Assembly: GCF_030915525.1 (NCBI RefSeq)
Contig: NZ_CP133269.1
Location: 1,265,001-1,329,000 of the forward strand
Origin: Neobacillus sp. PS2-9
GTDB taxonomy: Bacteria > Bacillota > Bacilli > Bacillales > Cytobacillaceae
Reading direction: 5' to 3'
Length of the DNA stretch: 64,000 nucleotides
Each line of letters begins with the position of its first letter. The first letter of the stretch is position 1. A program made the position numbers and the translations under genes. The notes under the pieces are model-generated. The model saw only the letters and a program-made list of their open reading frames with translations, was not told the origin of the DNA and did not search any database. Shown here piece by piece: positions 1 through 64,000 of this stretch.

Positions 1-303
1 TATTATCACCATGATGTTAGAATTCGCCAGGCAGTCGATCAACTGGTAAACGGATTTTTTCCTGGAGTCTACAACGAATTTGAGCCTATTTTTGATTCAT
101 TACTTGAGGAAAACGATCAATATTTTGTCTTGAAGGATTTTGCTTCCTACGCTGATATTCAGCGTTCTGTTGGAGAAGCGTTTATTGATCCTTTAAGATG
201 GCAAAGAATGAGTTTAACGAACATTGCTCATGCAGGTTATTTTTCGAGTGACCGAACCATTCGAGAGTACGCGGATGGTATATGGGGAATTAAATCAATT
301 TAA
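1..303 (+). CDS. glgP: Glycogen phosphorylase, C-terminal fragment (cut by window edge)
   Basis: Open from the first base in frame 1 to a TAA at 301-303, giving the last 100 residues of a larger protein. The tail contains YFVLKDFASY, DPLRWQRMSLTNIAHAGYF and SSDRTIREYADGIW, which match the extreme C-terminus of glycogen/maltodextrin phosphorylases (GT35 family), where this segment closes the PLP-containing catalytic domain. The family normally has about 800 residues, so most of the gene lies upstream of the window. It faces menA across a shared terminator. Confidence 0.9.
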   Translation, partial: YYHHDVRIRQAVDQLVNGFFPGVYNEFEPIFDSLLEENDQYFVLKDFASYADIQRSVGEAFIDPLRWQRMSLTNIAHAGYFSSDRTIREYADGIWGIKSI

Positions 304-307
304 CAAA

Positions 308-340
308 AAAGCTTCTGCTAAAATGGCAGAAGCTTTCTTT
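308..340. terminator. Bidirectional terminator between glgP and menA
   Basis: An 11-bp perfect stem (308-318 with 326-336) has a 7-nt loop, with A residues before and T residues after, so it can end transcription from both convergent genes. Confidence 0.85.
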
Positions 341-347
341 GTTTTAT

Positions 348-1283
348 TTAAATATAATGTCCGATAAAAATCCCAATCGCTAATAAAAATCCAAAAATTG
401 TATTGGTTTGGGCAGTTGCCTTCATTGCTGGTGCCATTTGAATTGGCAGCGTACCTTCGATAAAGCCTTTGATTGCTTTGATTGCCTTCGGTGCACTCAG
501 TATAACAACTGCTGTCCAAATTGGTGCTTCATTGCTAATGATAAGCCCCAGAATCCAAAGGTAAGAAAAGATAAACATGACAGCTAATAAGCGGATGGCT
601 TTCTTTTTTCCAATAAGAATGGCTAATGTTTTACGGCCATTTTCTTTATCCCCATCAAGGTCACGTATGTTATTTGAAAAATTAATCGCGCCAACCAACA
701 CTAATATTGGGATGGAAATAAGGATACTTGTCTTGGAAACAGTCCCTGTTTGGATAAAGAAAGTAATTAGAATAATTAACATTCCCATGAAAAATCCTGA
801 AAATAATTCACCAAATGGTGTGTAAGCTATCGGTAATGGACCACCGCTATATAGATAGCCAACTGCCATACAAATGAGGCCGACTGCTGCCAGCCACCAG
901 CTGCTGTTCAAACAAATATACACTCCTAATAAAAGGGCTATTCCATATAAGCTTAAAGCAATTTGCATAACTGTCTTTGGCTTAATTCCGTCACGGACAA
1001 TAGATCCGCCAATTCCAACTGAATGTTCATTATCAAGGCCGCGTTTAAAATCAAAGTACTCATTAAACATATTCGTAGCTGCTTGAATTAATAAACTAGC
1101 AATTAACATGGCTAAAAATAGCCCAAAGTGAATGTTGCCTAACTTTAATGCAAGTGCAGTACCTAGTAAAACCGGTACGAAAGCAGCAGTTAATGTATGC
1201 GGACGGGTCATTTGCCACCAAACTTGAATGCCGCGATTTGATTCTACGACAGGTTTCGAATTCTGCTTTATATTTGGCTGCAT
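348..1283 (-). CDS. menA: 1,4-dihydroxy-2-naphthoate polyprenyltransferase
   Basis: Integral membrane prenyltransferase that attaches the polyprenyl chain to DHNA, the membrane step of menaquinone synthesis. 311 residues, the usual length. The two Asp-rich UbiA-family motifs are present: NEYFDFKRGLD (residues 74-84) and NNIRDLDGDKENGRKT (204-219), which bind the Mg-diphosphate of the prenyl donor. About eight or nine hydrophobic segments follow the N-terminal WWQMTRPHTL. The ATG at 1283 is preceded by a GGGAGAG ribosome site. It is transcribed away from menF-D-H-B-E-C, so the pathway is split over a divergent region, as in many Bacillaceae. Confidence 0.96.
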   Translation of the reverse strand: MQPNIKQNSKPVVESNRGIQVWWQMTRPHTLTAAFVPVLLGTALALKLGNIHFGLFLAMLIASLLIQAATNMFNEYFDFKRGLDNEHSVGIGGSIVRDGIKPKTVMQIALSLYGIALLLGVYICLNSSWWLAAVGLICMAVGYLYSGGPLPIAYTPFGELFSGFFMGMLIILITFFIQTGTVSKTSILISIPILVLVGAINFSNNIRDLDGDKENGRKTLAILIGKKKAIRLLAVMFIFSYLWILGLIISNEAPIWTAVVILSAPKAIKAIKGFIEGTLPIQMAPAMKATAQTNTIFGFLLAIGIFIGHYI

Positions 1284-1548
1284 ATTATTCTCTCCCTTTT
1301 CTAAATTTATTCTCTATATGAAGTTCAATTAGTAGTGTTGTATGGGTTTATGTCCAAAACTAAGTGTATGGAATTCCAGTAATAGTGTCAATTAATTTTT
1401 GCTATCAAAACTAGAAGATAATACCTGTTCGACTATTATTAGTTGGTTCGTGGGACAATGAAAGTAATGATAAATCCGTTTTCACCCAAAAGGTGACAAT
1501 TTGATATATAATAAGGAATGAAGGCAGTTTTAGTAGTGACAAGTAATA

Positions 1549-1578
1549 TTGACTTCTTTACAATGGGAATAGTATCTT
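1549..1578 (+). promoter_or_regulatory. Candidate promoter of the menF operon in the 352-bp menA-menF divergent region
   Basis: TTGACT at 1549-1554 is followed after 18 nt by TATCTT at 1573-1578, about 58 nt before the menF start. The match to the vegetative consensus is moderate. The rest of the divergent region (1284-1635) is AT-rich; a second TATAAT at 1507-1512 has no good -35 partner. No other structure was seen there. Confidence 0.4.
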
Positions 1579-1635
1579 ATATAAAGCTTAAAATGAATGG
1601 ATAACAGTCATTTCGGCTGTTTTGGAGGGATTTGT

Positions 1636-3036
1636 TTGGTTACCATTCAAGAAACGGAAATAATGGAAAGGGGTCTTTCGGCTGTTAATCGTGCGAAAGA
1701 ACTCGGTCGACCGATTTTAATAAGTGAAGTTCATCAAATGGACATGATTCACCCACTACAATTTTTTAATGCTGGAAAAGACCGCTACCAAGGGGAACGT
1801 TTTTTCTGGAAGGATCCTACAAATGAGGTCATACTTATTGGACTTGGGATTTCTAAACAAATTCAGTCGGATCAGGCTACTGACCGCTTTTTTCTTGTTG
1901 AGAAGGAGTGGAAAAACTTCTTAAAGGATAGCCTTATTTATAACGACTTTAACGAGATCGGTACAGGTCCTGTTATGTTCGGTGGTTTTTCATTTGACCC
2001 TTATAAAGAAAAAACCGAGCTCTGGTCTAAATTTGCGGATTCCTTATTTCATATTCCTAAATACTTATTAAGTATTGTTGATGGAAAGGCCTTTTTAACG
2101 ATTAACACAATTTGTACACCACATGATGACTTGTCTTTATTCAACAAGATTCTTGAAGAAAGAAATCAACTATTACATTCTTTAGAACGGAAATCTAAAC
2201 CACTATCTAGTGCATTAGTTGAAAAAAGAGAGATACTACCTAAAAAATGGAAAAGCACTGTTGATGGAGTTGTGAATGAGTTAACAAATGGTCCGTTAAA
2301 AAAGGTTGTTCTTGCTCGTGAATTGAGACTTGTTTTTAACGACTTAGTAGAGGCTGAGGTTGTACTGAATAATTTGTACAACCAGCAGCATGAAAGCTTT
2401 ATTTTTGCTTTTGAGTCGAATGGGGATTGCTTTATCGGTGCTTCACCAGAGAGGCTTGTTAAAAAACAAGGGACAGAAGTGTACTCTACATGTCTTGCTG
2501 GTTCTATTTCAAGGGGTAAGACCGAAGAGGAAGATCGAATTTTAGGTGACACCTTATTAAACGATCAGAAGAACTTAATCGAGCATAGTTATGTGGTGGA
2601 AATGATTAAGGAAGCCCTAGAAGAATCATGTGAAGAAATCATTCTTCCAGCTAAGCCGCAGTTAATGAAGATTAGAGATATTCAACACTTGTACACACCA
2701 GTAATTGGAAAATGTAATTTTGCTGCTTCCTTATTGTTATTAGTTGAACGGCTTCATCCTACTCCTGCACTCGGAGGGTTACCGAAAGAGGCGGCAGTTG
2801 AAAAAATTAGACAGGTGGAGGATTTAGACCGTGGTTTTTATGCTGCTCCGTTAGGCTGGGTTGATTATAGGCAGAATGGTGAATTTGCAGTTTCGATACG
2901 TTCTGGGCTAATCCAGGGTAAAGAGGCTTCGTTGTTTGCTGGATGTGGTGTGGTTGCAGACTCGAATGCAGAAAGTGAATATTTGGAGACGAGTTTGAAG
3001 TTTAGACCCATGCTTCGAGCTCTTGGAGGACAATAA
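1636..3036 (+). CDS. menF: Isochorismate synthase MenF
   Basis: Converts chorismate to isochorismate, the first committed step to menaquinone. The C-terminal half is the chorismate-binding fold: KVVLARELRL, FIGASPERLV, STCLAGSISRG, LHPTPALGG, DRGFYAAPLGW and NGEFAVSIRSGL are all visible. I place the start at the TTG at 1636, giving 466 residues beginning MVTIQ, because GGAGGG at 1624-1629 lies 6 nt upstream; an in-frame ATG at 1597 would add 13 residues but has no ribosome site. First gene of menFDHBEC; its stop is one base from menD. Confidence 0.95.
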   Translation: MVTIQETEIMERGLSAVNRAKELGRPILISEVHQMDMIHPLQFFNAGKDRYQGERFFWKDPTNEVILIGLGISKQIQSDQATDRFFLVEKEWKNFLKDSLIYNDFNEIGTGPVMFGGFSFDPYKEKTELWSKFADSLFHIPKYLLSIVDGKAFLTINTICTPHDDLSLFNKILEERNQLLHSLERKSKPLSSALVEKREILPKKWKSTVDGVVNELTNGPLKKVVLARELRLVFNDLVEAEVVLNNLYNQQHESFIFAFESNGDCFIGASPERLVKKQGTEVYSTCLAGSISRGKTEEEDRILGDTLLNDQKNLIEHSYVVEMIKEALEESCEEIILPAKPQLMKIRDIQHLYTPVIGKCNFAASLLLLVERLHPTPALGGLPKEAAVEKIRQVEDLDRGFYAAPLGWVDYRQNGEFAVSIRSGLIQGKEASLFAGCGVVADSNAESEYLETSLKFRPMLRALGGQ

Positions 3037-3037
3037 T

Positions 3038-4786
3038 ATGAATCATCAAGAAGCTTTAACCGCATATATTGCTGCCTTTGTTGCAGAACTATTTTCTTCA
3101 GGGATAACAGATGTTGTTGTAAGCCCGGGCTCAAGGTCTACCCCCATGGCGATGGTGATGGCGGAACACCCTGATTTAAAGGTTCATATCCATGTGGATG
3201 AGCGATCAGCGGCTTTTTTTGCCTTAGGAATAGCAAAAGCAACAAACAGACCGGTAGCCATTCTTTGTACCTCAGGCACTGCTGCAGCTAATTATTTTCC
3301 AGCTATTGTTGAGGCTCGCTACTCTAGGGTGCCTTTAATTGTGCTGACTGCAGATAGACCTCATGAGTTAAGGGAAGTGGGTGCCCCACAGGCAATTGAC
3401 CAAATTCATTTATATGGAAAACATGTTAAGTGGTTTGCGGAAATGGCCTTACCAGAGAATAGTGACGAAATGATTCGTTACGCCCGGACAGTCTGTGCTC
3501 GCGCCACGGCTATAGCAACAGGGGCACCATCTGGACCAGTCCATTTGAATTTTCCATTTAGGGAACCGCTTATCCCTAAGTTGGATGAAAATCTGTTCCA
3601 ATTAACAGAACGGCCAAAAGGATATGTGAAGGTTCATAATGGCGAATTAACTATAGATGATGAGTATTTTAAAGAAATGGCAGAAAAGTTAATGGGAAAA
3701 GAGAGAGGCATCATTGTTTGTGGGAATCTCGAAGACACAAATTTTGCTGATGCTGTGACCAAACTTTCCACCTCGTTAAACTTTCCAATATTGGCAGACC
3801 CGTTATCTCAATTAAGAAGCGGGGAACATAGTCATGAAAACATAATTGAAACGTACGATACGTTTTTACGAAATGAAGATGCCAAAACCTTTCTGAAGCC
3901 GGAAGTCGTGATTCGATTCGGGGCAATGCCGATCTCGAAAGCATTAACGATTTTCTTAAAAGAAAATCATGAAGCGGAGCAATATGTAATCGATGGTGGT
4001 GGAGGCTGGCGTGACCCTGCATCGTTATCTACTGAAATGATTTTTTGTAATGAAACATTATTTTGTGAGAAGTTGCTTAGCTTTAATGAAAGCAAAGTGT
4101 CTTCTTCATTTTTAGAAGAATGGCGTAAGGTTAACGAGCTGACGAAATCGAATATGACCCAAATACGAGATATCACAGAATTAAGTGAGGGGCGTCTGTT
4201 TTACCAATTAGCAGATTTATTGCCGGAAGGTTCAACTCTTTTTGTTGGGAATAGCATGCCGATTCGCGACTTAGATAGTTTCTTTCATAATAATGGTAAA
4301 TCCATTAAAATCATGGCTAACAGAGGTGCTAACGGAATCGATGGTACTGTGTCCACAGCATTAGGAGCTGCCTTGTATGCTGATTCATTATATCTCGTGT
4401 TAGGAGATTTAACCTTTTTCCATGATTTAAATGGTCTTATTGCAGCAAAACTTTACAATATTAATATCCATATTATCCTAGTGAACAATAATGGGGGCGG
4501 AATTTTTTCATTCCTTCCACAGTCAGAACACCCCAAGAATTTTGAACTATTGTTTGGTACACCGTTAAACATAGAATTTGAGCACGCCGTTCGCATGTTT
4601 AATGGAAACTTTTCAAAAATCCAGAATTGGGATCAGTTTGAATTGGAAATGAAAAAATCAGTTCACCAGTTTGGTATTAATGTATACGAGGTGGCAACGA
4701 ACAGAGAAAAAAATCGTGATGAGCACCGCGGAATTTGGCGTTCTGTTTCCCAGGAAATATCAGAATTTGTCAAAGGAGCTCGTTAA
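3038..4786 (+). CDS. menD: SEPHCHC synthase MenD (ThDP-dependent)
   Basis: Joins isochorismate and 2-oxoglutarate with loss of CO2. 582 residues, typical length. The N-terminal PYR domain has SPGSRSTP and the catalytic-Glu segment HVDERSAAFFALG; the C-terminal PP domain has the ThDP/Mg motif GDLTFFHDLNGL followed by NNNGGGIFSFLPQ. Start ATG at 3038 has GGAGG 9 nt upstream, overlapping the end of menF. The stop overlaps the menH start by one base (TAATG), indicating translational coupling. Confidence 0.97.
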   Translation: MNHQEALTAYIAAFVAELFSSGITDVVVSPGSRSTPMAMVMAEHPDLKVHIHVDERSAAFFALGIAKATNRPVAILCTSGTAAANYFPAIVEARYSRVPLIVLTADRPHELREVGAPQAIDQIHLYGKHVKWFAEMALPENSDEMIRYARTVCARATAIATGAPSGPVHLNFPFREPLIPKLDENLFQLTERPKGYVKVHNGELTIDDEYFKEMAEKLMGKERGIIVCGNLEDTNFADAVTKLSTSLNFPILADPLSQLRSGEHSHENIIETYDTFLRNEDAKTFLKPEVVIRFGAMPISKALTIFLKENHEAEQYVIDGGGGWRDPASLSTEMIFCNETLFCEKLLSFNESKVSSSFLEEWRKVNELTKSNMTQIRDITELSEGRLFYQLADLLPEGSTLFVGNSMPIRDLDSFFHNNGKSIKIMANRGANGIDGTVSTALGAALYADSLYLVLGDLTFFHDLNGLIAAKLYNINIHIILVNNNGGGIFSFLPQSEHPKNFELLFGTPLNIEFEHAVRMFNGNFSKIQNWDQFELEMKKSVHQFGINVYEVATNREKNRDEHRGIWRSVSQEISEFVKGAR

Positions 4787-5592
4787 TGAATGTAGTGGTG
4801 GAAGGGCTTACCTATCATGTCGATGTTTATGGGAATGGGTTTCCTTTAGTTTGTTTACATGGATTTACGGGAGATGTAACAACCTGGACTCCTTTTCTTG
4901 AGGATTGGTGTAAGCGTTCTAAGTTAATCCTTCCTGACATTATTGGACATGGGAAAACGGAGTCCCCTGAAGAAATAGAGCGGTATTATATAGAATCTGC
5001 TGCTCATGACTTAAACAAGCTCCTCGAACATCTTGAGGTGCACCAAGTAGATCTGCTTGGATATTCAATGGGTGGCAGACTTGCCCTTACCTTTGCTATA
5101 CTCTTTCCTGAAAGAGTTCGTAAGTTGATTTTAGAAAGTGCCTCTCCAGGACTATTAACAGAGACTGAAAGAGAACTTCGCCGAATGAAAGATGCTGAAC
5201 TTGCAAATTTTATAAAAGACCGTGGAATTCAAGCATTTGTCGATTACTGGGAGGAGATTCCCTTATTTTCGACCATGAAGAGCTTGCCTAAGTCAATCAA
5301 TGAATCCATAAGAGGCCAACGTTTAAACAATTCTCCCATAGGGCTTGCGAATAGCTTGTTAGGCATGGGCACAGGGTCACAGCCTTCTTGGTGGGGAAGG
5401 TTGAACGAACTAGAAATGGATGTCCTGCTGCTTACTGGTAAAAAAGATACTAAGTTTTGTTTACTAGCGGAAAAAATGGTCAAAGAGTTAAAAAACGGAA
5501 CATGGATGACTTTTGAAAACAGTGGACATGCAATTCATGTGGAAGAAAAAGAAAAGTTTGGTACAATAGTAAGTGACTTTCTTAATACATAA
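4786..5592 (+). CDS. menH: SHCHC synthase MenH (alpha/beta hydrolase fold)
   Basis: Eliminates pyruvate from SEPHCHC to give SHCHC. 268 residues, alpha/beta hydrolase fold. Visible: [11 protein letters not shown] near the N-terminus (oxyanion region), the nucleophile elbow GYSMGG, a TGKKDTKF strand carrying the acid, and the catalytic His in NSGHAIHVE near the C-terminus. The ATG at 4786 overlaps the menD stop; AAAGGAG lies 8 nt upstream. A longer reading frame opening at 4735 is inside menD and is not the start. Confidence 0.94.
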
Positions 5593-5609
5593 TAAAGGAG
5601 GATATCATT

Positions 5610-6428
5610 TTGACAGTAGAATGGATTGCAGGACGTAAATATGATGAGATTTTATATGAAACATATAACGGGATTGCAAAAATTACAATTAACCGTCCGC
5701 ACGTACATAATGCGTTTACACCGAAAACCGTATCGGAATTAATCGATGCATTTGCGTTTGCACGTGATGATTCAAGTATTGGGGTTATTGTATTAACTGG
5801 TGCTGGTGATAAGGCATTCTGTTCTGGAGGAGACCAATCGGTCCGTGGACATGGCGGATATGTGGGAGAAGACCAAATTCCACGCTTAAATGTTCTTGAT
5901 CTTCAACGCTTAATTCGAGTGATTCCTAAGCCAGTCATTGCGATGGTTAAGGGATATGCAATTGGTGGAGGACATGTTCTTCATGTGGTATGTGATTTAA
6001 CGATTGCCGCTGATAATGCTAGATTTGGACAAACTGGTCCTAAAGTGGGTAGCTTTGATGCTGGTTATGGATCAGGTTATCTTGCAAGAATTATCGGACA
6101 TAAGAAGGCCCGTGAAATATGGTACTTATGCCGTCAATACAATGCACAAGAAGCCCTCGATATGGGACTTGTAAATACAGTAGTTCCGCTTGAGAAAGTC
6201 GAAGAAGAAACCATTCAATGGTGTAATGAAATTCTTGAGAAGAGTCCAACTGCGCTTCGTTTCTTGAAGGCAGCAATGAACGCTGATACTGACGGCTTAG
6301 CCGGTCTACAGCAGTTCGCTGGTGACGCAACATTACTTTACTATACAACGGATGAAGCAAAAGAAGGCCGTGATTCCTTTAAGGAAAAACGTAAACCTGA
6401 TTTCGGCCAATTCCCACGTTTTCCTTGA
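5610..6428 (+). CDS. menB: 1,4-dihydroxy-2-naphthoyl-CoA synthase MenB
   Basis: Crotonase-family enzyme performing the Dieckmann-type ring closure of succinylbenzoyl-CoA. 272 residues as usual. Visible: [16 protein letters not shown] (CoA binding), the oxyanion-hole stretch [13 protein letters not shown] and AIGGGHVLH, and [17 protein letters not shown]. The sequence ends FGQFPRFP, a typical MenB C-terminus. It starts at a TTG (5610), with AAAGGAGG 9 nt upstream. Separated from menH by 17 bases. Confidence 0.97.
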
Positions 6429-6441
6429 TCAAAAATTGCTT

Positions 6442-6473
6442 ACAGCTTGATGGTTCCCCATCAGGCTGTTTTT
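6442..6473 (+). terminator. Terminator-like hairpin after menB
   Basis: A 12-bp stem with one G-U pair (6442-6453 with 6458-6469), loop TTCC, then five T residues. It lies inside the men cluster, so it may attenuate rather than stop transcription into menE-menC. Confidence 0.75.
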
Positions 6474-6480
6474 AATAGAA

Positions 6481-6662
6481 GGCTGTGTTAAAAAACATTG
6501 TTGATTTTTATACTCTGTTGATTGGAGCGGAAGGCTCGAAGACTCCTGTGGGAGTACGGTTCAGGGGAGACCCCGCAGGCGCAAGCGCCGAGGAGGCTCG
6601 CCGAAACGCCCACGGACCGCTCGAGCCTGGAGCGGAAATCATCAGACAATTTTAACAAAGCC
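6481..6662 (+). repeat. Dispersed repeat family R1, copy 1 (between menB and menE)
   Basis: 182 bp bounded by GGCTGTGTTAAA and its imperfect inverse TTTAACAAAGCC. The GC-rich core (CTCCTGTGGGAG, AGGGGAGACCCCGCAGG, GGCGCAAGCGCC) has several short palindromes. Near-identical copies on the other strand occur at 27584-27766 and 60160-60342; this copy has diverged most, especially around 6610-6630. No transposase is present, so it resembles a MITE or a REP-like foldback element. GC content is clearly above the flanks. Confidence 0.9.
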
Positions 6663-6690
6663 TAATAGAAAAAATGAAGGCGATGATTTA

Positions 6691-8187
6691 ATGCAATACG
6701 AGACTATTCCTAACTTCATAAAGAAACGAGTTTTTTTAACGCCGGATCGGACGGCAGTTTATTTTAACGAGCAGACCTTAACCTTTAAAGAACTTTATGA
6801 ACGTTCCTTTAAGGCTGCAGGGCAGCTTCAGGCACTAGGAGTGCAAAAAGATGATTACCTAGCTGTTTTATTAAAAAATCATCTAGATACCATTGTGATC
6901 TTGTTTGCCCTTCAGTTATTAGGGGTAAAAGCAGTTATTTTGAATAACCGTTTAACACCAGCAGAATTAGTATGGCAATTGAAGGATTCAAAAGCAGCCT
7001 TTCTCCTTGTTGAAGACTCGTTTTCAGATATAGAACAAGCCATAAGAATCGAAATACCATCTCTAGCTACAATGACAAAAAGTGGCTTGTTTAACGTGGA
7101 AGCAAAAACTCCCGTAATACAGGAGGAAATCAACTTATCAGATACCTGTACGATCATGTATACGTCAGGAACAACAGGTCATCCAAAAGGAGTTATACAA
7201 ACCTATGGGAACCACTGGTGGAGTTCGGTGGGATCCGCATTAAATTTAGGATTTATGGATAGTGATTGCTGGTTATGTGCGGTTCCACTGTTTCATATCA
7301 GCGGATTCTCCATTTTAATGCGGAGTGTCATCTATGGCATGCCTATTGTATTACATGAAAGCTTTGATGTGGAACAAACGATTGAAGATATTACCACTAA
7401 AAAAGTCACCATCATGTCTGTCGTAGGAACCATGCTAACCAGGATTGTTGATACACTGCAGGAGAGGCGTCTCCCCCCTCTTTTTCGCTGTATGCTACTG
7501 GGCGGAGGACCTGCACCGTTACCATTATTGAAATCTTGTTTGGAGAAGGATATACCTGTATTCCAAACATATGGAATGACGGAGTCCTCCTCACAAATCG
7601 TGACACTTTCCCCCGAATATAGCTTAACTAAGCTTGGTTCGGCAGGTAAGCCTTTGTTCCCGGCACAGCTTCAAATCAGGCTGGAGGACGGTCGGAAAGC
7701 TGAAGCAGGGGAGGTAGGAGAAATTGTTGTTAAAGGACCCAATGTTACTCCTGGCTATTTAAATAGACCGGATGCCACAGAAGAAAAGGTTCGCAATGGT
7801 TGGTTTTATACCGGAGATATTGGCTATCAGGATGAGGAAGGGTTTTTATTTGTAATCGACCGACGTTCTGATTTAATTATTTCAGGGGGAGAAAATATTT
7901 ATCCAGCTGAAATTGAATCGGTCCTGCTCGCCCATTCGGATGTGGCCGAAGTTGGTGTAACCGGGGTAGAGGAAATGAAGTGGGGACAGGTACCCGTTGC
8001 GTTTATAGTATGTAGGGAAGGCAGAAAAGTAGAGGTGGATGATCTCAAACAGTTTTGTTTGCAGCACCTAGCAAAATATAAGGTTCCAAAAGCATTTTAT
8101 TTTACCGAAAGTCTCCCAAGAAATGCTGCAAAAAAATTACTGCGAAGAAATCTCAGAGAATGGCTGAAAGAAGGAAAGGACATATGA
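6691..8187 (+). CDS. menE: o-succinylbenzoate-CoA ligase MenE
   Basis: ANL-superfamily enzyme that adenylates o-succinylbenzoate and transfers it to CoA. 498 residues. The AMP-binding P-loop TIMYTSGTTGHPKGV lies about residues 151-165; QTYGMTESSSQ, YTGDIGYQDEEGFLFVIDR and the hinge region SGGENIYPAEIE follow in order, with the C-terminal lysine segment LPRNAAKKLLRR. ATG at 6691 with GAAGG 10 nt upstream. Its TGA overlaps the menC ATG (ATGA), so the two are coupled. It is separated from menB by a hairpin and repeat R1. Confidence 0.95.
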   Translation: MQYETIPNFIKKRVFLTPDRTAVYFNEQTLTFKELYERSFKAAGQLQALGVQKDDYLAVLLKNHLDTIVILFALQLLGVKAVILNNRLTPAELVWQLKDSKAAFLLVEDSFSDIEQAIRIEIPSLATMTKSGLFNVEAKTPVIQEEINLSDTCTIMYTSGTTGHPKGVIQTYGNHWWSSVGSALNLGFMDSDCWLCAVPLFHISGFSILMRSVIYGMPIVLHESFDVEQTIEDITTKKVTIMSVVGTMLTRIVDTLQERRLPPLFRCMLLGGGPAPLPLLKSCLEKDIPVFQTYGMTESSSQIVTLSPEYSLTKLGSAGKPLFPAQLQIRLEDGRKAEAGEVGEIVVKGPNVTPGYLNRPDATEEKVRNGWFYTGDIGYQDEEGFLFVIDRRSDLIISGGENIYPAEIESVLLAHSDVAEVGVTGVEEMKWGQVPVAFIVCREGRKVEVDDLKQFCLQHLAKYKVPKAFYFTESLPRNAAKKLLRRNLREWLKEGKDI

Positions 8188-9293
8188 TGGAGATTGCGTC
8201 AGTTGAACTTTTTGTCATTCAGATGCCCTTAAAATCTCCTTTTTTAACTCATTTAAGTACCGTTGACACTCGAGAAGGAATCATTGTAAAGGTAACAAAT
8301 AAAGAGGGGATATCAGGGTATGGGGAAGGTGTAGCTTTTTCATCCCCATGGTACACAGAAGAAACAGTTTCAACCAGCTTACATATGTTAACGGATTTTT
8401 TCATTCCAATATTGAAAAAACATCCAATTATCCACCCGGAGGATATTCATACCCTTTTTCGTTCTATTAGAAGAAATCATATGGCAAAGGCATCATTAGA
8501 AATGGCCTTATGGGACTTATATGCGAAAATTCACTCATACTCTTTGTCAAACATCCTTGGCGGAACCTGCTTACAGGTTGCCTCAGGTGTGGTAGTAGCA
8601 ACAGATTCAACTTCAAAAGCATTACAACAGATTGAACAATATCTTGATGAAGGATATCAGCGTATTAAAGTTAAGATTCATCCGAACCAGGATTATTCCT
8701 TCCTGTCAGAAATTCGTCGTTTTTACCCAGACATCCCGATTATGGCGGATGCTAATTCTGCGTATACATTAGAAGATATCGACCGCTTAAAAGCCCTAGA
8801 CGATTTTAATCTACTGATGATTGAGCAGCCGCTTGCACAAGATGATATTCTAGAACACTCCTTGCTTCAAAAAGAACTGAAGACTCCCATTTGTTTGGAT
8901 GAAAGCATTGTCAGTTTTGAAGATGCAAGAAAGGCAATCGAGTTCGGCTGCTGTAAGGTGATCAACATCAAAGTGGGACGAGTGGGAGGACTGTATGAGG
9001 CCAAACGAATCCATGACTATTGTTATGAAAGAGATATCCCTGTTTGGTGTGGCGGCATGATTGAATTTGGTGTATCTCGTGCTCACAATATTGCGCTTGC
9101 TTCCCTTCCTGGATTCACCATACCAGGAGATATCAGTGCATCGAACCGTTTTTGGGAGGAAGACATCATCACTCCGGAAGTTGTCGTGGAAAATGGATTT
9201 ATTACCGTACCGAATCAACCAGGTATTGGTTTTAATGTAAATGAGAAGAGACTTAATGAGATTCTTCTAACCAAAAAGACTTTTCAATTCTAA
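8184..9293 (+). CDS. menC: o-succinylbenzoate synthase MenC (enolase superfamily)
   Basis: Dehydrates SHCHC to o-succinylbenzoate. 369 residues from ATG 8184, which overlaps the menE stop; a second ATG follows at 8187. The enolase-superfamily catalytic set is complete: KVK at 162-164, Asp189 (MADANS), Glu214 (MIEQP), Asp239 (CLDES) and Lys263 (INIKVGR). The spacing matches the OSBS/N-acylamino-acid racemase subgroup, so racemase side activity is possible, but the men context supports MenC. Last gene of the operon. Confidence 0.94.
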   Translation: MMEIASVELFVIQMPLKSPFLTHLSTVDTREGIIVKVTNKEGISGYGEGVAFSSPWYTEETVSTSLHMLTDFFIPILKKHPIIHPEDIHTLFRSIRRNHMAKASLEMALWDLYAKIHSYSLSNILGGTCLQVASGVVVATDSTSKALQQIEQYLDEGYQRIKVKIHPNQDYSFLSEIRRFYPDIPIMADANSAYTLEDIDRLKALDDFNLLMIEQPLAQDDILEHSLLQKELKTPICLDESIVSFEDARKAIEFGCCKVINIKVGRVGGLYEAKRIHDYCYERDIPVWCGGMIEFGVSRAHNIALASLPGFTIPGDISASNRFWEEDIITPEVVVENGFITVPNQPGIGFNVNEKRLNEILLTKKTFQF

Positions 9294-9298
9294 TACGA

Positions 9299-9332
9299 AA
9301 GAACCAGCCTACGTGTCGGCTGGTTCTTCTTT
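9299..9332 (+). terminator. Terminator of the men operon
   Basis: An 11-bp stem (9299-9309 with 9318-9328), 8-nt loop, followed by a T-rich stretch. Confidence 0.85.
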
Positions 9333-9341
9333 TATCCTCGA

Positions 9342-9503
9342 TTAAGATAATCCGCTTGGTTCAAATGTTTTACAATCCGTTTCCCTATTATTATCAGCTG
9401 TATCACCAGTATGGCTGACTACATAAATTTGATCCGCACTACATCTATTTCCCTTCGCCCAAAACGAACAGTTATTTACTTCACATAACACATCTTTAGC
9501 CAT
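9342..9503 (-). CDS. DUF1540-type small cysteine protein
   Basis: 53 residues beginning MAKDVLCEVNNC, too short for ordinary ORF thresholds. Four cysteines (7, 12, 21, 44) in the spacing of the DUF1540 domain, with TDCKTFEPSGLS at the C-terminus, suggest a small metal-binding or disulfide-stabilised fold. ATG at 9503 is preceded by AGGAGTG. Function unknown; homologues are common in spore-forming Firmicutes. It stands alone between the men operon and cydB. Confidence 0.85.
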   Translation of the reverse strand: MAKDVLCEVNNCSFWAKGNRCSADQIYVVSHTGDTADNNRETDCKTFEPSGLS

Positions 9504-9589
9504 TGAAAGTATCACTCCTTATTGGATTTTAAGATACAGGAATAGCATTTGATGATTTCATGGAAAACATGCCTGCCAGAATAGGGATA

Positions 9590-10639
9590 TTACTTTTTAG
9601 GAATGCTTGTTTTGCTTTGTCTTAAATAGCGTTTATCATTCATAAATAAGCTCCAAAAGTAAATAAAACCAGGAAACAAAATGGCGAAACCAACAATATA
9701 AGTAATAAAAATAGCCCGAAAAGAATTAGGGTCAGTAAAAGCAGAATGAATCGTCACTTCAGGATAGACGATATAAGGCAAATGCGCCTTGCCATATACA
9801 TAACTGGCTACTAAATATTGTGCAGTTATGGCAATAACAGATAGTCGAGGCCAGCCTGGTGTCTTTGTCTTTTGAGATGGCAACAATAAGCCAAGCCCAC
9901 CGACTAAAAAGCAACCAAGTGATAGGTAAAGTAGTGGAAGGTCTTTCATCATTTTTCCATAAATCCAAGCTGCCTCATTTTTTAATGTAAACATAATTAG
10001 AAATGCCATTATTAAAGAAATGGGACCAATAAACAATGCATCTCTCCGATAGACCCGGTAAGCCTCGAATTCCTCAGAGGCTTTGGAATAGTCCGCTAAT
10101 AGAAGTGAGGATAGGAATAGAGTACTTGTTAGGGCAAATCCGAAAAAAGCATATTCATTGGGGCTCGTAAACATTCCAGCTAAATCTAAGGTTTGCCGGT
10201 TCCCTGAGAAATCCACATAGTTTCCATGAGTAATGGGGAGTACACTAATTAATAATCCTGGTATGAGTATACCTGAAATACCAGAAATGTATGTAAGTGG
10301 CTTTTTGTACTCTTCAGCTATATTAGAAAAGACCAAAAACGCACTGCGGATTGAAAGCAGTAATAAGATTAGGCTCCCTGGTACTAATAATATTGTACCC
10401 AGCGTGTAGGCACCTCTCGGAAAAAGACTGTAGACGGCAACAACAAGTGCTACAATAAACGTATTGGTTACCTCCCATGTCGGGGATAGGTAGCGGTTAG
10501 CAATGCTTGTTGCTGTTGCTTTTCTACCGTTAATGTAGAACATCGACCAAAATCCTGCGCCAAAATCCATTGTGGCCATAACAGCATAGATGAACACAAA
10601 TCCCCATAATACTGTTATTGCAAGATAAACATCCAACAT
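9590..10639 (-). CDS. ythB: Cytochrome bd-type quinol oxidase subunit II (YthB/CydB)
   Basis: 349 residues with about eight or nine transmembrane helices. The N-terminus VLWGFVFIYAVMATMDFGAGFW and the YLSPTWEVTNTFIVAL stretch are the conserved CydB signature. It pairs with subunit I to reduce O2 using menaquinol. It starts 14 bases after the cydA-like stop and is co-transcribed. No cydDC assembly genes are in the window. Confidence 0.92.
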   Translation of the reverse strand: MLDVYLAITVLWGFVFIYAVMATMDFGAGFWSMFYINGRKATATSIANRYLSPTWEVTNTFIVALVVAVYSLFPRGAYTLGTILLVPGSLILLLLSIRSAFLVFSNIAEEYKKPLTYISGISGILIPGLLISVLPITHGNYVDFSGNRQTLDLAGMFTSPNEYAFFGFALTSTLFLSSLLLADYSKASEEFEAYRVYRRDALFIGPISLIMAFLIMFTLKNEAAWIYGKMMKDLPLLYLSLGCFLVGGLGLLLPSQKTKTPGWPRLSVIAITAQYLVASYVYGKAHLPYIVYPEVTIHSAFTDPNSFRAIFITYIVGFAILFPGFIYFWSLFMNDKRYLRQSKTSIPKK

Positions 10640-10653
10640 ATTGTTCCACCTTC

Positions 10654-12015
10654 TTATGAATTTGAACTAAACAGTGGTACTCCTTTTTGGTCTGCACGGT
10701 TTAGGTCATCAATAACGCTATTTTTCTTGAAATAATACCGAAGGACAAATAGAACTGAAAAGGCTAAAATCGCATAGACAATCGCAAACAGGATGAATAA
10801 TATTCCCAAATTGGTTGCAGTAGTGACGGAATCCTTCGTAGAAAGCACATGATAAATAGTCCATGGCTGCCTTCCTGTACAAGCAAAGACCCAACCAAAT
10901 TCAATTCCTAAAACCGCCAAAGGGCCAGAAAGCACGTAGAGCCACATTAACCATTTCGGAAAGTGGTCTTTTTTAAATACTCGTTTCCATGCAAGTCCAA
11001 CAAAGGAAAGGAGTATGAGTAGGGAACCGATACCTACCATTCCATTAAACAGGGTATGAACAAACAGTGGCGGCCAGTGTTCTTTAGGGAAATCGTGTAA
11101 CCCTTTAACAACGGTATTAAAACTATTTCCAGCTAAAAAACTTAGTGCCCATGGGATTTCAATCGCCCCTTTTATGGTCTCTGTTTCTCGATCTGTAATT
11201 CCACCAATCGCAAGTGGTGCATGGGACTGAGTTTCAAATAATCCTTCAGCAGCCGCCAGCTTCTCTGGTTGGTATTCATGAAGAAGTTGGGCAGATTCAT
11301 GCCCATTAAGAGCAGTTAATAAGGAAAAAAGGCCGCCAACGATAAGACTCAGCATCAAGGCTTTTTGATGGAATTGATAAACTCTTGAAGAACGATCTGC
11401 TTTTAGCATTTTGTATGCTGAAACCGTTGCTACAATGAAGGCCCCTGTTGTATAAGCAGATAGTGCTACATGACCGGCGGTTACGAAAAAACTTGGATTA
11501 AAGAAAGCTGCCCATGGATCTACATCTACAATCTTTCCATTGACGATATTAAAACCTGCTGGTGTCCCTTCGAAGGCATGGACATTGGTAATCAATACAG
11601 CTGACCCCATTGCTCCAATGGCAACGAGGAGTAAACTCGTAATTCTCATCCATGGGGCAATGCGCTCTGCGGCATAGACATAGATGGACATAAATAAGGC
11701 CTCTATGAAGAAAGCATAAATCTCAATTTGAAAGGGTAATGCCATTACCTTTCCAATCACTTCCATGAACCCGGGCCATAGCAAGGACAGTTGGACCCCG
11801 GCGATGGTACCGGTAGGAATGCCTACACCGAGAAGAACGGCGAATGCTTTTGTCCATCTTTTAGCCATAACAACATACTCAATATCCTTGGTCTTTTGAT
11901 AAATGAGCTCTGCAGTCAAAATCATAAAAGGTAATCCAACCCCAATAGTAGCAAAGATAATATGGAAGCCCATCGTTGTTCCAAATAGACTCCTTGCGAT
12001 TAATAAATCTTCCAT
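10654..12015 (-). CDS. ythA: Cytochrome bd-type quinol oxidase subunit I (YthA/CydA)
   Basis: 453 residues, nine or so helices, short Q-loop form. Haem ligands are recognisable: His18 (MGFHIIF), the b558 His in FVTAGHVALSAYTTGA, and the Met in FNGMVGIG. The quinol-loop pair Lys...Glu is in PEKLAAAEGLFETQ, and both glutamates of the FQIEIYAFFIEALF helix are kept. In the GRQPW region the sequence is GWVFACTGRQPW: the residue aligned with E. coli Glu445 is Cys379. The B. subtilis YthA subgroup appears to share this form, so I call it YthA rather than classical CydA. GAGAGGGAG precedes the ATG at 12015. Confidence 0.92.
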   Translation of the reverse strand: MEDLLIARSLFGTTMGFHIIFATIGVGLPFMILTAELIYQKTKDIEYVVMAKRWTKAFAVLLGVGIPTGTIAGVQLSLLWPGFMEVIGKVMALPFQIEIYAFFIEALFMSIYVYAAERIAPWMRITSLLLVAIGAMGSAVLITNVHAFEGTPAGFNIVNGKIVDVDPWAAFFNPSFFVTAGHVALSAYTTGAFIVATVSAYKMLKADRSSRVYQFHQKALMLSLIVGGLFSLLTALNGHESAQLLHEYQPEKLAAAEGLFETQSHAPLAIGGITDRETETIKGAIEIPWALSFLAGNSFNTVVKGLHDFPKEHWPPLFVHTLFNGMVGIGSLLILLSFVGLAWKRVFKKDHFPKWLMWLYVLSGPLAVLGIEFGWVFACTGRQPWTIYHVLSTKDSVTTATNLGILFILFAIVYAILAFSVLFVLRYYFKKNSVIDDLNRADQKGVPLFSSNS

Positions 12016-12097
12016 GTGAATCTCCCTCTCTAGTTAAACACGTATGAATGTATTGTTTACATGTTAAGGAGGAATATGTAAATATTTCTATTCATAT

Positions 12098-12125
12098 AAA
12101 AAAAACCTCCCGAAGGAATCGGGAG
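12098..12125 (-). terminator. Terminator of znuA
   Basis: Stem CTCCCG/CGGGAG (12107-12112 with 12120-12125) followed on the minus strand by a run of eight T residues. Confidence 0.8.
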
Positions 12126-12133
12126 ATAGACCA

Positions 12134-13078
12134 TTAGTTATTCAGTGCAGTTTTTAATGATTCTAGATTTTTAGACATTAAAGTAAAATAGGTTTCCTTG
12201 TTCTTGATGTTGTCTTTGGTCAGGATAGCAAGGTTGTGAATCGGCAATGCTCTTGCTCCAATTTCCTTTTGAACGACTCTTCCTAGTTTCGATTGGACAT
12301 TTTGTTCGAAAAGAATATAGTGTAAGCCGTCATGATCAGCAATTGAGATTATTTTTTCAAGTTCTTTTTGTGTAGGTTCATTCGTTGTTGAAAGTCCGGA
12401 AATACTAATTTGTTCAATCCCATACCGTTTTTCCCAGTAACCAAATGCAGCATGGGTAACGATTATTTTTTTATGTTTTGCAGTTGAAATCGTCTGCTGA
12501 TATTGGGTATTGAGTTCATCTAGTTCAGTTGCCAGCTTTTGATAATTGGCCTCAAAAAGGTCTTTATTTTTCGGCATTTCTTTAGTTAATCTATCACGAA
12601 TTACGGCTGCCATTTCCTTTGAATAGATAGGATCAAGCCATACATGTGGGTTAACATCACCATGGTGCTCATGGTCGTCTGTCTCTTCTTCGTGAAGAGT
12701 GCTATCTTCCTTTGGCAGTTGAAGTTGATCCGCAACAGACACCAACTTTACATTTTCATTTTTTAATGTACCTTCTGCCTTTTCTACAAAGCCTTCAAGT
12801 CCAAGTCCAATATAGAATAATAAGTCTGAATCAGCCAAATTCATCATATCTTTTTGGGATGGCTCAAAAGTATGTTCATCGGCACCTGGTGGATAAATGG
12901 TTTTTACATCGACCAAGTTACCTCCAATCCGTTCTGTAAAATATTGCAAGGGGAAAACCGTTGTATAAATCGTTAATTTGTCTTTTTTTGATTGTGACGG
13001 TTGGGTACCGTCAGAACATGCAGATAAAATAAGTGTTAATAGCAACAACAGAGAAAGTAGTAGAATAATTTTTTTCAT
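12134..13078 (-). CDS. znuA: Zinc ABC transporter substrate-binding lipoprotein (ZnuA/AdcA type)
   Basis: 314 residues, cluster A-I solute-binding protein. A signal peptide ends in the lipobox LILSAC, so it is anchored outside the membrane. TTVFPLQYFTERIGG and PPGADEHTFEPSQKD are the family signature; the His/acidic loop around DDHEHHGDVNPHVWLDP is characteristic of zinc rather than manganese binders. The permease and ATPase partners are not adjacent. A Zur-like box overlaps its promoter. GAGGAG precedes the ATG at 13078. Confidence 0.93.
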   Translation of the reverse strand: MKKIILLLSLLLLLTLILSACSDGTQPSQSKKDKLTIYTTVFPLQYFTERIGGNLVDVKTIYPPGADEHTFEPSQKDMMNLADSDLLFYIGLGLEGFVEKAEGTLKNENVKLVSVADQLQLPKEDSTLHEEETDDHEHHGDVNPHVWLDPIYSKEMAAVIRDRLTKEMPKNKDLFEANYQKLATELDELNTQYQQTISTAKHKKIIVTHAAFGYWEKRYGIEQISISGLSTTNEPTQKELEKIISIADHDGLHYILFEQNVQSKLGRVVQKEIGARALPIHNLAILTKDNIKNKETYFTLMSKNLESLKTALNN

Positions 13079-13103
13079 AAAAACTCCTCATCCTATATTT
13101 AAA

Positions 13104-13130
13104 TCGGATTTATTACGATTTGTTTGTCAA
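13104..13130 (-). promoter_or_regulatory. znuA promoter with Zur-like operator
   Basis: On the minus strand TTGACA (13130-13125) is followed by TCGTAATAAATCCGA at 13118-13104. This differs from the 7-1-7 B. subtilis Zur palindrome TCGTAATNATTACGA at two positions. The box covers the spacer/-10 region and ends 25 nt before the znuA ATG, a position suited to repression when zinc is ample. No clean -10 hexamer was found. Confidence 0.65.
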
Positions 13131-13287
13131 AAAAAATTTAGAATAGTAATAAGAAAAAATAGTGTATAATACGGAACGATTCCGATTTCCTCTAGTATCT
13201 TACAAAAAAAAAACTATAAATGCAAGTATAATATTTGTTTCAAACTAGGCATATTATGTATGCTTAGATAGAAGGGTGGGATTATTA

Positions 13288-13860
13288 ATGGAAAAATCAA
13301 CAATATTAAATGAAATTTTAGAGTTTAATCATCAATTTGTCGAAAAACATGAATATGAGAAATATGAAACAACCAAATTCCCAAATAAAAAAATGGTCAT
13401 CCTTACTTGTATGGATACACGTTTATTGGAATTATTGCCTAAGGCTTTAAACTTAGGTAATGGGGATGCGAAGATTGTTAAAAATGCAGGAGCAATTGTC
13501 TCACATCCGTATGGAAGTATTATGAGGAGTATTCTCATCGCTTTATATCAATTAAAAGCGCAGGAGGTTTTAGTAATAGCTCACCATGATTGTGGAATGA
13601 GTGGTATGAAGGCAGAACCTGTGATTGAGAATATGAAGGAGCGGGGGGTTTCTGAGGAAACGTTCAATATACTTACATATTCTGGGATTGATATTAAACA
13701 ATGGTTGCATGGTTTTGATAATGTAACAGAGAGCGTAGAAAATAGTGTAAGCATTATTAAAAACCATCCATTAATGCCGAAGGATGTTCCGGTTCATGGC
13801 TTAGTCATTGATCCGAAAACAGGAAAACTAGATTTAGTTGTCGATGGGTACAAAAATTAA
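13288..13860 (+). CDS. ytiB: Beta-class carbonic anhydrase (YtiB)
   Basis: 190 residues from ATG 13288 (GAAGGGTGGG upstream); an in-frame GTG at 13276 sits inside the ribosome site and is unlikely to be used. Zinc ligands and the catalytic dyad are visible: Cys41-x-Asp43-x-Arg45 (CMDTR) and HHDCGM at 99-104 with Cys102. Reversible CO2 hydration, cytoplasmic. Its stop overlaps the end of convergent yidD by 4 bases. It is close to znuA, consistent with but not proof of a zinc link. Confidence 0.93.
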
Positions 13861-14093
13861 TGCTTCTCTTTATCAGGAACAGGATCTAAGCCTCCTGGAT
13901 GAAAAGGATGACACTTTACTATCCGTTTGATGGTAAGCCAGCCGCCCTTGAAGGCACCAAACCGTTGAATAGCCTCTAAACCGTAATGAGAACATGTGGG
14001 ATAGAAGCGGCATGTTGGTGGTTTGATGGGTGAAATTACAATTTGGTAAAAACGAATGAATGAAATAAAAATTTTTTTCAACACGGCTTTCAC
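13857..14093 (-). CDS. yidD: Membrane protein insertion efficiency factor YidD (YtjA)
   Basis: 78 residues with the invariant YidD pattern: an amphipathic N-terminal helix, [28 protein letters not shown], then [24 protein letters not shown]. It assists YidC/SpoIIIJ insertion of membrane proteins at the inner face of the membrane. Three cysteines and the PTCSHY motif are intact. B. subtilis ytjA is in the same neighbourhood. The 3' end overlaps ytiB. Confidence 0.95.
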
Positions 14094-14225
14094 TCCCTAA
14101 TTACGATTAATGTAAACATACCATATTTTATAATGTACGTCTAAATGCTTAACTGTACTAAGTAGATGAAAAAACTTGGTTTTTGCGGTATAGTAGTAGG
14201 TAGATTATAAAAGGAGTGATTCTTA

Positions 14226-14699
14226 ATGCCTTCAGTTGAAAGCTTTGATTTAGATCATAATGCTGTTAAAGCCCCTTATGTAAGACATTGTGGTGTTCAT
14301 AAGGTAGGTAGTGACGGGATTGTAAATAAATATGATATTCGTTTTTGCCAGCCAAACAAGCAAGCTATGAAACCAGATGCGATTCATACATTGGAGCACT
14401 TGCTTGCGTTTAATATTCGCAAGCATTCAGAGAAGTACGATCACTTTGATATTATTGACATCTCACCAATGGGCTGCCAAACAGGATATTACCTAGTGGT
14501 AAGCGGTGAACCAACGGTAGAGGAGATTATCGATCTTCTTGAGGATACTATGAAGGATGCAGTTGAAATCATTGATATCCCTGCTGCAAATGAAAGACAA
14601 TGCGGTCAAGCAAAACTGCATGATTTAGAAGGTGCAAAACGCTTAATGCGTTTCTGGCTTGAGCAAAGTAAAGAGGATTTAAAACAGGTATTTGCATAA
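14226..14699 (+). CDS. luxS: S-ribosylhomocysteine lyase LuxS
   Basis: 157 residues. Cleaves S-ribosylhomocysteine to homocysteine and DPD, recycling the SAM by-product and giving the AI-2 precursor. Metal ligands His54 and His58 (HTLEH), Cys126 (RQCGQ), catalytic Glu57 and Cys84 (PMGCQT) are all present. AAGGAGTG precedes ATG 14226. It stands as a single gene with its own terminator. It links with metK, speD and the cysK-like gene in this window. Confidence 0.98.
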
Positions 14700-14704
14700 A
14701 AAAT

Positions 14705-14740
14705 ATAAAGAGGCTGACTCGGGTCAACCTCTTTATTTCG
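14705..14740. terminator. Terminator of luxS
   Basis: A 14-bp stem with one mismatch (14705-14718 with 14723-14736), tetraloop TCGG. The right arm reaches the last codon of the convergent small membrane gene, so it probably serves both. Confidence 0.85.
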
Positions 14741-14906
14741 GCTTATTTTCCTGATTACTCTCTTGTTTATTCAGGTGGTCAATATGAGCATTTTCTTCTA
14801 AAGAATCGATTGTATGTTTATAGGAATAGGCCTTGGAAGTGGTTACTACAGCTAATAGTAAAACAACAATGACAATGACAATACAAACGACAAATACCGT
14901 ATACAA
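14733..14906 (-). CDS. Small single-span membrane protein, YtzI-like
   Basis: I choose the TTG at 14906 (57 residues starting MYTVFVV) because AAGGAGG lies 9 nt upstream; an ATG at 14942 would add 12 residues upstream of that ribosome site. One N-terminal transmembrane helix (about residues 4-24) precedes SKAYSYKHTIDSLEENAH and a polar tail. This resembles the small YtzI-type proteins of Bacillus; the assignment is from memory of the pattern. Function unknown. Confidence 0.65.
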   Translation of the reverse strand: MYTVFVVCIVIVIVVLLLAVVTTSKAYSYKHTIDSLEENAHIDHLNKQESNQENKPK

Positions 14907-14982
14907 AGCTATGGCCTCCTTGACTCCTTGTTCTTCTCCCATTGTATCATGAATAGACCTTTATTGATAAAAAACAATTAAA

Positions 14983-15008
14983 AAGGAAGCTGATTGGACA
15001 GCCTCCTT
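14983..15008 (-). terminator. Terminator of the DUF6154-type gene
   Basis: A 10-bp stem with one wobble (14983-14992 with 14999-15008), followed on the minus strand by a T-rich tail. Confidence 0.75.
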
Positions 15009-15035
15009 AATCTGATTTTCCAATGGTATGTACAA

Positions 15036-15293
15036 TCAATGAATATTTCTAGGATAATAAGTATTTGTGCGAAGTTGCCCATATTCTTCCTGTGCAAATT
15101 TCCCTTTAAGACTTTCTATTAAGTAAAGCCCCATTAAATCATACAGTTCTTGTTTATCCATTTCTTGAATTAAGGCTAGAAGATCTTCATGTGTCATTTC
15201 TTCTAAAAAGGCAAATGTAAGCATATCAATATCCTCTTCGTCACCAGTTAGCTTATTTCGATACATTTCATATAACTCATCGACCAATTTCAA
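15036..15293 (-). CDS. Small acidic cytosolic protein (DUF6154-like)
   Basis: 85 residues starting MKLVDELYEMYRNKL from a TTG at 15293, chosen because AAGGAGGTG sits 7 nt upstream; an ATG at 15329 lies before that ribosome site. Strongly acidic and helical, with repeated Leu/Glu patterns (DMLTFAFLEEMTHEDLLALIQEMDKQELYDLMGLY). No membrane segment. It resembles a conserved Bacillus family of unknown function; no catalytic residues can be recognised. Confidence 0.7.
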   Translation of the reverse strand: MKLVDELYEMYRNKLTGDEEDIDMLTFAFLEEMTHEDLLALIQEMDKQELYDLMGLYLIESLKGKFAQEEYGQLRTNTYYPRNIH

Positions 15294-15507
15294 TTGCCAC
15301 ACCTCCTTAGAATAATCATTTACATTCATAACTTATTGAATTCCCATATTAAGATAAAATAAACCCTTGGAAAAAATTGACTGAAAAATCTGTTTTCTTG
15401 ATTGTATGCTCATTATAGCGTATTCATATCTAAAAAAAAGTCGAAATTTGAAAAAGAATAAATTTTTCTCATTTGTGGACTACTATAGGTAAAAGGGGAT
15501 GACATTG

Positions 15508-15831
15508 ATGAGTGAGCAAAAGAAAACGTATTATATAGATGTTGGAACGGGTGAAATTTCACAAAGTGCCACTAGCTCGACATGGAGTTATAAAATTCAA
15601 GCTGACGATGAAGAAATAACCCAGCTGCGCGAACTGTTTGATGAAAATTACTCCACTGAGTGGCAGAACTTTTTTAGAGCCCATGTTCCTTATGTTCAGT
15701 ATCATTATGACAGAGAAAACGATGCGTATGATCAAACTATTCAGAGAGTATATGGAATGCTCCACAAATTAGGCGATGACGAGGCAAAAAATCATATTGA
15801 TAGTATGAATATCTTACCTAAACAAGAATAA
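15508..15831 (+). CDS. Conserved hypothetical protein upstream of ytkD
   Basis: 107 residues from ATG 15508 (AAGGGG 9 nt upstream; the ATG at 15499 touches the ribosome site). Begins MSEQKKTYYIDVGTGEISQ, then an acidic segment DDEEITQLRELFDENYSTEW and aromatic AHVPYVQYHYDRENDAYDQ, ending in a charged helix. Soluble, no known motif. I do not recognise its function. It has its own terminator and is separate from ytkD. Confidence 0.75.
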   Translation: MSEQKKTYYIDVGTGEISQSATSSTWSYKIQADDEEITQLRELFDENYSTEWQNFFRAHVPYVQYHYDRENDAYDQTIQRVYGMLHKLGDDEAKNHIDSMNILPKQE

Positions 15832-15842
15832 TGGCAAGTAAC

Positions 15843-15879
15843 AGGCTGACTCCTTAGTTTTTGAGTCAGTCTCTTTTTT
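15843..15879 (+). terminator. Terminator before ytkD
   Basis: A 10-bp stem with one G-U pair (15843-15852 with 15863-15872), 10-nt loop, then a T run. Confidence 0.8.
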
Positions 15880-15922
15880 CGCTTATAATAAAAGTATATT
15901 GAAAAAATAGGGCGGTTTTTTA

Positions 15923-16396
15923 ATGATACAGTTTTTCGATCAGAATAGAAATAAAGTAGAACTTGATTTCAAACAAAAAGCCTTTAAAGAAGAGGCCAAA
16001 CATGTACTGGTTATCTGCCAGCAAGGGGACAAGTGGCTTTTAACGAATCATAAGAAAAGAGGCCTCGAATTTCCTGGTGGAAAAGTAGAACCCTTTGAAA
16101 CCCTTGAAGAAGCAGCAAGAAGAGAGACCTTTGAAGAAACAGGTGCCATTTTGGGACAACTACAATTTGTTGCAGAGTATAAAGTGAGCGATCAAAACAG
16201 TTCATTTGTTAAAGCAGTTTTTTGGGGACAAGTAAAAGAAATGGATAGGACGAACAACTATCATGAAACAAATGGGCCTGTCATGCTCGAGGGAGATGTA
16301 TTGGAATTAAGAATGGGAAATCAGTTTAGTTTTATTATGAAGGATCAAGTCATTGAAGAATGTATCCATCATATTAACCAAAAATCAAAAGAATAG
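15923..16396 (+). CDS. ytkD: Nudix nucleoside triphosphatase YtkD
   Basis: 157 residues. The Nudix box is clear: GGKVEPFETLEEAARRETFEETGA (residues about 53-76, matching GX5EX7REXXEEXG). In B. subtilis YtkD hydrolyses oxidised and canonical (d)NTPs and is linked to sporulation and oxidative-damage protection. ATG 15923 follows the weak ribosome site GGGCGG. It is convergent with ytlD. Function is assigned by family and by synteny with the ytk-ytl region. Confidence 0.88.
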   Translation: MIQFFDQNRNKVELDFKQKAFKEEAKHVLVICQQGDKWLLTNHKKRGLEFPGGKVEPFETLEEAARRETFEETGAILGQLQFVAEYKVSDQNSSFVKAVFWGQVKEMDRTNNYHETNGPVMLEGDVLELRMGNQFSFIMKDQVIEECIHHINQKSKE

Positions 16397-16417
16397 TGGA
16401 AGCCTCTCCGCAATCCA

Positions 16418-17224
16418 CTACTCTTTGATTAGTTTCTTTTCCAACAATTCAACCAACTGATACATAAGCGTGGCAACTACAGCAATCACTAAAAGTGATA
16501 AGAATACCAGTGTAAAATTAAACACTTGGAAACCGTAGATAATCATGTATCCAAGTCCACGGGAAGAAACAAGAAATTCTCCAACAATAACACCTACCCA
16601 GGATAGACCGACATTTACTTTTAAAGTAGAAATCATCGTCGGAAAGCTTGCAGGTAAAATAGCTTCCTTAAAGCACTGAAGACGTGATGCCCCAAATGTT
16701 TGCAATACCTTTAAGTAGTTGGGGTCTACCTCCTTAAAGGACGTATACACTACAATAGTGGTAATGATGATAGAGATGATCGCACCCATGGCAATGATAG
16801 AAGGATACCCAGGGCTCAAGGCTACAATTAATATCGGTCCCAGTGCTACTTTGGGCATAGCATTTAAAATAACCAAATAGGGATCGAGGATCTTTTGTAT
16901 CCTAGGTGACCACCAAAGGACGGCAGCCAGTATGGTTCCTAATAAGGTTCCAAGAATAAATCCACAAATGGTCTCCGTTAAGGTGACACCTAAATTGGAT
17001 AGTAATGAACCATCTTGGATTTTATCTAAAAATAAATTCCATATTTTAGATGGGGAACTAAAGATCAATGGATCGATCCATTGCTTTTGACTGGATAGTT
17101 CCCAACTAGAGAAAAAGGCGATAAAAATAACAGCTTGATAAAATCGGATCCATCTTTGTTCAATTTTTAAAGTATGAATGTACTTTTTATGGAGGAGTGC
17201 TACCTTATTCTTGTTCTGGTTCAA
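16418..17224 (-). CDS. ytlD: ABC transporter permease YtlD (SsuC/TauC type)
   Basis: Six hydrophobic segments and the BPD_transp_1 EAA-type loop ([25 protein letters not shown]). 268 residues when started from the TTG at 17224, which overlaps the end of ytlC by 20 bases; AAGGAG lies 10 nt upstream. Works with YtlC and YtlA as an importer of the nitrate/sulfonate/taurine superfamily. Last gene of ytlACD. Confidence 0.88.
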
Positions 17225-17981
17225 GAGATTCCAACTCCTTCCATATCATTTGAAAGATATCTGGATACAATTCATGATTCCTTGCTTCAAAGGGTGACAG
17301 CCTTTTTAACTCCTCAGGCATTTCAAACGTCTTGTAAATCCTTCCAGGACTTGGTGAGAGCAAATAGACACGATCACTCATCGCAATGGCTTCGCCAATA
17401 TCATGGGTAACAAGAATGGCTGTTTTACCAAAGGTTTTTAATGTTCGTGAAACCAGGTCCTCAAGTTTAAGCTTTGTTTGATAATCAAGTGCAGAAAAAG
17501 GTTCATCAAGCATAAGCAGTTTTGGTTGTGTCGCTAGTGTCCGAACAAGGGCGACCCTCTGTCGCATGCCGCCAGATAATTGCTTAGGGAGTTGCTTCTC
17601 CACTCCACTTAAGCCAATTTGCTCAAGTAAGTCTAAGGTACTTGCTCTCGTTTGTTTATTTAACTGATTGGATAATATCAGCCCGATCAAGATATTTTCC
17701 TCAATCGTTTTCCAAGGGAACAAATAATCCTGCTGAAGCATGTAGCCAATTTCATTTTTAGCGGTTGAAACGGGTTGACCCTCTAACAATATCGTTCCTT
17801 GTGTCGGTTTAAGTAAACTGGATATGATCGATAGCAAGGTGGTTTTTCCACAGCCACTAGGGCCGAGGAGGGAGATAAATTCTCCTTCCTCAACTGTTAG
17901 TGAAATATCGGAGAGGGCCGTGGTGGCATTAGCTTTGGTAAAATATATGTGCTGGACATCTTGAATGGTTAAAAAACTCAT
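17205..17981 (-). CDS. ytlC: ABC transporter ATP-binding protein YtlC
   Basis: 258 residues. Walker [13 protein letters not shown]-loop [11 protein letters not shown], signature [16 protein letters not shown], Walker [13 protein letters not shown] and the H-loop VTHDIGEA are all intact. It energises the YtlD permease. ATG at 17981; it follows ytlA by 21 bases. Confidence 0.93.
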
Positions 17982-18002
17982 ATGGACGGCCTCCCTATCC
18001 TA

Positions 18003-19019
18003 TTATTTTTTGATTACTTTTGAAGCGATTTCCGTATTCACTAGGGTTTTATGATCCACCTCTTTTGGAAGCTCGCCAGCTTCGTTCATAATGTTTTGGA
18101 GATTATTCCATTCTTCTTCGTCTAGGATAGGATCTGTGGCAAAGGAGCCTTGGCTTTTATAACGGTCAACAACGGTTTTCATAATCTCAAAATCTGTGTC
18201 AGGGAAGTATGGTTCTACGGCCTTAGCAATTTCTTCGGCACTGTGGGATTCTACCCATTGCTGGGCTTTATAAATGGCTCTCGTGAATTTTTCAACCGTA
18301 CTCTTATGTTCTTTCAAGTAGCTTTCCTTGGTCATGAATGTTGTATAAGGGACATGGCCGGATTCTTTACCGAAGGAAGCAACAATGTGACCTTTACCCT
18401 CTTTTTCAAAAATGCTCGCTGTTGGTTCAAATAGCTGAACGAACTCACCTGTGCCAGAGGCAAAAGCATTCGCAATATTGGCAAAATCGATGTTTTGGAT
18501 GAGATTTAAATCCTTTTGTGGATCGATTCCATGTTTCTTAAGAACGAACTCACCAACCATTTGAGGCATACCGCCTTTGCGCTGACCTAAAAAGGTTTTT
18601 CCTTTTAGTAAATCCCAAGAGAAATTGTCAATTTTGTCTCTTGAAACAAGGAAAGTGCCATCTGTCTGGGTGAGTTGGGCAAAATTGATTACTGGGTCAT
18701 TAGCCCCTTGAGCGTAGACATAAATGGATGTTTCCGAGCCGACTAGTGCAATATCTGCCCCTCCAGAAAGTAAGGCCGTCATCGTCTTGTCACCGCCAGC
18801 TGTCGTTGCCAGTGTGACGTCCAAGCCTTCCTCTTTAAAAAATCCTTTAGATAGGGCAACATATTGAGGGGCATAGAAAATGGAACGTGTCACTTCTGCA
18901 ATACGAACCTTTTCTAGTTTCTTTGGTTCATTCGTGGAATCATTATTACAAGCGGCTAATGAAATCATAAGTATACCGATAAGAAGAAAGGAGAAACTGA
19001 ATCTTATCCATTTTTTCAT
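18003..19019 (-). CDS. ytlA: ABC transporter substrate-binding lipoprotein YtlA (SsuA/THI5-like)
   Basis: 338 residues. Signal peptide with lipobox ISLAAC, then the NMT1/THI5 fold: VRIAEVTRSIFYAPQYVALSKGFFKEEGLDV and ATTAGGDKTMTALLSGGADIALVG. The family imports sulfonates, thiamine precursors or riboflavin-like compounds; the ligand cannot be read from sequence. No TPP or other recognisable riboswitch lies in the 126 bases before it. AAGGAGG precedes the ATG. First gene of ytlACD. Confidence 0.88.
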   Translation of the reverse strand: MKKWIRFSFSFLLIGILMISLAACNNDSTNEPKKLEKVRIAEVTRSIFYAPQYVALSKGFFKEEGLDVTLATTAGGDKTMTALLSGGADIALVGSETSIYVYAQGANDPVINFAQLTQTDGTFLVSRDKIDNFSWDLLKGKTFLGQRKGGMPQMVGEFVLKKHGIDPQKDLNLIQNIDFANIANAFASGTGEFVQLFEPTASIFEKEGKGHIVASFGKESGHVPYTTFMTKESYLKEHKSTVEKFTRAIYKAQQWVESHSAEEIAKAVEPYFPDTDFEIMKTVVDRYKSQGSFATDPILDEEEWNNLQNIMNEAGELPKEVDHKTLVNTEIASKVIKK

Positions 19020-19145
19020 ACAAAAAAACCTCCTTATTTCCGTAAAGGAATCTGGGCTAATTGCCTAAGATATCGTATGAAGTTGAGAAAAATGTGTGAA
19101 TGCCTAGGAACAAATAATTTCTTAATATACAAGGGAAGAATTGAA

Positions 19146-19940
19146 ATGAACAATGACAATAATGGAAAAATACTTGAGAGCTATCGCTTTCCATCTCCAA
19201 ATCCAAAAGTGGAATTAAGGGTGATTACCTACCTATCTGGTGGTTTACGCGTAAAAGGGATGCTGGCTGAGCCGGTTGAAGAAGGAGTATATGATGGACT
19301 GCTTTATTTACGTGGAGGAATAAAAAATGTGGGAAAAGTAAGGCCAGCCCGAATTGCTCAGTTTGCGGCTGAGGGTTTTATCGTTTTTGCTCCTTATTAT
19401 CGTGGCAATCAAGGTGGCGAAGGGAATGAAGATTTTGCAGGGGAAGACCGGGAAGACGCTTTTTCTGCTTTTTCACTGTTAAAATCACTACCTAGAGTCC
19501 GTCAAATCCATATTTTTGGTTTTTCGCGCGGCGGTGTTATGGCCCTTCTGACAGGCATAAATTTTCCAGAGGCAGCATCTGTAGTCACCTGGGGTGGGGT
19601 CAGTGATATGTCATTAACCTATATGGAGCGCCTTGATTTACGAAAAATGATGAAACGGGTTATTGGTGGGACGCCTGAAAAATATCCTGCACGTTATCAG
19701 GAAAGGACTCCACTTTACCAATTGGAACAACTTACGGCCCCAGTACTGATCATTCACGGTGTGAACGATCACAACGTCACCGTTGAGCACTCCTATCGAT
19801 TAGAGAGGCGGCTTAGGGGCTTAAACAAAGCAGTCGAATGTTGGTATTTTGATGAGTTTACACACTATTTTCCACCTGCAGTAAATAGAAAAGTCGTGGA
19901 AGATGCCACAAAGTGGATGAAAAGGCAAGGCAAAAGATGA
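19146..19940 (+). CDS. ytmA: Alpha/beta hydrolase YtmA (prolyl-oligopeptidase-like)
   Basis: 264 residues from ATG 19146 (AAGGGA upstream); the frame is open from 19077 but without a ribosome site. Nucleophile elbow GFSRGG, acid in HGVNDHNV and His in DEFTHYF form the triad of the peptidase S9-like hydrolases. Soluble. Substrate unknown. Divergent from ytlACD and followed by ytmB, as in B. subtilis. Confidence 0.85.
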   Translation: MNNDNNGKILESYRFPSPNPKVELRVITYLSGGLRVKGMLAEPVEEGVYDGLLYLRGGIKNVGKVRPARIAQFAAEGFIVFAPYYRGNQGGEGNEDFAGEDREDAFSAFSLLKSLPRVRQIHIFGFSRGGVMALLTGINFPEAASVVTWGGVSDMSLTYMERLDLRKMMKRVIGGTPEKYPARYQERTPLYQLEQLTAPVLIIHGVNDHNVTVEHSYRLERRLRGLNKAVECWYFDEFTHYFPPAVNRKVVEDATKWMKRQGKR

Positions 19941-19977
19941 TAAAATACAATTAATACAAGCAGAGGAGCGGATTGCT

Positions 19978-20220
19978 ATGGGTATGCCCCTTGAGTTAAA
20001 TACGATGATTGTAACAAAAGGTAGAGAGAAAAGGGTGGAGGAAAATCTTTTTGTAATGGAAAAAGAAGGCTACAGACTCTATCCGATTGACATTCCCATT
20101 GATGTGAGAAAAACGATGGACAGCGATTCAAGCGGGACAGCTATAATCAAGAAAGTGGAGTGGCAGCAAGGCAATACCACTATTACATATCAATTAGTTT
20201 CCTTAAACTCTACGAATTAA
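19978..20220 (+). CDS. ytmB: YtmB, DUF2584 family
   Basis: 80 residues, MGMPLELNTMIVTKGRE, with YPIDIPIDVRKT and TITYQLVSL, matching the length and pattern of B. subtilis YtmB. Soluble, mostly beta. Function unknown. GAGGAG precedes ATG 19978; it follows ytmA by 37 bases and shares its orientation. Confidence 0.85.
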   Translation: MGMPLELNTMIVTKGREKRVEENLFVMEKEGYRLYPIDIPIDVRKTMDSDSSGTAIIKKVEWQQGNTTITYQLVSLNSTN

Positions 20221-20250
20221 GCGGGTAAAAAGTTACCTGCTTTTTTTTTT
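20221..20250 (+). terminator. Terminator of ytmAB
   Basis: 8-bp stem (20221-20228 with 20233-20240) starting right after the stop codon, followed by ten T residues. Confidence 0.9.
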
Positions 20251-20259
20251 TGAAAAAAG

Positions 20260-20286
20260 TGTAAGAAAAAGTTTGGAAGGTACGTC
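20260..20286 (+). promoter_or_regulatory. Candidate ECF-type autoregulatory promoter
   Basis: TGTAAG at 20260-20265, a 17-nt spacer, then CGTC at 20283-20286, the layout of Bacillus ECF sigma promoters (TGtAAC / CGTC type). It is 49 nt before the start of the ECF sigma gene, consistent with self-activation. Inference from pattern only. Confidence 0.5.
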
Positions 20287-20334
20287 TTATTAGTAGTTAA
20301 CAACAAATGGTAGACAGAGAAAGGGGGAATTTGG

Positions 20335-20859
20335 TTGGAACGGACCCATCAAATAGAGAAATGGTTCATCGACTACGAAAAGGATGTCACAAATTATCTC
20401 GTATATTATACGGGTACCACCGATGTAGAGGACTTGGTCCAAGAGACATTCTTGCGGGCGATTAGAGCTATAAACCGTTTTAAAAATGAATCCAGCCCCA
20501 AAACATGGCTGATCTCCATAGCGCGCAATACTGCTATTGATTTTTACCGAAAGAAATCGGGCTGGAACAGATTGAAACAATTGATAAATCTCGAAGCACC
20601 CGAACTTCGGGAACAAGGGGCTGAAGAGAAAGTAGTTAAAAAAATGGAATATACCCATTTATATGAGGCAATTAATGCTCTAAAACCCAACTATCGAGAT
20701 GTCATCCTACTTAGAGGCATTAGTGAGTTGTCTTCACAGGAAGCGGGTCAGGTTCTTGGGTGGTCAGAAAATAAAGTGAACGTGACTTTTTACCGAGCTG
20801 TCAAAAAACTAAATGATCGACTTAAGGAGGGGGAGCAGTTTGAGTCAATTATCGGATAA
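20335..20859 (+). CDS. ECF-family RNA polymerase sigma factor
   Basis: 174 residues. Sigma-2 region: VEDLVQETFLRAIRAINRFK and PKTWLISIARNTAIDFYRKK; sigma-4 region: ALKPNYRDVILLRGISELSSQEAGQVLGWSENKVNVTFYRAVKKL. Starts at TTG 20335 with AAGGGGG upstream. It overlaps the next gene, a predicted membrane protein, by 20 bases, the classic sigma/anti-sigma arrangement. The subgroup (X, W, M, V, Y) cannot be settled by eye; length and promoter resemble the SigX/SigY class. Confidence 0.9.
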   Translation: MERTHQIEKWFIDYEKDVTNYLVYYTGTTDVEDLVQETFLRAIRAINRFKNESSPKTWLISIARNTAIDFYRKKSGWNRLKQLINLEAPELREQGAEEKVVKKMEYTHLYEAINALKPNYRDVILLRGISELSSQEAGQVLGWSENKVNVTFYRAVKKLNDRLKEGEQFESIIG

Positions 20860-21802
20860 AGAACTACTTAAAGTGATGGCGGATTTCCCTAAACATGAGT
20901 TAAACACGAGGCAGAGGACAGAAATGTTAAAAGTTCTTGGTGAGTCCGGCAGTCGTAAACAGCGCAACCAATTTAATTTTCAAAGATTTGCTGCATGGGC
21001 TGCTGTATTTGTCTTGATTCTAATTGCCCCGATTCTATATTTTTCAAGTAGCAAGGAAAACGATGCTATTCGAACAGGCTCAAAAGGGGAAACGAGTAAT
21101 CAAGTAGAGCAGGGGGACTTCTTTGCGCTGATGGATGAGAACGGTCCACATTATGTAGACAGCAATTACGGCATTCCTAATAAAGTCAGTTTGTTGGCAC
21201 CAACCGAATGGATTGCGAAAGATAAGCGCTCAGTATCAAAAATCATGATTTATTTATGGGGAGACTACCAGAAGGATTTTGCCAATAAACCGCTTAAAGT
21301 GGATGCTGTTCATGTGAAAACAGGTGTAAAGGAACATCTAGCAACAACCGTGATATCTGGTGGCATGTATGGGTCTGATGGCCATGCCATGACAAGTTTC
21401 GAGCCATTTACTGATTCTGGCGTATACAACCTTACCTTTACTGCTGGAAATAAAAAGGTAGGTACATTCTCCATTTATGTGAAGGAACCTTATATTAAAA
21501 TAGGGAATTCTACTTTAATGATCTCACAAGAAGATTTATACGCTGGTTTTTATGAGGATGCTGTGATTGAAGTTGAAGGTGACAATCTTCCAACTGAAAT
21601 TGAACTAGAGTTATTTCAAATAGAAAATGCTGAAGTGACTACCTTTACATTTAAAGACAAAACAGACTACACAACAACTGACGGTAGAAAGGTTTCTTTA
21701 TATACAGGTGATTTTCAAATTAAAAAGAGCGGCAAATACCGATTTAGCGTGTTAAAACATTCGGAGGCTGTAGAAGTTAGAAAGCCCATATCAAATGAAT
21801 GA
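20840..21802 (+). CDS. Putative membrane-bound anti-sigma protein with extracytoplasmic beta domain
   Basis: 320 residues from TTG 20840 (AAGGAGGGGG upstream). A cytoplasmic N-terminus of about 45 residues (SDKELLKVMADFPKHEL...) is followed by one transmembrane helix (AAWAAVFVLILIAPILYF) and a large outer part rich in beta strands with Ig-like patterns. No zinc HxxxCxxC motif is present, so it is not a ZAS-type anti-sigma. Role inferred from overlap with the sigma gene. Confidence 0.65.
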   Translation: MSQLSDKELLKVMADFPKHELNTRQRTEMLKVLGESGSRKQRNQFNFQRFAAWAAVFVLILIAPILYFSSSKENDAIRTGSKGETSNQVEQGDFFALMDENGPHYVDSNYGIPNKVSLLAPTEWIAKDKRSVSKIMIYLWGDYQKDFANKPLKVDAVHVKTGVKEHLATTVISGGMYGSDGHAMTSFEPFTDSGVYNLTFTAGNKKVGTFSIYVKEPYIKIGNSTLMISQEDLYAGFYEDAVIEVEGDNLPTEIELELFQIENAEVTTFTFKDKTDYTTTDGRKVSLYTGDFQIKKSGKYRFSVLKHSEAVEVRKPISNE

Positions 21803-21814
21803 TATGGGCTTTTC
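21782..21814 (+). terminator. Terminator containing the stop codon of the anti-sigma gene
   Basis: 12-bp perfect stem (21782-21793 with 21800-21811); the TGA stop (21800-21802) is the first triplet of the right arm. TTTT follows. Confidence 0.85.
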
Positions 21815-21832
21815 ACACATTATAGGAAAGTT

Positions 21833-21976
21833 AAAATTCGACTTCGAGAATTGTCCAGCTCCAGCGCCTAGCCCCTCGGGTCAAATAACCTTCTGCAATA
21901 AAAGTCAAAGAGCGACTTTTTTGCAGAAGAACATTTGCCTGTCGGGGCTGATCAAGGCGCTTGCGCTTTTCTTATT
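21833..21976 (+). repeat. Dispersed foldback repeat family R2, copy 1 (3' of pckA)
   Basis: 144 bp, about 90% identical to 62797-62941. Nested inverted repeats: outer GCGCCT...AGGCGC, AGCCCC...GGGGCT, and an inner arm around CTTCTGCA...TGCAGAAG with AAAGTC...GACTTT at the tip. The inner arm has decayed compared with copy 2. Its right end runs into the pckA stop codon. Confidence 0.9.
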
Positions 21977-23561
21977 AGGCTATTGGACCGCCTTTTTCTT
22001 CAATTTCAACGGATACATCCGTGAATTTTCTGAAGTTTTCGCGGAACTTTGCTGCAAGTTCTTTTGCTTTCTTTTCATAGGCATCTGGATCTGACCATGT
22101 TTTACTTGGCTGTAATACTTCATCAGGAACACCGGCAATATGAAGTGGAATATTTAAACCGAAGATTTCATCTTTCGTTGTCTCAACATGGTTTAATTCC
22201 CCTTCAAGTGCCGCTTGAATCATGGCTCTTGTGTAAGCGAGCTTCATTCTGCTTCCAATTCCATATTCTCCGCCAGTCCAGCCTGTATTCACAAGGAATA
22301 CGTTCGCATTATGCTCAAGAATTTTTTCACCGAGCATGTCAGCATAGCGAGTAGCAGGAAGCGGTAAAAATGGTGCACCAAAGCAGGTTGAGAACGTTGC
22401 CTCAGGTGAGGTTACACCACGTTCGGTACCGGCAAGCTTAGACGTATACCCACTTAAAAAGTGATACATAGCCTGTTCTTTTGTTAATTTTGAGATAGGA
22501 GGTAATACCCCGAACGCGTCTGCAGTTAAGAAGACAATTGTATTTGGGTGTCCGGCAATACTTGGTTTGGCAATATTATCAATGGCATCAATTGGATATG
22601 CTGCCCTAGTATTCTCTGTTAACGTTCCGTCATCATAATCAGGGACCCGCGATTCCAGGTTAAGCGTTACATTTTCAAGAACAGTTCCAAACCGAATGGC
22701 ATCAAATATTTGCGGCTCTTTTTCCCTAGAAAGATTGATGCATTTCGCATAGCACCCTCCCTCGATATTAAAGACACCGTTTGATGACCAACCGTGCTCA
22801 TCATCACCAATCAAACGGCGATTTGGATCAGCGGATAAAGTAGTTTTTCCTGTTCCTGATAGACCAAAGAATAGAGCGACATCTCCCTCAATTCCTACAT
22901 TTGCAGAACAGTGCATGGAGAAAATATTGTTTTCCGGTAATAAGTAATTCATTACGGAAAAAATGGACTTTTTCATTTCACCTGCATATTCAGTCCCACC
23001 GATGAGAACAATGCGGCGTTCAAATGAGATGATGATAAAGGTTTCTGAATTGGTTCCGTCGACCTTAGGATCTGCCTTAAAATTAGGTGCTGAAATTACC
23101 GTAAATCCTGGGTCATGCGATAAAAGTTCATCCTCTGATGGACGTATAAATAGTTGATGAACAAAAAGATTGTGCCAGGCAAATTCATTCACTACTTGGA
23201 TAGGCAATCGGGATTTTTTATCTGCCCCTGCAAATCCTTTAAACACAAAAATCTCTTCTTGTTGTTTTAAATAATTTAGGACTTTTTGATAAAGTTTCGT
23301 AAATATTTCTTCAGATATAGGTTGATTCAACGAACCCCAAGCAATCTTATCCTTTGTGGACTCTTCCATCACAACGAATTTATCTTGAGGTGAGCGGCCT
23401 GTATATTTACCAGTTGAAACGCTTACAGCGCCAGTCGAAGTTAAAGAACCTTCGTTACGACATAAGATCTTTTCTACTAACTGGGGAACTGATAATTGCA
23501 CGTGGACATTACTTTCTGATAACATTTGTTTTAAGTCATTGGGAATATGAACAGAATTCAT
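21975..23561 (-). CDS. pckA: Phosphoenolpyruvate carboxykinase (ATP)
   Basis: 528 residues. Converts oxaloacetate and ATP to PEP for gluconeogenesis. Visible: [16 protein letters not shown], the kinase P-loop [16 protein letters not shown], the metal-binding IGDDEHGW, and [21 protein letters not shown] precedes the ATG at 23561. Its stop codon abuts repeat R2. Divergent from metK. Confidence 0.97.
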
Positions 23562-23697
23562 CTACTGCAACCTTCCTTTTTCCATGTTTTTAATGGTAAT
23601 AATTTAATAAAAAGTATAACACATTTATTCAAATAATCTATACTAATTAATGAAAAATAGGTTGTATGGATTAAATTTAAATTTCTTGAAAAATGCA

Positions 23698-23727
23698 TTG
23701 ACATTGTTCGACAGTGTAGGTTATTAT
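23698..23727 (+). promoter_or_regulatory. Promoter of the metK leader
   Basis: TTGACA at 23698-23703, 18-nt spacer, TATTAT at 23722-23727, about 20 nt before the S-box P1 stem. Confidence 0.75.
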
Positions 23728-23746
23728 TTACCCTTGAACGGATACT

Positions 23747-23950
23747 CTCTTATCCCGAGCTGGTGGAGGGACAGGCCCAATGAAACCCAGCAACCTGCAA
23801 ACGAAAGCAAGATAGTAGTAGGTTTTCTTCTATTATTATTTTCGGGCAAAGGTGCTAAACCTGAAGCAAGGCCTAGCCTTGAACGATAAGAGTGAAAGGC
23901 GCGCAAAACTTTTGCTATCAACCTTTCCTCAGAGATGGAAAGGTTTTTTG
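23747..23950 (+). promoter_or_regulatory. SAM riboswitch (S-box, SAM-I) with terminator, metK leader
   Basis: P1 pairs 23747-23754 with 23885-23892. Conserved S-box segments GTGGAGGGACAGGCCC, ATGAAACCCAGCAACC, GGTGCTAA and GAACGATAAGAG are in order. SAM binding favours the terminator at 23920-23950 (9-bp stem, T6 tail), switching off metK. The P3 arm is unusually long: about 55 nt between AACCTGC and CAAAGGTGCT, with an extra AT-rich helix (about 23810-23845). Confidence 0.95.
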
Positions 23951-24167
23951 TTTGCAAATGATTTCGTGCTATATAATCGCTTCTATTTATTCCATCGTTA
24001 GAATTTTCTATGGGGTTATTGCAGAATATTGTTTAATTAATAAAAACCCTGTATTTATTTCATACTACTAAGGGAATGAGTTCCGTATCAATCCGAGGTT
24101 AAACGGCAAGGTCATTACATACCCACACAGATAACCTCACTTATCTCACTATATAGGAGGAATTCAG

Positions 24168-25370
24168 ATGTCAACAAAACGTCGTTTGTTCACTTCTGAA
24201 TCAGTAACTGAAGGTCATCCCGATAAGATCTGTGACCAAATTTCTGATTCCATTTTAGATGCTATTTTAGCAAAAGATGCTAATGCACGTGTTGCTGCTG
24301 AAACTTCAGTTACAACTGGTTTAGTTTTGGTTGCTGGCGAGATTACTACTTCAACTTACGTGGACATTCCAAAAATTGTTCGTGAAACAATTAAAAGCAT
24401 TGGTTACAATCGTGCAAAATACGGATTTGACTCCGAAACATGTGCAGTTTTAACTTCTATCGATGAACAGTCTCCTGACATCGCGATGGGTGTTGACCAA
24501 GCGCTTGAAGCTCGTGAAGGCCAAATGTCAGATGAGCAAATTGAAGCAATTGGTGCAGGCGACCAAGGTTTAATGTTTGGTTTCGCATGTAATGAAACAA
24601 AGGAGCTTATGCCGCTTCCAATTTCCCTTGCGCACAAGCTTGCACGCCGTTTAACAGAAGTTCGTAAAGAAGAGCTACTTCCTTACCTACGTCCAGATGG
24701 AAAGACACAAGTAACAGTTGAATATGATGAGAACGATAAACCAGTTCGTATTGATACAATCGTTATTTCTACTCAACACCACCCTGAAGTTACATTAGAA
24801 CAGATTCAACGTAATCTGAAAGAGTATGTGATCAATCCGGTTGTTCCACAAGAATTAATCGATGAAAATACAAAATACTTCATTAACCCAACAGGCCGTT
24901 TCGTTATCGGCGGACCACAAGGGGATGCTGGTTTAACAGGCCGTAAAATCATTGTTGATACTTACGGTGGCTATGCACGTCACGGCGGTGGCGCATTCTC
25001 TGGTAAGGATCCTACAAAGGTTGACCGTTCTGCCGCTTATGCAGCACGTTATGTAGCAAAGAATATTGTTGCTGCAGGACTTGCTGAGAAGTGTGAAGTT
25101 CAACTTGCTTACGCAATCGGTGTAGCAAGACCGGTTTCCATTTCTGTTGATACGTTTGGCACTGGCAAAGTAAGTGAAGATGTATTAGTTGATTTAGTAG
25201 AACAAAACTTTGATCTACGCCCAGCTGGTATCATTAACATGTTGAACCTTCGCCGTCCTATCTACAAGCAGACAGCAGCTTACGGACATTTTGGCCGTAC
25301 AGATGTGGATCTTCCTTGGGAGCGTACAGACAAAGCAGACACATTAAAAGAACAAGCAGCAAATCACTAA
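24168..25370 (+). CDS. metK: S-adenosylmethionine synthetase
   Basis: 400 residues. Makes SAM from methionine and ATP. Visible: [20 protein letters not shown] at the N-terminus, [10 protein letters not shown] (adenine/Met loop), [21 protein letters not shown] and [19 protein letters not shown] with the P-loop-like lysines. AGGAGG precedes the ATG. 217 nt separate it from the riboswitch terminator; that stretch holds an AT-rich region and a GAGGTTA/TAACCTC stem near 24095-24140. Confidence 0.98.
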
Positions 25371-25403
25371 AAATCATTCGCCCTCAAGCGAATACCCTAA
25401 TAG

Positions 25404-25437
25404 AAGGGAGTTGCATTTTAAATGTAACTCTCTTTTT
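25404..25437 (+). terminator. Terminator of metK
   Basis: About 15-bp stem with two wobbles around 25404-25432, then a T-rich run. Confidence 0.8.
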
Positions 25438-25629
25438 CTTTTTTCGTCTAAATGGTTGGTACGTAATTGGTTATTGGAATAAAATGTTTAAGTAGGTCTA
25501 AAGAAGTGAAAAATGATAGTACGAAAATTACCTATAAGTTCACAGTGTTATTTTAATAAAAAAGTGGTAGTATTATAGAGATGTTTTTTAGAGAATGTTT
25601 AATTTAGATTGGAGTAGGTGAGGTACATA

Positions 25630-27534
25630 ATGTGTGGTTTTATCGGTTGTGTACACGACAAAACACAAAACTTTAGTGATGAACAAAAACAACTATTTAA
25701 AAATATGAACGATATCATTACCCATCGTGGACCGGATGATGATGGTTTTTATTATGACGAACATATTCAATTTGGATTTCGCCGTTTAAGTATTATTGAT
25801 ATTGAGAGTGGACATCAGCCATTAACATATGAAAACGAACGTTACTGGATTATTTTTAATGGTGAAGTTTATAACTATGTCGAGCTTCGTGAGGAATTGG
25901 TAAAAGAAGGCCTTTCGTTTGCAACGAGCTCTGATACTGAGGTTATTATTGCCTTATACAGTCATTTAAAAGAGAAAGCAGTGGAAAAGCTGCGTGGAAT
26001 GTTTGCTTTTATCATTTGGGATAAACAAGAGCAAAGATTATTTGGTGCCCGTGATCCGTTCGGTATCAAACCATTCTTTTATTTAGAAGACGGTGAGAAA
26101 ACCTTCTTTGCTTCAGAAAAGAAAAGTATCTTGCTTGCACTTGAAAATGATGTTTTAGACTATGATTCTCTTCAGCATTATTTAACGTATCAATTTGTTC
26201 CTGAACCCAATACCTTATCAGAAGGGATTAAAAAGCTTGAGCCAGGTCATTATTTTACAAAAAAAATTGGCTCACCAATGGAAATTAAGCGCTATTGGAA
26301 GGCACATTTTAGTCCTGTTCAAAAATCAGAGAGTGACTTTACAAAAGAAATTCGTGATATTTTATTCGATTCAGTCGAAAAGCATATGCGTAGTGATGTA
26401 CCAGTAGGTTCCTTCCTATCTGGTGGAATCGATTCGTCTATAATTGCTTCTATTGCGAAAGAGTTTCATCCTGCCATTAAAACCTTCTCTGTTGGTTTTG
26501 AACACAATGGCTTCAGTGAAATTGATGTGGCAAAAGAAACAGCGGAGAAACTGGGTGTAGAAAATATCAGCTATGTGATTACTCCTGATGAATATATGAA
26601 TGAAATTCCAAAAATTATGTGGCATATGGATGACCCCCTAGCAGATCCTGCCTGCGTACCACTTTACTTTGTTGCTCGCGAAGCGAGAAAACACGTAACC
26701 GTTGTTCTCTCAGGTGAGGGCGCTGATGAATTATTTGGCGGCTATAACATCTACCGTGAGCCACAAGATTTAGAGATTTTCAACAAAATTCCTCGAGTAG
26801 GGAAAGTCCTTCTCAAAGGAATTGCCAATATGATGCCAGAAGGCACTAAAGGAAAGAGCTTCATTGAGCGTGGTGTAACTCCTATGGAAGAGCGTTACAT
26901 CGGAAATGCCAAGATGTTCACCGAAGAAGAAAAACGTGATTTATTGAATGTGTATCATGAAGGACTAAAGTATACAGACATTACTAATCCTCTTTATGCA
27001 GAATCGAGAGGATATGATCCAGTGGATCGAATGCAGTATATTGATATCCATACATGGATGCGCGGAGATATTCTTCTAAAAGCGGATAAAATGACTATGG
27101 CTCATTCGTTAGAGCTTCGTGTCCCTTTCTTAGATAAGGCCGTTTTTGAAGTGGCATCTAAAATTCCGACAAGCTTGAAAACTGCTAATGGCACAACAAA
27201 GTATATCTTGCGCAAGGCAGCTGAAGGTGTTGTTCCAGAGCATGTTCTTAACCGTAAGAAGCTTGGATTCCCTGTTCCAATTCGTCATTGGCTAAAAAAT
27301 GAGATGAACGATTGGGCGAAAAAAATAATCCGTGAAAGTAATACGGATCATTTAATCAATAAAGCGTATGTATTGCAATTGCTTGAAGACCACTGTCAAG
27401 GTAAGGCGGACAACAGCCGTAAGATTTGGACGGTTCTTATGTTTATGGTGTGGCATCAAGTGTACGTTGAAGATGTTTATTCTTTTCAACGTGACTTTGC
27501 ACAGAAAAAAGTATTAGAATCACTAAAACATTAA
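25630..27534 (+). CDS. asnB: Asparagine synthase (glutamine-hydrolysing) AsnB
   Basis: 634 residues. The true start is ATG 25630, so that MCGFIG leaves Cys2 as the N-terminal glutaminase nucleophile; the upstream in-frame GTG is ignored. Glutaminase domain: THRGPDDDG, FRRLSIID, NGEVYNY, SSDTEV. Synthetase domain: PVGSFLSGGIDSS (ATP pyrophosphatase loop), FSVGF, SGEGADELFGGY. Length and metK-asnB order agree with B. subtilis asnB. No clear promoter seen in 25440-25620. Confidence 0.96.
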   Translation: MCGFIGCVHDKTQNFSDEQKQLFKNMNDIITHRGPDDDGFYYDEHIQFGFRRLSIIDIESGHQPLTYENERYWIIFNGEVYNYVELREELVKEGLSFATSSDTEVIIALYSHLKEKAVEKLRGMFAFIIWDKQEQRLFGARDPFGIKPFFYLEDGEKTFFASEKKSILLALENDVLDYDSLQHYLTYQFVPEPNTLSEGIKKLEPGHYFTKKIGSPMEIKRYWKAHFSPVQKSESDFTKEIRDILFDSVEKHMRSDVPVGSFLSGGIDSSIIASIAKEFHPAIKTFSVGFEHNGFSEIDVAKETAEKLGVENISYVITPDEYMNEIPKIMWHMDDPLADPACVPLYFVAREARKHVTVVLSGEGADELFGGYNIYREPQDLEIFNKIPRVGKVLLKGIANMMPEGTKGKSFIERGVTPMEERYIGNAKMFTEEEKRDLLNVYHEGLKYTDITNPLYAESRGYDPVDRMQYIDIHTWMRGDILLKADKMTMAHSLELRVPFLDKAVFEVASKIPTSLKTANGTTKYILRKAAEGVVPEHVLNRKKLGFPVPIRHWLKNEMNDWAKKIIRESNTDHLINKAYVLQLLEDHCQGKADNSRKIWTVLMFMVWHQVYVEDVYSFQRDFAQKKVLESLKH

Positions 27535-27539
27535 TATTT

Positions 27540-27576
27540 AGAGGCTGACTCTTGAGCATTGAGTCAGCCTCTTTTT
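27540..27576 (+). terminator. Terminator of asnB
   Basis: 12-bp perfect stem (27540-27551 with 27561-27572), 9-nt loop, T run. Confidence 0.9.
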
Positions 27577-27583
27577 ATTTTTA

Positions 27584-27766
27584 GGCTCTGTTAAACTTGC
27601 CTGTTGATTTCCGCTCCAGGCACTTCGCTTTCCGTGGGTGTTTCGGCGAGCCTCCTCGGCGCTAGCGCCTGCGGGGTCTCCCCTGAACCATACTCCCACA
27701 GGAGTCTTCGTGCCTTCCGCTCCAATCAACAGGGTGTAAATATCAACACTGTTCTTTAACGCAGCC
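27584..27766 (-). repeat. Dispersed repeat family R1, copy 2
   Basis: 183 bp in reverse orientation to copy 1 and nearly identical to copy 3. Bounded by GGCTCTGTTAAA and TTTAACGCAGCC. It lies between the asnB terminator and the end of ytoA. The open frame across it is a product of the repeat, not a gene. Confidence 0.92.
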
Positions 27767-27778
27767 TATTTTTAAAAT

Positions 27779-28291
27779 TTATGATTGAAGTGACTTATAA
27801 TATTGGGCCTTTTCTGCATATTCTGTATAGATTCTTGTCATATCTTTTATATCTTCTTCTGTTAATTCTCTAATAACTTTTGCTGGTCTGCCAAATGCTA
27901 AGGTATTAGGAGGAATTTTTTTACCTTGAGGAACAAGGCTGCCTGCACCTATAAAGGCACCTTCACCAATTTCCGCTTGATCGAGGATAATGGAGCCCAT
28001 GCCAATTAAAGCTCGTTTTCTAATGATGCAGCTGTGAAGGATAACCTGATGACCGATGGTTACTTCATCCTCTAAAATTAGCGGGTTATTAGGGCTTTGG
28101 TGTAAGATAGAGTTATCTTGGATATTTACCTTATTGCCAATTCGGGTGGGGGCAACATCCCCTCTAATGACCGAGTTAAACCAAACACTGGACTGCTCAC
28201 CAATTTCAACATCACCAGTAATCGTTACATAATCGGCAATAAACGCTGACTCAGCGATTAATGGATACTTATCTTTATAAGGGTAAATCAT
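27779..28291 (-). CDS. ytoA: Gamma-carbonic-anhydrase-like hexapeptide protein YtoA
   Basis: 170 residues, left-handed beta-helix with many [LIV]GxxxV/I hexapeptides (VTITGDVEIGEQSSVWFNSVIRGD). Metal-type histidines are in LHQSPNNPLILEDEVTIGHQVILHSC. Family members are trimeric; most bacterial ones have uncertain activity. The AAAAGGAG ribosome site precedes ATG 28291. Divergent from ytpA. Confidence 0.85.
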   Translation of the reverse strand: MIYPYKDKYPLIAESAFIADYVTITGDVEIGEQSSVWFNSVIRGDVAPTRIGNKVNIQDNSILHQSPNNPLILEDEVTIGHQVILHSCIIRKRALIGMGSIILDQAEIGEGAFIGAGSLVPQGKKIPPNTLAFGRPAKVIRELTEEDIKDMTRIYTEYAEKAQYYKSLQS

Positions 28292-28432
28292 TCTGTTCGC
28301 TCCTTTTTTACAATGATATCTTTATTGTAGCGAATGCATGACCGGGAATTCAAAAAATTCATCTTTTTTAATGACTATAGTAAAATAAACTTTTCAACAA
28401 ATAGCAATTACATTTTTCTAGGGGGAAAATAT

Positions 28433-29236
28433 ATGTGGAAGTGGGAAGCGGAAGGGGAGGCAAGAGCAGTCATTGTGATGGTTCATGGTGCCATGGAACA
28501 TCATGGGCGTTATGGCTGGCTGATTGAAATGTGGCGTTCATCGGGCTTTCATGTAATTATGGCCGATCTTCCCGGTCAGGGTATGACAACGAGGGCGAAC
28601 CGTGGCCATATCGATTCCTTCGACGAATACATTTATGAGGTAAAGGATTGGATTCAGGCGGCTTACCGATATGATTTACCTGTATTTTTATTAGGCCATA
28701 GTATGGGGGGATTAATTTCTATCCGTTTATTACAGGAAGAAAAGCTAAACATTGCTGGTGTCATTTTGTCATCACCATGTTTGGGCCTGGTTAAATCCCC
28801 ATCTAAAGTTATAGACATTCTATCTTACGGTTTGAATGTGGTATTCCCATCTTTACGGATGAATTCAGGCTTAACGGTTCAAATGGCGACTAGAAATGAA
28901 GATGTGCGAGAAGCGGATTCCAATGATACCCTATACGTTACAAAAGTCTCTGTCAGATGGTATAGAGAGTTAGTTGCTGCCATGAAGCAGGCATTCGTAA
29001 CTATGGATCAAACACAGGATATTCCCATGCTGGTGATGCAGGGTGGGGATGACTTGATTGTCAATAAGGCAACCGTTAAGGAATGGTTTAATCACGCCCC
29101 ATTATCCGAAAAAAGATTTAAGGAATGGCCAAAATGCTATCATGAAATCTTTAATGAGCCAGAGCGGGAAGAAGTATTTGAATATGCCAAGGATTTTGTA
29201 AACAGTCAACTAAAAGCAATTGGCTATATCGTATAG
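28433..29236 (+). CDS. ytpA: Lysophospholipase-like alpha/beta hydrolase YtpA
   Basis: 267 residues from ATG 28433 with GGGGGAAA upstream; the open frame to 28334 lacks a ribosome site. Motifs: VHGAMEHHGRYG, DLPGQGMT, GHSMGG (nucleophile), GGDDLIVN (acid) and CYHEIFNE (His), the Hydrolase_4/monoglyceride lipase pattern. B. subtilis YtpA produces the phospholipid antibiotic bacilysocin. Forms an operon with ytpB, 18 bases apart. Confidence 0.87.
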   Translation: MWKWEAEGEARAVIVMVHGAMEHHGRYGWLIEMWRSSGFHVIMADLPGQGMTTRANRGHIDSFDEYIYEVKDWIQAAYRYDLPVFLLGHSMGGLISIRLLQEEKLNIAGVILSSPCLGLVKSPSKVIDILSYGLNVVFPSLRMNSGLTVQMATRNEDVREADSNDTLYVTKVSVRWYRELVAAMKQAFVTMDQTQDIPMLVMQGGDDLIVNKATVKEWFNHAPLSEKRFKEWPKCYHEIFNEPEREEVFEYAKDFVNSQLKAIGYIV

Positions 29237-29254
29237 AAAGGTGGATTTTTTTTC

Positions 29255-30337
29255 ATGATGCCAATCACCCTCATGTCCAGGGTTTATCGCAAAGTACTTC
29301 CAGCAGTCCATCAAGAATTGGCCTATTGGAAAAGCCGAGCTGAGAAAATCCCGAATCCTGAACTAAGGGCACAGGCCCTGGCGAGTATAGAGCATAAAAC
29401 CTTCCACTGTGAAGGAGGAGCCATCCTTGCTCTAACTGCCAAAGGAGAATATAGAAAAGCAATAAAATTCATAGTGGCCTACCAAACGATCAGTGATTAC
29501 TTAGATAATCTTTGTGACCGAAGTACGTCTCTTGATCCTATCGATTTTGCTGCCCTGCATGAATCTATGTCAGATGCGCTGGTTTTACACGCTGAAGAGA
29601 AAAACTATTACCGGTTCCGTGAGGACCAAAACGACGATAATTACTTGCATGATTTATCGGAAACCTGCCGATCAGTATTACGGGAATTAAAACATTACGA
29701 CAAGATCAAGGATTATCTACTTGAACTATGCCAGTATTATTGCGACCTGCAAATAAATAAACATGTAGTTCACGATGAACGTGTCCCACGTCTGGAAAAA
29801 TGGTTTAATCACTACCAACAACAGCTGCCTGAAATGGAATGGTATGAATTCTCGGCATGTTCAGGTTCTACATTGGGGATCTTTTGTTTAGTCTCCTATG
29901 CTATGCGTGACGATTTTAAGACCAGCGATGCTGAGAACATTCGCAAAGGGTATTTCCCTTATATTCAAGGCTTACATATCTTGTTGGATTATTTTATTGA
30001 TCAAGAAGAGGATATTGCCGGAGGAGACTTGAATTTTTGTGCTTACTATGAAAATCAAGAAACTCTCTTTAATCGTTTAAACCATTTTGTTATGGAAGCA
30101 GATAGGCACACTGAGTTTCTCCCTCATAAAAAATTTCACCAGCTGATCAATCGCGGTCTGCTAGGGATCTATTTATCAGATGAGAAAGTACGAAAGCAAA
30201 AAAATGTCCGTAAGCTGGCAAGAGGAATGATTAAATCGGGTGGGTGGGTTAGTTATTTCTTTTATTTTAATGGACTTGCCTATCGGTCGATTCAAAAATC
30301 TGTACCATCCTTTGTGATAAGATTAATGACAAAATAA
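29255..30337 (+). CDS. ytpB: Tetraprenyl-beta-curcumene synthase YtpB (DUF2600)
   Basis: 360 residues. In B. subtilis YtpB cyclises tetraprenyl diphosphate to tetraprenyl-beta-curcumene, the C35 sesquarterpene precursor found in spores. The Asp-rich motif DYLDNLCDR is at 81-89. A second acidic cluster EEDIAGGDLNFCAYYENQE is near the middle. Start could be either of two adjacent ATGs (29255 or 29258). Coupled to ytpA. Confidence 0.9.
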   Translation: MMPITLMSRVYRKVLPAVHQELAYWKSRAEKIPNPELRAQALASIEHKTFHCEGGAILALTAKGEYRKAIKFIVAYQTISDYLDNLCDRSTSLDPIDFAALHESMSDALVLHAEEKNYYRFREDQNDDNYLHDLSETCRSVLRELKHYDKIKDYLLELCQYYCDLQINKHVVHDERVPRLEKWFNHYQQQLPEMEWYEFSACSGSTLGIFCLVSYAMRDDFKTSDAENIRKGYFPYIQGLHILLDYFIDQEEDIAGGDLNFCAYYENQETLFNRLNHFVMEADRHTEFLPHKKFHQLINRGLLGIYLSDEKVRKQKNVRKLARGMIKSGGWVSYFFYFNGLAYRSIQKSVPSFVIRLMTK

Positions 30338-30347
30338 AAGAGGCGAC

Positions 30348-30404
30348 TTTTTCAAGTCAGCCTCTTTAGCGTTTTTCAAGTCAGCCTCTTTAGCGTTTTT
30401 CAAG
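30348..30404. repeat. 24-bp tandem duplication covering the ytqB stop codon and the ytpB/ytqB terminator
   Basis: The unit TTTTTCAAGTCAGCCTCTTTAGCG occurs at 30348-30371 and 30372-30395, then partly (9 nt) at 30396-30404. The last codons and stop of ytqB are duplicated outside the gene. AAAGAGGCGAC (about 30338-30347) pairs with the first GTCAGCCTCTTT to make the ytpB terminator. Confidence 0.9.
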
Positions 30405-30962
30405 AGCCACAATAAATGGCGGGTTATTTTGCTGATTGATGAATTGGTATTGGAGGACATGGGCCTTTTTTTGCTCTAATTGCTGACAGTAATGAAGCAA
30501 GGAATCACGTTCTACTGCTCCTTCCACATGTCCATGGTAGATAACAAGCACGATGGTGCCTTCTGGAGTCATCATTTCTAATAATTGCTCAATTGCTGAA
30601 ATGGTTGTTTCAGGACGAGTTACAATGGATTTATCGCTTCCTGGTAAATAACCTAGGTTAAAAATAGCTCCAGTAACCTTACCATGATGGATAGTTGGGA
30701 TAAGTCGGGAAAGATTCTCATGACCTTCGTGAAAAATCTCTACTCGTTCGGAAAGACCATGCTGATGTATGCGATCCTTACTCGCAGCAATCGCCTCTTT
30801 CTGTACATCAAACCCGTACACTTTTCCACTATCTCCAACTAGACCTGCTAAAAAAACGGTATCATGGCCATTACCTAATGTGGCATCTATTACGATATCT
30901 CCAGGTTTTACAGCTTTTTCAAGTAATTTTCTGGCAAAAGGTAAAATACGATCCATCTTCAT
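30390..30962 (-). CDS. ytqB: SAM-dependent methyltransferase YtqB
   Basis: 190 residues, Rossmann-like class I methyltransferase (rRNA_methylase family). Motif I DATLGNGHDTVFLA and an acidic motif II (VYGFDVQKEA) bind SAM. FNLGYLPGSDKSI resembles the catalytic motif of this family. B. subtilis YtqB has been studied structurally. It follows ytqA by 3 bases. The substrate is probably tRNA or another small RNA, but the sequence does not show it. Confidence 0.88.
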   Translation of the reverse strand: MKMDRILPFARKLLEKAVKPGDIVIDATLGNGHDTVFLAGLVGDSGKVYGFDVQKEAIAASKDRIHQHGLSERVEIFHEGHENLSRLIPTIHHGKVTGAIFNLGYLPGSDKSIVTRPETTISAIEQLLEMMTPEGTIVLVIYHGHVEGAVERDSLLHYCQQLEQKKAHVLQYQFINQQNNPPFIVALEKR

Positions 30963-30965
30963 ATT

Positions 30966-31925
30966 TTATTCCTCCGCCTGCCCGTGATAAAATTTCCCTT
31001 GCCAGCTGTTTCTCTTTTTTAACTCCGCATCAATGCTATTTAACACTTCCCACTTATTTACGCTCCACATTGGACCCACCATTAAGTCAATCGGGCCGTC
31101 ACCTGTGATACGGTGAACAATCATTTCCGGCGGTAAAATCTCCAATTGGTCACATACTAATTTTATATAGTCTTCCTTGGAAAGAAACTCGAGCATTCCT
31201 TTTTCGTATTGCTTAACCATTGGTGTGCCTTTTAAAAGGTGAAGCAAGTGGATCTTAATCCCTTGTACATCAAGTTTTGCAACTTCTCCTGCCGTTTCCA
31301 TCATCATGTCATACGATTCAAGTGGCAGCCCATTAATAATATGGGAACAAATACGAATCCCGTGCTTCCTTAATTTATTAACGCCATCGATATAACATTG
31401 GAAATCATGGGCTCGATTAATAAGAGCCGCCGTTTGTTCATGGACCGTTTGTAGGCCAAGCTCCACCCATAAATAGGTTCTCTGATTTAATTCTGCTAGA
31501 TATTCCACGACATCATCCGGGAGACAATCTGGACGAGTGGCGATTGACAAGCCTACGACACCCTCCTGCTGTAGAACTCTTTCAAATTTATCACGGAGAA
31601 CGGCAACGGGTGCGTGGGTGTTAGTGTAAGCCTGAAAATAGGCCATATACTTGCCGTCTTTCCATTTAGTGTGCATTTTCTCTTTGATATCAATGAACTG
31701 TTTCTCAAGGTCATCCGCACGGTTTCCTGCGAAATCACCAGATCCAGAAGCACTACAAAAAGTACAACCGCCATGAGCAACGGTACCATCACGGTTTGGG
31801 CAGTCAAATCCGCCGTCTAGTGCCACTTTAAATACCTTGTGCCCAAATTGGTTTCGCAGGTGGTAATTCCATGTATGGTATCGCTTATCATCAACAGCAT
31901 AGGGAAAAGGTTTAGTCTGAATCAT
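30966..31925 (-). CDS. ytqA: Radical SAM protein YtqA (YhcC/TIGR01212 family)
   Basis: 319 residues from ATG 31925 with AAGGAGG upstream; the frame is open to 31961 without support. The 4Fe-4S cysteines are Cys42, Cys54 and Cys57 in the wide C-x11-C-x2-C spacing (CPNRDGTVAHGGCTFC) typical of this Elp3-like family. The SIATRPDCLPDD stretch is also diagnostic. Paired with the methyltransferase YtqB, which suggests a shared tRNA modification role. Confidence 0.9.
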   Translation of the reverse strand: MIQTKPFPYAVDDKRYHTWNYHLRNQFGHKVFKVALDGGFDCPNRDGTVAHGGCTFCSASGSGDFAGNRADDLEKQFIDIKEKMHTKWKDGKYMAYFQAYTNTHAPVAVLRDKFERVLQQEGVVGLSIATRPDCLPDDVVEYLAELNQRTYLWVELGLQTVHEQTAALINRAHDFQCYIDGVNKLRKHGIRICSHIINGLPLESYDMMMETAGEVAKLDVQGIKIHLLHLLKGTPMVKQYEKGMLEFLSKEDYIKLVCDQLEILPPEMIVHRITGDGPIDLMVGPMWSVNKWEVLNSIDAELKKRNSWQGKFYHGQAEE

Positions 31926-32136
31926 ATCAGTAAACCTCCTTGTTAAAGAATTTCCACTCAATAAATTGAATAAGATAGAAAAATTTTAACATGAACTCAA
32001 GAGCATATCCAATTGAAATTCTTTCATACAAAATTGCCAGCATTTATCAAACTGGTTGTGTTATAGGAAAAAGAAACAAGAACAAAATAAGAAATGAAGC
32101 AGTGTGCTTGCTTCAAAATAAAGGGGGTTCTTTTAC

Positions 32137-32400
32137 ATGGCTACTCGTGAATCAATGGATAATCTAATGCAGCAGTGTGAGGATGCGCTTCGATATGCTG
32201 AGGATCAATATAAGCAAAGCAGCCTTCAAGAGCATTATAATGACGATGATTACACAAAAGCATTACAACAGCTAGAAGAAACCTATCAGGACATTGCAAA
32301 AATGGCACATAGTGCGAATTCACAACAGCGTGAACAACTCCATCGAATGAGATTGCAGCTACAGCAGATTCAAAACTCAATGATCCTTGAAAGTCATTAA
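32137..32400 (+). CDS. ytzC: YtzC, DUF2524 family
   Basis: 87 residues, almost wholly helical and polar, with coiled-coil heptads (DNLMQQCEDALRYAEDQYKQ, EQLHRMRLQLQQIQNSM). Matches the size and pattern of B. subtilis YtzC. Function unknown. Ribosome site AAAGGGGG before ATG 32137. Followed at 14 bases by a small basic protein gene. Confidence 0.85.
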   Translation: MATRESMDNLMQQCEDALRYAEDQYKQSSLQEHYNDDDYTKALQQLEETYQDIAKMAHSANSQQREQLHRMRLQLQQIQNSMILESH

Positions 32401-32414
32401 GAGGAGGAGAAATC

Positions 32415-32594
32415 TTGAAAAAACGTTCAAAACAACAAAACCCTGAGCAAAAAACTCGAAATGGAGTAAATAATCAAGACGTTGAGCTTGGTCAGGATTT
32501 CGATGTGGTTAAACAATCCAAAAAGAAGTACGAAAAAACTGGCGGCCAGCCAGTGAAGTCTAAATTCCACCAAGAAAAAAATCAATCCTCCTAA
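32415..32594 (+). CDS. Small basic hydrophilic protein
   Basis: 59 residues from TTG 32415 after GAGGAGGAG: MKKRSKQQNPEQKTRNG, then DVELGQDFDVVKQSKKKYEK and a Lys/Gln-rich tail. No hydrophobic segment. Composition recalls small spore or YfhD-like proteins, but I cannot assign a family. It forms an operon with ytzC and has a good terminator. Confidence 0.7.
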   Translation: MKKRSKQQNPEQKTRNGVNNQDVELGQDFDVVKQSKKKYEKTGGQPVKSKFHQEKNQSS

Positions 32595-32602
32595 AAAAAA
32601 AT

Positions 32603-32639
32603 AAGAAGAGGCCGACAAAAAAGTCTGCCTCTTCTTTTC
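32603..32639 (+). terminator. Terminator of the ytzC operon
   Basis: 14-bp stem with one mismatch (32603-32616 with 32623-32636), A6 loop, then T residues. Confidence 0.88.
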
Positions 32640-32745
32640 GTTAAAAGAGCCCCTTAAACCCCTTCTATATAAATTTTTCAACGAAAACACCTTGAAAATA
32701 GAAGAAAAATCCCGTTCACACATTAGAAACAACTGGGTTTTGATG

Positions 32746-32789
32746 TGTGATGTAGGTCACAGATTGGGTGTGTTTAACATGGTTTAAAT
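32746..32789 (+). promoter_or_regulatory. FNR-type site 1 and promoter of the nrf operon
   Basis: TGTGATGTAGGTCACA at 32746-32761 is an exact match to the B. subtilis Fnr consensus TGTGA-N6-TCACA. A TTAAAT -10-like hexamer at 32784-32789 would give a start near 32796, placing the site at about -42, the activating position. This supports anaerobic induction of nrfHA. The rest of 32640-32946 is AT-rich leader. Confidence 0.75.
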
Positions 32790-32887
32790 AAGGTATGGAT
32801 TATAAGATTCCATTCCAAAACCTCCACTTTCTGTTAGGAGACCAAAGAGTTTGAGGACGGTCACCTAACAATTTTTCAAACATACCA

Positions 32888-32903
32888 TGTGAACATGTTC
32901 ACA
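32888..32903 (+). promoter_or_regulatory. FNR/CRP-type site 2 within the nrf leader
   Basis: TGTGAACATGTTCACA is a perfect 16-bp palindrome fitting the same consensus. It lies 142 bp downstream of site 1 and 43 bp before the first ATG, so it is inside the predicted transcript; it would suit a repressing or modulating role. Confidence 0.65.
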
Positions 32904-32946
32904 AATCATCCACATTTTTTACCAACCGATCCTGAGAGGAGTAACA

Positions 32947-33771
32947 ATGAAAAAGTATCTATTTTTCCTAAGTATGTTCTTCGTCCTAATGTTTCCAATG
33001 AATGGCTATGCAGAAAATCAAGGTGTTTTAAGCATGGAAGAACTGTCGATACATATCATGCCGGAGTATGCGTATCACCCAAATGATCAAAAAAAGAACC
33101 ATGCCCCACTATTAATCGGCTATCAAGGGACTATGGTAAACAACTCAAAAGGGCCCCAAAAAGGTCAAATCGAAATTCCGCTGCCAACTAAGGAGAAGAA
33201 TTTTCGAATTGGCTACGTGGCAGATTACTCAATTAATTTAAGCAAGGCGTATGAGATTGAATATGTGCTAGATCGTGAAAAAGAGACCATTTCCTGGACT
33301 ACAAGTGAAGAAATAGGTCCAAATGAACGATATAAATTCGTAATTGAATTTTTTACGGATAGCTTAATGGTTAAAAAAGAAAAGAAGTCATTAGCGTATG
33401 ACTTTAAAAGTTTTGCTGATATTGGACTTCTTAACATTTCCTTTACCCAGCCCGAAAAAGCAAAGAATATGAAGCTTACGCCAGCTCCAGAAGAGAATCA
33501 GAATCATGTTGAAGGAGATAAAACGTTATCTTATCTTTTCCAAGATGTGAAAGCAGGGGACGGGAAAGAATTCAAACTGAAGTATGACCGTAAAGAAACG
33601 AAACCAACAACAGAACTAAATGATAATGCAGTAAACATAGATGAAAAGAAAGAGACGAAGAATGCCACACATCTGGCCGTTGGCACATTTGGTGGAATAA
33701 CTGTCCTTTCAGCAGGGATCTTGGCCATTCTTTTAAAGAAAAGAAAAAGAAAACAATCTACCGGGAATTAA
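32947..33771 (+). CDS. Secreted, C-terminally membrane-anchored protein of the nrf operon
   Basis: 274 residues. An N-terminal signal peptide (MKKYLFFLSMFFVLMFPMNGYA) is cleaved near residue 22; a mostly beta extracytoplasmic domain follows; residues about 242-262 form a C-terminal helix (THLAVGTFGGITVLSAGILAILL) with a basic tail (KKRKRK) in the cytoplasm. No CxxCH and no cysteines in the outer domain. GAGAGGAG precedes the ATG. It is first in the operon, 60 bases before nrfH. Function unknown; a chaperone or electron-transfer partner role is only a guess. Confidence 0.8.
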   Translation: MKKYLFFLSMFFVLMFPMNGYAENQGVLSMEELSIHIMPEYAYHPNDQKKNHAPLLIGYQGTMVNNSKGPQKGQIEIPLPTKEKNFRIGYVADYSINLSKAYEIEYVLDREKETISWTTSEEIGPNERYKFVIEFFTDSLMVKKEKKSLAYDFKSFADIGLLNISFTQPEKAKNMKLTPAPEENQNHVEGDKTLSYLFQDVKAGDGKEFKLKYDRKETKPTTELNDNAVNIDEKKETKNATHLAVGTFGGITVLSAGILAILLKKRKRKQSTGN

Positions 33772-33831
33772 GGTACGTAAGTACTTTAATAAATAAAAAA
33801 GAGAAAAAAGAATTCTATGGGAGGTGAAGAG

Positions 33832-34344
33832 ATGTTCAAAAAGCTTTTAAAAATCAACAAAAAATTTCTATTTGTAGTCGTACTTCTAATCGGTGTCCTT
33901 CTATCACTCACAACAGTAAAGACTATGGCATATCTGGATTCACCAGGTTTCTGTCAAAACTGTCATACGATGAAGAATGTATACACATCATTCATGGACT
34001 CTACTCATGCAGAACTTCAATGTAATGACTGCCATTTACCGCACAAGAGTGAAGTAGGAAAGTTATTTTTTAAAGGTCGAGCAGGGATGACTCATGTGTA
34101 TTACAACTCACTAGGAACAGATGATATCCCGAATGTCATTGAGGCCACAGACCGTACGATGAAAGTAATCAATGAAAACTGTGTTTCCTGTCACAAGAGT
34201 ACCATTACTAATGTGTCTCATGACGCGAAGGATAGTTGTGTCTCCTGTCACAAAACAGTACCACATGGGAAAGGCTTTAAAGATGACCACTATAATAAGC
34301 CACCTAAATCAGGAGAATTATTAGAAAATAAGGGAGGATTTTAA
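33832..34344 (+). CDS. nrfH: Tetrahaem cytochrome c NrfH (menaquinol dehydrogenase)
   Basis: 170 residues from ATG 33832 (GGGAGGTGAAGAG upstream). An N-terminal membrane anchor (residues 12-28) precedes four CxxCH sites at 41-45, 64-68, 117-121 and 136-140; the first is followed by Thr-Met (CHTM), the methionine ligand known in NrfH. It oxidises menaquinol and feeds NrfA outside the membrane. Two bases separate it from nrfA. Confidence 0.95.
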   Translation: MFKKLLKINKKFLFVVVLLIGVLLSLTTVKTMAYLDSPGFCQNCHTMKNVYTSFMDSTHAELQCNDCHLPHKSEVGKLFFKGRAGMTHVYYNSLGTDDIPNVIEATDRTMKVINENCVSCHKSTITNVSHDAKDSCVSCHKTVPHGKGFKDDHYNKPPKSGELLENKGGF

Positions 34345-34346
34345 TA

Positions 34347-35795
34347 ATGGGAAGGTTCCGATATGGGGCATATCTTTTCCTGCTTGCATTTGTACTATTG
34401 ATCACTGGCTGTGGCACTGAATCCAGTGATCAAACAGCAACCGCTGCAGGTAAAAAGACAACTGGCCTCTCAGCAGATGAAATTAGTAATGAAGCATTCA
34501 AAGACTTATTTCCGCTACAGTACAACAGTTATAAGAAAAATGAAAAGATGGAAGATACAACATACGGTGGCTCTGTCAAACGCAGCAAGTATGATGAGGA
34601 TAAAGAGCCATTGCTGCCGATTTTGTTTAATGGTTATGGATTTGCAACCGAGTATAACGAAGAGCGTGGGCATACGTATGCATTAGAAGATATTCGTAAT
34701 ATTAAACGAATTACTGATAAATCTGTAGGTTCTTGTTATACATGTAAATCAACGGCTGTTCCAAAAATGATTGAGGAAATGGGCGATAGCTATTGGGGGG
34801 CCAATTTTAACAAGGATATTTGGCCAAAGGGTGAAGCGATGGGACACTCTCCAATTGGCTGCTCTGATTGCCATGACCCAAAAACGATGGACTTGCGAGT
34901 GACACGTCCTAGTTTTTATAAAGCTTTAGAAGCTAAGGGAGTAGATGTATCCAAACCAACGAAAAATGATATGCGCAGTTATGTATGTGGACAATGTCAT
35001 GTGGAGTATTACTTTGCTTCAAAGAATAGTGAAGTAACCTTCCCTTGGACAAAAGGATTTAAGCCGGAAGAAATGTATGAATACTATAATACGATTGCAA
35101 AAGAAAACGGTTTTGAGAAGGACTGGGTAAGTAATATTTCTGGTACTCCTATGTTAAAAGCACAACATCCTGAATATGAAACACACTCATCCGGTACACA
35201 TGGTAAAGCTAATGTTTCCTGTGCAGATTGCCACATGCCGTATGAACGCGTCGATGGAAAAAGAAAGATCACATCACACTGGTGGACGTCTCCACTAAAA
35301 ACGATGCAAACCTCTTGCGGCCAGTGCCACGGGGACCGTGATTTAGACAAATTAAAAGATCGTGTTCTTGAGATTCAAGAGGCAAATGTTAGTGCATTAC
35401 ACGAAGCACAGGACGTTTCAACCACCTCTCACTATTATGTAAACAAAATGATTACTACTGGGGTAAGCCAAGAGAAAATTAAACAAGCACAGGAATTTGT
35501 ACGCAAGGGACAATGGTTCTGGGATATTATTGCAGCTGAAAACTCTGCAGGCTTTCATAATCCACAAGGGTCGATGGATTCGTTACGAATCTCTATTGAG
35601 CAGTCCAATAAAGCCATCCGCTTAGCTACTGAAGAACTTGTGAAAAAAGGCGTTAACATGGATGAGCTGGATAAGGAAATTGAAAAAGTGAAAAAAGCAG
35701 TCCTGGATGAAAAGGTAAATGAGAAGAAAAAAGATAAGGCAGTAAATAGTTATTTCCCTGCTCAAGCACCTGTTGTACCGCCTGTAAAAAAATAG
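34347..35795 (+). CDS. nrfA: Ammonia-forming cytochrome c nitrite reductase NrfA
   Basis: 482 residues. Pentahaem enzyme reducing nitrite to ammonium by six electrons. The active-site haem motif is CYTCK at 130-134, where lysine replaces histidine; four CxxCH sites begin at Cys172, Cys214, Cys292 and Cys324. A lipobox LITGC (Cys22) anchors it outside the membrane. The catalytic Tyr/His stretch and CGQCHVEYYF are conserved. Haem-attachment genes are not in the window. Confidence 0.97.
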   Translation: MGRFRYGAYLFLLAFVLLITGCGTESSDQTATAAGKKTTGLSADEISNEAFKDLFPLQYNSYKKNEKMEDTTYGGSVKRSKYDEDKEPLLPILFNGYGFATEYNEERGHTYALEDIRNIKRITDKSVGSCYTCKSTAVPKMIEEMGDSYWGANFNKDIWPKGEAMGHSPIGCSDCHDPKTMDLRVTRPSFYKALEAKGVDVSKPTKNDMRSYVCGQCHVEYYFASKNSEVTFPWTKGFKPEEMYEYYNTIAKENGFEKDWVSNISGTPMLKAQHPEYETHSSGTHGKANVSCADCHMPYERVDGKRKITSHWWTSPLKTMQTSCGQCHGDRDLDKLKDRVLEIQEANVSALHEAQDVSTTSHYYVNKMITTGVSQEKIKQAQEFVRKGQWFWDIIAAENSAGFHNPQGSMDSLRISIEQSNKAIRLATEELVKKGVNMDELDKEIEKVKKAVLDEKVNEKKKDKAVNSYFPAQAPVVPPVKK

Positions 35796-35868
35796 ACTTT
35801 TCCATTAATCATCTTATTCGTCCCGCCAAGAAGGAATAAGAATGGAAAGAGCCTTAGGTAACGTTGTA

Positions 35869-35906
35869 GAAAACACTGTTTCTTCGTGAGAAACAGTGTT
35901 TTCTTG
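35869..35906 (+). terminator. Terminator of the nrf operon
   Basis: 14-bp perfect stem (35869-35882 with 35890-35903), 7-nt loop. Confidence 0.85.
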
Positions 35907-35960
35907 CGTTTATTTTGTCAAATTAATTGTGGTGAGTCAATTTTAGAGTTCTAATTTTTA

Positions 35961-36150
35961 GGTCGGCGGAATAAAGTGCAAAGTTGGCGGAATTCCATTC
36001 AGAGTTGGCGGAATAAACTGCAAAGTTGGCGGAATTCCATTCAAAGTTGGCGGAATAAACTGCAGAGTTGGCGGAATTCCATTCGAAGTTGGCGGAATAA
36101 ACTGCAAAGTTGGCGGAATAAATCTCAACTTTGGCGGAATCTATCGAAAT
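35961..36150. repeat. Array A: nine copies of a 21-bp tandem unit
   Basis: The core GTTGGCGGAAT recurs exactly every 21 bp, starting at 35962, 35983, 36004, 36025, 36046, 36067, 36088, 36109 and 36130. Second halves alternate between AAACTGCAA and TCCATTCAA types, giving a 42-bp higher order; the last two copies are degenerate. Because 21 is a multiple of three the array is open in one frame and spells repeated QSWRNKL/QSWRNSI, but it has no ribosome site and is not a gene. It occupies most of the 490-bp nrfA-MFS gap. Confidence 0.95.
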
Positions 36151-36285
36151 TCAGTGAATTGACTAGAAATCCAGCGAACATTTACCCGGTGCTGGCAATG
36201 AAAAATAATTGCACTTCCGCTGAAAAAGGAATAATATATTTCTTTGGGAATTGAAATAATAGCTAATTGTAAAGGAGCGTTTTTC

Positions 36286-37476
36286 ATGCCACGTGCCTTA
36301 TGGCTCTTAATCATCGGGATGGCAGTGAATGTAACAGGCTCTTCTTTTTTATGGCCTTTAAATACAATCTATATTCACGATCATTTAGGTAAATCCTTAT
36401 CCGTTGCTGGTGTTGTCTTGATGCTTAACTCGGCAGCCAGTGTCATCGGAAACCTTTATGGCGGCAGTCTATTTGACAAAATAGGCGGCTATAAATCTAT
36501 CATTTTGGGAATTGGTATTACGCTCGCTGCGCTGATAGGCCTGACGTTTTGGCATGGCTGGCCAGCATATATTGTGTTTTTAACCATCATTGGCTTTGGT
36601 TCTGGGGTGGTATTTCCAGCAATGTACGCGATGGCGGGCACCGTTTGGGTAGAGGGCGGTCGCAAAGCATTTAACGCAATCTATGTGGCTCAAAATCTTG
36701 GGGTAGCAGTAGGAGCAGCTTTGGGCGGGATTGTAGCAGATTATTCCTTCCAGCTCATCTTCCTTGCCAATACGATCATGTATATCATCTTTCTTCTCAT
36801 TGCTGTGTTTGGTTATAAAGGAATCGCTACCGCTTCAGCTAAGCCAATAAGTGACACAGATGGACCAGTTGTAAAAAACAGAAATAATCTGCAAGCATTG
36901 TTAATTCTGTGCATAGGGTACTTACTTTGCTGGGTCGCATACGTTCAGTGGTCAACAACGATTTCATCTTATACACAGGAAATCAACATTTCGTTAAGTC
37001 AATATAGCTTGTTATGGACAATCAATGGTGCCATTATCGTTTTAGGGCAGCCACTCTTAAATGGGGTATTGAAGCGACTATCATCCTCACTGAAGCTTCA
37101 AATGCTTATCGGGATTGGTATTTTTATCGTTTCGTTTATTGTTGCAGGAAAGGCAAATGCTTTTTCTGGACTTTTAGTTGCAATGATTATCTTAACAATA
37201 GGAGAAATGTTTATCTGGCCTGCTGTACCGACCGTTGCCTTTAACCTTGCACCTAAAGGACGCGAAGGCTTCTATCAAGGAATCGTCAACAGCACTGCCA
37301 CCGGCGGAAGGATGATTGGACCTCTGCTTGGAGGAATAATCGTAGACATTTACGATATTTCAGCCCTATTTATCGTCCTTATAGGACTATTCGTCATTGC
37401 AATCGTAACCACTTTGATCTATGACCGCACTTTAAAAACAAAAATGGTGTCAGGCACCATCCATGGACAAATGTAG
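36286..37476 (+). CDS. yttB: MFS transporter (YttB-like)
   Basis: 396 residues from ATG 36286 (AAAGGAG 9 nt upstream). Twelve hydrophobic segments, with the A-like loop GGSLFDKIGGYKSI between TM2 and TM3, GRKAFNAIYVAQNLGVAVGAALGG in the middle (drug-efflux subgroup) and GREGFYQGIVNSTATGGRMIGPLLGG. Size and position next to leuS fit B. subtilis YttB. Substrate unknown. The C-terminal 10 residues (VSGTIHGQM region) come from a GGTGTCAGGCACC repeat. Confidence 0.85.
   Translation: MPRALWLLIIGMAVNVTGSSFLWPLNTIYIHDHLGKSLSVAGVVLMLNSAASVIGNLYGGSLFDKIGGYKSIILGIGITLAALIGLTFWHGWPAYIVFLTIIGFGSGVVFPAMYAMAGTVWVEGGRKAFNAIYVAQNLGVAVGAALGGIVADYSFQLIFLANTIMYIIFLLIAVFGYKGIATASAKPISDTDGPVVKNRNNLQALLILCIGYLLCWVAYVQWSTTISSYTQEINISLSQYSLLWTINGAIIVLGQPLLNGVLKRLSSSLKLQMLIGIGIFIVSFIVAGKANAFSGLLVAMIILTIGEMFIWPAVPTVAFNLAPKGREGFYQGIVNSTATGGRMIGPLLGGIIVDIYDISALFIVLIGLFVIAIVTTLIYDRTLKTKMVSGTIHGQM
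37445..37461. repeat. GGTGTCAGGCACC palindromic repeat in the MFS 3' end
   Basis: ATGGTGTCAGGCACCAT is a foldback of 7-bp arms. It is followed by CATGGACAA...TTGTCCATC (about 37462-37490). This motif is common in intergenic Bacillus DNA; here it forms the last codons and the stop region of the transporter. Confidence 0.75.
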
Positions 37477-37505
37477 GAGTTTGTCCATCCCACCTGGACA
37501 ATTGG

Positions 37506-37534
37506 ACAAAGGAGCCGGTCTCCTTTGTTCTTTT
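37506..37534 (+). terminator. Terminator of the MFS gene
   Basis: 9-bp stem ACAAAGGAG/CTCCTTTGT (37506-37514 with 37520-37528) followed by T-rich DNA. Confidence 0.8.
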
Positions 37535-37609
37535 TATATAATTCTGTCCCATCACAGTCCTTGAATAATGTGGTATTTTTTATGGAGAATTGGGTGTAGT
37601 TTAGTAGTT

Positions 37610-37733
37610 TGCAAGTAAAATGTGGATAGTGACGAGTAAAGTGAGAAGGTTGACGAGTAAAATGAAAAATAGACGAGTAATCATGGATTTAGACAAGTAA
37701 ACCTCCGAAAGTGACAAGTAAGAAAGGAAGAAA
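37610..37733. repeat. Array B: six copies of a degenerate 20-21 bp unit
   Basis: The core GACGAGTAA (or GACAAGTAA) begins at 37610 (variant), 37631, 37652, 37672, 37692 and 37713, spacing 21, 21, 20, 20, 21. Sequence between cores is not conserved. It lies in the 400-bp gap between the MFS terminator and the leuS promoter; nothing else was seen there. Confidence 0.85.
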
Positions 37734-37874
37734 TAAAAAAAGGTAACTTTAGAGGTACTTCAAGAGGCAATCAACACATAATTTGAAAAGGAATATACCT
37801 GATCCAGGCCTAAATGTCTTTTTATAGTTTAAATCGGTGGGATTTGGTCAATTCTGAAATTAGGCTATGTTTAC

Positions 37875-37903
37875 TTGCATACTTATGATAAATTTAATAC
37901 AAT
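37875..37903 (+). promoter_or_regulatory. Promoter of leuS
   Basis: TTGCAT (37875-37880), 17-nt spacer, TACAAT (37898-37903), just upstream of the T-box leader. Confidence 0.85.
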
Positions 37904-37930
37904 AACCGTAATACTTCATATTGAAAAGAC

Positions 37931-38165
37931 AGTGACTAGGAGTAGTAGTGGTCCATACCCGTACGAAGAGAGTTGACGGCTGGTGAAAGTCAACCGGGTA
38001 CATCATGAACTCGCCTTTGAGTTGCAAACATGAAGGAACAGTAATGTTTGCCGTATTCCGCGTTAAGGATGAATGAAGTGAGTGCATAAGCACTAATGTG
38101 GGTGGTACCGCGGGAAGATACATACAATCCTCTCGTCCCTTTTTGGGATGAGGGGATTTTTTATT
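37931..38165 (+). promoter_or_regulatory. T-box leader of leuS (leucine specifier)
   Basis: Stem I begins near 37931. The specifier bulge after ACATCATGAA reads CTC at 38010-38012, a leucine codon. The T-box motif AATGTGGGTGGTACCGCGG is at 38095-38113. The terminator pairs 38128-38139 with 38145-38156 and has a T tail; uncharged tRNA-Leu binding the GGTGG region would favour the antiterminator and raise leuS expression. Confidence 0.95.
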
Positions 38166-38190
38166 TTTATCTAGCTAGGAGGAAAGCAGT

Positions 38191-40611
38191 ATGAGTTTCG
38201 ATCATCAACAAGTCGAAAAGAAATGGCAAAAGAAATGGGAAGTAGAAAAAACATTTAAAACAAGTGAAGAATATGATAAACGCAAATTCTACGCGTTAGA
38301 TATGTTTCCATATCCATCAGGTGCTGGCCTACACGTTGGACACCCTGAAGGTTACACAGCAACCGATATTCTTTCACGCTTAAAGCGTATGCAAGGCTAT
38401 AATGTCCTTCACCCAATGGGATGGGATGCATTCGGTCTACCAGCAGAACAATACGCATTGGATACAGGGAACGATCCGGCTGAATTTACGGCAAAAAATA
38501 TCAATACCTTCCGCAGACAAATCAAAGCATTAGGATTCTCCTATGATTGGGATCGTGAAGTGAATACGACTGACCCTGAATACTATAAATGGACACAATG
38601 GATTTTCTTAAAACTTTACGAAAAAGGCTTAGCCTATATTGATGAAGTAGCCGTAAACTGGTGTCCTGCACTTGGAACCGTCTTGGCTAATGAAGAAGTC
38701 ATCGATGGTAAGAGTGAGCGTGGTGGCCATCCAGTAGAGCGCCGCCCAATGAAGCAGTGGATGTTAAAAATCACAGCTTACGGTGACCGCTTATTAGAAG
38801 ATCTTGAAGAACTTGATTGGCCAGAAAGCTTGAAAGAAATGCAGCGCAACTGGATCGGACGTTCAGAAGGCGCTGAAGTAAACTTCCAAATTGACGGACA
38901 CGAAGAAACGTTTACTGTATTCACCACTCGTCCAGATACATTATTCGGTGCAACCTATGCAGTTCTTGCTCCAGAGCATTCCTTTGTTGATAAAATTACA
39001 ACAGCAGAACAGCGTGCGGCAGTGGATGCATACTTAGATAAGGTGAAAACGAAGAGTGACCTTGAGCGTACAGACCTTGCGAAGGAAAAAACGGGTGTCT
39101 TCACTGGTGCCTATGCCATCAACCCAGCGAATGGTGAGAAAATGCCTATCTGGATTGCCGATTATGTATTAGTAAGCTATGGAACAGGTGCAATCATGGC
39201 AGTTCCTGCACATGACGAGCGTGATTTTGAATTTGCGAAGGAGTTCAATTTACCAATTAAACCAGTAGTAGCAGGCGGCGATGTAGAAAAAGAAGCATAT
39301 ACTGGTGACGGTGAACACATCAATTCTGAGTTCTTAAATGGTTTAAACAAAGAAGAAGCCATTTCAAAAATGATTGCTTGGTTAGAAGAAAAAGGAATCG
39401 GAACAAAGAAGGTAACCTTCCGTTTACGCGATTGGTTGTTCAGCCGTCAGCGTTATTGGGGTGAGCCGATTCCAATTATCCACTGGGAAGATGGCACAAT
39501 GTCTGCTGTTCCGGAAGATCAGCTTCCATTGACATTACCAAAAACAACAGATATCAAACCATCTGGTACAGGAGAATCTCCATTAGCCAATATTGAGGAT
39601 TGGGTAAATGTAGTTGACCCTGAAACAGGTAAAAAAGGCCGCCGCGAAACAAATACCATGCCACAATGGGCAGGCAGCTGCTGGTATTACTTACGTTATA
39701 TTGATCCGAAAAATGATCAGGCACTAGCTTCCCAAGAGAAGTTAAACCACTGGCTTCCTGTTGATATCTATATTGGTGGTGCCGAGCATGCCGTACTTCA
39801 CCTGCTTTATGCGCGCTTCTGGCATAAGTTCTTGTATGATATCGGAGTGGTACCAACAAAAGAACCATTCCAAAAGCTATTTAACCAAGGAATGATTTTA
39901 GGTGAAAACAATGAAAAAATGAGCAAATCAAAAGGAAATGTTGTGAATCCGGATGATATTGTAAGCAGCCATGGTGCTGATACACTTCGCTTATATGAAA
40001 TGTTTATGGGACCACTTGATGCATCGATTGCGTGGTCAACGAATGGTTTAGACGGATCACGTCGTTTCCTTGACCGGATTTGGCGGTTGATGGTAGAAGA
40101 AAATGGAGGGTTAAATCCAAAAATCCAGCCAAATGAAGAAGCATCTAATTTGGAAAAGGTTTATCATCAGACCGTGAAAAAAGTAACTGAGGATTACGAG
40201 GGCTTACGTTTCAATACTGCTATTTCTCAAATGATGGTATTCATCAATGAAGCCTACAAAGCGACTGTGCTTCCAAAGGATTATATGGAGGGATTTGTTA
40301 AAATGCTATCACCGGTTGCTCCGCATATCGCGGAAGAGCTTTGGGAAAAACTTGGTCATAGTGGTGGAACTATTTCGTATGAAGCGTGGCCAGCCTATGA
40401 TGAAGCGAAGTTAGTAGATAACGAAGTGGAAATTGTAATCCAGGTAAATGGTAAGGTAAAAACAAAGCTTATGGTACCAACTGATGCAAGTAAGGAAGCG
40501 TTGGAAGGAATTGCGATGGATGATGATCGAGTGAAAGAGCAAATCGAAGGAAAAACCATTCGCAAGGTGATTACCGTTCCGGGTAAACTTGTAAACATTG
40601 TAGCAAACTAA
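38191..40611 (+). CDS. leuS: Leucyl-tRNA synthetase
   Basis: 806 residues, class I synthetase. HIGH motif as HVGHPEGYT (about residues 48-56), the large CP1 editing domain with [12 protein letters not shown] and [15 protein letters not shown], and KMSKSKGN with Lys576-Ser580. AGGAGG precedes the ATG. Controlled by the T-box leader upstream. Followed by ytwF, as in B. subtilis. Confidence 0.98.
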
Positions 40612-40619
40612 ATGAAATG

Positions 40620-40658
40620 AAGAGGCTGCCTCCAAAGCGAATGGGGTAAGCCTCTTTA
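40620..40658 (+). terminator. Terminator-like hairpin of leuS
   Basis: Outer stem AAGAGGCT/AGCCTCTT (40620-40627 with 40649-40656) with a large, partly paired interior. Confidence 0.55.
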
Positions 40659-40681
40659 CTCTTAAAAAGGGGATGGATGAC

Positions 40682-40990
40682 ATGGAAGAAATTCAAATTA
40701 TTACACCTGAAGAGTTACAAAAGAAACTTGAAGCAGGGGAAAAGCTTGATCTTGTAGATGTAAGGGAAGATGAGGAAGTAGCAGGAGGGATGATCCCGGG
40801 CGCTAAACATATTCGTATGGGCGATATTCCTGCAAACCTTGATTACTTTGACAAGGATAAAGAATATATTCTTATTTGCCGCTCAAGCGCCCGCAGTGGG
40901 AATGTCTGCTATTATTTGCAGGAACAAGGCTATAAGGTCCGCAACATGATTGGCGGAATGCTAAACTGGACAGGTGAAACAAAGAAATAA
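40682..40990 (+). CDS. ytwF: Rhodanese-like sulfurtransferase YtwF
   Basis: 102 residues from ATG 40682 (AAGGGG 9 nt upstream; an ATG at 40673 touches the ribosome site). Single rhodanese domain: DLVDVREDEEVAGGMIPGAKHI, and the catalytic cysteine loop CRSSARSGN. Takes part in persulfide sulfur transfer; substrate not shown by sequence. Confidence 0.9.
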   Translation: MEEIQIITPEELQKKLEAGEKLDLVDVREDEEVAGGMIPGAKHIRMGDIPANLDYFDKDKEYILICRSSARSGNVCYYLQEQGYKVRNMIGGMLNWTGETKK

Positions 40991-40997
40991 ACCAAAA

Positions 40998-41030
40998 AAC
41001 CGATTCTTCCCTTGGAGAATCGGTTTTTTT
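40998..41030. terminator. Bidirectional terminator, ytwF / ferric-reductase-like gene
   Basis: 10-bp perfect stem (40998-41007 with 41016-41025), A tract before and T tract after. Confidence 0.9.
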
Positions 41031-41036
41031 ATAATC

Positions 41037-41564
41037 TCAATGAGTTGCTTCAAGTGTCGACTTATCTCTAAAAAGCAAGCTACCTATTAGCAAGGCTGGT
41101 AGTATATTGATGACTAAAAGGACAACCCCTTGGAAGTCTGTTCCGATGAATAGTCCATGCAGCGTCACTAAAATATAGAGAATCGGATTCAAGGCGTGTA
41201 ATTTACGCCATTTTTGATAGCCAATCTTTTTTCGTACTTTTGAGGTGGAAATCGTCATGATTAAAAAATACAATGACACTGTCCCCATTGCCATTGGCAG
41301 AGGCTTATAGTCTGTATTAAAAGGTGTTAACACTTCAACCCATTGAAAGGAAATATACGAGTCAATGAGCAAAAAACCAACATGGCCTAAGACAAGAATC
41401 AGTGCCCAGTTGGAAAGTGCCTCATGCAAAAACAAGGAAACGGTAACTTTTTGTTTTCTCTTTTTTTGAACCTGAGAATACAGGCCGAGAAGGACAGAAA
41501 GGTAAAGTAGTAAATAAGACACCGTTCCAGTCGCTCGAATCATATACCACTCAAACATTTCCAT
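41037..41564 (-). CDS. Ferric-reductase-like transmembrane haem protein
   Basis: 175 residues from ATG 41564 (AAAGGAG 12 nt upstream; the frame extends to 41594 inside apbE). Five or six helices. Two helices carry paired histidines: HEALSNWALILVLGH (13 residues between) and HALNPILYILVTLH (12 between), the bis-haem pattern of the FRD/MsrQ family. No FAD/NAD domain, so it passes electrons from a partner. Four bases after apbE, in the same operon as a Gln/Asn-rich surface protein. Confidence 0.82.
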   Translation of the reverse strand: MEMFEWYMIRATGTVSYLLLYLSVLLGLYSQVQKKRKQKVTVSLFLHEALSNWALILVLGHVGFLLIDSYISFQWVEVLTPFNTDYKPLPMAMGTVSLYFLIMTISTSKVRKKIGYQKWRKLHALNPILYILVTLHGLFIGTDFQGVVLLVINILPALLIGSLLFRDKSTLEATH

Positions 41565-41568
41565 ATGA

Positions 41569-42444
41569 CTAGTTTTCTCCTTTCCAAATATCATTTTTCC
41601 TATTGATTAAAACGGCTTGTGTCCATTTCTCTTTAATCCACTCTTTACCTTGCTCTTCTCCTAAAAGAAGGACGGTTTTTGCCCATACATCAGCTTCTAC
41701 AGCGGTTGGAGCGGCAATAGTAGCAGATAAAATTTCACTCTCAGATGACTGACCCGTTCGTGGATCAATCAGGTGATGCTTCCACTCGCCATTAACAATC
41801 CACTTTCTTTTCATTGAGGTGGAGGTAGCTACTGCTCCGCTGGTCACCTGAATAGAGGATAGCATTTGTTTTTCATCAAAAGGACTTTCAATTCCTATGT
41901 TTATTGCACGAGGTAATTCTCCAAAGATCCGAATGTCTCCACCTACATTAATAAAACCATAGCCCATCTTTTCCAAGCGTTCAGCAGCACGGTCAATGAC
42001 CCAGCCTTTGGCAATCCCACCTAAATCAATTTTGTCATGAAGTGTGACTGTCTGCTGTTCTTTATAAAGAGTAAATGGTGATCGAGTCGTATTTACAGCA
42101 GTTGAAGGGAGTGGTACGACTACCTGCCCCTTAATATATTCAATCGATCTAGCATAACCATTGTCCTCTAGTGACGTTAATACACAAGGATTAAAGATAC
42201 CTTTTGTTTCCTTATAGAAACGAAAGGCATCGGTAAGAATGGACAACATTTCACTAGAAATTGTGACTTCTTTTTCAACCTGCTGATTTAACCGACAAAG
42301 TTCACTATCTTCACGAAACCGGCTGCACGTCGACTCTATTAATTCAAATAGTTTATAGATGGGCATCATATCATTTGCAAACAGTTCATGATTGATAGAA
42401 ATTTGAACAATCGTACTCATAGAGTTGAATCGATAGGAGTACAT
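41569..42444 (-). CDS. apbE: FAD:protein FMN transferase ApbE
   Basis: 291 residues. Covalently attaches FMN to a Thr/Ser of extracytoplasmic flavoproteins. Visible: MSTIVQISI start strand, IDLGGIAKGWVIDRAAE, GFINVGGDIRIFG, VTSGAVATSTS, HHLIDPRTGQSSESEILSATI and the metal-site AVEADVWAKTVLLLG. No signal peptide is obvious. It touches the Gln/Asn-rich gene (one shared base), and is followed by the haem protein. No flavinylation motif (SGAT-like) is seen in either neighbour. Confidence 0.93.
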   Translation of the reverse strand: MYSYRFNSMSTIVQISINHELFANDMMPIYKLFELIESTCSRFREDSELCRLNQQVEKEVTISSEMLSILTDAFRFYKETKGIFNPCVLTSLEDNGYARSIEYIKGQVVVPLPSTAVNTTRSPFTLYKEQQTVTLHDKIDLGGIAKGWVIDRAAERLEKMGYGFINVGGDIRIFGELPRAINIGIESPFDEKQMLSSIQVTSGAVATSTSMKRKWIVNGEWKHHLIDPRTGQSSESEILSATIAAPTAVEADVWAKTVLLLGEEQGKEWIKEKWTQAVLINRKNDIWKGEN

Positions 42445-42845
42445 CAGGTTCCACCAGTAGTAGTATCAAATCCGCCATGATGGCCCATCTCAGGACTGCC
42501 ACCATTTGAGAATTGATCTTGCTGATTACTATTGTCAAAGGATTGATCATTATTGCCAGAAAATTGATCACTATTATCTGAACTTTGGTCATTTTGATTA
42601 AATTGAGAGGAACGATCCCCGCGAAAAGAATGATTAAACCCTTGATTTGATTCCTCAGGCGCTTGAGAATTAAAATTATCTTGTGACTGCTGATTGGAAT
42701 TATTGTTAGAAGGTTGCCCCTGATTTAATGCTAAGGAATTGTTTGCTTGATCTCCATTTGATAATCCCAGATAGGACACCATTCCTGCCACTAAGGCTAA
42801 ACTACCAAAACTTACACTCCATGAGATTTTTTGTTTTTTATCCAA
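42444..42845 (-). CDS. Asn/Gln-rich low-complexity membrane-anchored protein
   Basis: 133 residues from TTG 42845 (AAGGAG upstream). An N-terminal hydrophobic helix (SWSVSFGSLALVAGMVSYLGL, residues 9-29) is followed by a disordered outer region dominated by Asn, Gln, Ser, Asp with degenerate repeats of the type QFSGNNDQSFDNSNQQDQ, ending EMGHHGGFDTTTGGT. First gene of the operon with apbE and the ferric-reductase-like protein. No known domain. Possibly a surface scaffold or metal-binding peptide; unknown. Confidence 0.75.
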   Translation of the reverse strand: MDKKQKISWSVSFGSLALVAGMVSYLGLSNGDQANNSLALNQGQPSNNNSNQQSQDNFNSQAPEESNQGFNHSFRGDRSSQFNQNDQSSDNSDQFSGNNDQSFDNSNQQDQFSNGGSPEMGHHGGFDTTTGGT

Positions 42846-42992
42846 TTGTAGTGCTCCTTTCCTCTTTCAAATGTCTTACATTTAGGAGTTTACAAGTTAA
42901 ACCTTAATATAAACTTAAATTTTTACAGACTTTAATTTATAAAATTCAGAAAAATGGTAAATAATGATAGTAAAAAGGAGAGGGAGAGTACA

Positions 42993-43178
42993 GTGATTCA
43001 GGTAAAGTTATTTGACCGGGAGCATGAGAAGGATTTAGAAAAAGAAATGAATCGCTTCTTAAGAGGAATTGATGAGCAGAGTCTGCTCGATATTAAATAT
43101 AACGTTGCTGCCATGACAGAAGAGGAAGAGGAAGAACAAATTTATTGCTTTTCTGCGATGATTATCTATCGCTCGTGA
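42993..43178 (+). CDS. cse60: Sporulation protein Cse60-like
   Basis: 61 residues from GTG 42993, with AAAGGAGAGGGAG upstream; an in-frame ATG at 42954 precedes that site and is unlikely. MIQVKLFDREHEKDLEKEMNRFL matches the start of the small sigma-E-controlled Cse60 protein of Bacillus, and the acidic EEEEEEQ stretch precedes a C-terminal beta strand. Role in sporulation unknown. Confidence 0.75.
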   Translation: MIQVKLFDREHEKDLEKEMNRFLRGIDEQSLLDIKYNVAAMTEEEEEEQIYCFSAMIIYRS

Positions 43179-43206
43179 CCGTGAAACTCTCATTATAGGA
43201 AATGTA

Positions 43207-43247
43207 AAACCTAGCTTAAGCAAGTTTATTGTTTAAGACTAGGTTTT
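43207..43247. terminator. Convergent terminator after cse60
   Basis: Stem with a one-base bulge between about 43208-43219 and 43232-43246; the stop codon of the minus-strand small gene (43226-43228) is in the loop. Confidence 0.75.
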
Positions 43248-43405
43248 TCTTTTTGTTTCTTTTTGGATTTTCCCTTGCCTGTCATCACCAGCCAAAATAT
43301 CACTGGCCCCGAAAAGTTTAACACTATCACGACACCAACAATTATCCATAAAAACCATATCGTGTTTATCACATATTGGTATAGCCAAAAATGATAAAAA
43401 TCCAT
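43226..43405 (-). CDS. Small single-span membrane protein
   Basis: 59 residues from ATG 43405 (TTGAGGTG upstream): MDFYHFWLYQYVINTIWF, a long hydrophobic segment (about residues 14-44, perhaps two helices with VLNFSGPVIFWLV) and a strongly basic tail (KGKSKKKQKEKP). Not recognised. Sits between cse60 and the germination operon. Confidence 0.6.
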   Translation of the reverse strand: MDFYHFWLYQYVINTIWFLWIIVGVVIVLNFSGPVIFWLVMTGKGKSKKKQKEKPSLKQ

Positions 43406-43532
43406 TGCAAACACCTCAATGTTATTGTCGACGCCCTATACACCATTCATACCTTAGTAGGGGTTATTTTATAAGTGGTTTGGATATAAAGAGAATAGAT
43501 TCAAATGTTCATTACACGGAGAGGGTAAAGTA

Positions 43533-45086
43533 ATGGAAAATAATCTAGATCAGCATCTAAAAAAAGAATTAACAGCAAATTACGAGGAAAATAAATTATT
43601 AATCCAAAAGATTCTTACTGATAATGGAGATTTAATTGTACGAGAATTTTTTTTTCATCAGAAAAAGAACATAGCGATCGTTTGTTTTTATATCGACGGT
43701 TTAGTAAACACCAATATCATTGGCTCCGTTATTGATTCCTTTATTTATCAAGCCCCGCGATTATTAAGAGACATGGATATAAATACTCTTTATACGAATC
43801 TTCCGGATAAAATCAATAAGCATATCCTTCATGCACACAGTGTTAAATTAATTTCCAAGGTAGCAGATGTGATTGATGCCATTTTATCGGGTGATTCCGT
43901 ATTTATTATTGAAAAATGTGATCAAGCCATCCTTGTTTCGACTAGAGGTTGGGCGGACAGAGCTGTCAGCGAACCACAGACAGAGCAAGTAGTTATTGGT
44001 CCTAGAGATGGCTTTACTGAAAATTTGCGCACAAATACTGCTCTCGTTAGAAGGAGAATAAAGGATCCGCTTCTTTCTATTAAATCGACTGTAGTTGGAA
44101 AGTCATCTAAGACCACGCTTAACATTGCCTACCATCGAGGGACTGTAAAAAAGGGCTTGGTTGAAGAGGTAATGAAGAGATTGGACAATATTGATATTGA
44201 TGGAATTATCGACTCGGGCTATATATCGGAATTAATAGAGGATGCGCCACTTTCTCCGTTCACTACCGTGCAAAGCACGGAACGCCCTGATAAGGTGGCA
44301 GCGTCTATTTTAGAGGGTAGAGTAGCAATCTTTGTTGATAATTCCCCTTTTGTGTTGATCGTTCCAACTTATTTTTGGCAATTTTTACAGGCAAGTGATG
44401 ATTATTATTCTAGGTACATGGCTGGTTCATTCTTTCGTCTCATTCGTTATTTTGCTTTCATTATCAGTCTTGTCCTAACGTCTATTTATGTTATGTTGGT
44501 AAGCTTTCATCAAGAAATGATTCCAACAGCTTTAGCGTTAACGATTGCGTCTGGGAGAGAAGTAGTTCCATTCCCGGTCTTGATAGAGGCGCTCATCATG
44601 GAAATAAGTTTTGAACTGATGCGGGAGGCAGGGCTAAGGATGCCTAAACCTGTTGGTCAGGCCGTGAGTATCGTTGGGTCTCTAGTCATCGGACAAGCAG
44701 CCGTACAAGCCGGTTTGGTTTCTCCCTTTATGGTTATTATCGTTGCAATTACTGGTATTGCTTCATTTGTTATGCCGAATTATGCAGCCTCCTTTTCCAT
44801 AAGGCTAGTTAGATTTCCTTTATTAATTGCTTCAGGAACGTTAGGTTTGTTAGGATTTACAGTTGTTTTTTCTCTTATCGCTATTCACGCGTTATCTTTA
44901 AGGTCCTTTGGTGAGTCATATCTAGCTCCGGCCACTCCTTTTCAGCCTTCTGATCAGAAGGATATGATTATAAGGTTTCCGTGGTGGTCAATGGAACGAC
45001 TGCCACACCTGGCAAAGCAAAGACAACGTGCAAGTGATAGTCAAAAACCTAAAAACCCACAAGGAAACAATAATAATGAAGGTTAA
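43533..45086 (+). CDS. Spore germination receptor A subunit (GerA family)
   Basis: 517 residues. GerA/GerBA/GerKA family: a soluble N-terminal half (FFFHQKKNIAIVCFYIDGLVN, GFTENLRTNTALVRRRIKDP) and a C-terminal half with five or so membrane helices (FFRLIRYFAFIISLVLTSIYVMLVSFHQEMIPTALALTIASGREVVPFP). In the inner spore membrane it forms part of the nutrient receptor. GAGAGGG before ATG 43533. Operon order A-C-B; the ligand cannot be predicted. Confidence 0.93.
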   Translation: MENNLDQHLKKELTANYEENKLLIQKILTDNGDLIVREFFFHQKKNIAIVCFYIDGLVNTNIIGSVIDSFIYQAPRLLRDMDINTLYTNLPDKINKHILHAHSVKLISKVADVIDAILSGDSVFIIEKCDQAILVSTRGWADRAVSEPQTEQVVIGPRDGFTENLRTNTALVRRRIKDPLLSIKSTVVGKSSKTTLNIAYHRGTVKKGLVEEVMKRLDNIDIDGIIDSGYISELIEDAPLSPFTTVQSTERPDKVAASILEGRVAIFVDNSPFVLIVPTYFWQFLQASDDYYSRYMAGSFFRLIRYFAFIISLVLTSIYVMLVSFHQEMIPTALALTIASGREVVPFPVLIEALIMEISFELMREAGLRMPKPVGQAVSIVGSLVIGQAAVQAGLVSPFMVIIVAITGIASFVMPNYAASFSIRLVRFPLLIASGTLGLLGFTVVFSLIAIHALSLRSFGESYLAPATPFQPSDQKDMIIRFPWWSMERLPHLAKQRQRASDSQKPKNPQGNNNNEG

Positions 45087-45119
45087 CGGAAAAACCTATC
45101 GAAAAAGGAGTGAACGATA

Positions 45120-46325
45120 GTGTTTCCTAAATATATCATTCTCTTTTTATCTTGTTTATTACTATTGAGCGGTTGTAAAACAGGAAAAAGAGAATTAAGC
45201 GATCTAGCACTAGTTATGGCAGTAGGTCTAGATAAAGGAGAGAAAGAAGGAACTATAAAAGTAACCACCCAGATTGCAAGGCCAGCAGATGCAAGAGGTT
45301 CCACAGGGGCTCCTTCCGGGCAAACGGGAGATCCTATTTGGTCTGCTTCCGCAGAAGGTGAAACGATTTTTCAAGCCATACGAAACTTATCCACATTTTC
45401 CAGTCGAAGGGTATTTTGGGCTCATAATCTCATTATTGTTATTAATGAAGACCTGGCAAAGGAAGGAATAAGTGACATTATTGATTTCTTTACACGAAAT
45501 CCAGAACTTAGGATGAGAACTTGGGTTGTTGTCACACCAAATCCGGCAAACCAAGTAGTTAGTACGATGACGGGATTAGAAGTGGTTCCAGGAGAAGCGT
45601 TAGATAAGTTATTCAGGTATACCCCCATTTCAGTACAAGCGCCACGGACACAAATGATTGATTTGCAGTCTGCCTACCTAAATGAAAGTACTCAACCTAT
45701 ATTGGCAAGACTCCATTTTGTAAAACGGGGTGTCTCCAATAAAAAGGAGGGGCAGGCTGGTGCCTACAATCAGGTTGAATTAGCAGGGGCGGGTATCTTT
45801 CGGGAGGATAAGCTTGTAGGAACTTTAAAGCCTGTGGAAGTGAGAGGGATGATTCCTTTTATTGAACCAATTGATACAGGTGTACATATCTTGTCTTGCC
45901 CCGATGACAAAAGTAAAAAAATGACAGTGGAATTAAAGAACCAGAAATTCAGTGTGACTCCTTCTTTTCAAAATAATAAACCGTCGTTTAAGATATCCTA
46001 CCAAACCACGGGAAGTGTAGTGGAGGCAGCTTGTCCCTTTGCGTTAGAGGAAAGAGACAAGGTAAGAGCACTAGAAAAAATGATAGAGAAAGAAAAGAAA
46101 AAAGATTTCGAGAAGATTGTAAAAAAAGCCCAGATTGAATTTAAATCTGATTTCCTTGAACTTGGAAAAGTGTTTAACAATAAATATCCGGTAGAATGGC
46201 GGAAAATTGGGCCCAGTTGGGAAACGATTTTTCCGACAGTAGCAGTTGAGGTTCATACGAAAGCAACAATAAATGATACTGTTTTATTAAAAAAACAGAC
46301 AAAGCCAGGAAGTGTGAAGAACTAA
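45120..46325 (+). CDS. Spore germination receptor C subunit (GerC lipoprotein)
   Basis: 401 residues from GTG 45120 (AAAGGAG upstream). Lipobox LLSGC at Cys19, then GKRELSDLALVMAVGLDKGE, the GerC signature. Three-domain lipoprotein on the outer face of the inner spore membrane; lipidated by the Lgt pathway. It has a positively charged C-terminal helix (EKMIEKEKKKDFEKIVKKAQ). Adjacent to gerB with no gap. Confidence 0.92.
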   Translation: MFPKYIILFLSCLLLLSGCKTGKRELSDLALVMAVGLDKGEKEGTIKVTTQIARPADARGSTGAPSGQTGDPIWSASAEGETIFQAIRNLSTFSSRRVFWAHNLIIVINEDLAKEGISDIIDFFTRNPELRMRTWVVVTPNPANQVVSTMTGLEVVPGEALDKLFRYTPISVQAPRTQMIDLQSAYLNESTQPILARLHFVKRGVSNKKEGQAGAYNQVELAGAGIFREDKLVGTLKPVEVRGMIPFIEPIDTGVHILSCPDDKSKKMTVELKNQKFSVTPSFQNNKPSFKISYQTTGSVVEAACPFALEERDKVRALEKMIEKEKKKDFEKIVKKAQIEFKSDFLELGKVFNNKYPVEWRKIGPSWETIFPTVAVEVHTKATINDTVLLKKQTKPGSVKN

Positions 46326-47441
46326 ATGAAAGTACAGATTTCAAATGGGATTTTTATGGCACTCATAATTAATATGGTATATGCAAAAGCCATTGGTTTA
46401 ACACAAGGATCGATTGCCCGAGAGGTAGGTGGGGATATGTGGATTTCCACATTATTTTCTACCATCCAGGGTTGTTTAATGATGCTATTAACGGTATATC
46501 TAATACGCAAAACTCCAAGCCTCAATATCATTGAACAAAGTGAAGTGCTATTAGGTAAATGGTTTGGGAAAATAATTAGTTTACTTCTCTTCTTCTTTTT
46601 TGTAGGTGCAGCTGGGGCGGTATTTACCACATTTGTTTACCATCTTAAAGATTATTTCTTGCCTGAAGCCCCCACGTTCTTATTTATTTTAGCCGGCATG
46701 GTGATTGCTGTTTTTGCTCTATATCATGGAATTGAGGTCATCGGAAGAATGGCCCTTATCGGTGTTTTTTCCATTTTAATGCTCAATATTTTAATCATTA
46801 TTGGGTCTATGTCTGACTTCGATATCAAGGAGCTGTTACCTATTTTTGATGCTGGGCTGGTTCCAGATGTTTGGGCAAGCAGGCATAATAATACAGACTG
46901 GGCAATGGCGACCTTGATGGCCGCGATGATTTTACCGAAAGTAAAAGAAAATAAAACATGGAGTAAATCGGGAGCATACGGCATTCTCTTAGGGGGAGCC
47001 TTCGTTGTCTTGTGGCCGATTCTTGAGTCAGGTGTTTTATCGGCAGAAGTAGCTGGGCAGTACATTATTTCCTGCATGCAAATGGCAAGAAGCGCAGAGA
47101 TCGGGTTGTTTATCCATCGGTATGAAATGATTATGATTGCATTCTTTGCTCTTTCGTCTATTACTCAAATCATTATGACCTTTTATTGTGCAACGATTTC
47201 CGTTCAACGAATATTTGGTATAAAAAAGTTCAACCGAACCATTATTCCCGTGAGCTTTGTACTAAGTGCTTTTGGGTATTGGGTGGTACTTGATCACCAC
47301 CGGGCCATCAGTTATATTGAGTCCTACTGGGTCTTGCTCGCGATGTCTATCAGCGTTGGTGTGCCTATAATTTTGTTATTGCTAGGGCTTCTATTTAAAA
47401 AGAAACTAAAAAACGCTAATGCTGAAAATCTTGGTACATAA
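46326..47441 (+). CDS. Spore germination receptor B subunit (GerB permease family)
   Basis: 371 residues, ten hydrophobic segments, APC-superfamily-like spore permease (GerAB/TIGR00912): KVQISNGIFMALIINMVYAKAIG, GGDMWISTLFSTIQG, EVLLGKWFGKIISLLLFFFF. It is the likely germinant-binding subunit. The ATG directly follows the gerC stop. Confidence 0.93.
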   Translation: MKVQISNGIFMALIINMVYAKAIGLTQGSIAREVGGDMWISTLFSTIQGCLMMLLTVYLIRKTPSLNIIEQSEVLLGKWFGKIISLLLFFFFVGAAGAVFTTFVYHLKDYFLPEAPTFLFILAGMVIAVFALYHGIEVIGRMALIGVFSILMLNILIIIGSMSDFDIKELLPIFDAGLVPDVWASRHNNTDWAMATLMAAMILPKVKENKTWSKSGAYGILLGGAFVVLWPILESGVLSAEVAGQYIISCMQMARSAEIGLFIHRYEMIMIAFFALSSITQIIMTFYCATISVQRIFGIKKFNRTIIPVSFVLSAFGYWVVLDHHRAISYIESYWVLLAMSISVGVPIILLLLGLLFKKKLKNANAENLGT

Positions 47442-47456
47442 GTAATCCCACAAAAA

Positions 47457-47505
47457 AAGAACCCTATTAGTAAGAAATGAAAAGTCACTTAATAGGATTC
47501 TTTTG
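47457..47505. terminator. Convergent terminator gerB / ytfP
   Basis: Stem of about 15 bp with one mismatch (AAGAACCCTATTA... with ...TTAATAGGATTCTT), A run before and T run after. Confidence 0.8.
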
Positions 47506-47514
47506 CTCTTATAT

Positions 47515-48789
47515 TCAGTGATAACTAGTTTTTGCGAAGAGGGCGGCGTTAGTCCCAGCAAGTCTTCCGGTTACGAGCGCGGAGGTTATATTATAGCCAC
47601 CTGTATACCCGTGAATATCAAGAATTTCCCCACAAAAATATAAGCCGTTCATTAGCTTTGACCCCATGGTTTGCGGTTCAATTTCCTTAACCGAGACCCC
47701 ACCACCGGTTACAAAGGCTTTTTCAAGTGGAAGAGTGCCATTTACCTTAATGAGAAATTGCTTACAGCTTTTAGAAAAACTTCTGATTTTTTCATTAGAA
47801 ATGGTACCACCCTGCTCGGATGGGTCGATGCTATTTTGTTCTAAGAGAAATAGTAAATACCGTTCAGGGAGCAGCCCTTTTAGTGTATTTTTAATACTCT
47901 TTTTAGGTTCGCCTTTTACTAGTTTAATGATTTCTTGAAAAATCTCTTCTTCCTTTTTATCGGGTAGAGCATCTAGACTCATGGTAACCTCTTTTAAGTT
48001 CCATTTCTTCATTGCTTTTACAACAAATTGACTGCAACGTAATACAGCGGGGCCGCTAACGCCAAAATGAGTGAATAGCATGTCCATTCGATGAGAGATG
48101 ATCGGTTTCCCTTTTGGATTTAAGACGCTTAAGTCAATGTCCCGTAAAGATAAACCCTGCAGCGATTTATTTTTGATAAAAGGTTCGTTGGACGTGACAG
48201 GTACCTCAGTAGGAAACAGTTCCGTAATGGTATGCCCCGCTTTTTCTGCCCATGCATACCCATCTCCTGTGGAACCTGTATGGGGAACAGACTTTCCGCC
48301 AACAGCAATCACAATGGATTTGGCTGATAGACGTTGGCCATCCTTTAACAAGACAGCGGATGCCTGACCATCTTCATACATGAGATCCTTTACAGGACTA
48401 TTTTTGAACACTTTTACATTGAGCTTTTCCAATTGATGTAAAAGTGCGTCCACGACCGATTGTGCTTTGTCGGAAACAGGGAACATACGCCCATGGTCTT
48501 CTTCCTTTAATTCGATTCCTAGCTTTTCAAAAAATCTAATTATATCTTCATTACTGAAGATGGAAAAAGCACTGTATAAAAACCTGCCATTTCCTGGCAA
48601 GTGCTTAATGATTTCTTCAACGGGCAGGCGATTCGTCACATTACAGCGTCCGCCCCCAGAAATAGCAAGCTTTCGGCCCAGCTTGTCGCCTTTATCTATT
48701 AAAAGTACTTTCGCGCCTTTTTCACCAGCGGCGATGGCAGCCATTAAACCGGATGGGCCCCCGCCGATGACAATCACATCATAATCCAT
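47515..48789 (-). CDS. ytfP: NAD(P)/FAD-dependent oxidoreductase YtfP (HI0933 family)
   Basis: 424 residues from ATG 48789; another ATG at 48825 would add 12. Both have weak ribosome sites, and [11 protein letters not shown] fits homologues. Dinucleotide fold [15 protein letters not shown], then [18 protein letters not shown] and [19 protein letters not shown], the HI0933/BaiN signature. FAD-binding. Physiological substrate unknown. Confidence 0.88.
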
Positions 48790-49007
48790 ATTTACACCAA
48801 CTTTATATTCATTCAAAGATTTCATGTCACTTCATTATAAACATTTCTTGATGAATTAAAACAAATAGGCAAGATTTTAATAAAATTAACTTGATTTGTT
48901 AGTAGCATCGAAGGGAAAAGAGTTGTAAACTACTAATAGTGTGCAAAAAAAGTCGACAGGTACTTTGTGAAAACACGCACGTATTTCTTCGGGTAGGAAG
49001 GGATTTT

Positions 49008-50636
49008 ATGCAATCTAAGCTTTTAAGAGGAACATTTATATTAACTATAGGAACGATACTTTCCAAAATTTTGGGGTTAATTTACGTTATTCCATTCTTT
49101 CAAATTGTCGGGCGTCAAGGGACGGTCCTTTATCAATTTTCATATGTTCCTTACACCATTTTTATTAGTGTCGCCACAGCAGGTGTACCGTTGGCGGTCT
49201 CCAAATTTATTTCTAAATATAATGCACTTGAAGAATACGCTGTTGGCAGGAAGCTATTTAAATCTGGATTAATGATTATGCTCATCACTGGATTTGTTGC
49301 CTTTTTAGCCATGTATTTTGCTTCCCCTATGTTGGCTGAAATGAGTACACAAGGTGAAAAAGCGAATTTAAAAGATGTCACAACCGTGATGAGAGCAGTT
49401 AGCTTTGCTTTAATTGTTGTTCCGTTCATGAGTTTGATCAGAGGATATTTTCAGGGCCATCAATCGATGGGGCCATCGGCACTTTCTCAAGTAGTAGAAC
49501 AAATAGTACGGATTCTATTTACACTACTAGGTGCTTATGCAGTTTTAAATATTTTCCATGGAAAAATGGTAACGGCAGTTAGTGTAGCTACCTTTGCTGC
49601 TTTTATTGGAGCTATTGGTGGACTTGCCGTTTTATTTTGGTACTGGTATAAAAGAAAGCCGTATTTAGACGAGCTTCTTGAACATGATAAGGGTACGATG
49701 GATATCTCACTCAAGGAAATCTATAAAGAAATCTTTATTTCTGCCTTTCCATTTGTTTTAGTGGGCATTGCGAATCCATTATTTCAGGCGATTGATCAGT
49801 TTACTTTTACAAAGGCGATGGCGGAAATTGGGAAATCGGCGAAAGTCGCTGAATCTTTCTTCTCCATGTTGAATTTCGAGTCGCACAAGATTGTCATCAT
49901 CCCCGTGTCACTCGCAACAGCTTTTTCGTTAACGCTTGTTCCTAGTATTACGAAGGCTTTTGTTGAGAACGACAGGAAAAATATGAATCGGCAATTAAAT
50001 CAAACCTTTCAGGTCTTATTATTCTTAACGCTCCCGGCTTCGATTGGTCTTTCCTTGCTGGCTGAGCCTATTTACACCGTCTTTTATCAGCATGACTTAC
50101 TTGGAGCAGAAGTATTAAGGGCCTATGCACCGGTTGCGATTCTATTTTCTCTTTACTCAGTTACAGCTGCCATTTTACAAGGTATTAATGAACAACGATT
50201 TACAATCTTAAGTCTCCTTGTAGGATTATTAATAAAATTATCGTTAAACATTCCTTTAATAAAAATGATGGAAACAAAAGGGGCTGTACTCGCTACCACA
50301 CTTGGGTACCTTGCAGCCATTATTATCAATATCATCGTTATAAAAACGTATTCTCGTTACCCATTCCGACTTGTTTGGCGAAGGGGTTTATTAATCATGA
50401 TCTTTGCTGGATTAATGTGGGCAGGGACAGAGGCCGTCTATAAGTTCCTATCATTATTCCTATCTCCAGCATTGAAAGGGCAATCTATTTTGTTAATTTT
50501 AGTTAGTGCAGGAGTAGGGGCAGCTATCTATTTTTATTTAGGCTTAAAATCAGGCCTTGCCAGCCGCTTATTTGGAACTAGGCTTGAGCGTTTAATGACA
50601 AAGTTAAAATTGCCAAGAAGGAGGGGTACTGCTTGA
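49008..50636 (+). CDS. ytgP: Lipid II flippase / polysaccharide transporter YtgP (MurJ type)
   Basis: 542 residues from ATG 49008 (GGAAGGGA upstream); the frame is open from 48939. Fourteen or so helices of the MVF/MOP family: LLRGTFILTIGTILSKILGLIYVIPF, GQSLMP-like GHQSMGPSALSQVVEQI, SLTLVPSITKAF. In B. subtilis YtgP (MurJ) flips lipid II, partly redundant with Amj. It overlaps ytzG by 4 bases. Confidence 0.92.
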   Translation: MQSKLLRGTFILTIGTILSKILGLIYVIPFFQIVGRQGTVLYQFSYVPYTIFISVATAGVPLAVSKFISKYNALEEYAVGRKLFKSGLMIMLITGFVAFLAMYFASPMLAEMSTQGEKANLKDVTTVMRAVSFALIVVPFMSLIRGYFQGHQSMGPSALSQVVEQIVRILFTLLGAYAVLNIFHGKMVTAVSVATFAAFIGAIGGLAVLFWYWYKRKPYLDELLEHDKGTMDISLKEIYKEIFISAFPFVLVGIANPLFQAIDQFTFTKAMAEIGKSAKVAESFFSMLNFESHKIVIIPVSLATAFSLTLVPSITKAFVENDRKNMNRQLNQTFQVLLFLTLPASIGLSLLAEPIYTVFYQHDLLGAEVLRAYAPVAILFSLYSVTAAILQGINEQRFTILSLLVGLLIKLSLNIPLIKMMETKGAVLATTLGYLAAIIINIIVIKTYSRYPFRLVWRRGLLIMIFAGLMWAGTEAVYKFLSLFLSPALKGQSILLILVSAGVGAAIYFYLGLKSGLASRLFGTRLERLMTKLKLPRRRGTA

Positions 50637-51352
50637 GAATTGATAAAATGCTAGCTAACCTTGGTTTTGGTAGCCGAAAAGAAGTAAAGCAACTTCTAAA
50701 AAGCGGCTCAGTTAAAGTAGATAATGTTGTGGTGAAAGATGCAAAACAGCATGTTGATCCGGAGAAACAAACCGTCACGCTTAACGGTGAGGTCATTGAA
50801 TATAGAGAATTTATCTATTTAATGATGAACAAACCTCCAGGCGTTTTATCAGCAACGGAGGATAATAATAGTGAAACGGTCATTGATCTATTGGAACTTG
50901 AAGACCAAGTGTATGAGCCTTTTCCTGTTGGAAGATTGGACAAGGATACAGAGGGCTTATTGTTAATCACCAATGACGGTCAATTGGCTCATCGATTGCT
51001 GACACCGAAAAAACATGTTCCGAAGACCTATTTTGCTGTGATTGAAGGAGAAGTAACAGAAGCGGATATTACTGCCTTTGCTCATGGTGTAACATTGGAT
51101 GACGGCTACGAAACAAAGCCAGGTGAATTAAAGATATTGAAATCTGGAATTCGTTCCGATATAGAATTGACGATCACCGAAGGGAAATTTCATCAAGTAA
51201 AAAGAATGTTCGAAGCGGTAGGAAAAAGAGTTGTATACCTCCAGCGTATTTCCATGGGACCACTTGCATTAGACGAAACCCTTGAGTTGGGAGAATACCG
51301 CGAATTAACTGATGAAGAAATCGAGCTTTTGATGAATTATCAAGTGAAATAG
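50633..51352 (+). CDS. ytzG: Pseudouridine synthase YtzG (RsuA family)
   Basis: 239 residues from TTG 50633, overlapping the ytgP stop (TTGA); AAGGAGGGG upstream. N-terminal S4 domain MRIDKMLANLGFGSRKEVKQLLKSG, catalytic motif GRLDKDTEGLLLITNDG with the aspartate, and EGKFHQVKRMFEAVG. Modifies a uridine in rRNA, probably 16S U516-type. Confidence 0.93.
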   Translation: MRIDKMLANLGFGSRKEVKQLLKSGSVKVDNVVVKDAKQHVDPEKQTVTLNGEVIEYREFIYLMMNKPPGVLSATEDNNSETVIDLLELEDQVYEPFPVGRLDKDTEGLLLITNDGQLAHRLLTPKKHVPKTYFAVIEGEVTEADITAFAHGVTLDDGYETKPGELKILKSGIRSDIELTITEGKFHQVKRMFEAVGKRVVYLQRISMGPLALDETLELGEYRELTDEEIELLMNYQVK

Positions 51353-51355
51353 AGG

Positions 51356-51384
51356 AAAAGCAGCTTTGCATGAGCTGCTTTTTC
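51356..51384. terminator. Terminator of ytgP-ytzG
   Basis: 10-bp stem (51356-51365 with 51373-51382), T tail; it also reads as a terminator for the convergent hydrolase. Confidence 0.85.
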
Positions 51385-51387
51385 TAT

Positions 51388-52233
51388 TTATTTTAAAAAT
51401 TGTTGGGGCAATGAGCGAATCAGCGTCCTGTTTAGAAAATCCACTACAAGCTGGTTGAATTCCAATGGTTTTTCCATATTCATCATGTGGGCAGTGCCAG
51501 GAATCACAACTAACTGTGAACCCGTAATCTTTTCATGAAGGAGCTCTGAAATTGCACTGAAATCAGGGAAATCGATATCAGGGGAGATAATCAACGTTGG
51601 AACAGATATGTTCCCAACCAATTCCAATGTTTTCTTTTCTGGTAAAATCATTTTGCCCGTACCGTTCTCTCTAGTTATATTCCCTGACAGCATGGCAGCA
51701 TATTTCTCTATAATTGCTGGATTGATTTCATCGATAGACCGAAAAGGACCTGCGACCCATGCCTTGCACATTAACTCAACTGCCTCTTCAAGGGACTCCT
51801 TCTGAAATAGCTCATTCACTTCTTTATTATAATTTTGTCTTTCAGGAGAGTAATCAGTCCACCCTAATAATCCTGAGGAAGCCAGAATCAGTTTATCGAC
51901 CATCTCCGGATAGGCTAAGGCAAAGTCCATTGCTAGATTCCCACCAACTGAGAGGCCCACAAGTTCCACTTTTGCCACACCTAGGTATAATAATAAGTTT
52001 TTAGCATCTTCTACTAGTGAAAAATCTTCATCGTGATGACTAGACTTTCCACAGCCTGCATAATCAAAGCGAATAACTTGATAGTACTTGGAGAATTCCT
52101 CGAATTGATCATCCCACATTCTTGAATCTAGAGGATATCCATGCAATAGTAACACGGGGCGACCTTCTCCTTTTACCTCATAAAAAATTGTAGCTCCATT
52201 AATCTCAGCAAATCCAGATTGATAGGTTGACAT
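51388..52233 (-). CDS. Alpha/beta hydrolase downstream of the HTH-F1beta gene
   Basis: 281 residues. VLLLHGYPLDSRMWD (oxyanion), DYAGCGKS, nucleophile elbow GLSVGG, acid in ISPDIDFPDF and His in GTAHMMNME. Resembles 3-oxoadipate enol-lactonase and related esterases. The RBS AGGAGG is inside the 3' end of the upstream HTH-F1beta gene, with only 3 bases between coding regions, so the pair is an operon. Substrate unknown. Confidence 0.85.
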   Translation of the reverse strand: MSTYQSGFAEINGATIFYEVKGEGRPVLLLHGYPLDSRMWDDQFEEFSKYYQVIRFDYAGCGKSSHHDEDFSLVEDAKNLLLYLGVAKVELVGLSVGGNLAMDFALAYPEMVDKLILASSGLLGWTDYSPERQNYNKEVNELFQKESLEEAVELMCKAWVAGPFRSIDEINPAIIEKYAAMLSGNITRENGTGKMILPEKKTLELVGNISVPTLIISPDIDFPDFSAISELLHEKITGSQLVVIPGTAHMMNMEKPLEFNQLVVDFLNRTLIRSLPQQFLK

Positions 52234-52236
52234 TGT

Positions 52237-53277
52237 TCATTCCTCCTTTTTTTTGAGTTCACCCACATAGAAAAGAGTCTCCAGATCCACATCATCCATT
52301 TCCCCTTTTAAGATTCGTTGGACATCTGCGACGGTCATTTGAGTTGAAACTGAAACTCCTTTTTTCTTTGTAAAAGGCTCTGTTATTAAAAATGGTTGTG
52401 TAAAATACGCTTCGAGACGAAGTCCTTTGTGATAAGTCTCTCGCTCAGATGCAGGGATTAGCTCCGTTCCTAGAAAACGTAATTCACGATAACGGCGCAG
52501 GATTTTTTTTGCCTGCTGCTGTGTGTGCAATTGTACTTTCGAAAGCTTTGCTCCTTCAATTAGTACCGAAGTAGAATGGAGTGGATTGATTGCTGGGTAA
52601 ATTTTTCGAGAAACCAGCTCTGCATCAAATTGCAACAGGGTATCTAATGGTCCAAATGGATCTTGTTCATCGACAGCTTCACCCCGTAAGTCGACTAACA
52701 AAGTAGTGGGAGTGACTCCTGCATCCTTTAATTTTTCAATGAGGTCGTAAATTTCCCCGGTTAAAACCATTTGCCGATCCGCAGCGAGAAAGATGGTTTG
52801 TTTGGACATGTTCACCATTTTTTCGAAAGCTTCCTGGACAGAGTAACAGACGTGTTTCGTTTCGTTGATGACATCACTTAAACCCAAAGCATCTTCTTTA
52901 GGTTTCAAGAAGAAGGTTTCAAAACCATTGAGGTTCATACGATGGAAAATCTCTGCTAAAACGACAAGCTGACCCATGCCCGGTCGAGCAACAAATCCGA
53001 TGGTACCCCCGCGTGTTAACGGAGCAAAAAGGTCAATGACTTTAATCCCGGTTTCCAGCATCTCCGCATCTGATCCCCTGATGATTAAATCATCCACGGT
53101 GCATTCTGCAAGGTCTGCAAGAGTGACAAGGGTCTTGACTTCAGCACGTGCTAAAGGAATTTTCCCAGTGCAAAGGTTAGAAACGGTGGCGGGACGTAAT
53201 CCGATTGCAGCGGCTGCAACAGTTAGATTAGGCACACGTTTTCGTAATAATTCAACATTCAGTCTTAATTGATCCAT
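52237..53277 (-). CDS. HTH protein fused to a degenerate F1-ATPase beta-subunit-like domain
   Basis: 346 residues. Residues 1-67 form a Cro/C1-type HTH (LTVAAAAIGLRPATVSNLCTGK, then a LADLAECTVDDLI helix). From 74 the sequence follows the F1 beta subunit: LETGIKVIDLFAPL, GTIGFVARPGMGQLV (P-loop position 97-104, where GxxGxGKT has become ARPGMGQL), TLLVDLRGEAVDEQDPFGPLD, YPAINPLHSTS (227-237), KKILRRYREL (257-266) and QPFLITEPFTKKKGV to the end. The central catalytic part is shortened and the DELSEED stretch is changed. ATP hydrolysis is therefore unlikely; it could sense nucleotide or bind a partner. AAGGAGG before the ATG. I know no named family for this fusion. Confidence 0.8.
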   Translation of the reverse strand: MDQLRLNVELLRKRVPNLTVAAAAIGLRPATVSNLCTGKIPLARAEVKTLVTLADLAECTVDDLIIRGSDAEMLETGIKVIDLFAPLTRGGTIGFVARPGMGQLVVLAEIFHRMNLNGFETFFLKPKEDALGLSDVINETKHVCYSVQEAFEKMVNMSKQTIFLAADRQMVLTGEIYDLIEKLKDAGVTPTTLLVDLRGEAVDEQDPFGPLDTLLQFDAELVSRKIYPAINPLHSTSVLIEGAKLSKVQLHTQQQAKKILRRYRELRFLGTELIPASERETYHKGLRLEAYFTQPFLITEPFTKKKGVSVSTQMTVADVQRILKGEMDDVDLETLFYVGELKKKEE

Positions 53278-53297
53278 GGTAATCCTCCTTTAGATAG

Positions 53298-53364
53298 AAT
53301 TACTCTTTAAAGAAAAATAATTACTCTTAAAAGCAATATATATTCTGAATATTCTTTTTGTCAA
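53298..53364 (-). promoter_or_regulatory. Promoter and tandem operator candidate of the HTH-F1beta operon
   Basis: On the minus strand TTGACA (53364-53359), 18-nt spacer, TATATT (53340-53335). Immediately downstream AAGAGTAATT occurs twice, at 53328-53319 and 53307-53298, exactly 21 bp apart, so both copies face the same side of the helix. A likely self-repression operator for the encoded HTH. Confidence 0.6.
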
Positions 53365-53402
53365 TGATTTAATTGTAAAAAATGGAAGGAGATTAGGACA
53401 GA

Positions 53403-53520
53403 GTGGCCGATAAGTTACATGAAGTGGACGATAAAACCAAAAAGTGGACAAAAAATCACTCAAAGTGGACGAAATAATTTCTAAATCGGCCGATTTTTGA
53501 CCCGAAGTGGTCGATAAATG
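53403..53520. repeat. Array C: six copies of a degenerate 20-21 bp unit
   Basis: The core GTGGACGATAA begins at 53403, 53424, 53444, 53465, 53486 (TCGGCCGAT variant) and 53507; spacing 21, 20, 21, 21, 21. Between the HTH-F1beta promoter and the beta-propeller gene terminator. Confidence 0.85.
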
Positions 53521-53530
53521 AAATTCACAC

Positions 53531-53565
53531 AAAAAAAGGCCCCGCTTTACATGAAAAGGAGGCCT
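53531..53565 (-). terminator. Terminator of the beta-propeller gene
   Basis: Stem AGGCC-TCC / GG-GGCCT spanning 53538-53565, followed on the minus strand by seven T residues. Confidence 0.7.
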
Positions 53566-53573
53566 GTCATCAT

Positions 53574-54833
53574 CTATTTCCCTTGATAAAAATCATATCC
53601 AACCACATTTTTGATCCATACCCGAGCGTTTTCTCCGTTTTGATCGGCAATCCATAAATCTCTGTGTGTTTCAGCCAAATCCTTTTTTCTGACCCAGGTT
53701 AATTTACGGGCTGAAGGAAGATAAATAGGGTGGTAATCACCAAACCCCTTTGGCGGATGGGTCAATTGCAATTGCGTTTGCTCCCCCATTTTTATTAAAA
53801 ATATAGAAGGATCGGGCCTCTGCTTAGGATCATTTGACCATTCGCTCTCTTTAACCCTTGAGACAACTACTGACTGATCATCTCTCCATGTAAAACCTAA
53901 CTCCGCAAAGTGAGGGGGAGTCAAGCTGATTGACTTGAAAGCCGGAAGTTCCGTGACCTTCATTTTTTTATTCTTGAACCCTAAAACAATTCTTCCCCCA
54001 CCCGCAATATAACCTAACCGGTTTTGATGGAAGGCCCACTGAGGAGAGTCAACTTCCCAAATCATTTCATCTAAAACCTCGAAGGTTTGTCCATCAGATG
54101 AGATCACACACATCATATTGCTGTCCATTGACCAGGAAGCGGTGGGGCTGACCATAAAAGAAATCCACTTTCCATCAGGGGAAAATTGAAAATTAGTTGC
54201 ATCAATGGCAAGTAAACTAATATTCCCTTTTTTTATTTCACTTGGAATGGTGTACAATTTTTTCACATTTTTTGTTAGGCTCGTGATTTTTGAAAAATCT
54301 TTATCAAGTCCAATTTTGTAAAGAACAGGATTTGTCCAGCCATCGGGTCTTAGTGAAGCGCCTGAGGAGGTAATAAAGGCCCTTCCATCCGGGAACCAAT
54401 CATAATCTCCTACACCTAACGCAATATTATAAAACTGATCCAGGTTGGAGACATTTAAGACACCACCGCTTTTGAAGGCTAGGATATTCTCAACCGGTGA
54501 CCATTTTGGCTTCGAGCCGTCATAGGTAATTCGTTTGTGTTTTCTCGTCTCTAAACTATACACCCAAATCTCTGTTTGGGACTCTAAGTTCGGACTAAGT
54601 TTCTCTTTCGGTTCTACACCATAAACAATCCACTTTCCATCATGAGACCATTGGGGTGGCTCGTTATACTTGGTAGGTTTGATCGTGATTTTTTCTTCTA
54701 TGCCATTCATTTTCGTCCAAAGAATGCCATCTCTAACAAATGCCACTTTTACTTTATCCGATTCAGGTTTCGCTATTGCTAGGTTAGGAAGTAATAATAG
54801 GAAAATCAATATAAGATAAAACTTTTTCTTCAT
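53574..54833 (-). CDS. Secreted TolB-like beta-propeller protein
   Basis: 419 residues from ATG 54833 (GAGGTGAAAGG upstream; the frame opens at 54872). Signal peptide KKKFYLILIFLLLLPNLAIA. Repeated WD40-like/TolB blades: PPQWSHDGKWIVYG, PKWSPVENILAFKS, YDWFPDGRAFITSS, FQFSPDGKWISFMV, PQWAFHQNRLGYIAG. Such proteins bind partners at the cell surface. No enzyme motif. Single gene. Confidence 0.8.
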   Translation of the reverse strand: MKKKFYLILIFLLLLPNLAIAKPESDKVKVAFVRDGILWTKMNGIEEKITIKPTKYNEPPQWSHDGKWIVYGVEPKEKLSPNLESQTEIWVYSLETRKHKRITYDGSKPKWSPVENILAFKSGGVLNVSNLDQFYNIALGVGDYDWFPDGRAFITSSGASLRPDGWTNPVLYKIGLDKDFSKITSLTKNVKKLYTIPSEIKKGNISLLAIDATNFQFSPDGKWISFMVSPTASWSMDSNMMCVISSDGQTFEVLDEMIWEVDSPQWAFHQNRLGYIAGGGRIVLGFKNKKMKVTELPAFKSISLTPPHFAELGFTWRDDQSVVVSRVKESEWSNDPKQRPDPSIFLIKMGEQTQLQLTHPPKGFGDYHPIYLPSARKLTWVRKKDLAETHRDLWIADQNGENARVWIKNVVGYDFYQGK

Positions 54834-54988
54834 CCTTTCACCTCTTAAGAAAGTCCTTCGATTATTGTTCACAAGAAGGAAAGAATTATCAAGATCAAAA
54901 AGTTTTTAAAAAATAAGTAACTGGGTATAACAATGGGTATCTTAATAATATTTACTTTCGAATGTTATTCTTACAAGGGGGAATTGCC

Positions 54989-55795
54989 ATGAGACTTACG
55001 CACGAGCAGGCAATTGAATTACACGGCTTTAATAATTTGACGAAGTCACTAAGCTTTAATATGTATGATATTTGTTATACAAGAACAAAGGATGAGCGTG
55101 AAGCCTATTTGAAATATATTGATGAACAATACAGCGCGGAGAGACTGGAAGCTATTCTAAAAAATGTTTCAGATCTTATTGGGGCTCATGTATTGAATGT
55201 GGCTGCGCAAAACTTTGAGCCTGCTGGAGCGAGTGTGACGCTATTAGTTTCAGAGGGGCCGCTTACCAATGCTCCTTCTGAGTCGTTTGAGGAATCTCCA
55301 GGCCCACTTCCGGAATCAGTGGTGATGCAGCTTGATAAGAGTCATATCACGGTTCATACATATCCGGAATTTCATCCTGATGAAGGAATCAGCACCTTTA
55401 GAGCAGATATTGATGTTTCCACATGTGGGGAAATCTCACCGCTTAAGGCTCTTCACTATTTAATCCGTTCGTTCGAAACGGATGTGATGACTATTGATTA
55501 CCGTGTTCGCGGATTTACTCGGGATAAAACGGGGCATAAGCTGTTTATTGACCATGAAATTAACTCGATTCAAAATTACATTCCTGAAGATGTCGGGGAA
55601 CTATTCGATATGATTGATGTGAACGTCTATCAGGAAAACATTTTCCATACAAAATGTAAGCTTCGGGAATTTGATTTAAATCATTATTTATTTGGCTATA
55701 CAAAAGATAAATTGACTCCTGATGAACATATTGAAATCACTGAAAGACTCAAGCTGGAGATGGATGAAATTTTTTACGGGAAAAACATGGTGTAA
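54989..55795 (+). CDS. speD: S-adenosylmethionine decarboxylase proenzyme, E. coli (class 1A) type
   Basis: 268 residues from ATG 54989 (AAGGGGGAA upstream). [20 protein letters not shown], the cleavage site [18 protein letters not shown] where Ser118 becomes the pyruvoyl group, [19 protein letters not shown] and [13 protein letters not shown] match E. coli SpeD closely. B. subtilis has the short (about 126 residue) class 1B enzyme, so this longer form is notable. Supplies decarboxylated SAM for spermidine synthesis; no speE is nearby. Confidence 0.94.
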
Positions 55796-55798
55796 CAA

Positions 55799-55825
55799 AA
55801 AAGCTCGGAATTACCGAGCTTTTTA
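55799..55825. terminator. Bidirectional terminator speD / AAA ATPase
   Basis: 10-bp perfect stem (55799-55808 with 55814-55823). Confidence 0.88.
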
Positions 55826-55829
55826 CGTT

Positions 55830-56576
55830 TTAATCATCTAGCAGATGATGAAGCATACGATTTTTATCGTCAAAGAACTGCTTCATAATCCTGTAATGAT
55901 TGGTTTCTTCAAGCTTACTTTCTATTAAACCCTCATCTGTAAATTCAAAGATTTTTGCATGGGGATAGGCCATGATGATCGGTGAATGAGTAGCGATGAT
56001 AAATTGGGATTGTTCATTGACTAAATCATGAATCCTCGTTAACATCGACATCTGCCGCAAAGGGGAGAGGGCCGCTTCAGGTTCATCTAAAATATAGATG
56101 CCATTACCCCTAAAACGATGAAGAAACGTGGCAAAGAATGCCTCACCATGTGATTGCTCATGAAGGGAAACACCGCCGAAAGAATCAATGACTTTACGAC
56201 CGCCGCCTCCCTTATCAAGCTCTTCAATGTTTGAAGCTACATTATAAAAACTTTCTGCTCTAAGGAAAAATCCATCTTGAGGTTTCTCTACACCTTTGAT
56301 TACCTTCAAATGGTCAGCTAACGAAGAGTGAGAATCATAAGTGGAGAAATTAAAATTAAAGGATCCACCTTCTGGATTAAACCCTAATGCAACTGCAATT
56401 GCCTCCAATAAAGTGGATTTACCCATTCCATTTTCACCAATAAGGAACGTAACATTAGGATGAAACACGAGCTCATCAAGTGTCTTTATAGCTGTCAGTT
56501 TAAAAGGATATTTGCTAAAAGAGGGAATTTCCTCCCTTTTTAAATGGATCCTTCGTAAATATTGAGAATTTAACAT
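55830..56576 (-). CDS. AAA/ABC-type ATPase (AAA_23-like)
   Basis: 248 residues from ATG 56576 (GAGGT upstream; the frame reaches 56621). Walker A FLIGENGMGKSTLLEAIAV, signature-like HEQSHGEAFFATF, Walker B GIYILDEPEAALSP and an H-loop ATHSPIIMAYP. This is the compact SMC/RecF-like stand-alone ATPase seen in many genomes, often linked to DNA or phage-related functions. No nuclease domain or partner gene is adjacent, so function is open. Confidence 0.85.
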   Translation of the reverse strand: MLNSQYLRRIHLKREEIPSFSKYPFKLTAIKTLDELVFHPNVTFLIGENGMGKSTLLEAIAVALGFNPEGGSFNFNFSTYDSHSSLADHLKVIKGVEKPQDGFFLRAESFYNVASNIEELDKGGGGRKVIDSFGGVSLHEQSHGEAFFATFLHRFRGNGIYILDEPEAALSPLRQMSMLTRIHDLVNEQSQFIIATHSPIIMAYPHAKIFEFTDEGLIESKLEETNHYRIMKQFFDDKNRMLHHLLDD

Positions 56577-56721
56577 AGGACTACCTCTAAAATACATTTT
56601 TAGTAATATTTTATCATTCAAAACTTGTTAATAATAGGTAGTAACACCTTTTACATATTGGCTCTTTTCTAAGAAATTGTTGCTTTTGGCTTTGGATACC
56701 TTATTTAAGGTTCGTTCTAAT

Positions 56722-56909
56722 AAATAGACGGAGGAATTCCCCTTATTTGGGAAACTGGATGTAAATTAGCTTAAATAGACGGAGAAATTCCCTTATTTGA
56801 TTTTAAAACGCAAAAATGGGGCAATTTTCTTTGAATAAGGGGAAAAACTCCGCTTATTTTTTCCATAATGAGCTCGATTTTGCAAATAAGGGGAAAAACT
56901 CCGTTTATT
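56722..56909. repeat. Array D: four 26-bp units, two in each orientation
   Basis: AAATAGACGGAGGAATTCCCCTTATTT at 56722-56748, a close copy at 56773-56798, and inverted copies at 56834-56859 and 56884-56909, spaced 51, 61 and 50 bp. Each unit has complementary ends (AAATA...TATTT-like). It fills part of the 613-bp gap 56577-57189; 56910-57070 shows nothing recognisable. Confidence 0.85.
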
Positions 56910-57076
56910 GGTATTCTTCTAAGCTGGCAATCAATTAGTCCACTTTTTCGTAGTTTAGCACTGATTCTAAATGAATAAACCTCTGCTTTTCTCCCATAAC
57001 AATAATCTTTAAGAAAAAAGCCTACATATTTTAACAGGATGATTATATAGTGCCGCCATTTTTAAAATCAAGGAAC

Positions 57077-57134
57077 TTGACATGAAACCAAAAGGTGTTA
57101 TATTATTTAATACGTAACCAAATGGTTTCGTATT
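57077..57134 (+). promoter_or_regulatory. Promoter and ArsR-type operator of the SRPBCC-ArsR operon
   Basis: TTGACA (57077-57082), 18-nt spacer, TATTAT (57101-57106). A 26-bp palindrome AATACGTAACCA-AA-TGGTTTCGTATT covers 57109-57134 at the start site, and a half-similar AAACCAAAAGGTGTT lies in the spacer. Suits self-repression by the ArsR protein. Confidence 0.75.
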
Positions 57135-57189
57135 AAAAACAACCAAAAAATGAAACATTAACAATAGCTCAATCTTAGGAGGAAATCTA

Positions 57190-57615
57190 ATGACAAACGA
57201 AGCACAACCAAAATTAGAAGATATCAAATACACGGAAGTATACAATGCACCAATTGATAAAGTTTGGAATGCAGTAGCTACCGCAGAAGGACTTTCCGGT
57301 TGGTTCATGCCAAATGATCTGAAGGCTGTTGAAGGTCATGAATTTCATATTAACGCAGGCCAATTTGGTATGTCTCCATGTAAGGTGACACAAGTAGATC
57401 CGCCAAACCGCCTCTCTTTTAATTGGGGGAAGGATTGGACACTAACGTTTGAGTTAAAGGCACTAGAAGATAAGACAGAATTAACACTAATCCATGGCGG
57501 TTGGGATGTTAATAAGGTTACAGAGTTTGGTGTTCCACATACACCAATTAGAGACAACATGAATCAAGGCTGGGCAGGGCTTGTTAAAAAATTACAAGGA
57601 TATGTTGAGGCGTAG
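57190..57615 (+). CDS. SRPBCC (AHSA1-type) protein
   Basis: 141 residues. YTEVYNAPIDKVWNAVATAEGLSGWFMP and LSFNWGKDWTLTFELKALEDKTELTLIHGGW are the START/Bet v1-like AHSA1 pattern, a hydrophobic-ligand pocket. TAGGAGGAAATCT before the ATG. The stop is directly followed by the ArsR gene; such pairs are common in Bacillus. Ligand unknown. Confidence 0.9.
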   Translation: MTNEAQPKLEDIKYTEVYNAPIDKVWNAVATAEGLSGWFMPNDLKAVEGHEFHINAGQFGMSPCKVTQVDPPNRLSFNWGKDWTLTFELKALEDKTELTLIHGGWDVNKVTEFGVPHTPIRDNMNQGWAGLVKKLQGYVEA

Positions 57616-57945
57616 ATGGTCGCTGCTTCTGCTAAGCATGATGTTTTCCAAGCGATTGCTGACCCAACCCGACGTAGTTTATTAAAGCTTCTTAGTAACC
57701 AAGAGATGCCTGTCACAGCAATCAGTGAAAAATTTCCAATTAGCCGTACGGCTGTATCTAAGCATTTGCGCGTATTAGCAGATGCAGGATTGGTAAAAGA
57801 ACGGAAAGTCGGCAGAGAAACTCGGTACAAGCTCGAGCCTGAACCTTTAATGGAATTAAAAGATTGGCTGCAGTATTTTGAATTATTTTGGGAAAATAAG
57901 CTGACTGCACTAAGATTATTTGTTGAGTCAGATGAAAATGAGTAA
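57616..57945 (+). CDS. ArsR-family transcriptional regulator
   Basis: 109 residues. Winged HTH: FQAIADPTRRSLLKLLSNQEMPVTAISEKFPISRTAVSKHLRVLADAGLVKERKVGRETRYKL. No CxC metal motif, so it belongs to the non-metal branch linked to SRPBCC proteins. Starts one base after the previous stop. Probably binds the palindrome at 57109-57134. Confidence 0.93.
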   Translation: MVAASAKHDVFQAIADPTRRSLLKLLSNQEMPVTAISEKFPISRTAVSKHLRVLADAGLVKERKVGRETRYKLEPEPLMELKDWLQYFELFWENKLTALRLFVESDENE

Positions 57946-57958
57946 ATCTGTAATACAA

Positions 57959-57993
57959 AAAAGTGATACCCAAATTTTTCGGGTATCACTTTT
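57959..57993. terminator. Bidirectional terminator arsR / permease
   Basis: 13-bp perfect stem (57959-57971 with 57981-57993). Confidence 0.9.
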
Positions 57994-57998
57994 GTATA

Positions 57999-59342
57999 TT
58001 ATTTGGAACCATTTTTCCTAACAAGTAAGGAAAGGATAATTAGCACACCAACTGTCACAAGTGCTACGGACGAACCAATCAGATTGCTTGGACTTGTTAA
58101 GAACCCAATAAAAATAACACTTAAGCTGACAATTGCGAAAATAGTTGTATACGGAAACCCTTTTACCTGAAAATGTGGTTTTTCTTTGTACGTAGGACGT
58201 AGCTTCAATTGTGCTGCACAAATACAAATCCAAATCAACATAATAGTAAAACCAGGGATTGTCATAAGGTAATTAATGATTTTACTTGGTGTGATATAGG
58301 CTAAATAAACTCCAGCCAAAATACACACAGTTGTGATCATGATTCCTACTAACGGAATGCCTTTTTTTGATGTCTTTGCCAATCCTTTTGGTGCAACGCC
58401 ACTCTGAGCCATCGAAAATAGTGTTCTAGATGTAGCATAAATCCCTGAATTGGCTGCTGAAAGTACAGCTGTCATGAGCACAAAATTCATGATGTGTGCA
58501 GCCCCTGGTAACCCAGTAATACTGAAAACTTGTACAAATGGACTATCGACGCTAGATACCCTATTCCAAGGCATAATCCCACAAATAATTAGGATCGGTA
58601 AAACGTAAAAAATAATAACCCGCCATACTGCCCCTTTAATAATTTTGGGCAATACTTTGTCCGCATCCTTTGTCTCAGTAACAGCGACCCCAATTAATTC
58701 TGCTCCTCCGTATGAAAACATTACAACCAAAAAGGCACTCAGCATTCCGCTGACTCCATGAGGGAAAAATCCTCCGTGCCCAGTGTAGTTTGAAATAGGG
58801 TTTTCAACATCACTAGGAATGAAACCAAGTAATAGGAAGAATCCTAAAACGATAAAGGCCACTAATGCAAGAATCTTAATTCCAGCGAACCAAAATTCCA
58901 TTTCTCCATAATATTTTACTTGAAATAAGTTAATGCCAATAATAACAAACGCGCAAATTAAGCTTAATAGCCATAATGGGGTATCTGGAAACCAAAATTG
59001 GAGGAAACTTCCTGCAGCAAGTAGTTCTACTACTGTTACCAGGATCCAGTTAATCCAATAGAGCCAGCCTACGATAAAGGAAACGCGAAAACCAAATGCT
59101 TTATTAACTAAATGCTGAACATTGAAGTTAGGAAACGCAAGAGCCATTTCCCCTAAGGCTGCCATAACGATAAATAATAGTAAGCCGCCCATTAAATAGG
59201 TAAACACAACACTAGGTCCAGCAATATTTAAGGTGTCAGAGCTGCCTTTAAAAATCCCTGTTCCAATCATCCCTGCCAAGGCAATAAATTGAACATGCCG
59301 CGGTAAGAGACCCTTCTTTAAGTTCTGCTGATTATTCTCCAT
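57999..59342 (-). CDS. Amino acid permease (APC superfamily, YvbW-like)
   Basis: 447 residues, twelve hydrophobic segments. The N-terminal KKGLLPRHVQFIALAGMIGTGIFKGSS is the APC substrate-binding helix 1 signature (GxxIGxG). GMIGTGIF and the later FSYGGAELIGVAVTETKDADK and ANSGIYATSRTLFSMA are typical of amino acid:H+ symporters. It resembles B. subtilis YvbW, but the substrate cannot be read. Confidence 0.87.
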   Translation of the reverse strand: MENNQQNLKKGLLPRHVQFIALAGMIGTGIFKGSSDTLNIAGPSVVFTYLMGGLLLFIVMAALGEMALAFPNFNVQHLVNKAFGFRVSFIVGWLYWINWILVTVVELLAAGSFLQFWFPDTPLWLLSLICAFVIIGINLFQVKYYGEMEFWFAGIKILALVAFIVLGFFLLLGFIPSDVENPISNYTGHGGFFPHGVSGMLSAFLVVMFSYGGAELIGVAVTETKDADKVLPKIIKGAVWRVIIFYVLPILIICGIMPWNRVSSVDSPFVQVFSITGLPGAAHIMNFVLMTAVLSAANSGIYATSRTLFSMAQSGVAPKGLAKTSKKGIPLVGIMITTVCILAGVYLAYITPSKIINYLMTIPGFTIMLIWICICAAQLKLRPTYKEKPHFQVKGFPYTTIFAIVSLSVIFIGFLTSPSNLIGSSVALVTVGVLIILSLLVRKNGSK

Positions 59343-59401
59343 GATGAACCTACCAATCTTCTTTTTTACATAAACGCTTTTAAGCGCTAAAGAATTTTAT
59401 A

Positions 59402-59431
59402 TTAATATATCATATTTATTAAAACTGTCAA
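59402..59431 (-). promoter_or_regulatory. Promoter of the amino acid permease
   Basis: TTGACA (59431-59426) and TATTAA (59407-59402), 18-nt spacer, on the minus strand. An inverted repeat AGAGAAT/ATTCTCT lies just upstream at 59440-59463. Confidence 0.55.
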
Positions 59432-59500
59432 TTAAATTTAGAGAATTTCATTGGATATTCTCTATAGTATAATTAGAAAAATTATATACGAAACAAATAA

Positions 59501-59525
59501 AAGCACACGATGATTTCGTGTGCTT
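59501..59525 (-). terminator. Terminator of ytzE
   Basis: Stem AAGCACACGA/TCGTGTGCTT-like, 59501-59525, followed by TTTTATTT on the minus strand. Confidence 0.8.
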
Positions 59526-59555
59526 CCTAGATTATTTTCTATGGTTTCACTGATA

Positions 59556-59777
59556 TTAAGATGACATCTTCACTTTCTTCTCTGTTGTTGTCCATTTTCC
59601 GCGGCTTGGGCTAATTACCAAGTCATTATAGGCTAAGACATTTAAATCTCGTTGTATGGTGCGAGGAGTGATACCAAATTCCTCTACAAGTTCCTGCGTT
59701 GAAACAGTGCCTTTATTGCGAATAAACATGTAGATACATTTGATGCGGTTTAACATCCGGTTAGTTGAAGGTTTCAA
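59556..59777 (-). CDS. ytzE: DeoR-type HTH regulator YtzE
   Basis: 73 residues from TTG 59777 (GGGAGTGG upstream). Only the DNA-binding part of a DeoR protein: MLNRIKCIYMFIRNKGTVSTQELVEEFGITPRTIQRDLNVLAYNDLV. No effector domain, as in B. subtilis YtzE. Regulatory target unknown. Confidence 0.88.
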   Translation of the reverse strand: MKPSTNRMLNRIKCIYMFIRNKGTVSTQELVEEFGITPRTIQRDLNVLAYNDLVISPSRGKWTTTEKKVKMSS

Positions 59778-60159
59778 AGAACCACTCCCTATCCTTTTTT
59801 CAAACCTTATGGCTTTAACCCTGCTACCGACAGCCTCTTTGAAGATTGCTCTTCAATCATATGTAGTTTCTTTTCCGCGCAGACATCTCCTTTTTTTTGG
59901 AGTAGTGAGACTTAGATGTCATACATCTACATTTATTGTACCCATAATTTCTGAAAATTTCCACCACTATAGTAAAGTTTACATAAATATCATCAAAAAT
60001 TTACAAAAATCGTCTTTTTTTCCTACCTCCTAATTTATTTTATACTCTAAGATATGGTAAATATGGCTGGGTTTATGCTAAGTTTTTTTGAATTTTTAGT
60101 TAAAATGTATAATTTATTCTAACATAACGCGTTAAGGAGAAACTTACTCCTTTTTAAAA
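59778..60159. other. 382-bp AT-rich intergenic region
   Basis: Between ytzE and repeat R1 copy 3. It is AT-rich with short weak foldbacks (for example AGATGTC near 59916 with GACATCT near 59881). No coding frame with a ribosome site, tRNA or known leader was seen. Confidence 0.5.
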
Positions 60160-60342
60160 GGCTTCGTTAAACTTGTCTGTTGATTTCCGCTCCAGGCACT
60201 TCGCTTTCCGTGGGTGTTTCGGCGAGCCTCCTCGGCGCTAGCGCCTGCGGGGTCTCCCCTGAACCATACTCCCACAGGAGTCTTCGTGCCTTCCGCTCCA
60301 ATCAACAGGGTGTAAAAATCAACATTGTTCTTTAACACAGCC
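60160..60342 (-). repeat. Dispersed repeat family R1, copy 3
   Basis: 183 bp, nearly identical to copy 2 (27584-27766) over its full length and in the same orientation. Lies 78 bp upstream of pepV. Confidence 0.92.
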
Positions 60343-60419
60343 TTTTTAAAAAGCAAAATTGCTAAGATATTCGCAAAAATGATATTGTAAAAGAAATAGT
60401 ATAGAGGGGGAAAAGAATA

Positions 60420-61841
60420 TTGACACTGATTAATTGGATGAACGAAGTAGAAAAAAGAAAAGAAGAACTAATAAAAGACACACAAGGATTATTACATATT
60501 AAAAGCCTGCTAGATGAAGAAAATACATCACCTGAAGCACCACTTGGAAAAGGTGTGAAGGAAGCATTAGATTTTATGCTAAACCTTGGGGAAAGGGATG
60601 GTTTCATTCCGAAAAACGTGGGCAATTTAGCAGGACATCTGGAGTTTGGCTCAGGAGAAGAATTGTTAGGCATTCTTTGCCATGTGGATGTAGTTCCAGA
60701 GGGAGACGGCTGGACAAGTGATCCATTTGGAGCGGAAATCAGAGATGGTAAAATTTTTGCTCGTGGTGCACTTGATGATAAGGGGCCTACAATGGCAGCC
60801 TATTATGCAATGAAAATTGTAAAAGAATTAGGTTTGCCATTGAGTAAACGTGTTCGAATGATTATTGGAACAGACGAAGAAAGCAACTGGCGCTGTGTAG
60901 ACCATTATTTCAAGCATGAAGAGATGCCGACACTCGGGTTTGCACCGGATGCAGATTTTCCTATTATCAATGCAGAGAAGGGCATTGCCGATTTCGATAT
61001 GGTTCAAGAGCAATCTTCCTTTGATACGAAGGAAGCCTTGATTGAAGTGGAGAACTTTGTTTCTGGGAAGAGATACAACATGGTTCCTGATTTAGCAAAA
61101 GCGATGATCCTAGTTAAGGAAAACGAAGAAGAAATTGTCCGTCAGTTTACTGAATTCATGACAAAGTACGAGTTAGAGCACAGTCATCAACTAGAGGACG
61201 GGGCACTTTACTTAGAAGTAAAAGGTATTTCAGCCCATGGAATGGAGCCTAAAAATGGGAAGAATGCCGGTTTGTTTTTAGCAGAGTTTCTGTCTAAATT
61301 GAATGTAGATGCAAAAGCTTCACATTATTTCCAATTTGTATCCCACTATTTCTTTGAAGATTCACGGGGTGTGAATCTTGGTGTTGCTTATTCAGATGAC
61401 ATTTCAGGAGAATTAACCATTAATCCTGGTAAGCTATCCTACTCAAAAGATACAAATGGAAGAATTGGAATGACGTGCAGATACCCTGTCACAAATAAAA
61501 TGGAAGAGACGAAGGCGAAATTAGAGGCGCTTTTACAAACGGAAGGATTTGTTCTTGATAACTTCTCAGACTCTAAACCACATCATGTCGATGAAAAAGA
61601 GTTCCTAATCCAAACGTTGAAAAAGGTGTATGAAGAGCAAACCGGTGAAAAGGCTGAATTAATTGCTATTGGTGGAGGAACGTATGCCCGTTCGTTAAAG
61701 TCCGGTGTTGCCTTTGGACCATTATTTCCAGGGCGCCCCGACATTGCCCATCAAAAGGATGAATATATGTATATTGAAGATTTACTGAAGGCCACAGCCA
61801 TTTATGCACAAGCAATTTATGAGTTGGCAAAGAGTGAATAG
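60420..61841 (+). CDS. pepV: Dipeptidase PepV (M20 family)
   Basis: 473 residues from TTG 60420 (GGGGG upstream). Di-zinc aminopeptidase cutting dipeptides. Metal ligands in order: His88 (CHVDVVPEGDGW), Asp119 (ALDDKGP), catalytic Glu153/Glu154 (TDEESNW), FAPDADFP and the late His (HQKDEYMYIED region). B. subtilis pepV has the same neighbourhood. Followed at 23 bases by dat. Confidence 0.93.
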   Translation: MTLINWMNEVEKRKEELIKDTQGLLHIKSLLDEENTSPEAPLGKGVKEALDFMLNLGERDGFIPKNVGNLAGHLEFGSGEELLGILCHVDVVPEGDGWTSDPFGAEIRDGKIFARGALDDKGPTMAAYYAMKIVKELGLPLSKRVRMIIGTDEESNWRCVDHYFKHEEMPTLGFAPDADFPIINAEKGIADFDMVQEQSSFDTKEALIEVENFVSGKRYNMVPDLAKAMILVKENEEEIVRQFTEFMTKYELEHSHQLEDGALYLEVKGISAHGMEPKNGKNAGLFLAEFLSKLNVDAKASHYFQFVSHYFFEDSRGVNLGVAYSDDISGELTINPGKLSYSKDTNGRIGMTCRYPVTNKMEETKAKLEALLQTEGFVLDNFSDSKPHHVDEKEFLIQTLKKVYEEQTGEKAELIAIGGGTYARSLKSGVAFGPLFPGRPDIAHQKDEYMYIEDLLKATAIYAQAIYELAKSE

Positions 61842-61864
61842 ATAAACAAAAGGGGACAGGGAGA

Positions 61865-62737
61865 ATGAACTTTGCAATTATAAATGGAAAATTGGTCAAT
61901 CGATTGGAAGCAAAGGTAGATATAGAAGACCGAGGCTATCAGTTCGGGGATGGAGTATATGAAGTCATCCGTGTCTATAATGGAAAAATGTTCACGGTAA
62001 AAGAACATTTGGAGCGGTTTGTGAAAAGTGCTGAAAGTATTGGGATTACATTACCTTATTCCATTGATGATTGTACAGCTTTGTTAGAAGAACTAGTTAC
62101 AAAAAATAATTTGGTTGAGGGAACCATTTATATGCAAATTACGAGGGGAACGGCTCCGCGTAATCATGTTTTTCCAACAAAGGATGTCGTTCCTACACTT
62201 GTAGCCTATACGAAAGAAGTGGCACGTCCTGTTGAGAGCCTGACGAATGGTGTGAAAACCATTCGTACGGAGGATATTCGCTGGCTTCGTTGTGATATCA
62301 AGAGTTTAAATTTATTGGGCAACCTATTAGCCAAACAAAAGGCTGCGGAGCAGGGATGCTTTGAAGCGATTCAATACCGTGGAGATCAAGTCACAGAAGG
62401 TAGCAGCTCGAATATTTTTATTGTGAAAAACGGTGTGGTTATTACGCATGAATCAAATCATCTTATTTTGAAGGGGATTACTAAAGATGTAATCTTACAG
62501 ATATGTTCCCAAAACAACATTCCATTTGAAGAACGCTCCTTTACCTTGGCTGAACTGGCTACGGCTGATGAAGTATTCCTGTCTAGTACGACTTCAGAGG
62601 TTATGCCAATTGTTGAAATTGACAAAGATCAGGTTAAGGAGGGTTTACCTGGCCCTATCACAAGAAAGCTACAAAGCTTATTAACTGAAGAAATAGAGAA
62701 GCAATGTGGGGATTTAAAAGAAAAGATTTCTTCATAA
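61865..62737 (+). CDS. dat: D-amino acid aminotransferase
   Basis: 290 residues, PLP class IV (fold type IV). Catalytic Lys146 in DIKSLNLLGN, EGSSSNIFIVKNG, and the phosphate-binding TSEVMPIVEID. It interconverts D-alanine and D-glutamate, feeding peptidoglycan precursors. GGGACAGGGAG precedes the ATG. Forms an operon with pepV. Confidence 0.94.
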   Translation: MNFAIINGKLVNRLEAKVDIEDRGYQFGDGVYEVIRVYNGKMFTVKEHLERFVKSAESIGITLPYSIDDCTALLEELVTKNNLVEGTIYMQITRGTAPRNHVFPTKDVVPTLVAYTKEVARPVESLTNGVKTIRTEDIRWLRCDIKSLNLLGNLLAKQKAAEQGCFEAIQYRGDQVTEGSSSNIFIVKNGVVITHESNHLILKGITKDVILQICSQNNIPFEERSFTLAELATADEVFLSSTTSEVMPIVEIDKDQVKEGLPGPITRKLQSLLTEEIEKQCGDLKEKISS

Positions 62738-62744
62738 CCAAAAT

Positions 62745-62775
62745 GAGAGGCTGACCCTTAACGAGTCAGCCTCTC
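62745..62775 (+). terminator. Terminator of pepV-dat
   Basis: 11-bp stem (62745-62755 with 62765-62775). Confidence 0.85.
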
Positions 62776-62796
62776 TACTTACTTATAAGAAAATAT

Positions 62797-62941
62797 AAAA
62801 TTTGACTTCGAGAATTGTCCAGCTCCAGCGCCTAGCCCCTCGGGTCAAATGTTCTTCTGCAATAAAAGTCAAAGAGCGACTTTTCTTGCAGAAGAACATT
62901 TGCCTGTCGGGGCTGAACAAGGCGCTTACGCTTTTCTTATT
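62797..62941 (+). repeat. Dispersed foldback repeat family R2, copy 2 (3' of cysK)
   Basis: 145 bp. The inner hairpin TGTTCTTCTGCAA / TTGCAGAAGAACA is intact here, tipped by AAAGTC...GACTTT. The right end reaches the first base of the stop codon of the cysK-like gene, as copy 1 does at pckA. Confidence 0.92.
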
Positions 62942-63870
62942 TAATACTGAAACAAATCGCTCGATAAGTATCTTTCCCCGGTATCACAAGCAATGCAAAC
63001 CACTACATCATCAGGAGACAGACGCTTGGCAACCTCCAAAGCAGCGTAGCAAGCTCCACCAGAGGATGGGCCAACAAGAATTCCTTCTTCTTTCGCTAAC
63101 CTGCGAGCAATATCATATGCATCTTCATCTTCAATCGCATGAATTTCATCATACACATCTTGATTTAGAATTTCAGGGATAAAGCCAGGGCTTGTCCCTA
63201 CAAGCTTATGTTTACCAGGCTTGCCACCTGATAGAACAGGCGAACCTTTAGGCTCCACAACATGTACAGTTAATCCCTCAAAATGCTCTTTCAAGGTTTC
63301 ACCAGTACCCGTGATGGTACCTCCTGTTCCTGCTGTAGCAACAAATGCGGATAATGGTTTACCGATTTCTTTCATTGCCTCAATAATTTCCACAGCAGTA
63401 GTGTACCGATGCGCATCGGGGTTGGCTTCATTTTCAAATTGCATCGGAACGAAGCTATTTGGTATCTCACTAGCTAATTCCTGTGCCTTTCTTATGGCAC
63501 CAGGCATTTTTTCATCCCCTGGAGTAAGGACAACCTCTGCCCCGTAGGCTTTTAAAATATTAATCCGTTCCTGAGTCATTGTATCAGGCATAATAATAAT
63601 GGATTTATACCCTCGTGCAGCCGCATTCATGGCTAGGCCAATTCCTGTGTTTCCACTAGTTGGTTCAATAATGGTAGAGCCCGCTTTTAATAAACCAGCT
63701 TTTTCTGCTTCTATAATCATATTAAATGCAGCGCGGTCTTTTACACTTTTGCTTGGGTTATAAAACTCAAGCTTCAAATAAACAGAGGCCCCGCCTTTAG
63801 GAGCTAAGCGATTAAGTTTGACCAGTGGTGTTTCACCAATTAATTCAGCAATATTATTGACTACTTTCAT
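62941..63870 (-). CDS. cysK: Cysteine synthase (O-acetylserine sulfhydrylase, CysK/YtkP type)
   Basis: 309 residues, PLP fold type II. PLP-lysine Lys44 in NPSKSVKDRAA, the Asn/Thr loop PTSGNTGIGLAMN, GTGGTITGTGETLKEH, and the C-terminal GPSSGGACYAALE. Makes cysteine from O-acetylserine and sulfide. Context (ytzE, pepV, ytgP) fits B. subtilis ytkP, a cysK paralogue, so the symbol cysK is by function. AAGGATGGG before the ATG. The remaining 130 bp to the window edge show no gene. Confidence 0.9.
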   Translation of the reverse strand: MKVVNNIAELIGETPLVKLNRLAPKGGASVYLKLEFYNPSKSVKDRAAFNMIIEAEKAGLLKAGSTIIEPTSGNTGIGLAMNAAARGYKSIIIMPDTMTQERINILKAYGAEVVLTPGDEKMPGAIRKAQELASEIPNSFVPMQFENEANPDAHRYTTAVEIIEAMKEIGKPLSAFVATAGTGGTITGTGETLKEHFEGLTVHVVEPKGSPVLSGGKPGKHKLVGTSPGFIPEILNQDVYDEIHAIEDEDAYDIARRLAKEEGILVGPSSGGACYAALEVAKRLSPDDVVVCIACDTGERYLSSDLFQY

Positions 63871-64000
63871 AGGGACCCATCCTTTCTATCTTCTGTATCA
63901 TCTACAATTTTCTTATATACTCTATAATCATAAATAAAAAAAGGCGGCTTGTAAAAAATATCGATTATTCTTCTGCCACAAATAGATACAATCTGGGGAA

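Follow-up and report, generated by a model that had tools for sequence, protein, structure and literature searches.

A putative regulator family combining a helix-turn-helix with an apparently inactive F1-ATPase beta-subunit fold

The gene and its neighbours

What would a DNA-binding domain do at the head of an ATP synthase subunit? The question is raised by one gene, P0001, in a 64,000-nucleotide stretch of the Neobacillus sp. PS2-9 genome, hereafter the window. A preliminary description had proposed that a catalytically dead F1-beta fold serves here as the base of a helix-turn-helix (HTH) regulator. The coordinates that it gave for the open reading frame (52237-53277) are exact; the strand, which it left unstated, is minus. 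The features of the gene and its downstream side are the following:

52237..53277, minus strand: HTH/F1-beta-like regulator gene P0001, 346 aa, ATG start
53284..53290, minus strand: ribosome-binding site AAGGAGG, from the sequence
53077..53277, minus strand: part coding for the Cro/C1-type HTH, residues 1-67 (Pfam HTH_26)
52240..53073, minus strand: part coding for the F1-beta-like domain, residues 69-346
52963..52989, minus strand: rebuilt Walker A loop ARPGMGQLV, residues 97-105
51388..52233, minus strand: alpha/beta hydrolase, putative partner (Abhydrolase_1, E 6.9e-23)
51356..51382, minus strand: terminator-like hairpin past the regulator/hydrolase operon, consensus match only

The hydrolase gene starts 3 nt past the regulator stop, and the two are likely co-transcribed; the same layout is found in three other loci (L034, L035 and L092). 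Terminator-like hairpins on both strands occupy positions 51353-51385, between a plus-strand open reading frame (50633-51352) and the regulator operon. The genome's own F1-ATPase beta gene (AtpD) lies elsewhere, at G000:C1:213241-214233.

Protein architecture

Residues 14-66 of P0001 match Pfam HTH_26 above its cut-off (E 6.3e-7; 30.0 bits against 22), in agreement with the Cro-like HTH previously placed at residues 1-67. The model is also matched at E 0.01 in 91 of 105 relatives, and the stretch GLRPATVSNLCTGKI shows almost no variation across 120 relatives, the best 120 of 1064 proteins matched. Both sets are the closest relatives, and the 1064 matches possibly include true AtpD. Since these 120 homologues cover 87-100% of the query, the union of HTH and F1-beta is not a chance fusion.

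The rest of the protein is predicted to adopt the nucleotide-binding and C-terminal domain fold of F1-beta. It matches PF00006 (34.9 bits, cut-off 29.5), PDB F1-beta chains (E 3.5e-26) and the NCBIfam F1-beta models (E 1.9e-31 to 2.1e-30), the last with scores far under their own cut-offs; with the equivalog model atpD it reaches 105.9 of the 462.85 bits required. All the motifs quoted earlier (LETGIKVIDL, YPAINPLHSTS, KILRRYRELR, QPFLITEPFT, FYVGELKKKEE and ARPGMGQL) are present in the translation, and both structure prediction and structural matches return the F1-beta fold, the absence of which had been named as grounds for abandoning the idea. The N-terminal beta-barrel is absent: the structural alignment begins at F1-beta residue 121-130 of bacterial chains (e.g., 6oqr_D and 6n2y_D). 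The middle is indeed shortened, as alignments to the genome's own F1-beta by MAFFT and hhalign both lack one segment before Walker B and another after it, the latter including its Arg.

The nucleotide pocket

In the alignment, the Walker A loop GGAGVGKTV of the genome's own F1-beta becomes ARPGMGQLV, and ARPGMGQL departs from the pattern GxxxxGK[ST]. The loss of the P-loop lysine extends to the homologues, with Gln in 119 of 120 (the best 120 of 1064) and Lys in one. The sole Lys row, with ARPGMGK, is P0075, a relative whose name points to Neobacillus sp. K501. Ala97, Arg98, Met101, Gly102 and Val105 are invariant in the 105 close relatives, where the P-loop Gly is replaced by Arg98 in 105, the Lys by Gln103 in 104 and the Thr by Leu in 97. 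More distant copies may have Arg98 or Met101 altered (ARAQVGQ, ALPGMGQ, ARRDMGQ) and retain the Gln.

The Walker B Asp is retained as Asp167 and is invariant in the 105 relatives. The two alignments differ over the catalytic Glu of the GER loop: MAFFT pairs it with D129 (Asp in 41 and Glu in 32, i.e., 73 of 105), whereas hhalign pairs it with E128 (Gly in 52 and Glu in 26 of 105). The catalytic Glu thus does not appear to be a fixed residue in the family. On the adenine side, Y227, F296 and F302 are aromatic in 104, 104 and 101 of the 105; they correspond to Y341, F414 and F420 of the genome's F1-beta, which we take to be the adenine-pocket aromatics.

Across the 105 relatives, conservation averages 0.739 over the whole protein, 0.915 in HTH residues 19-54 and 0.967 at residues 97-105; no nine-residue window outside the HTH is better conserved than the rebuilt P-loop, while residues 106-165 drift (0.538). 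Judging from sequence, P0001 is presumably catalytically dead, and the pocket seems to have been refashioned for another ligand and not left as a relic. The alternative outcome that had been foreseen, homologues belonging to a known regulator family with an intact ATPase, did not occur. The proposal as a whole therefore fared well as to the fold and the lost lysine; regulation is an indirect reading, by way of the conserved operator described below.

Operators at the regulator promoter

Upstream of the regulator, the window holds the following features:

53335..53364, minus strand: promoter-like TTGACA-18-TATATT, 11/12, consensus match only
53321..53336, no strand: predicted operator 1, TTGCTTTTAAGAGTAA, score 20.2, best in the window
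53300..53315, no strand: predicted operator 2, TTTCTTTAAAGAGTAA, score 18.5, second-best in the window

Operator 2 lies 21 bp from operator 1, and the third-best operator-like site in the window scores 11.0. Both lie just past the −10 element and not over −35/−10, which counts against the explanation that we prefer.

The operator was defined over the 160 bp upstream of the gene in 110 loci, which gave 102 distinct regions whose boundaries depend on our choice of start codon. Exact TTAC-N8-GTAA occurs 118 times, whereas 30 Markov shuffles average 0.7 and never exceed 2. Enrichment is confined to the spacer of 8, as lengths of 4-7 and 9-13 yield 0-2 occurrences. With one mismatch allowed there are 224 sites against 15.9 in shuffles, and at least one, two and three sites are found in 88, 81 and 42 regions, respectively. 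A palindromic operator at its own promoter, typical of Cro/C1-type regulators, is thus present in 88 of the 102. Successive operators are 22 or 23 bp apart in 86 of 136 pairs. Counted by score, 48 regions have three sites, 30 two, eight four, two one and 14 none. Where sites occur, the penultimate one mostly opens with TTGC.., and 17 bp further on the final one contains a TACTAT-like hexamer; these motifs correspond to −35 and −10.

All 14 regions without a site can be accounted for. Seven loci have operators before an FmdA-led operon (L070, L071, L074, L088, L090, L091 and L110). Three (L037, L059 and L084) have them solely before the adjacent FmdA gene, so not all copies would be autoregulated. 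Operators lie several hundred bases upstream of the regulator in L012/L150, L052 and L077, and in L112 the start is misassigned and the site falls inside the called open reading frame. At L062 (Lederbergia), in the same place as L012, a 60-aa leader frame without a Pfam match (5785-5967) stands between operators and regulator; a gene that looks TetR-like by eye is divergent from the operators there, and one is also present in L052 and L077.

How far does the operator reach beyond these promoters? Outside the 170 bp before the gene, 1.01 Mb of locus sequence contains 29 strong sites, where shuffled sequence has 5; many of the 29 precede FmdA. The strict palindrome also occurs in regulator-free genomes and matches 92 of 199 genomes; the 30 loci inspected are part of that search's matches. 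Tandem operator pairs were seen at seven of 41 single-site loci, all seven before a regulator gene or its leader frame, and the other 34 have no pair. In the window's genome, a large regulon is not supported: the single-site pattern has 14 matches by strand, at 11 places, and its reversed control has 16; among the 11 places a tandem pair occurs solely before the regulator gene. Across 14 further regulator-bearing genomes the strict palindrome gives 35 matches against 21 for the control; 16 loci from them, part of the places, include a pair in 11 (nine distinct places), ten of which (eight places) are at the regulator. The exception is L202, with sites of 18.0 and 9.1 away from the regulator. 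Tandem pairs, then, mark the regulator gene, and lone palindromes are common and near control levels elsewhere. Because the loci inspected are part of the matches, there may be further targets with single or weaker sites.

FmdA and other partners

Gene neighbourhoods of the regulator vary widely over 79 loci (80 were collected, and L102 was dropped as it had no anchor frame). The recurrent partner is the acetamidase/formamidase FmdA_AmdA (PF03069; 85.3 bits for the L083 copy, cut-off 27), found within five frames of the regulator in 13 of the 79 loci and lying upstream, downstream or opposite. The next mechanically called frame is on the same strand and within 60 nt in six of the 79, and most copies look solitary. 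No target besides the regulator itself is therefore general.

The link between operator and FmdA was examined on a tree of 45 rows (43 distinct, with two identical pairs), a biased sample in which 15 rows come from regulator loci and 30 are the best matches of an FmdA search. In one clade of 13 rows (12 distinct), operators lie directly upstream in 12 (11 distinct); the remaining row, L083, is downstream of the regulator in one operon. Among the 32 rows outside this clade, L091 (two strong sites) and L170 (one weak site, 12.8) were flagged, and the FmdA genes of L107, L112 and L157/L188 stand directly downstream of the regulator. In one genome (G167), FmdA is 78 kb from the regulator and still has operator sites of 22.4 and 20.0.

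Counted by eye, strong FmdA matches (E < 1e-60) occur in 18 of the 40 regulator-bearing genomes versus 21 of the 159 that lack the regulator. We set this co-occurrence aside as evidence, because most FmdA from these genomes in the tree fall in the group without operators.

Some other neighbours were noted. A gene resembling glycerophosphodiester phosphodiesterase by eye is divergent from the regulator and shares its operator array in L145, L146 and L188 (G102, G131 and G027). In L198 (G147:C3), an alpha/beta-hydrolase-like gene, also assigned by eye, is divergent over a four-site array. L189 (G193:C3) has a short FmdA-like match near the regulator (25354-25467, query residues 4-40, in a 59-aa frame), perhaps the remnant of a lost partner.

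Proposed mechanism and alternative readings

We think it probable that P0001 is a one-component transcription regulator derived from F1-ATPase beta, ligand-switched and autorepressing, with local targets. The sequences themselves establish the fusion, the predicted fold, the altered pocket, the operators and the connection of these with FmdA; DNA binding, repression, the oligomer and the ligand belong to the mechanism that we infer, which would run as follows. The N-terminal barrel would have been swapped for an XRE-type HTH, the P-loop rebuilt without lysine and threonine, and the segment past Walker B lost; with these losses, neither ATP hydrolysis nor rotor movement is to be expected of the protein. 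HTH dimers, suggested by the palindromes, would bind 16-bp sites, usually two to four, two DNA turns apart over the promoter. The phasing points to cooperative contacts along one DNA face, so mutual contacts of the F1-beta-like domains may aid operator binding. Since operators overlie −35 and −10 in relatives, bound protein should block RNA polymerase, and their position argues for autorepression. A small ligand in the rebuilt pocket would relieve or strengthen DNA binding; it is probably not ATP, because the phosphate-side residues are lost and the adenine-side aromatics kept. The targets would be the own operon nearly always, FmdA in several lineages and the alpha/beta hydrolase in the window. 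Partners that hydrolyse amides or esters hint weakly at an amide- or ester-like inducer, weakly because most copies stand alone.

The other readings correspond to the three roles suggested in the preliminary description: nucleotide sensing, binding of F1 alpha and simple oligomerisation. If the F1-beta domain only dimerised or oligomerised the HTH, with no ligand, the phased palindromes would be well served by such an oligomer and the drift of residues 106-165 would be expected. A spent pocket is not expected to keep its P-loop, however, and here no nine-residue stretch beyond the HTH is conserved more strongly than the rebuilt loop; use as a mere scaffold is thus argued against, and we regard it as unlikely. 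Quite unlikely, in our judgement, is a domain that signals energy charge to the HTH through binding of AMP, ADP or ATP, which might be weak. The adenine-side aromatics, the invariant Asp167 and the Asp or Glu at the MAFFT-aligned catalytic position speak for it, whereas the P-loop has lost its Lys and Thr, the Arg that follows Walker B is missing, Arg98 is fixed in place of the P-loop glycine, and the partners are amide and ester hydrolases and not energy genes.

Action on ATP synthase itself, with the protein binding F1 alpha or entering the alpha/beta ring and the HTH setting only its own level, would fit the preserved fold and the many copies that look solitary and autoregulated. It is very improbable for a protein that lacks the N-terminal barrel and a portion of the middle, and operators before FmdA, unlinked in one genome, would be needless under it. 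Returning to a ligand-switched regulator, a bolder version would use F1 ring geometry for gene control: pseudo-beta subunits would place HTH pairs at a 22-bp pitch, and an amide- or adenine-like metabolite in the pocket would switch the assembly. Three palindromes, the commonest array, make six half-sites and suit a hexamer; arrays of two and four also occur, and we hold this version as possible and rather doubtful.

Relation to known systems and distribution

Going by its sequence, P0001 is a Cro/C1-type protein and falls outside the F1-beta subunits on barrel, P-loop and score: compared with AtpD, it has an HTH for the barrel, no P-loop Lys or Thr and no segment after Walker B. With XRE (Cro/C1-type) one-component regulators it shares an N-terminal HTH_26, palindromic operators at its own promoter and local targets; to our knowledge, the C-terminal sensor domains of that class are not derived from F1-beta. 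The F1-like ATPases of mycoplasmas (MSC_0618; MMOB1670, the G1-ATPase gliding motor) are likewise repurposed F1-beta relatives and, judging from entry titles, presumably ATPase motors. G1-ATPase (9io5) is among the top structural matches, and the regulator scores far under the cut-offs of the corresponding NCBIfam models (109.4 versus 570; 92 versus 850). AmdA/FmdA acetamidase systems have the FmdA_AmdA enzyme in common with the loci described here; known acetamidase regulators, such as mycobacterial Amd proteins, are of other families.

The literature searched, mostly outside the subscription journals, shows no HTH/F1-beta fusion regulator, in line with the earlier remark that no described family of this type was known to its author. 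Within that literature, this would be a one-component regulator whose sensor domain has no described precedent, and a widespread, apparently undescribed family in which an ATP synthase motor subunit was turned into a regulator that binds DNA and has a refashioned pocket under strong conservation. If true, it gives an example of a P-loop ring protein turned into a sensor. The operator offers an immediate handle for binding, ligand and stoichiometry.

Within the order, 40 of 199 genomes carry a full-length member (E 1e-129 or better). A phylum survey gave matches at E 1e-50 in three of 398; the window's genome and G085, from the same family, account for two of these. Among the best 80 of 267, named carriers include Neobacillus, Evansella, Sutcliffiella, Paenibacillus, Brevibacillus, Cohnella and Caldalkalibacillus. 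Relatives (best 120 of 1064) are called hypothetical protein, helix-turn-helix protein, ATP synthase or F-type ATPase beta subunit, and others; the many copies labelled as beta subunits carry a misleading annotation. Phage matches were discarded: none of 19 records covers 80% of the query, and they look like ordinary F1-beta (24-26% identity in the ten listed). The one plasmid record is a Paenibacillus replicon of 897 kb.

One genome also carries, besides a full-length copy, a 269-aa relative without the HTH (L185:3422-4231, G034:C5); none of the other genomes among the 199 searched gave a second match that strong. Upstream of the gene for this relative stand three operator-like sites at intervals of 22 bp (19.5, 15.6 and 11.6), and the protein is possibly a partner or an anti-regulator.
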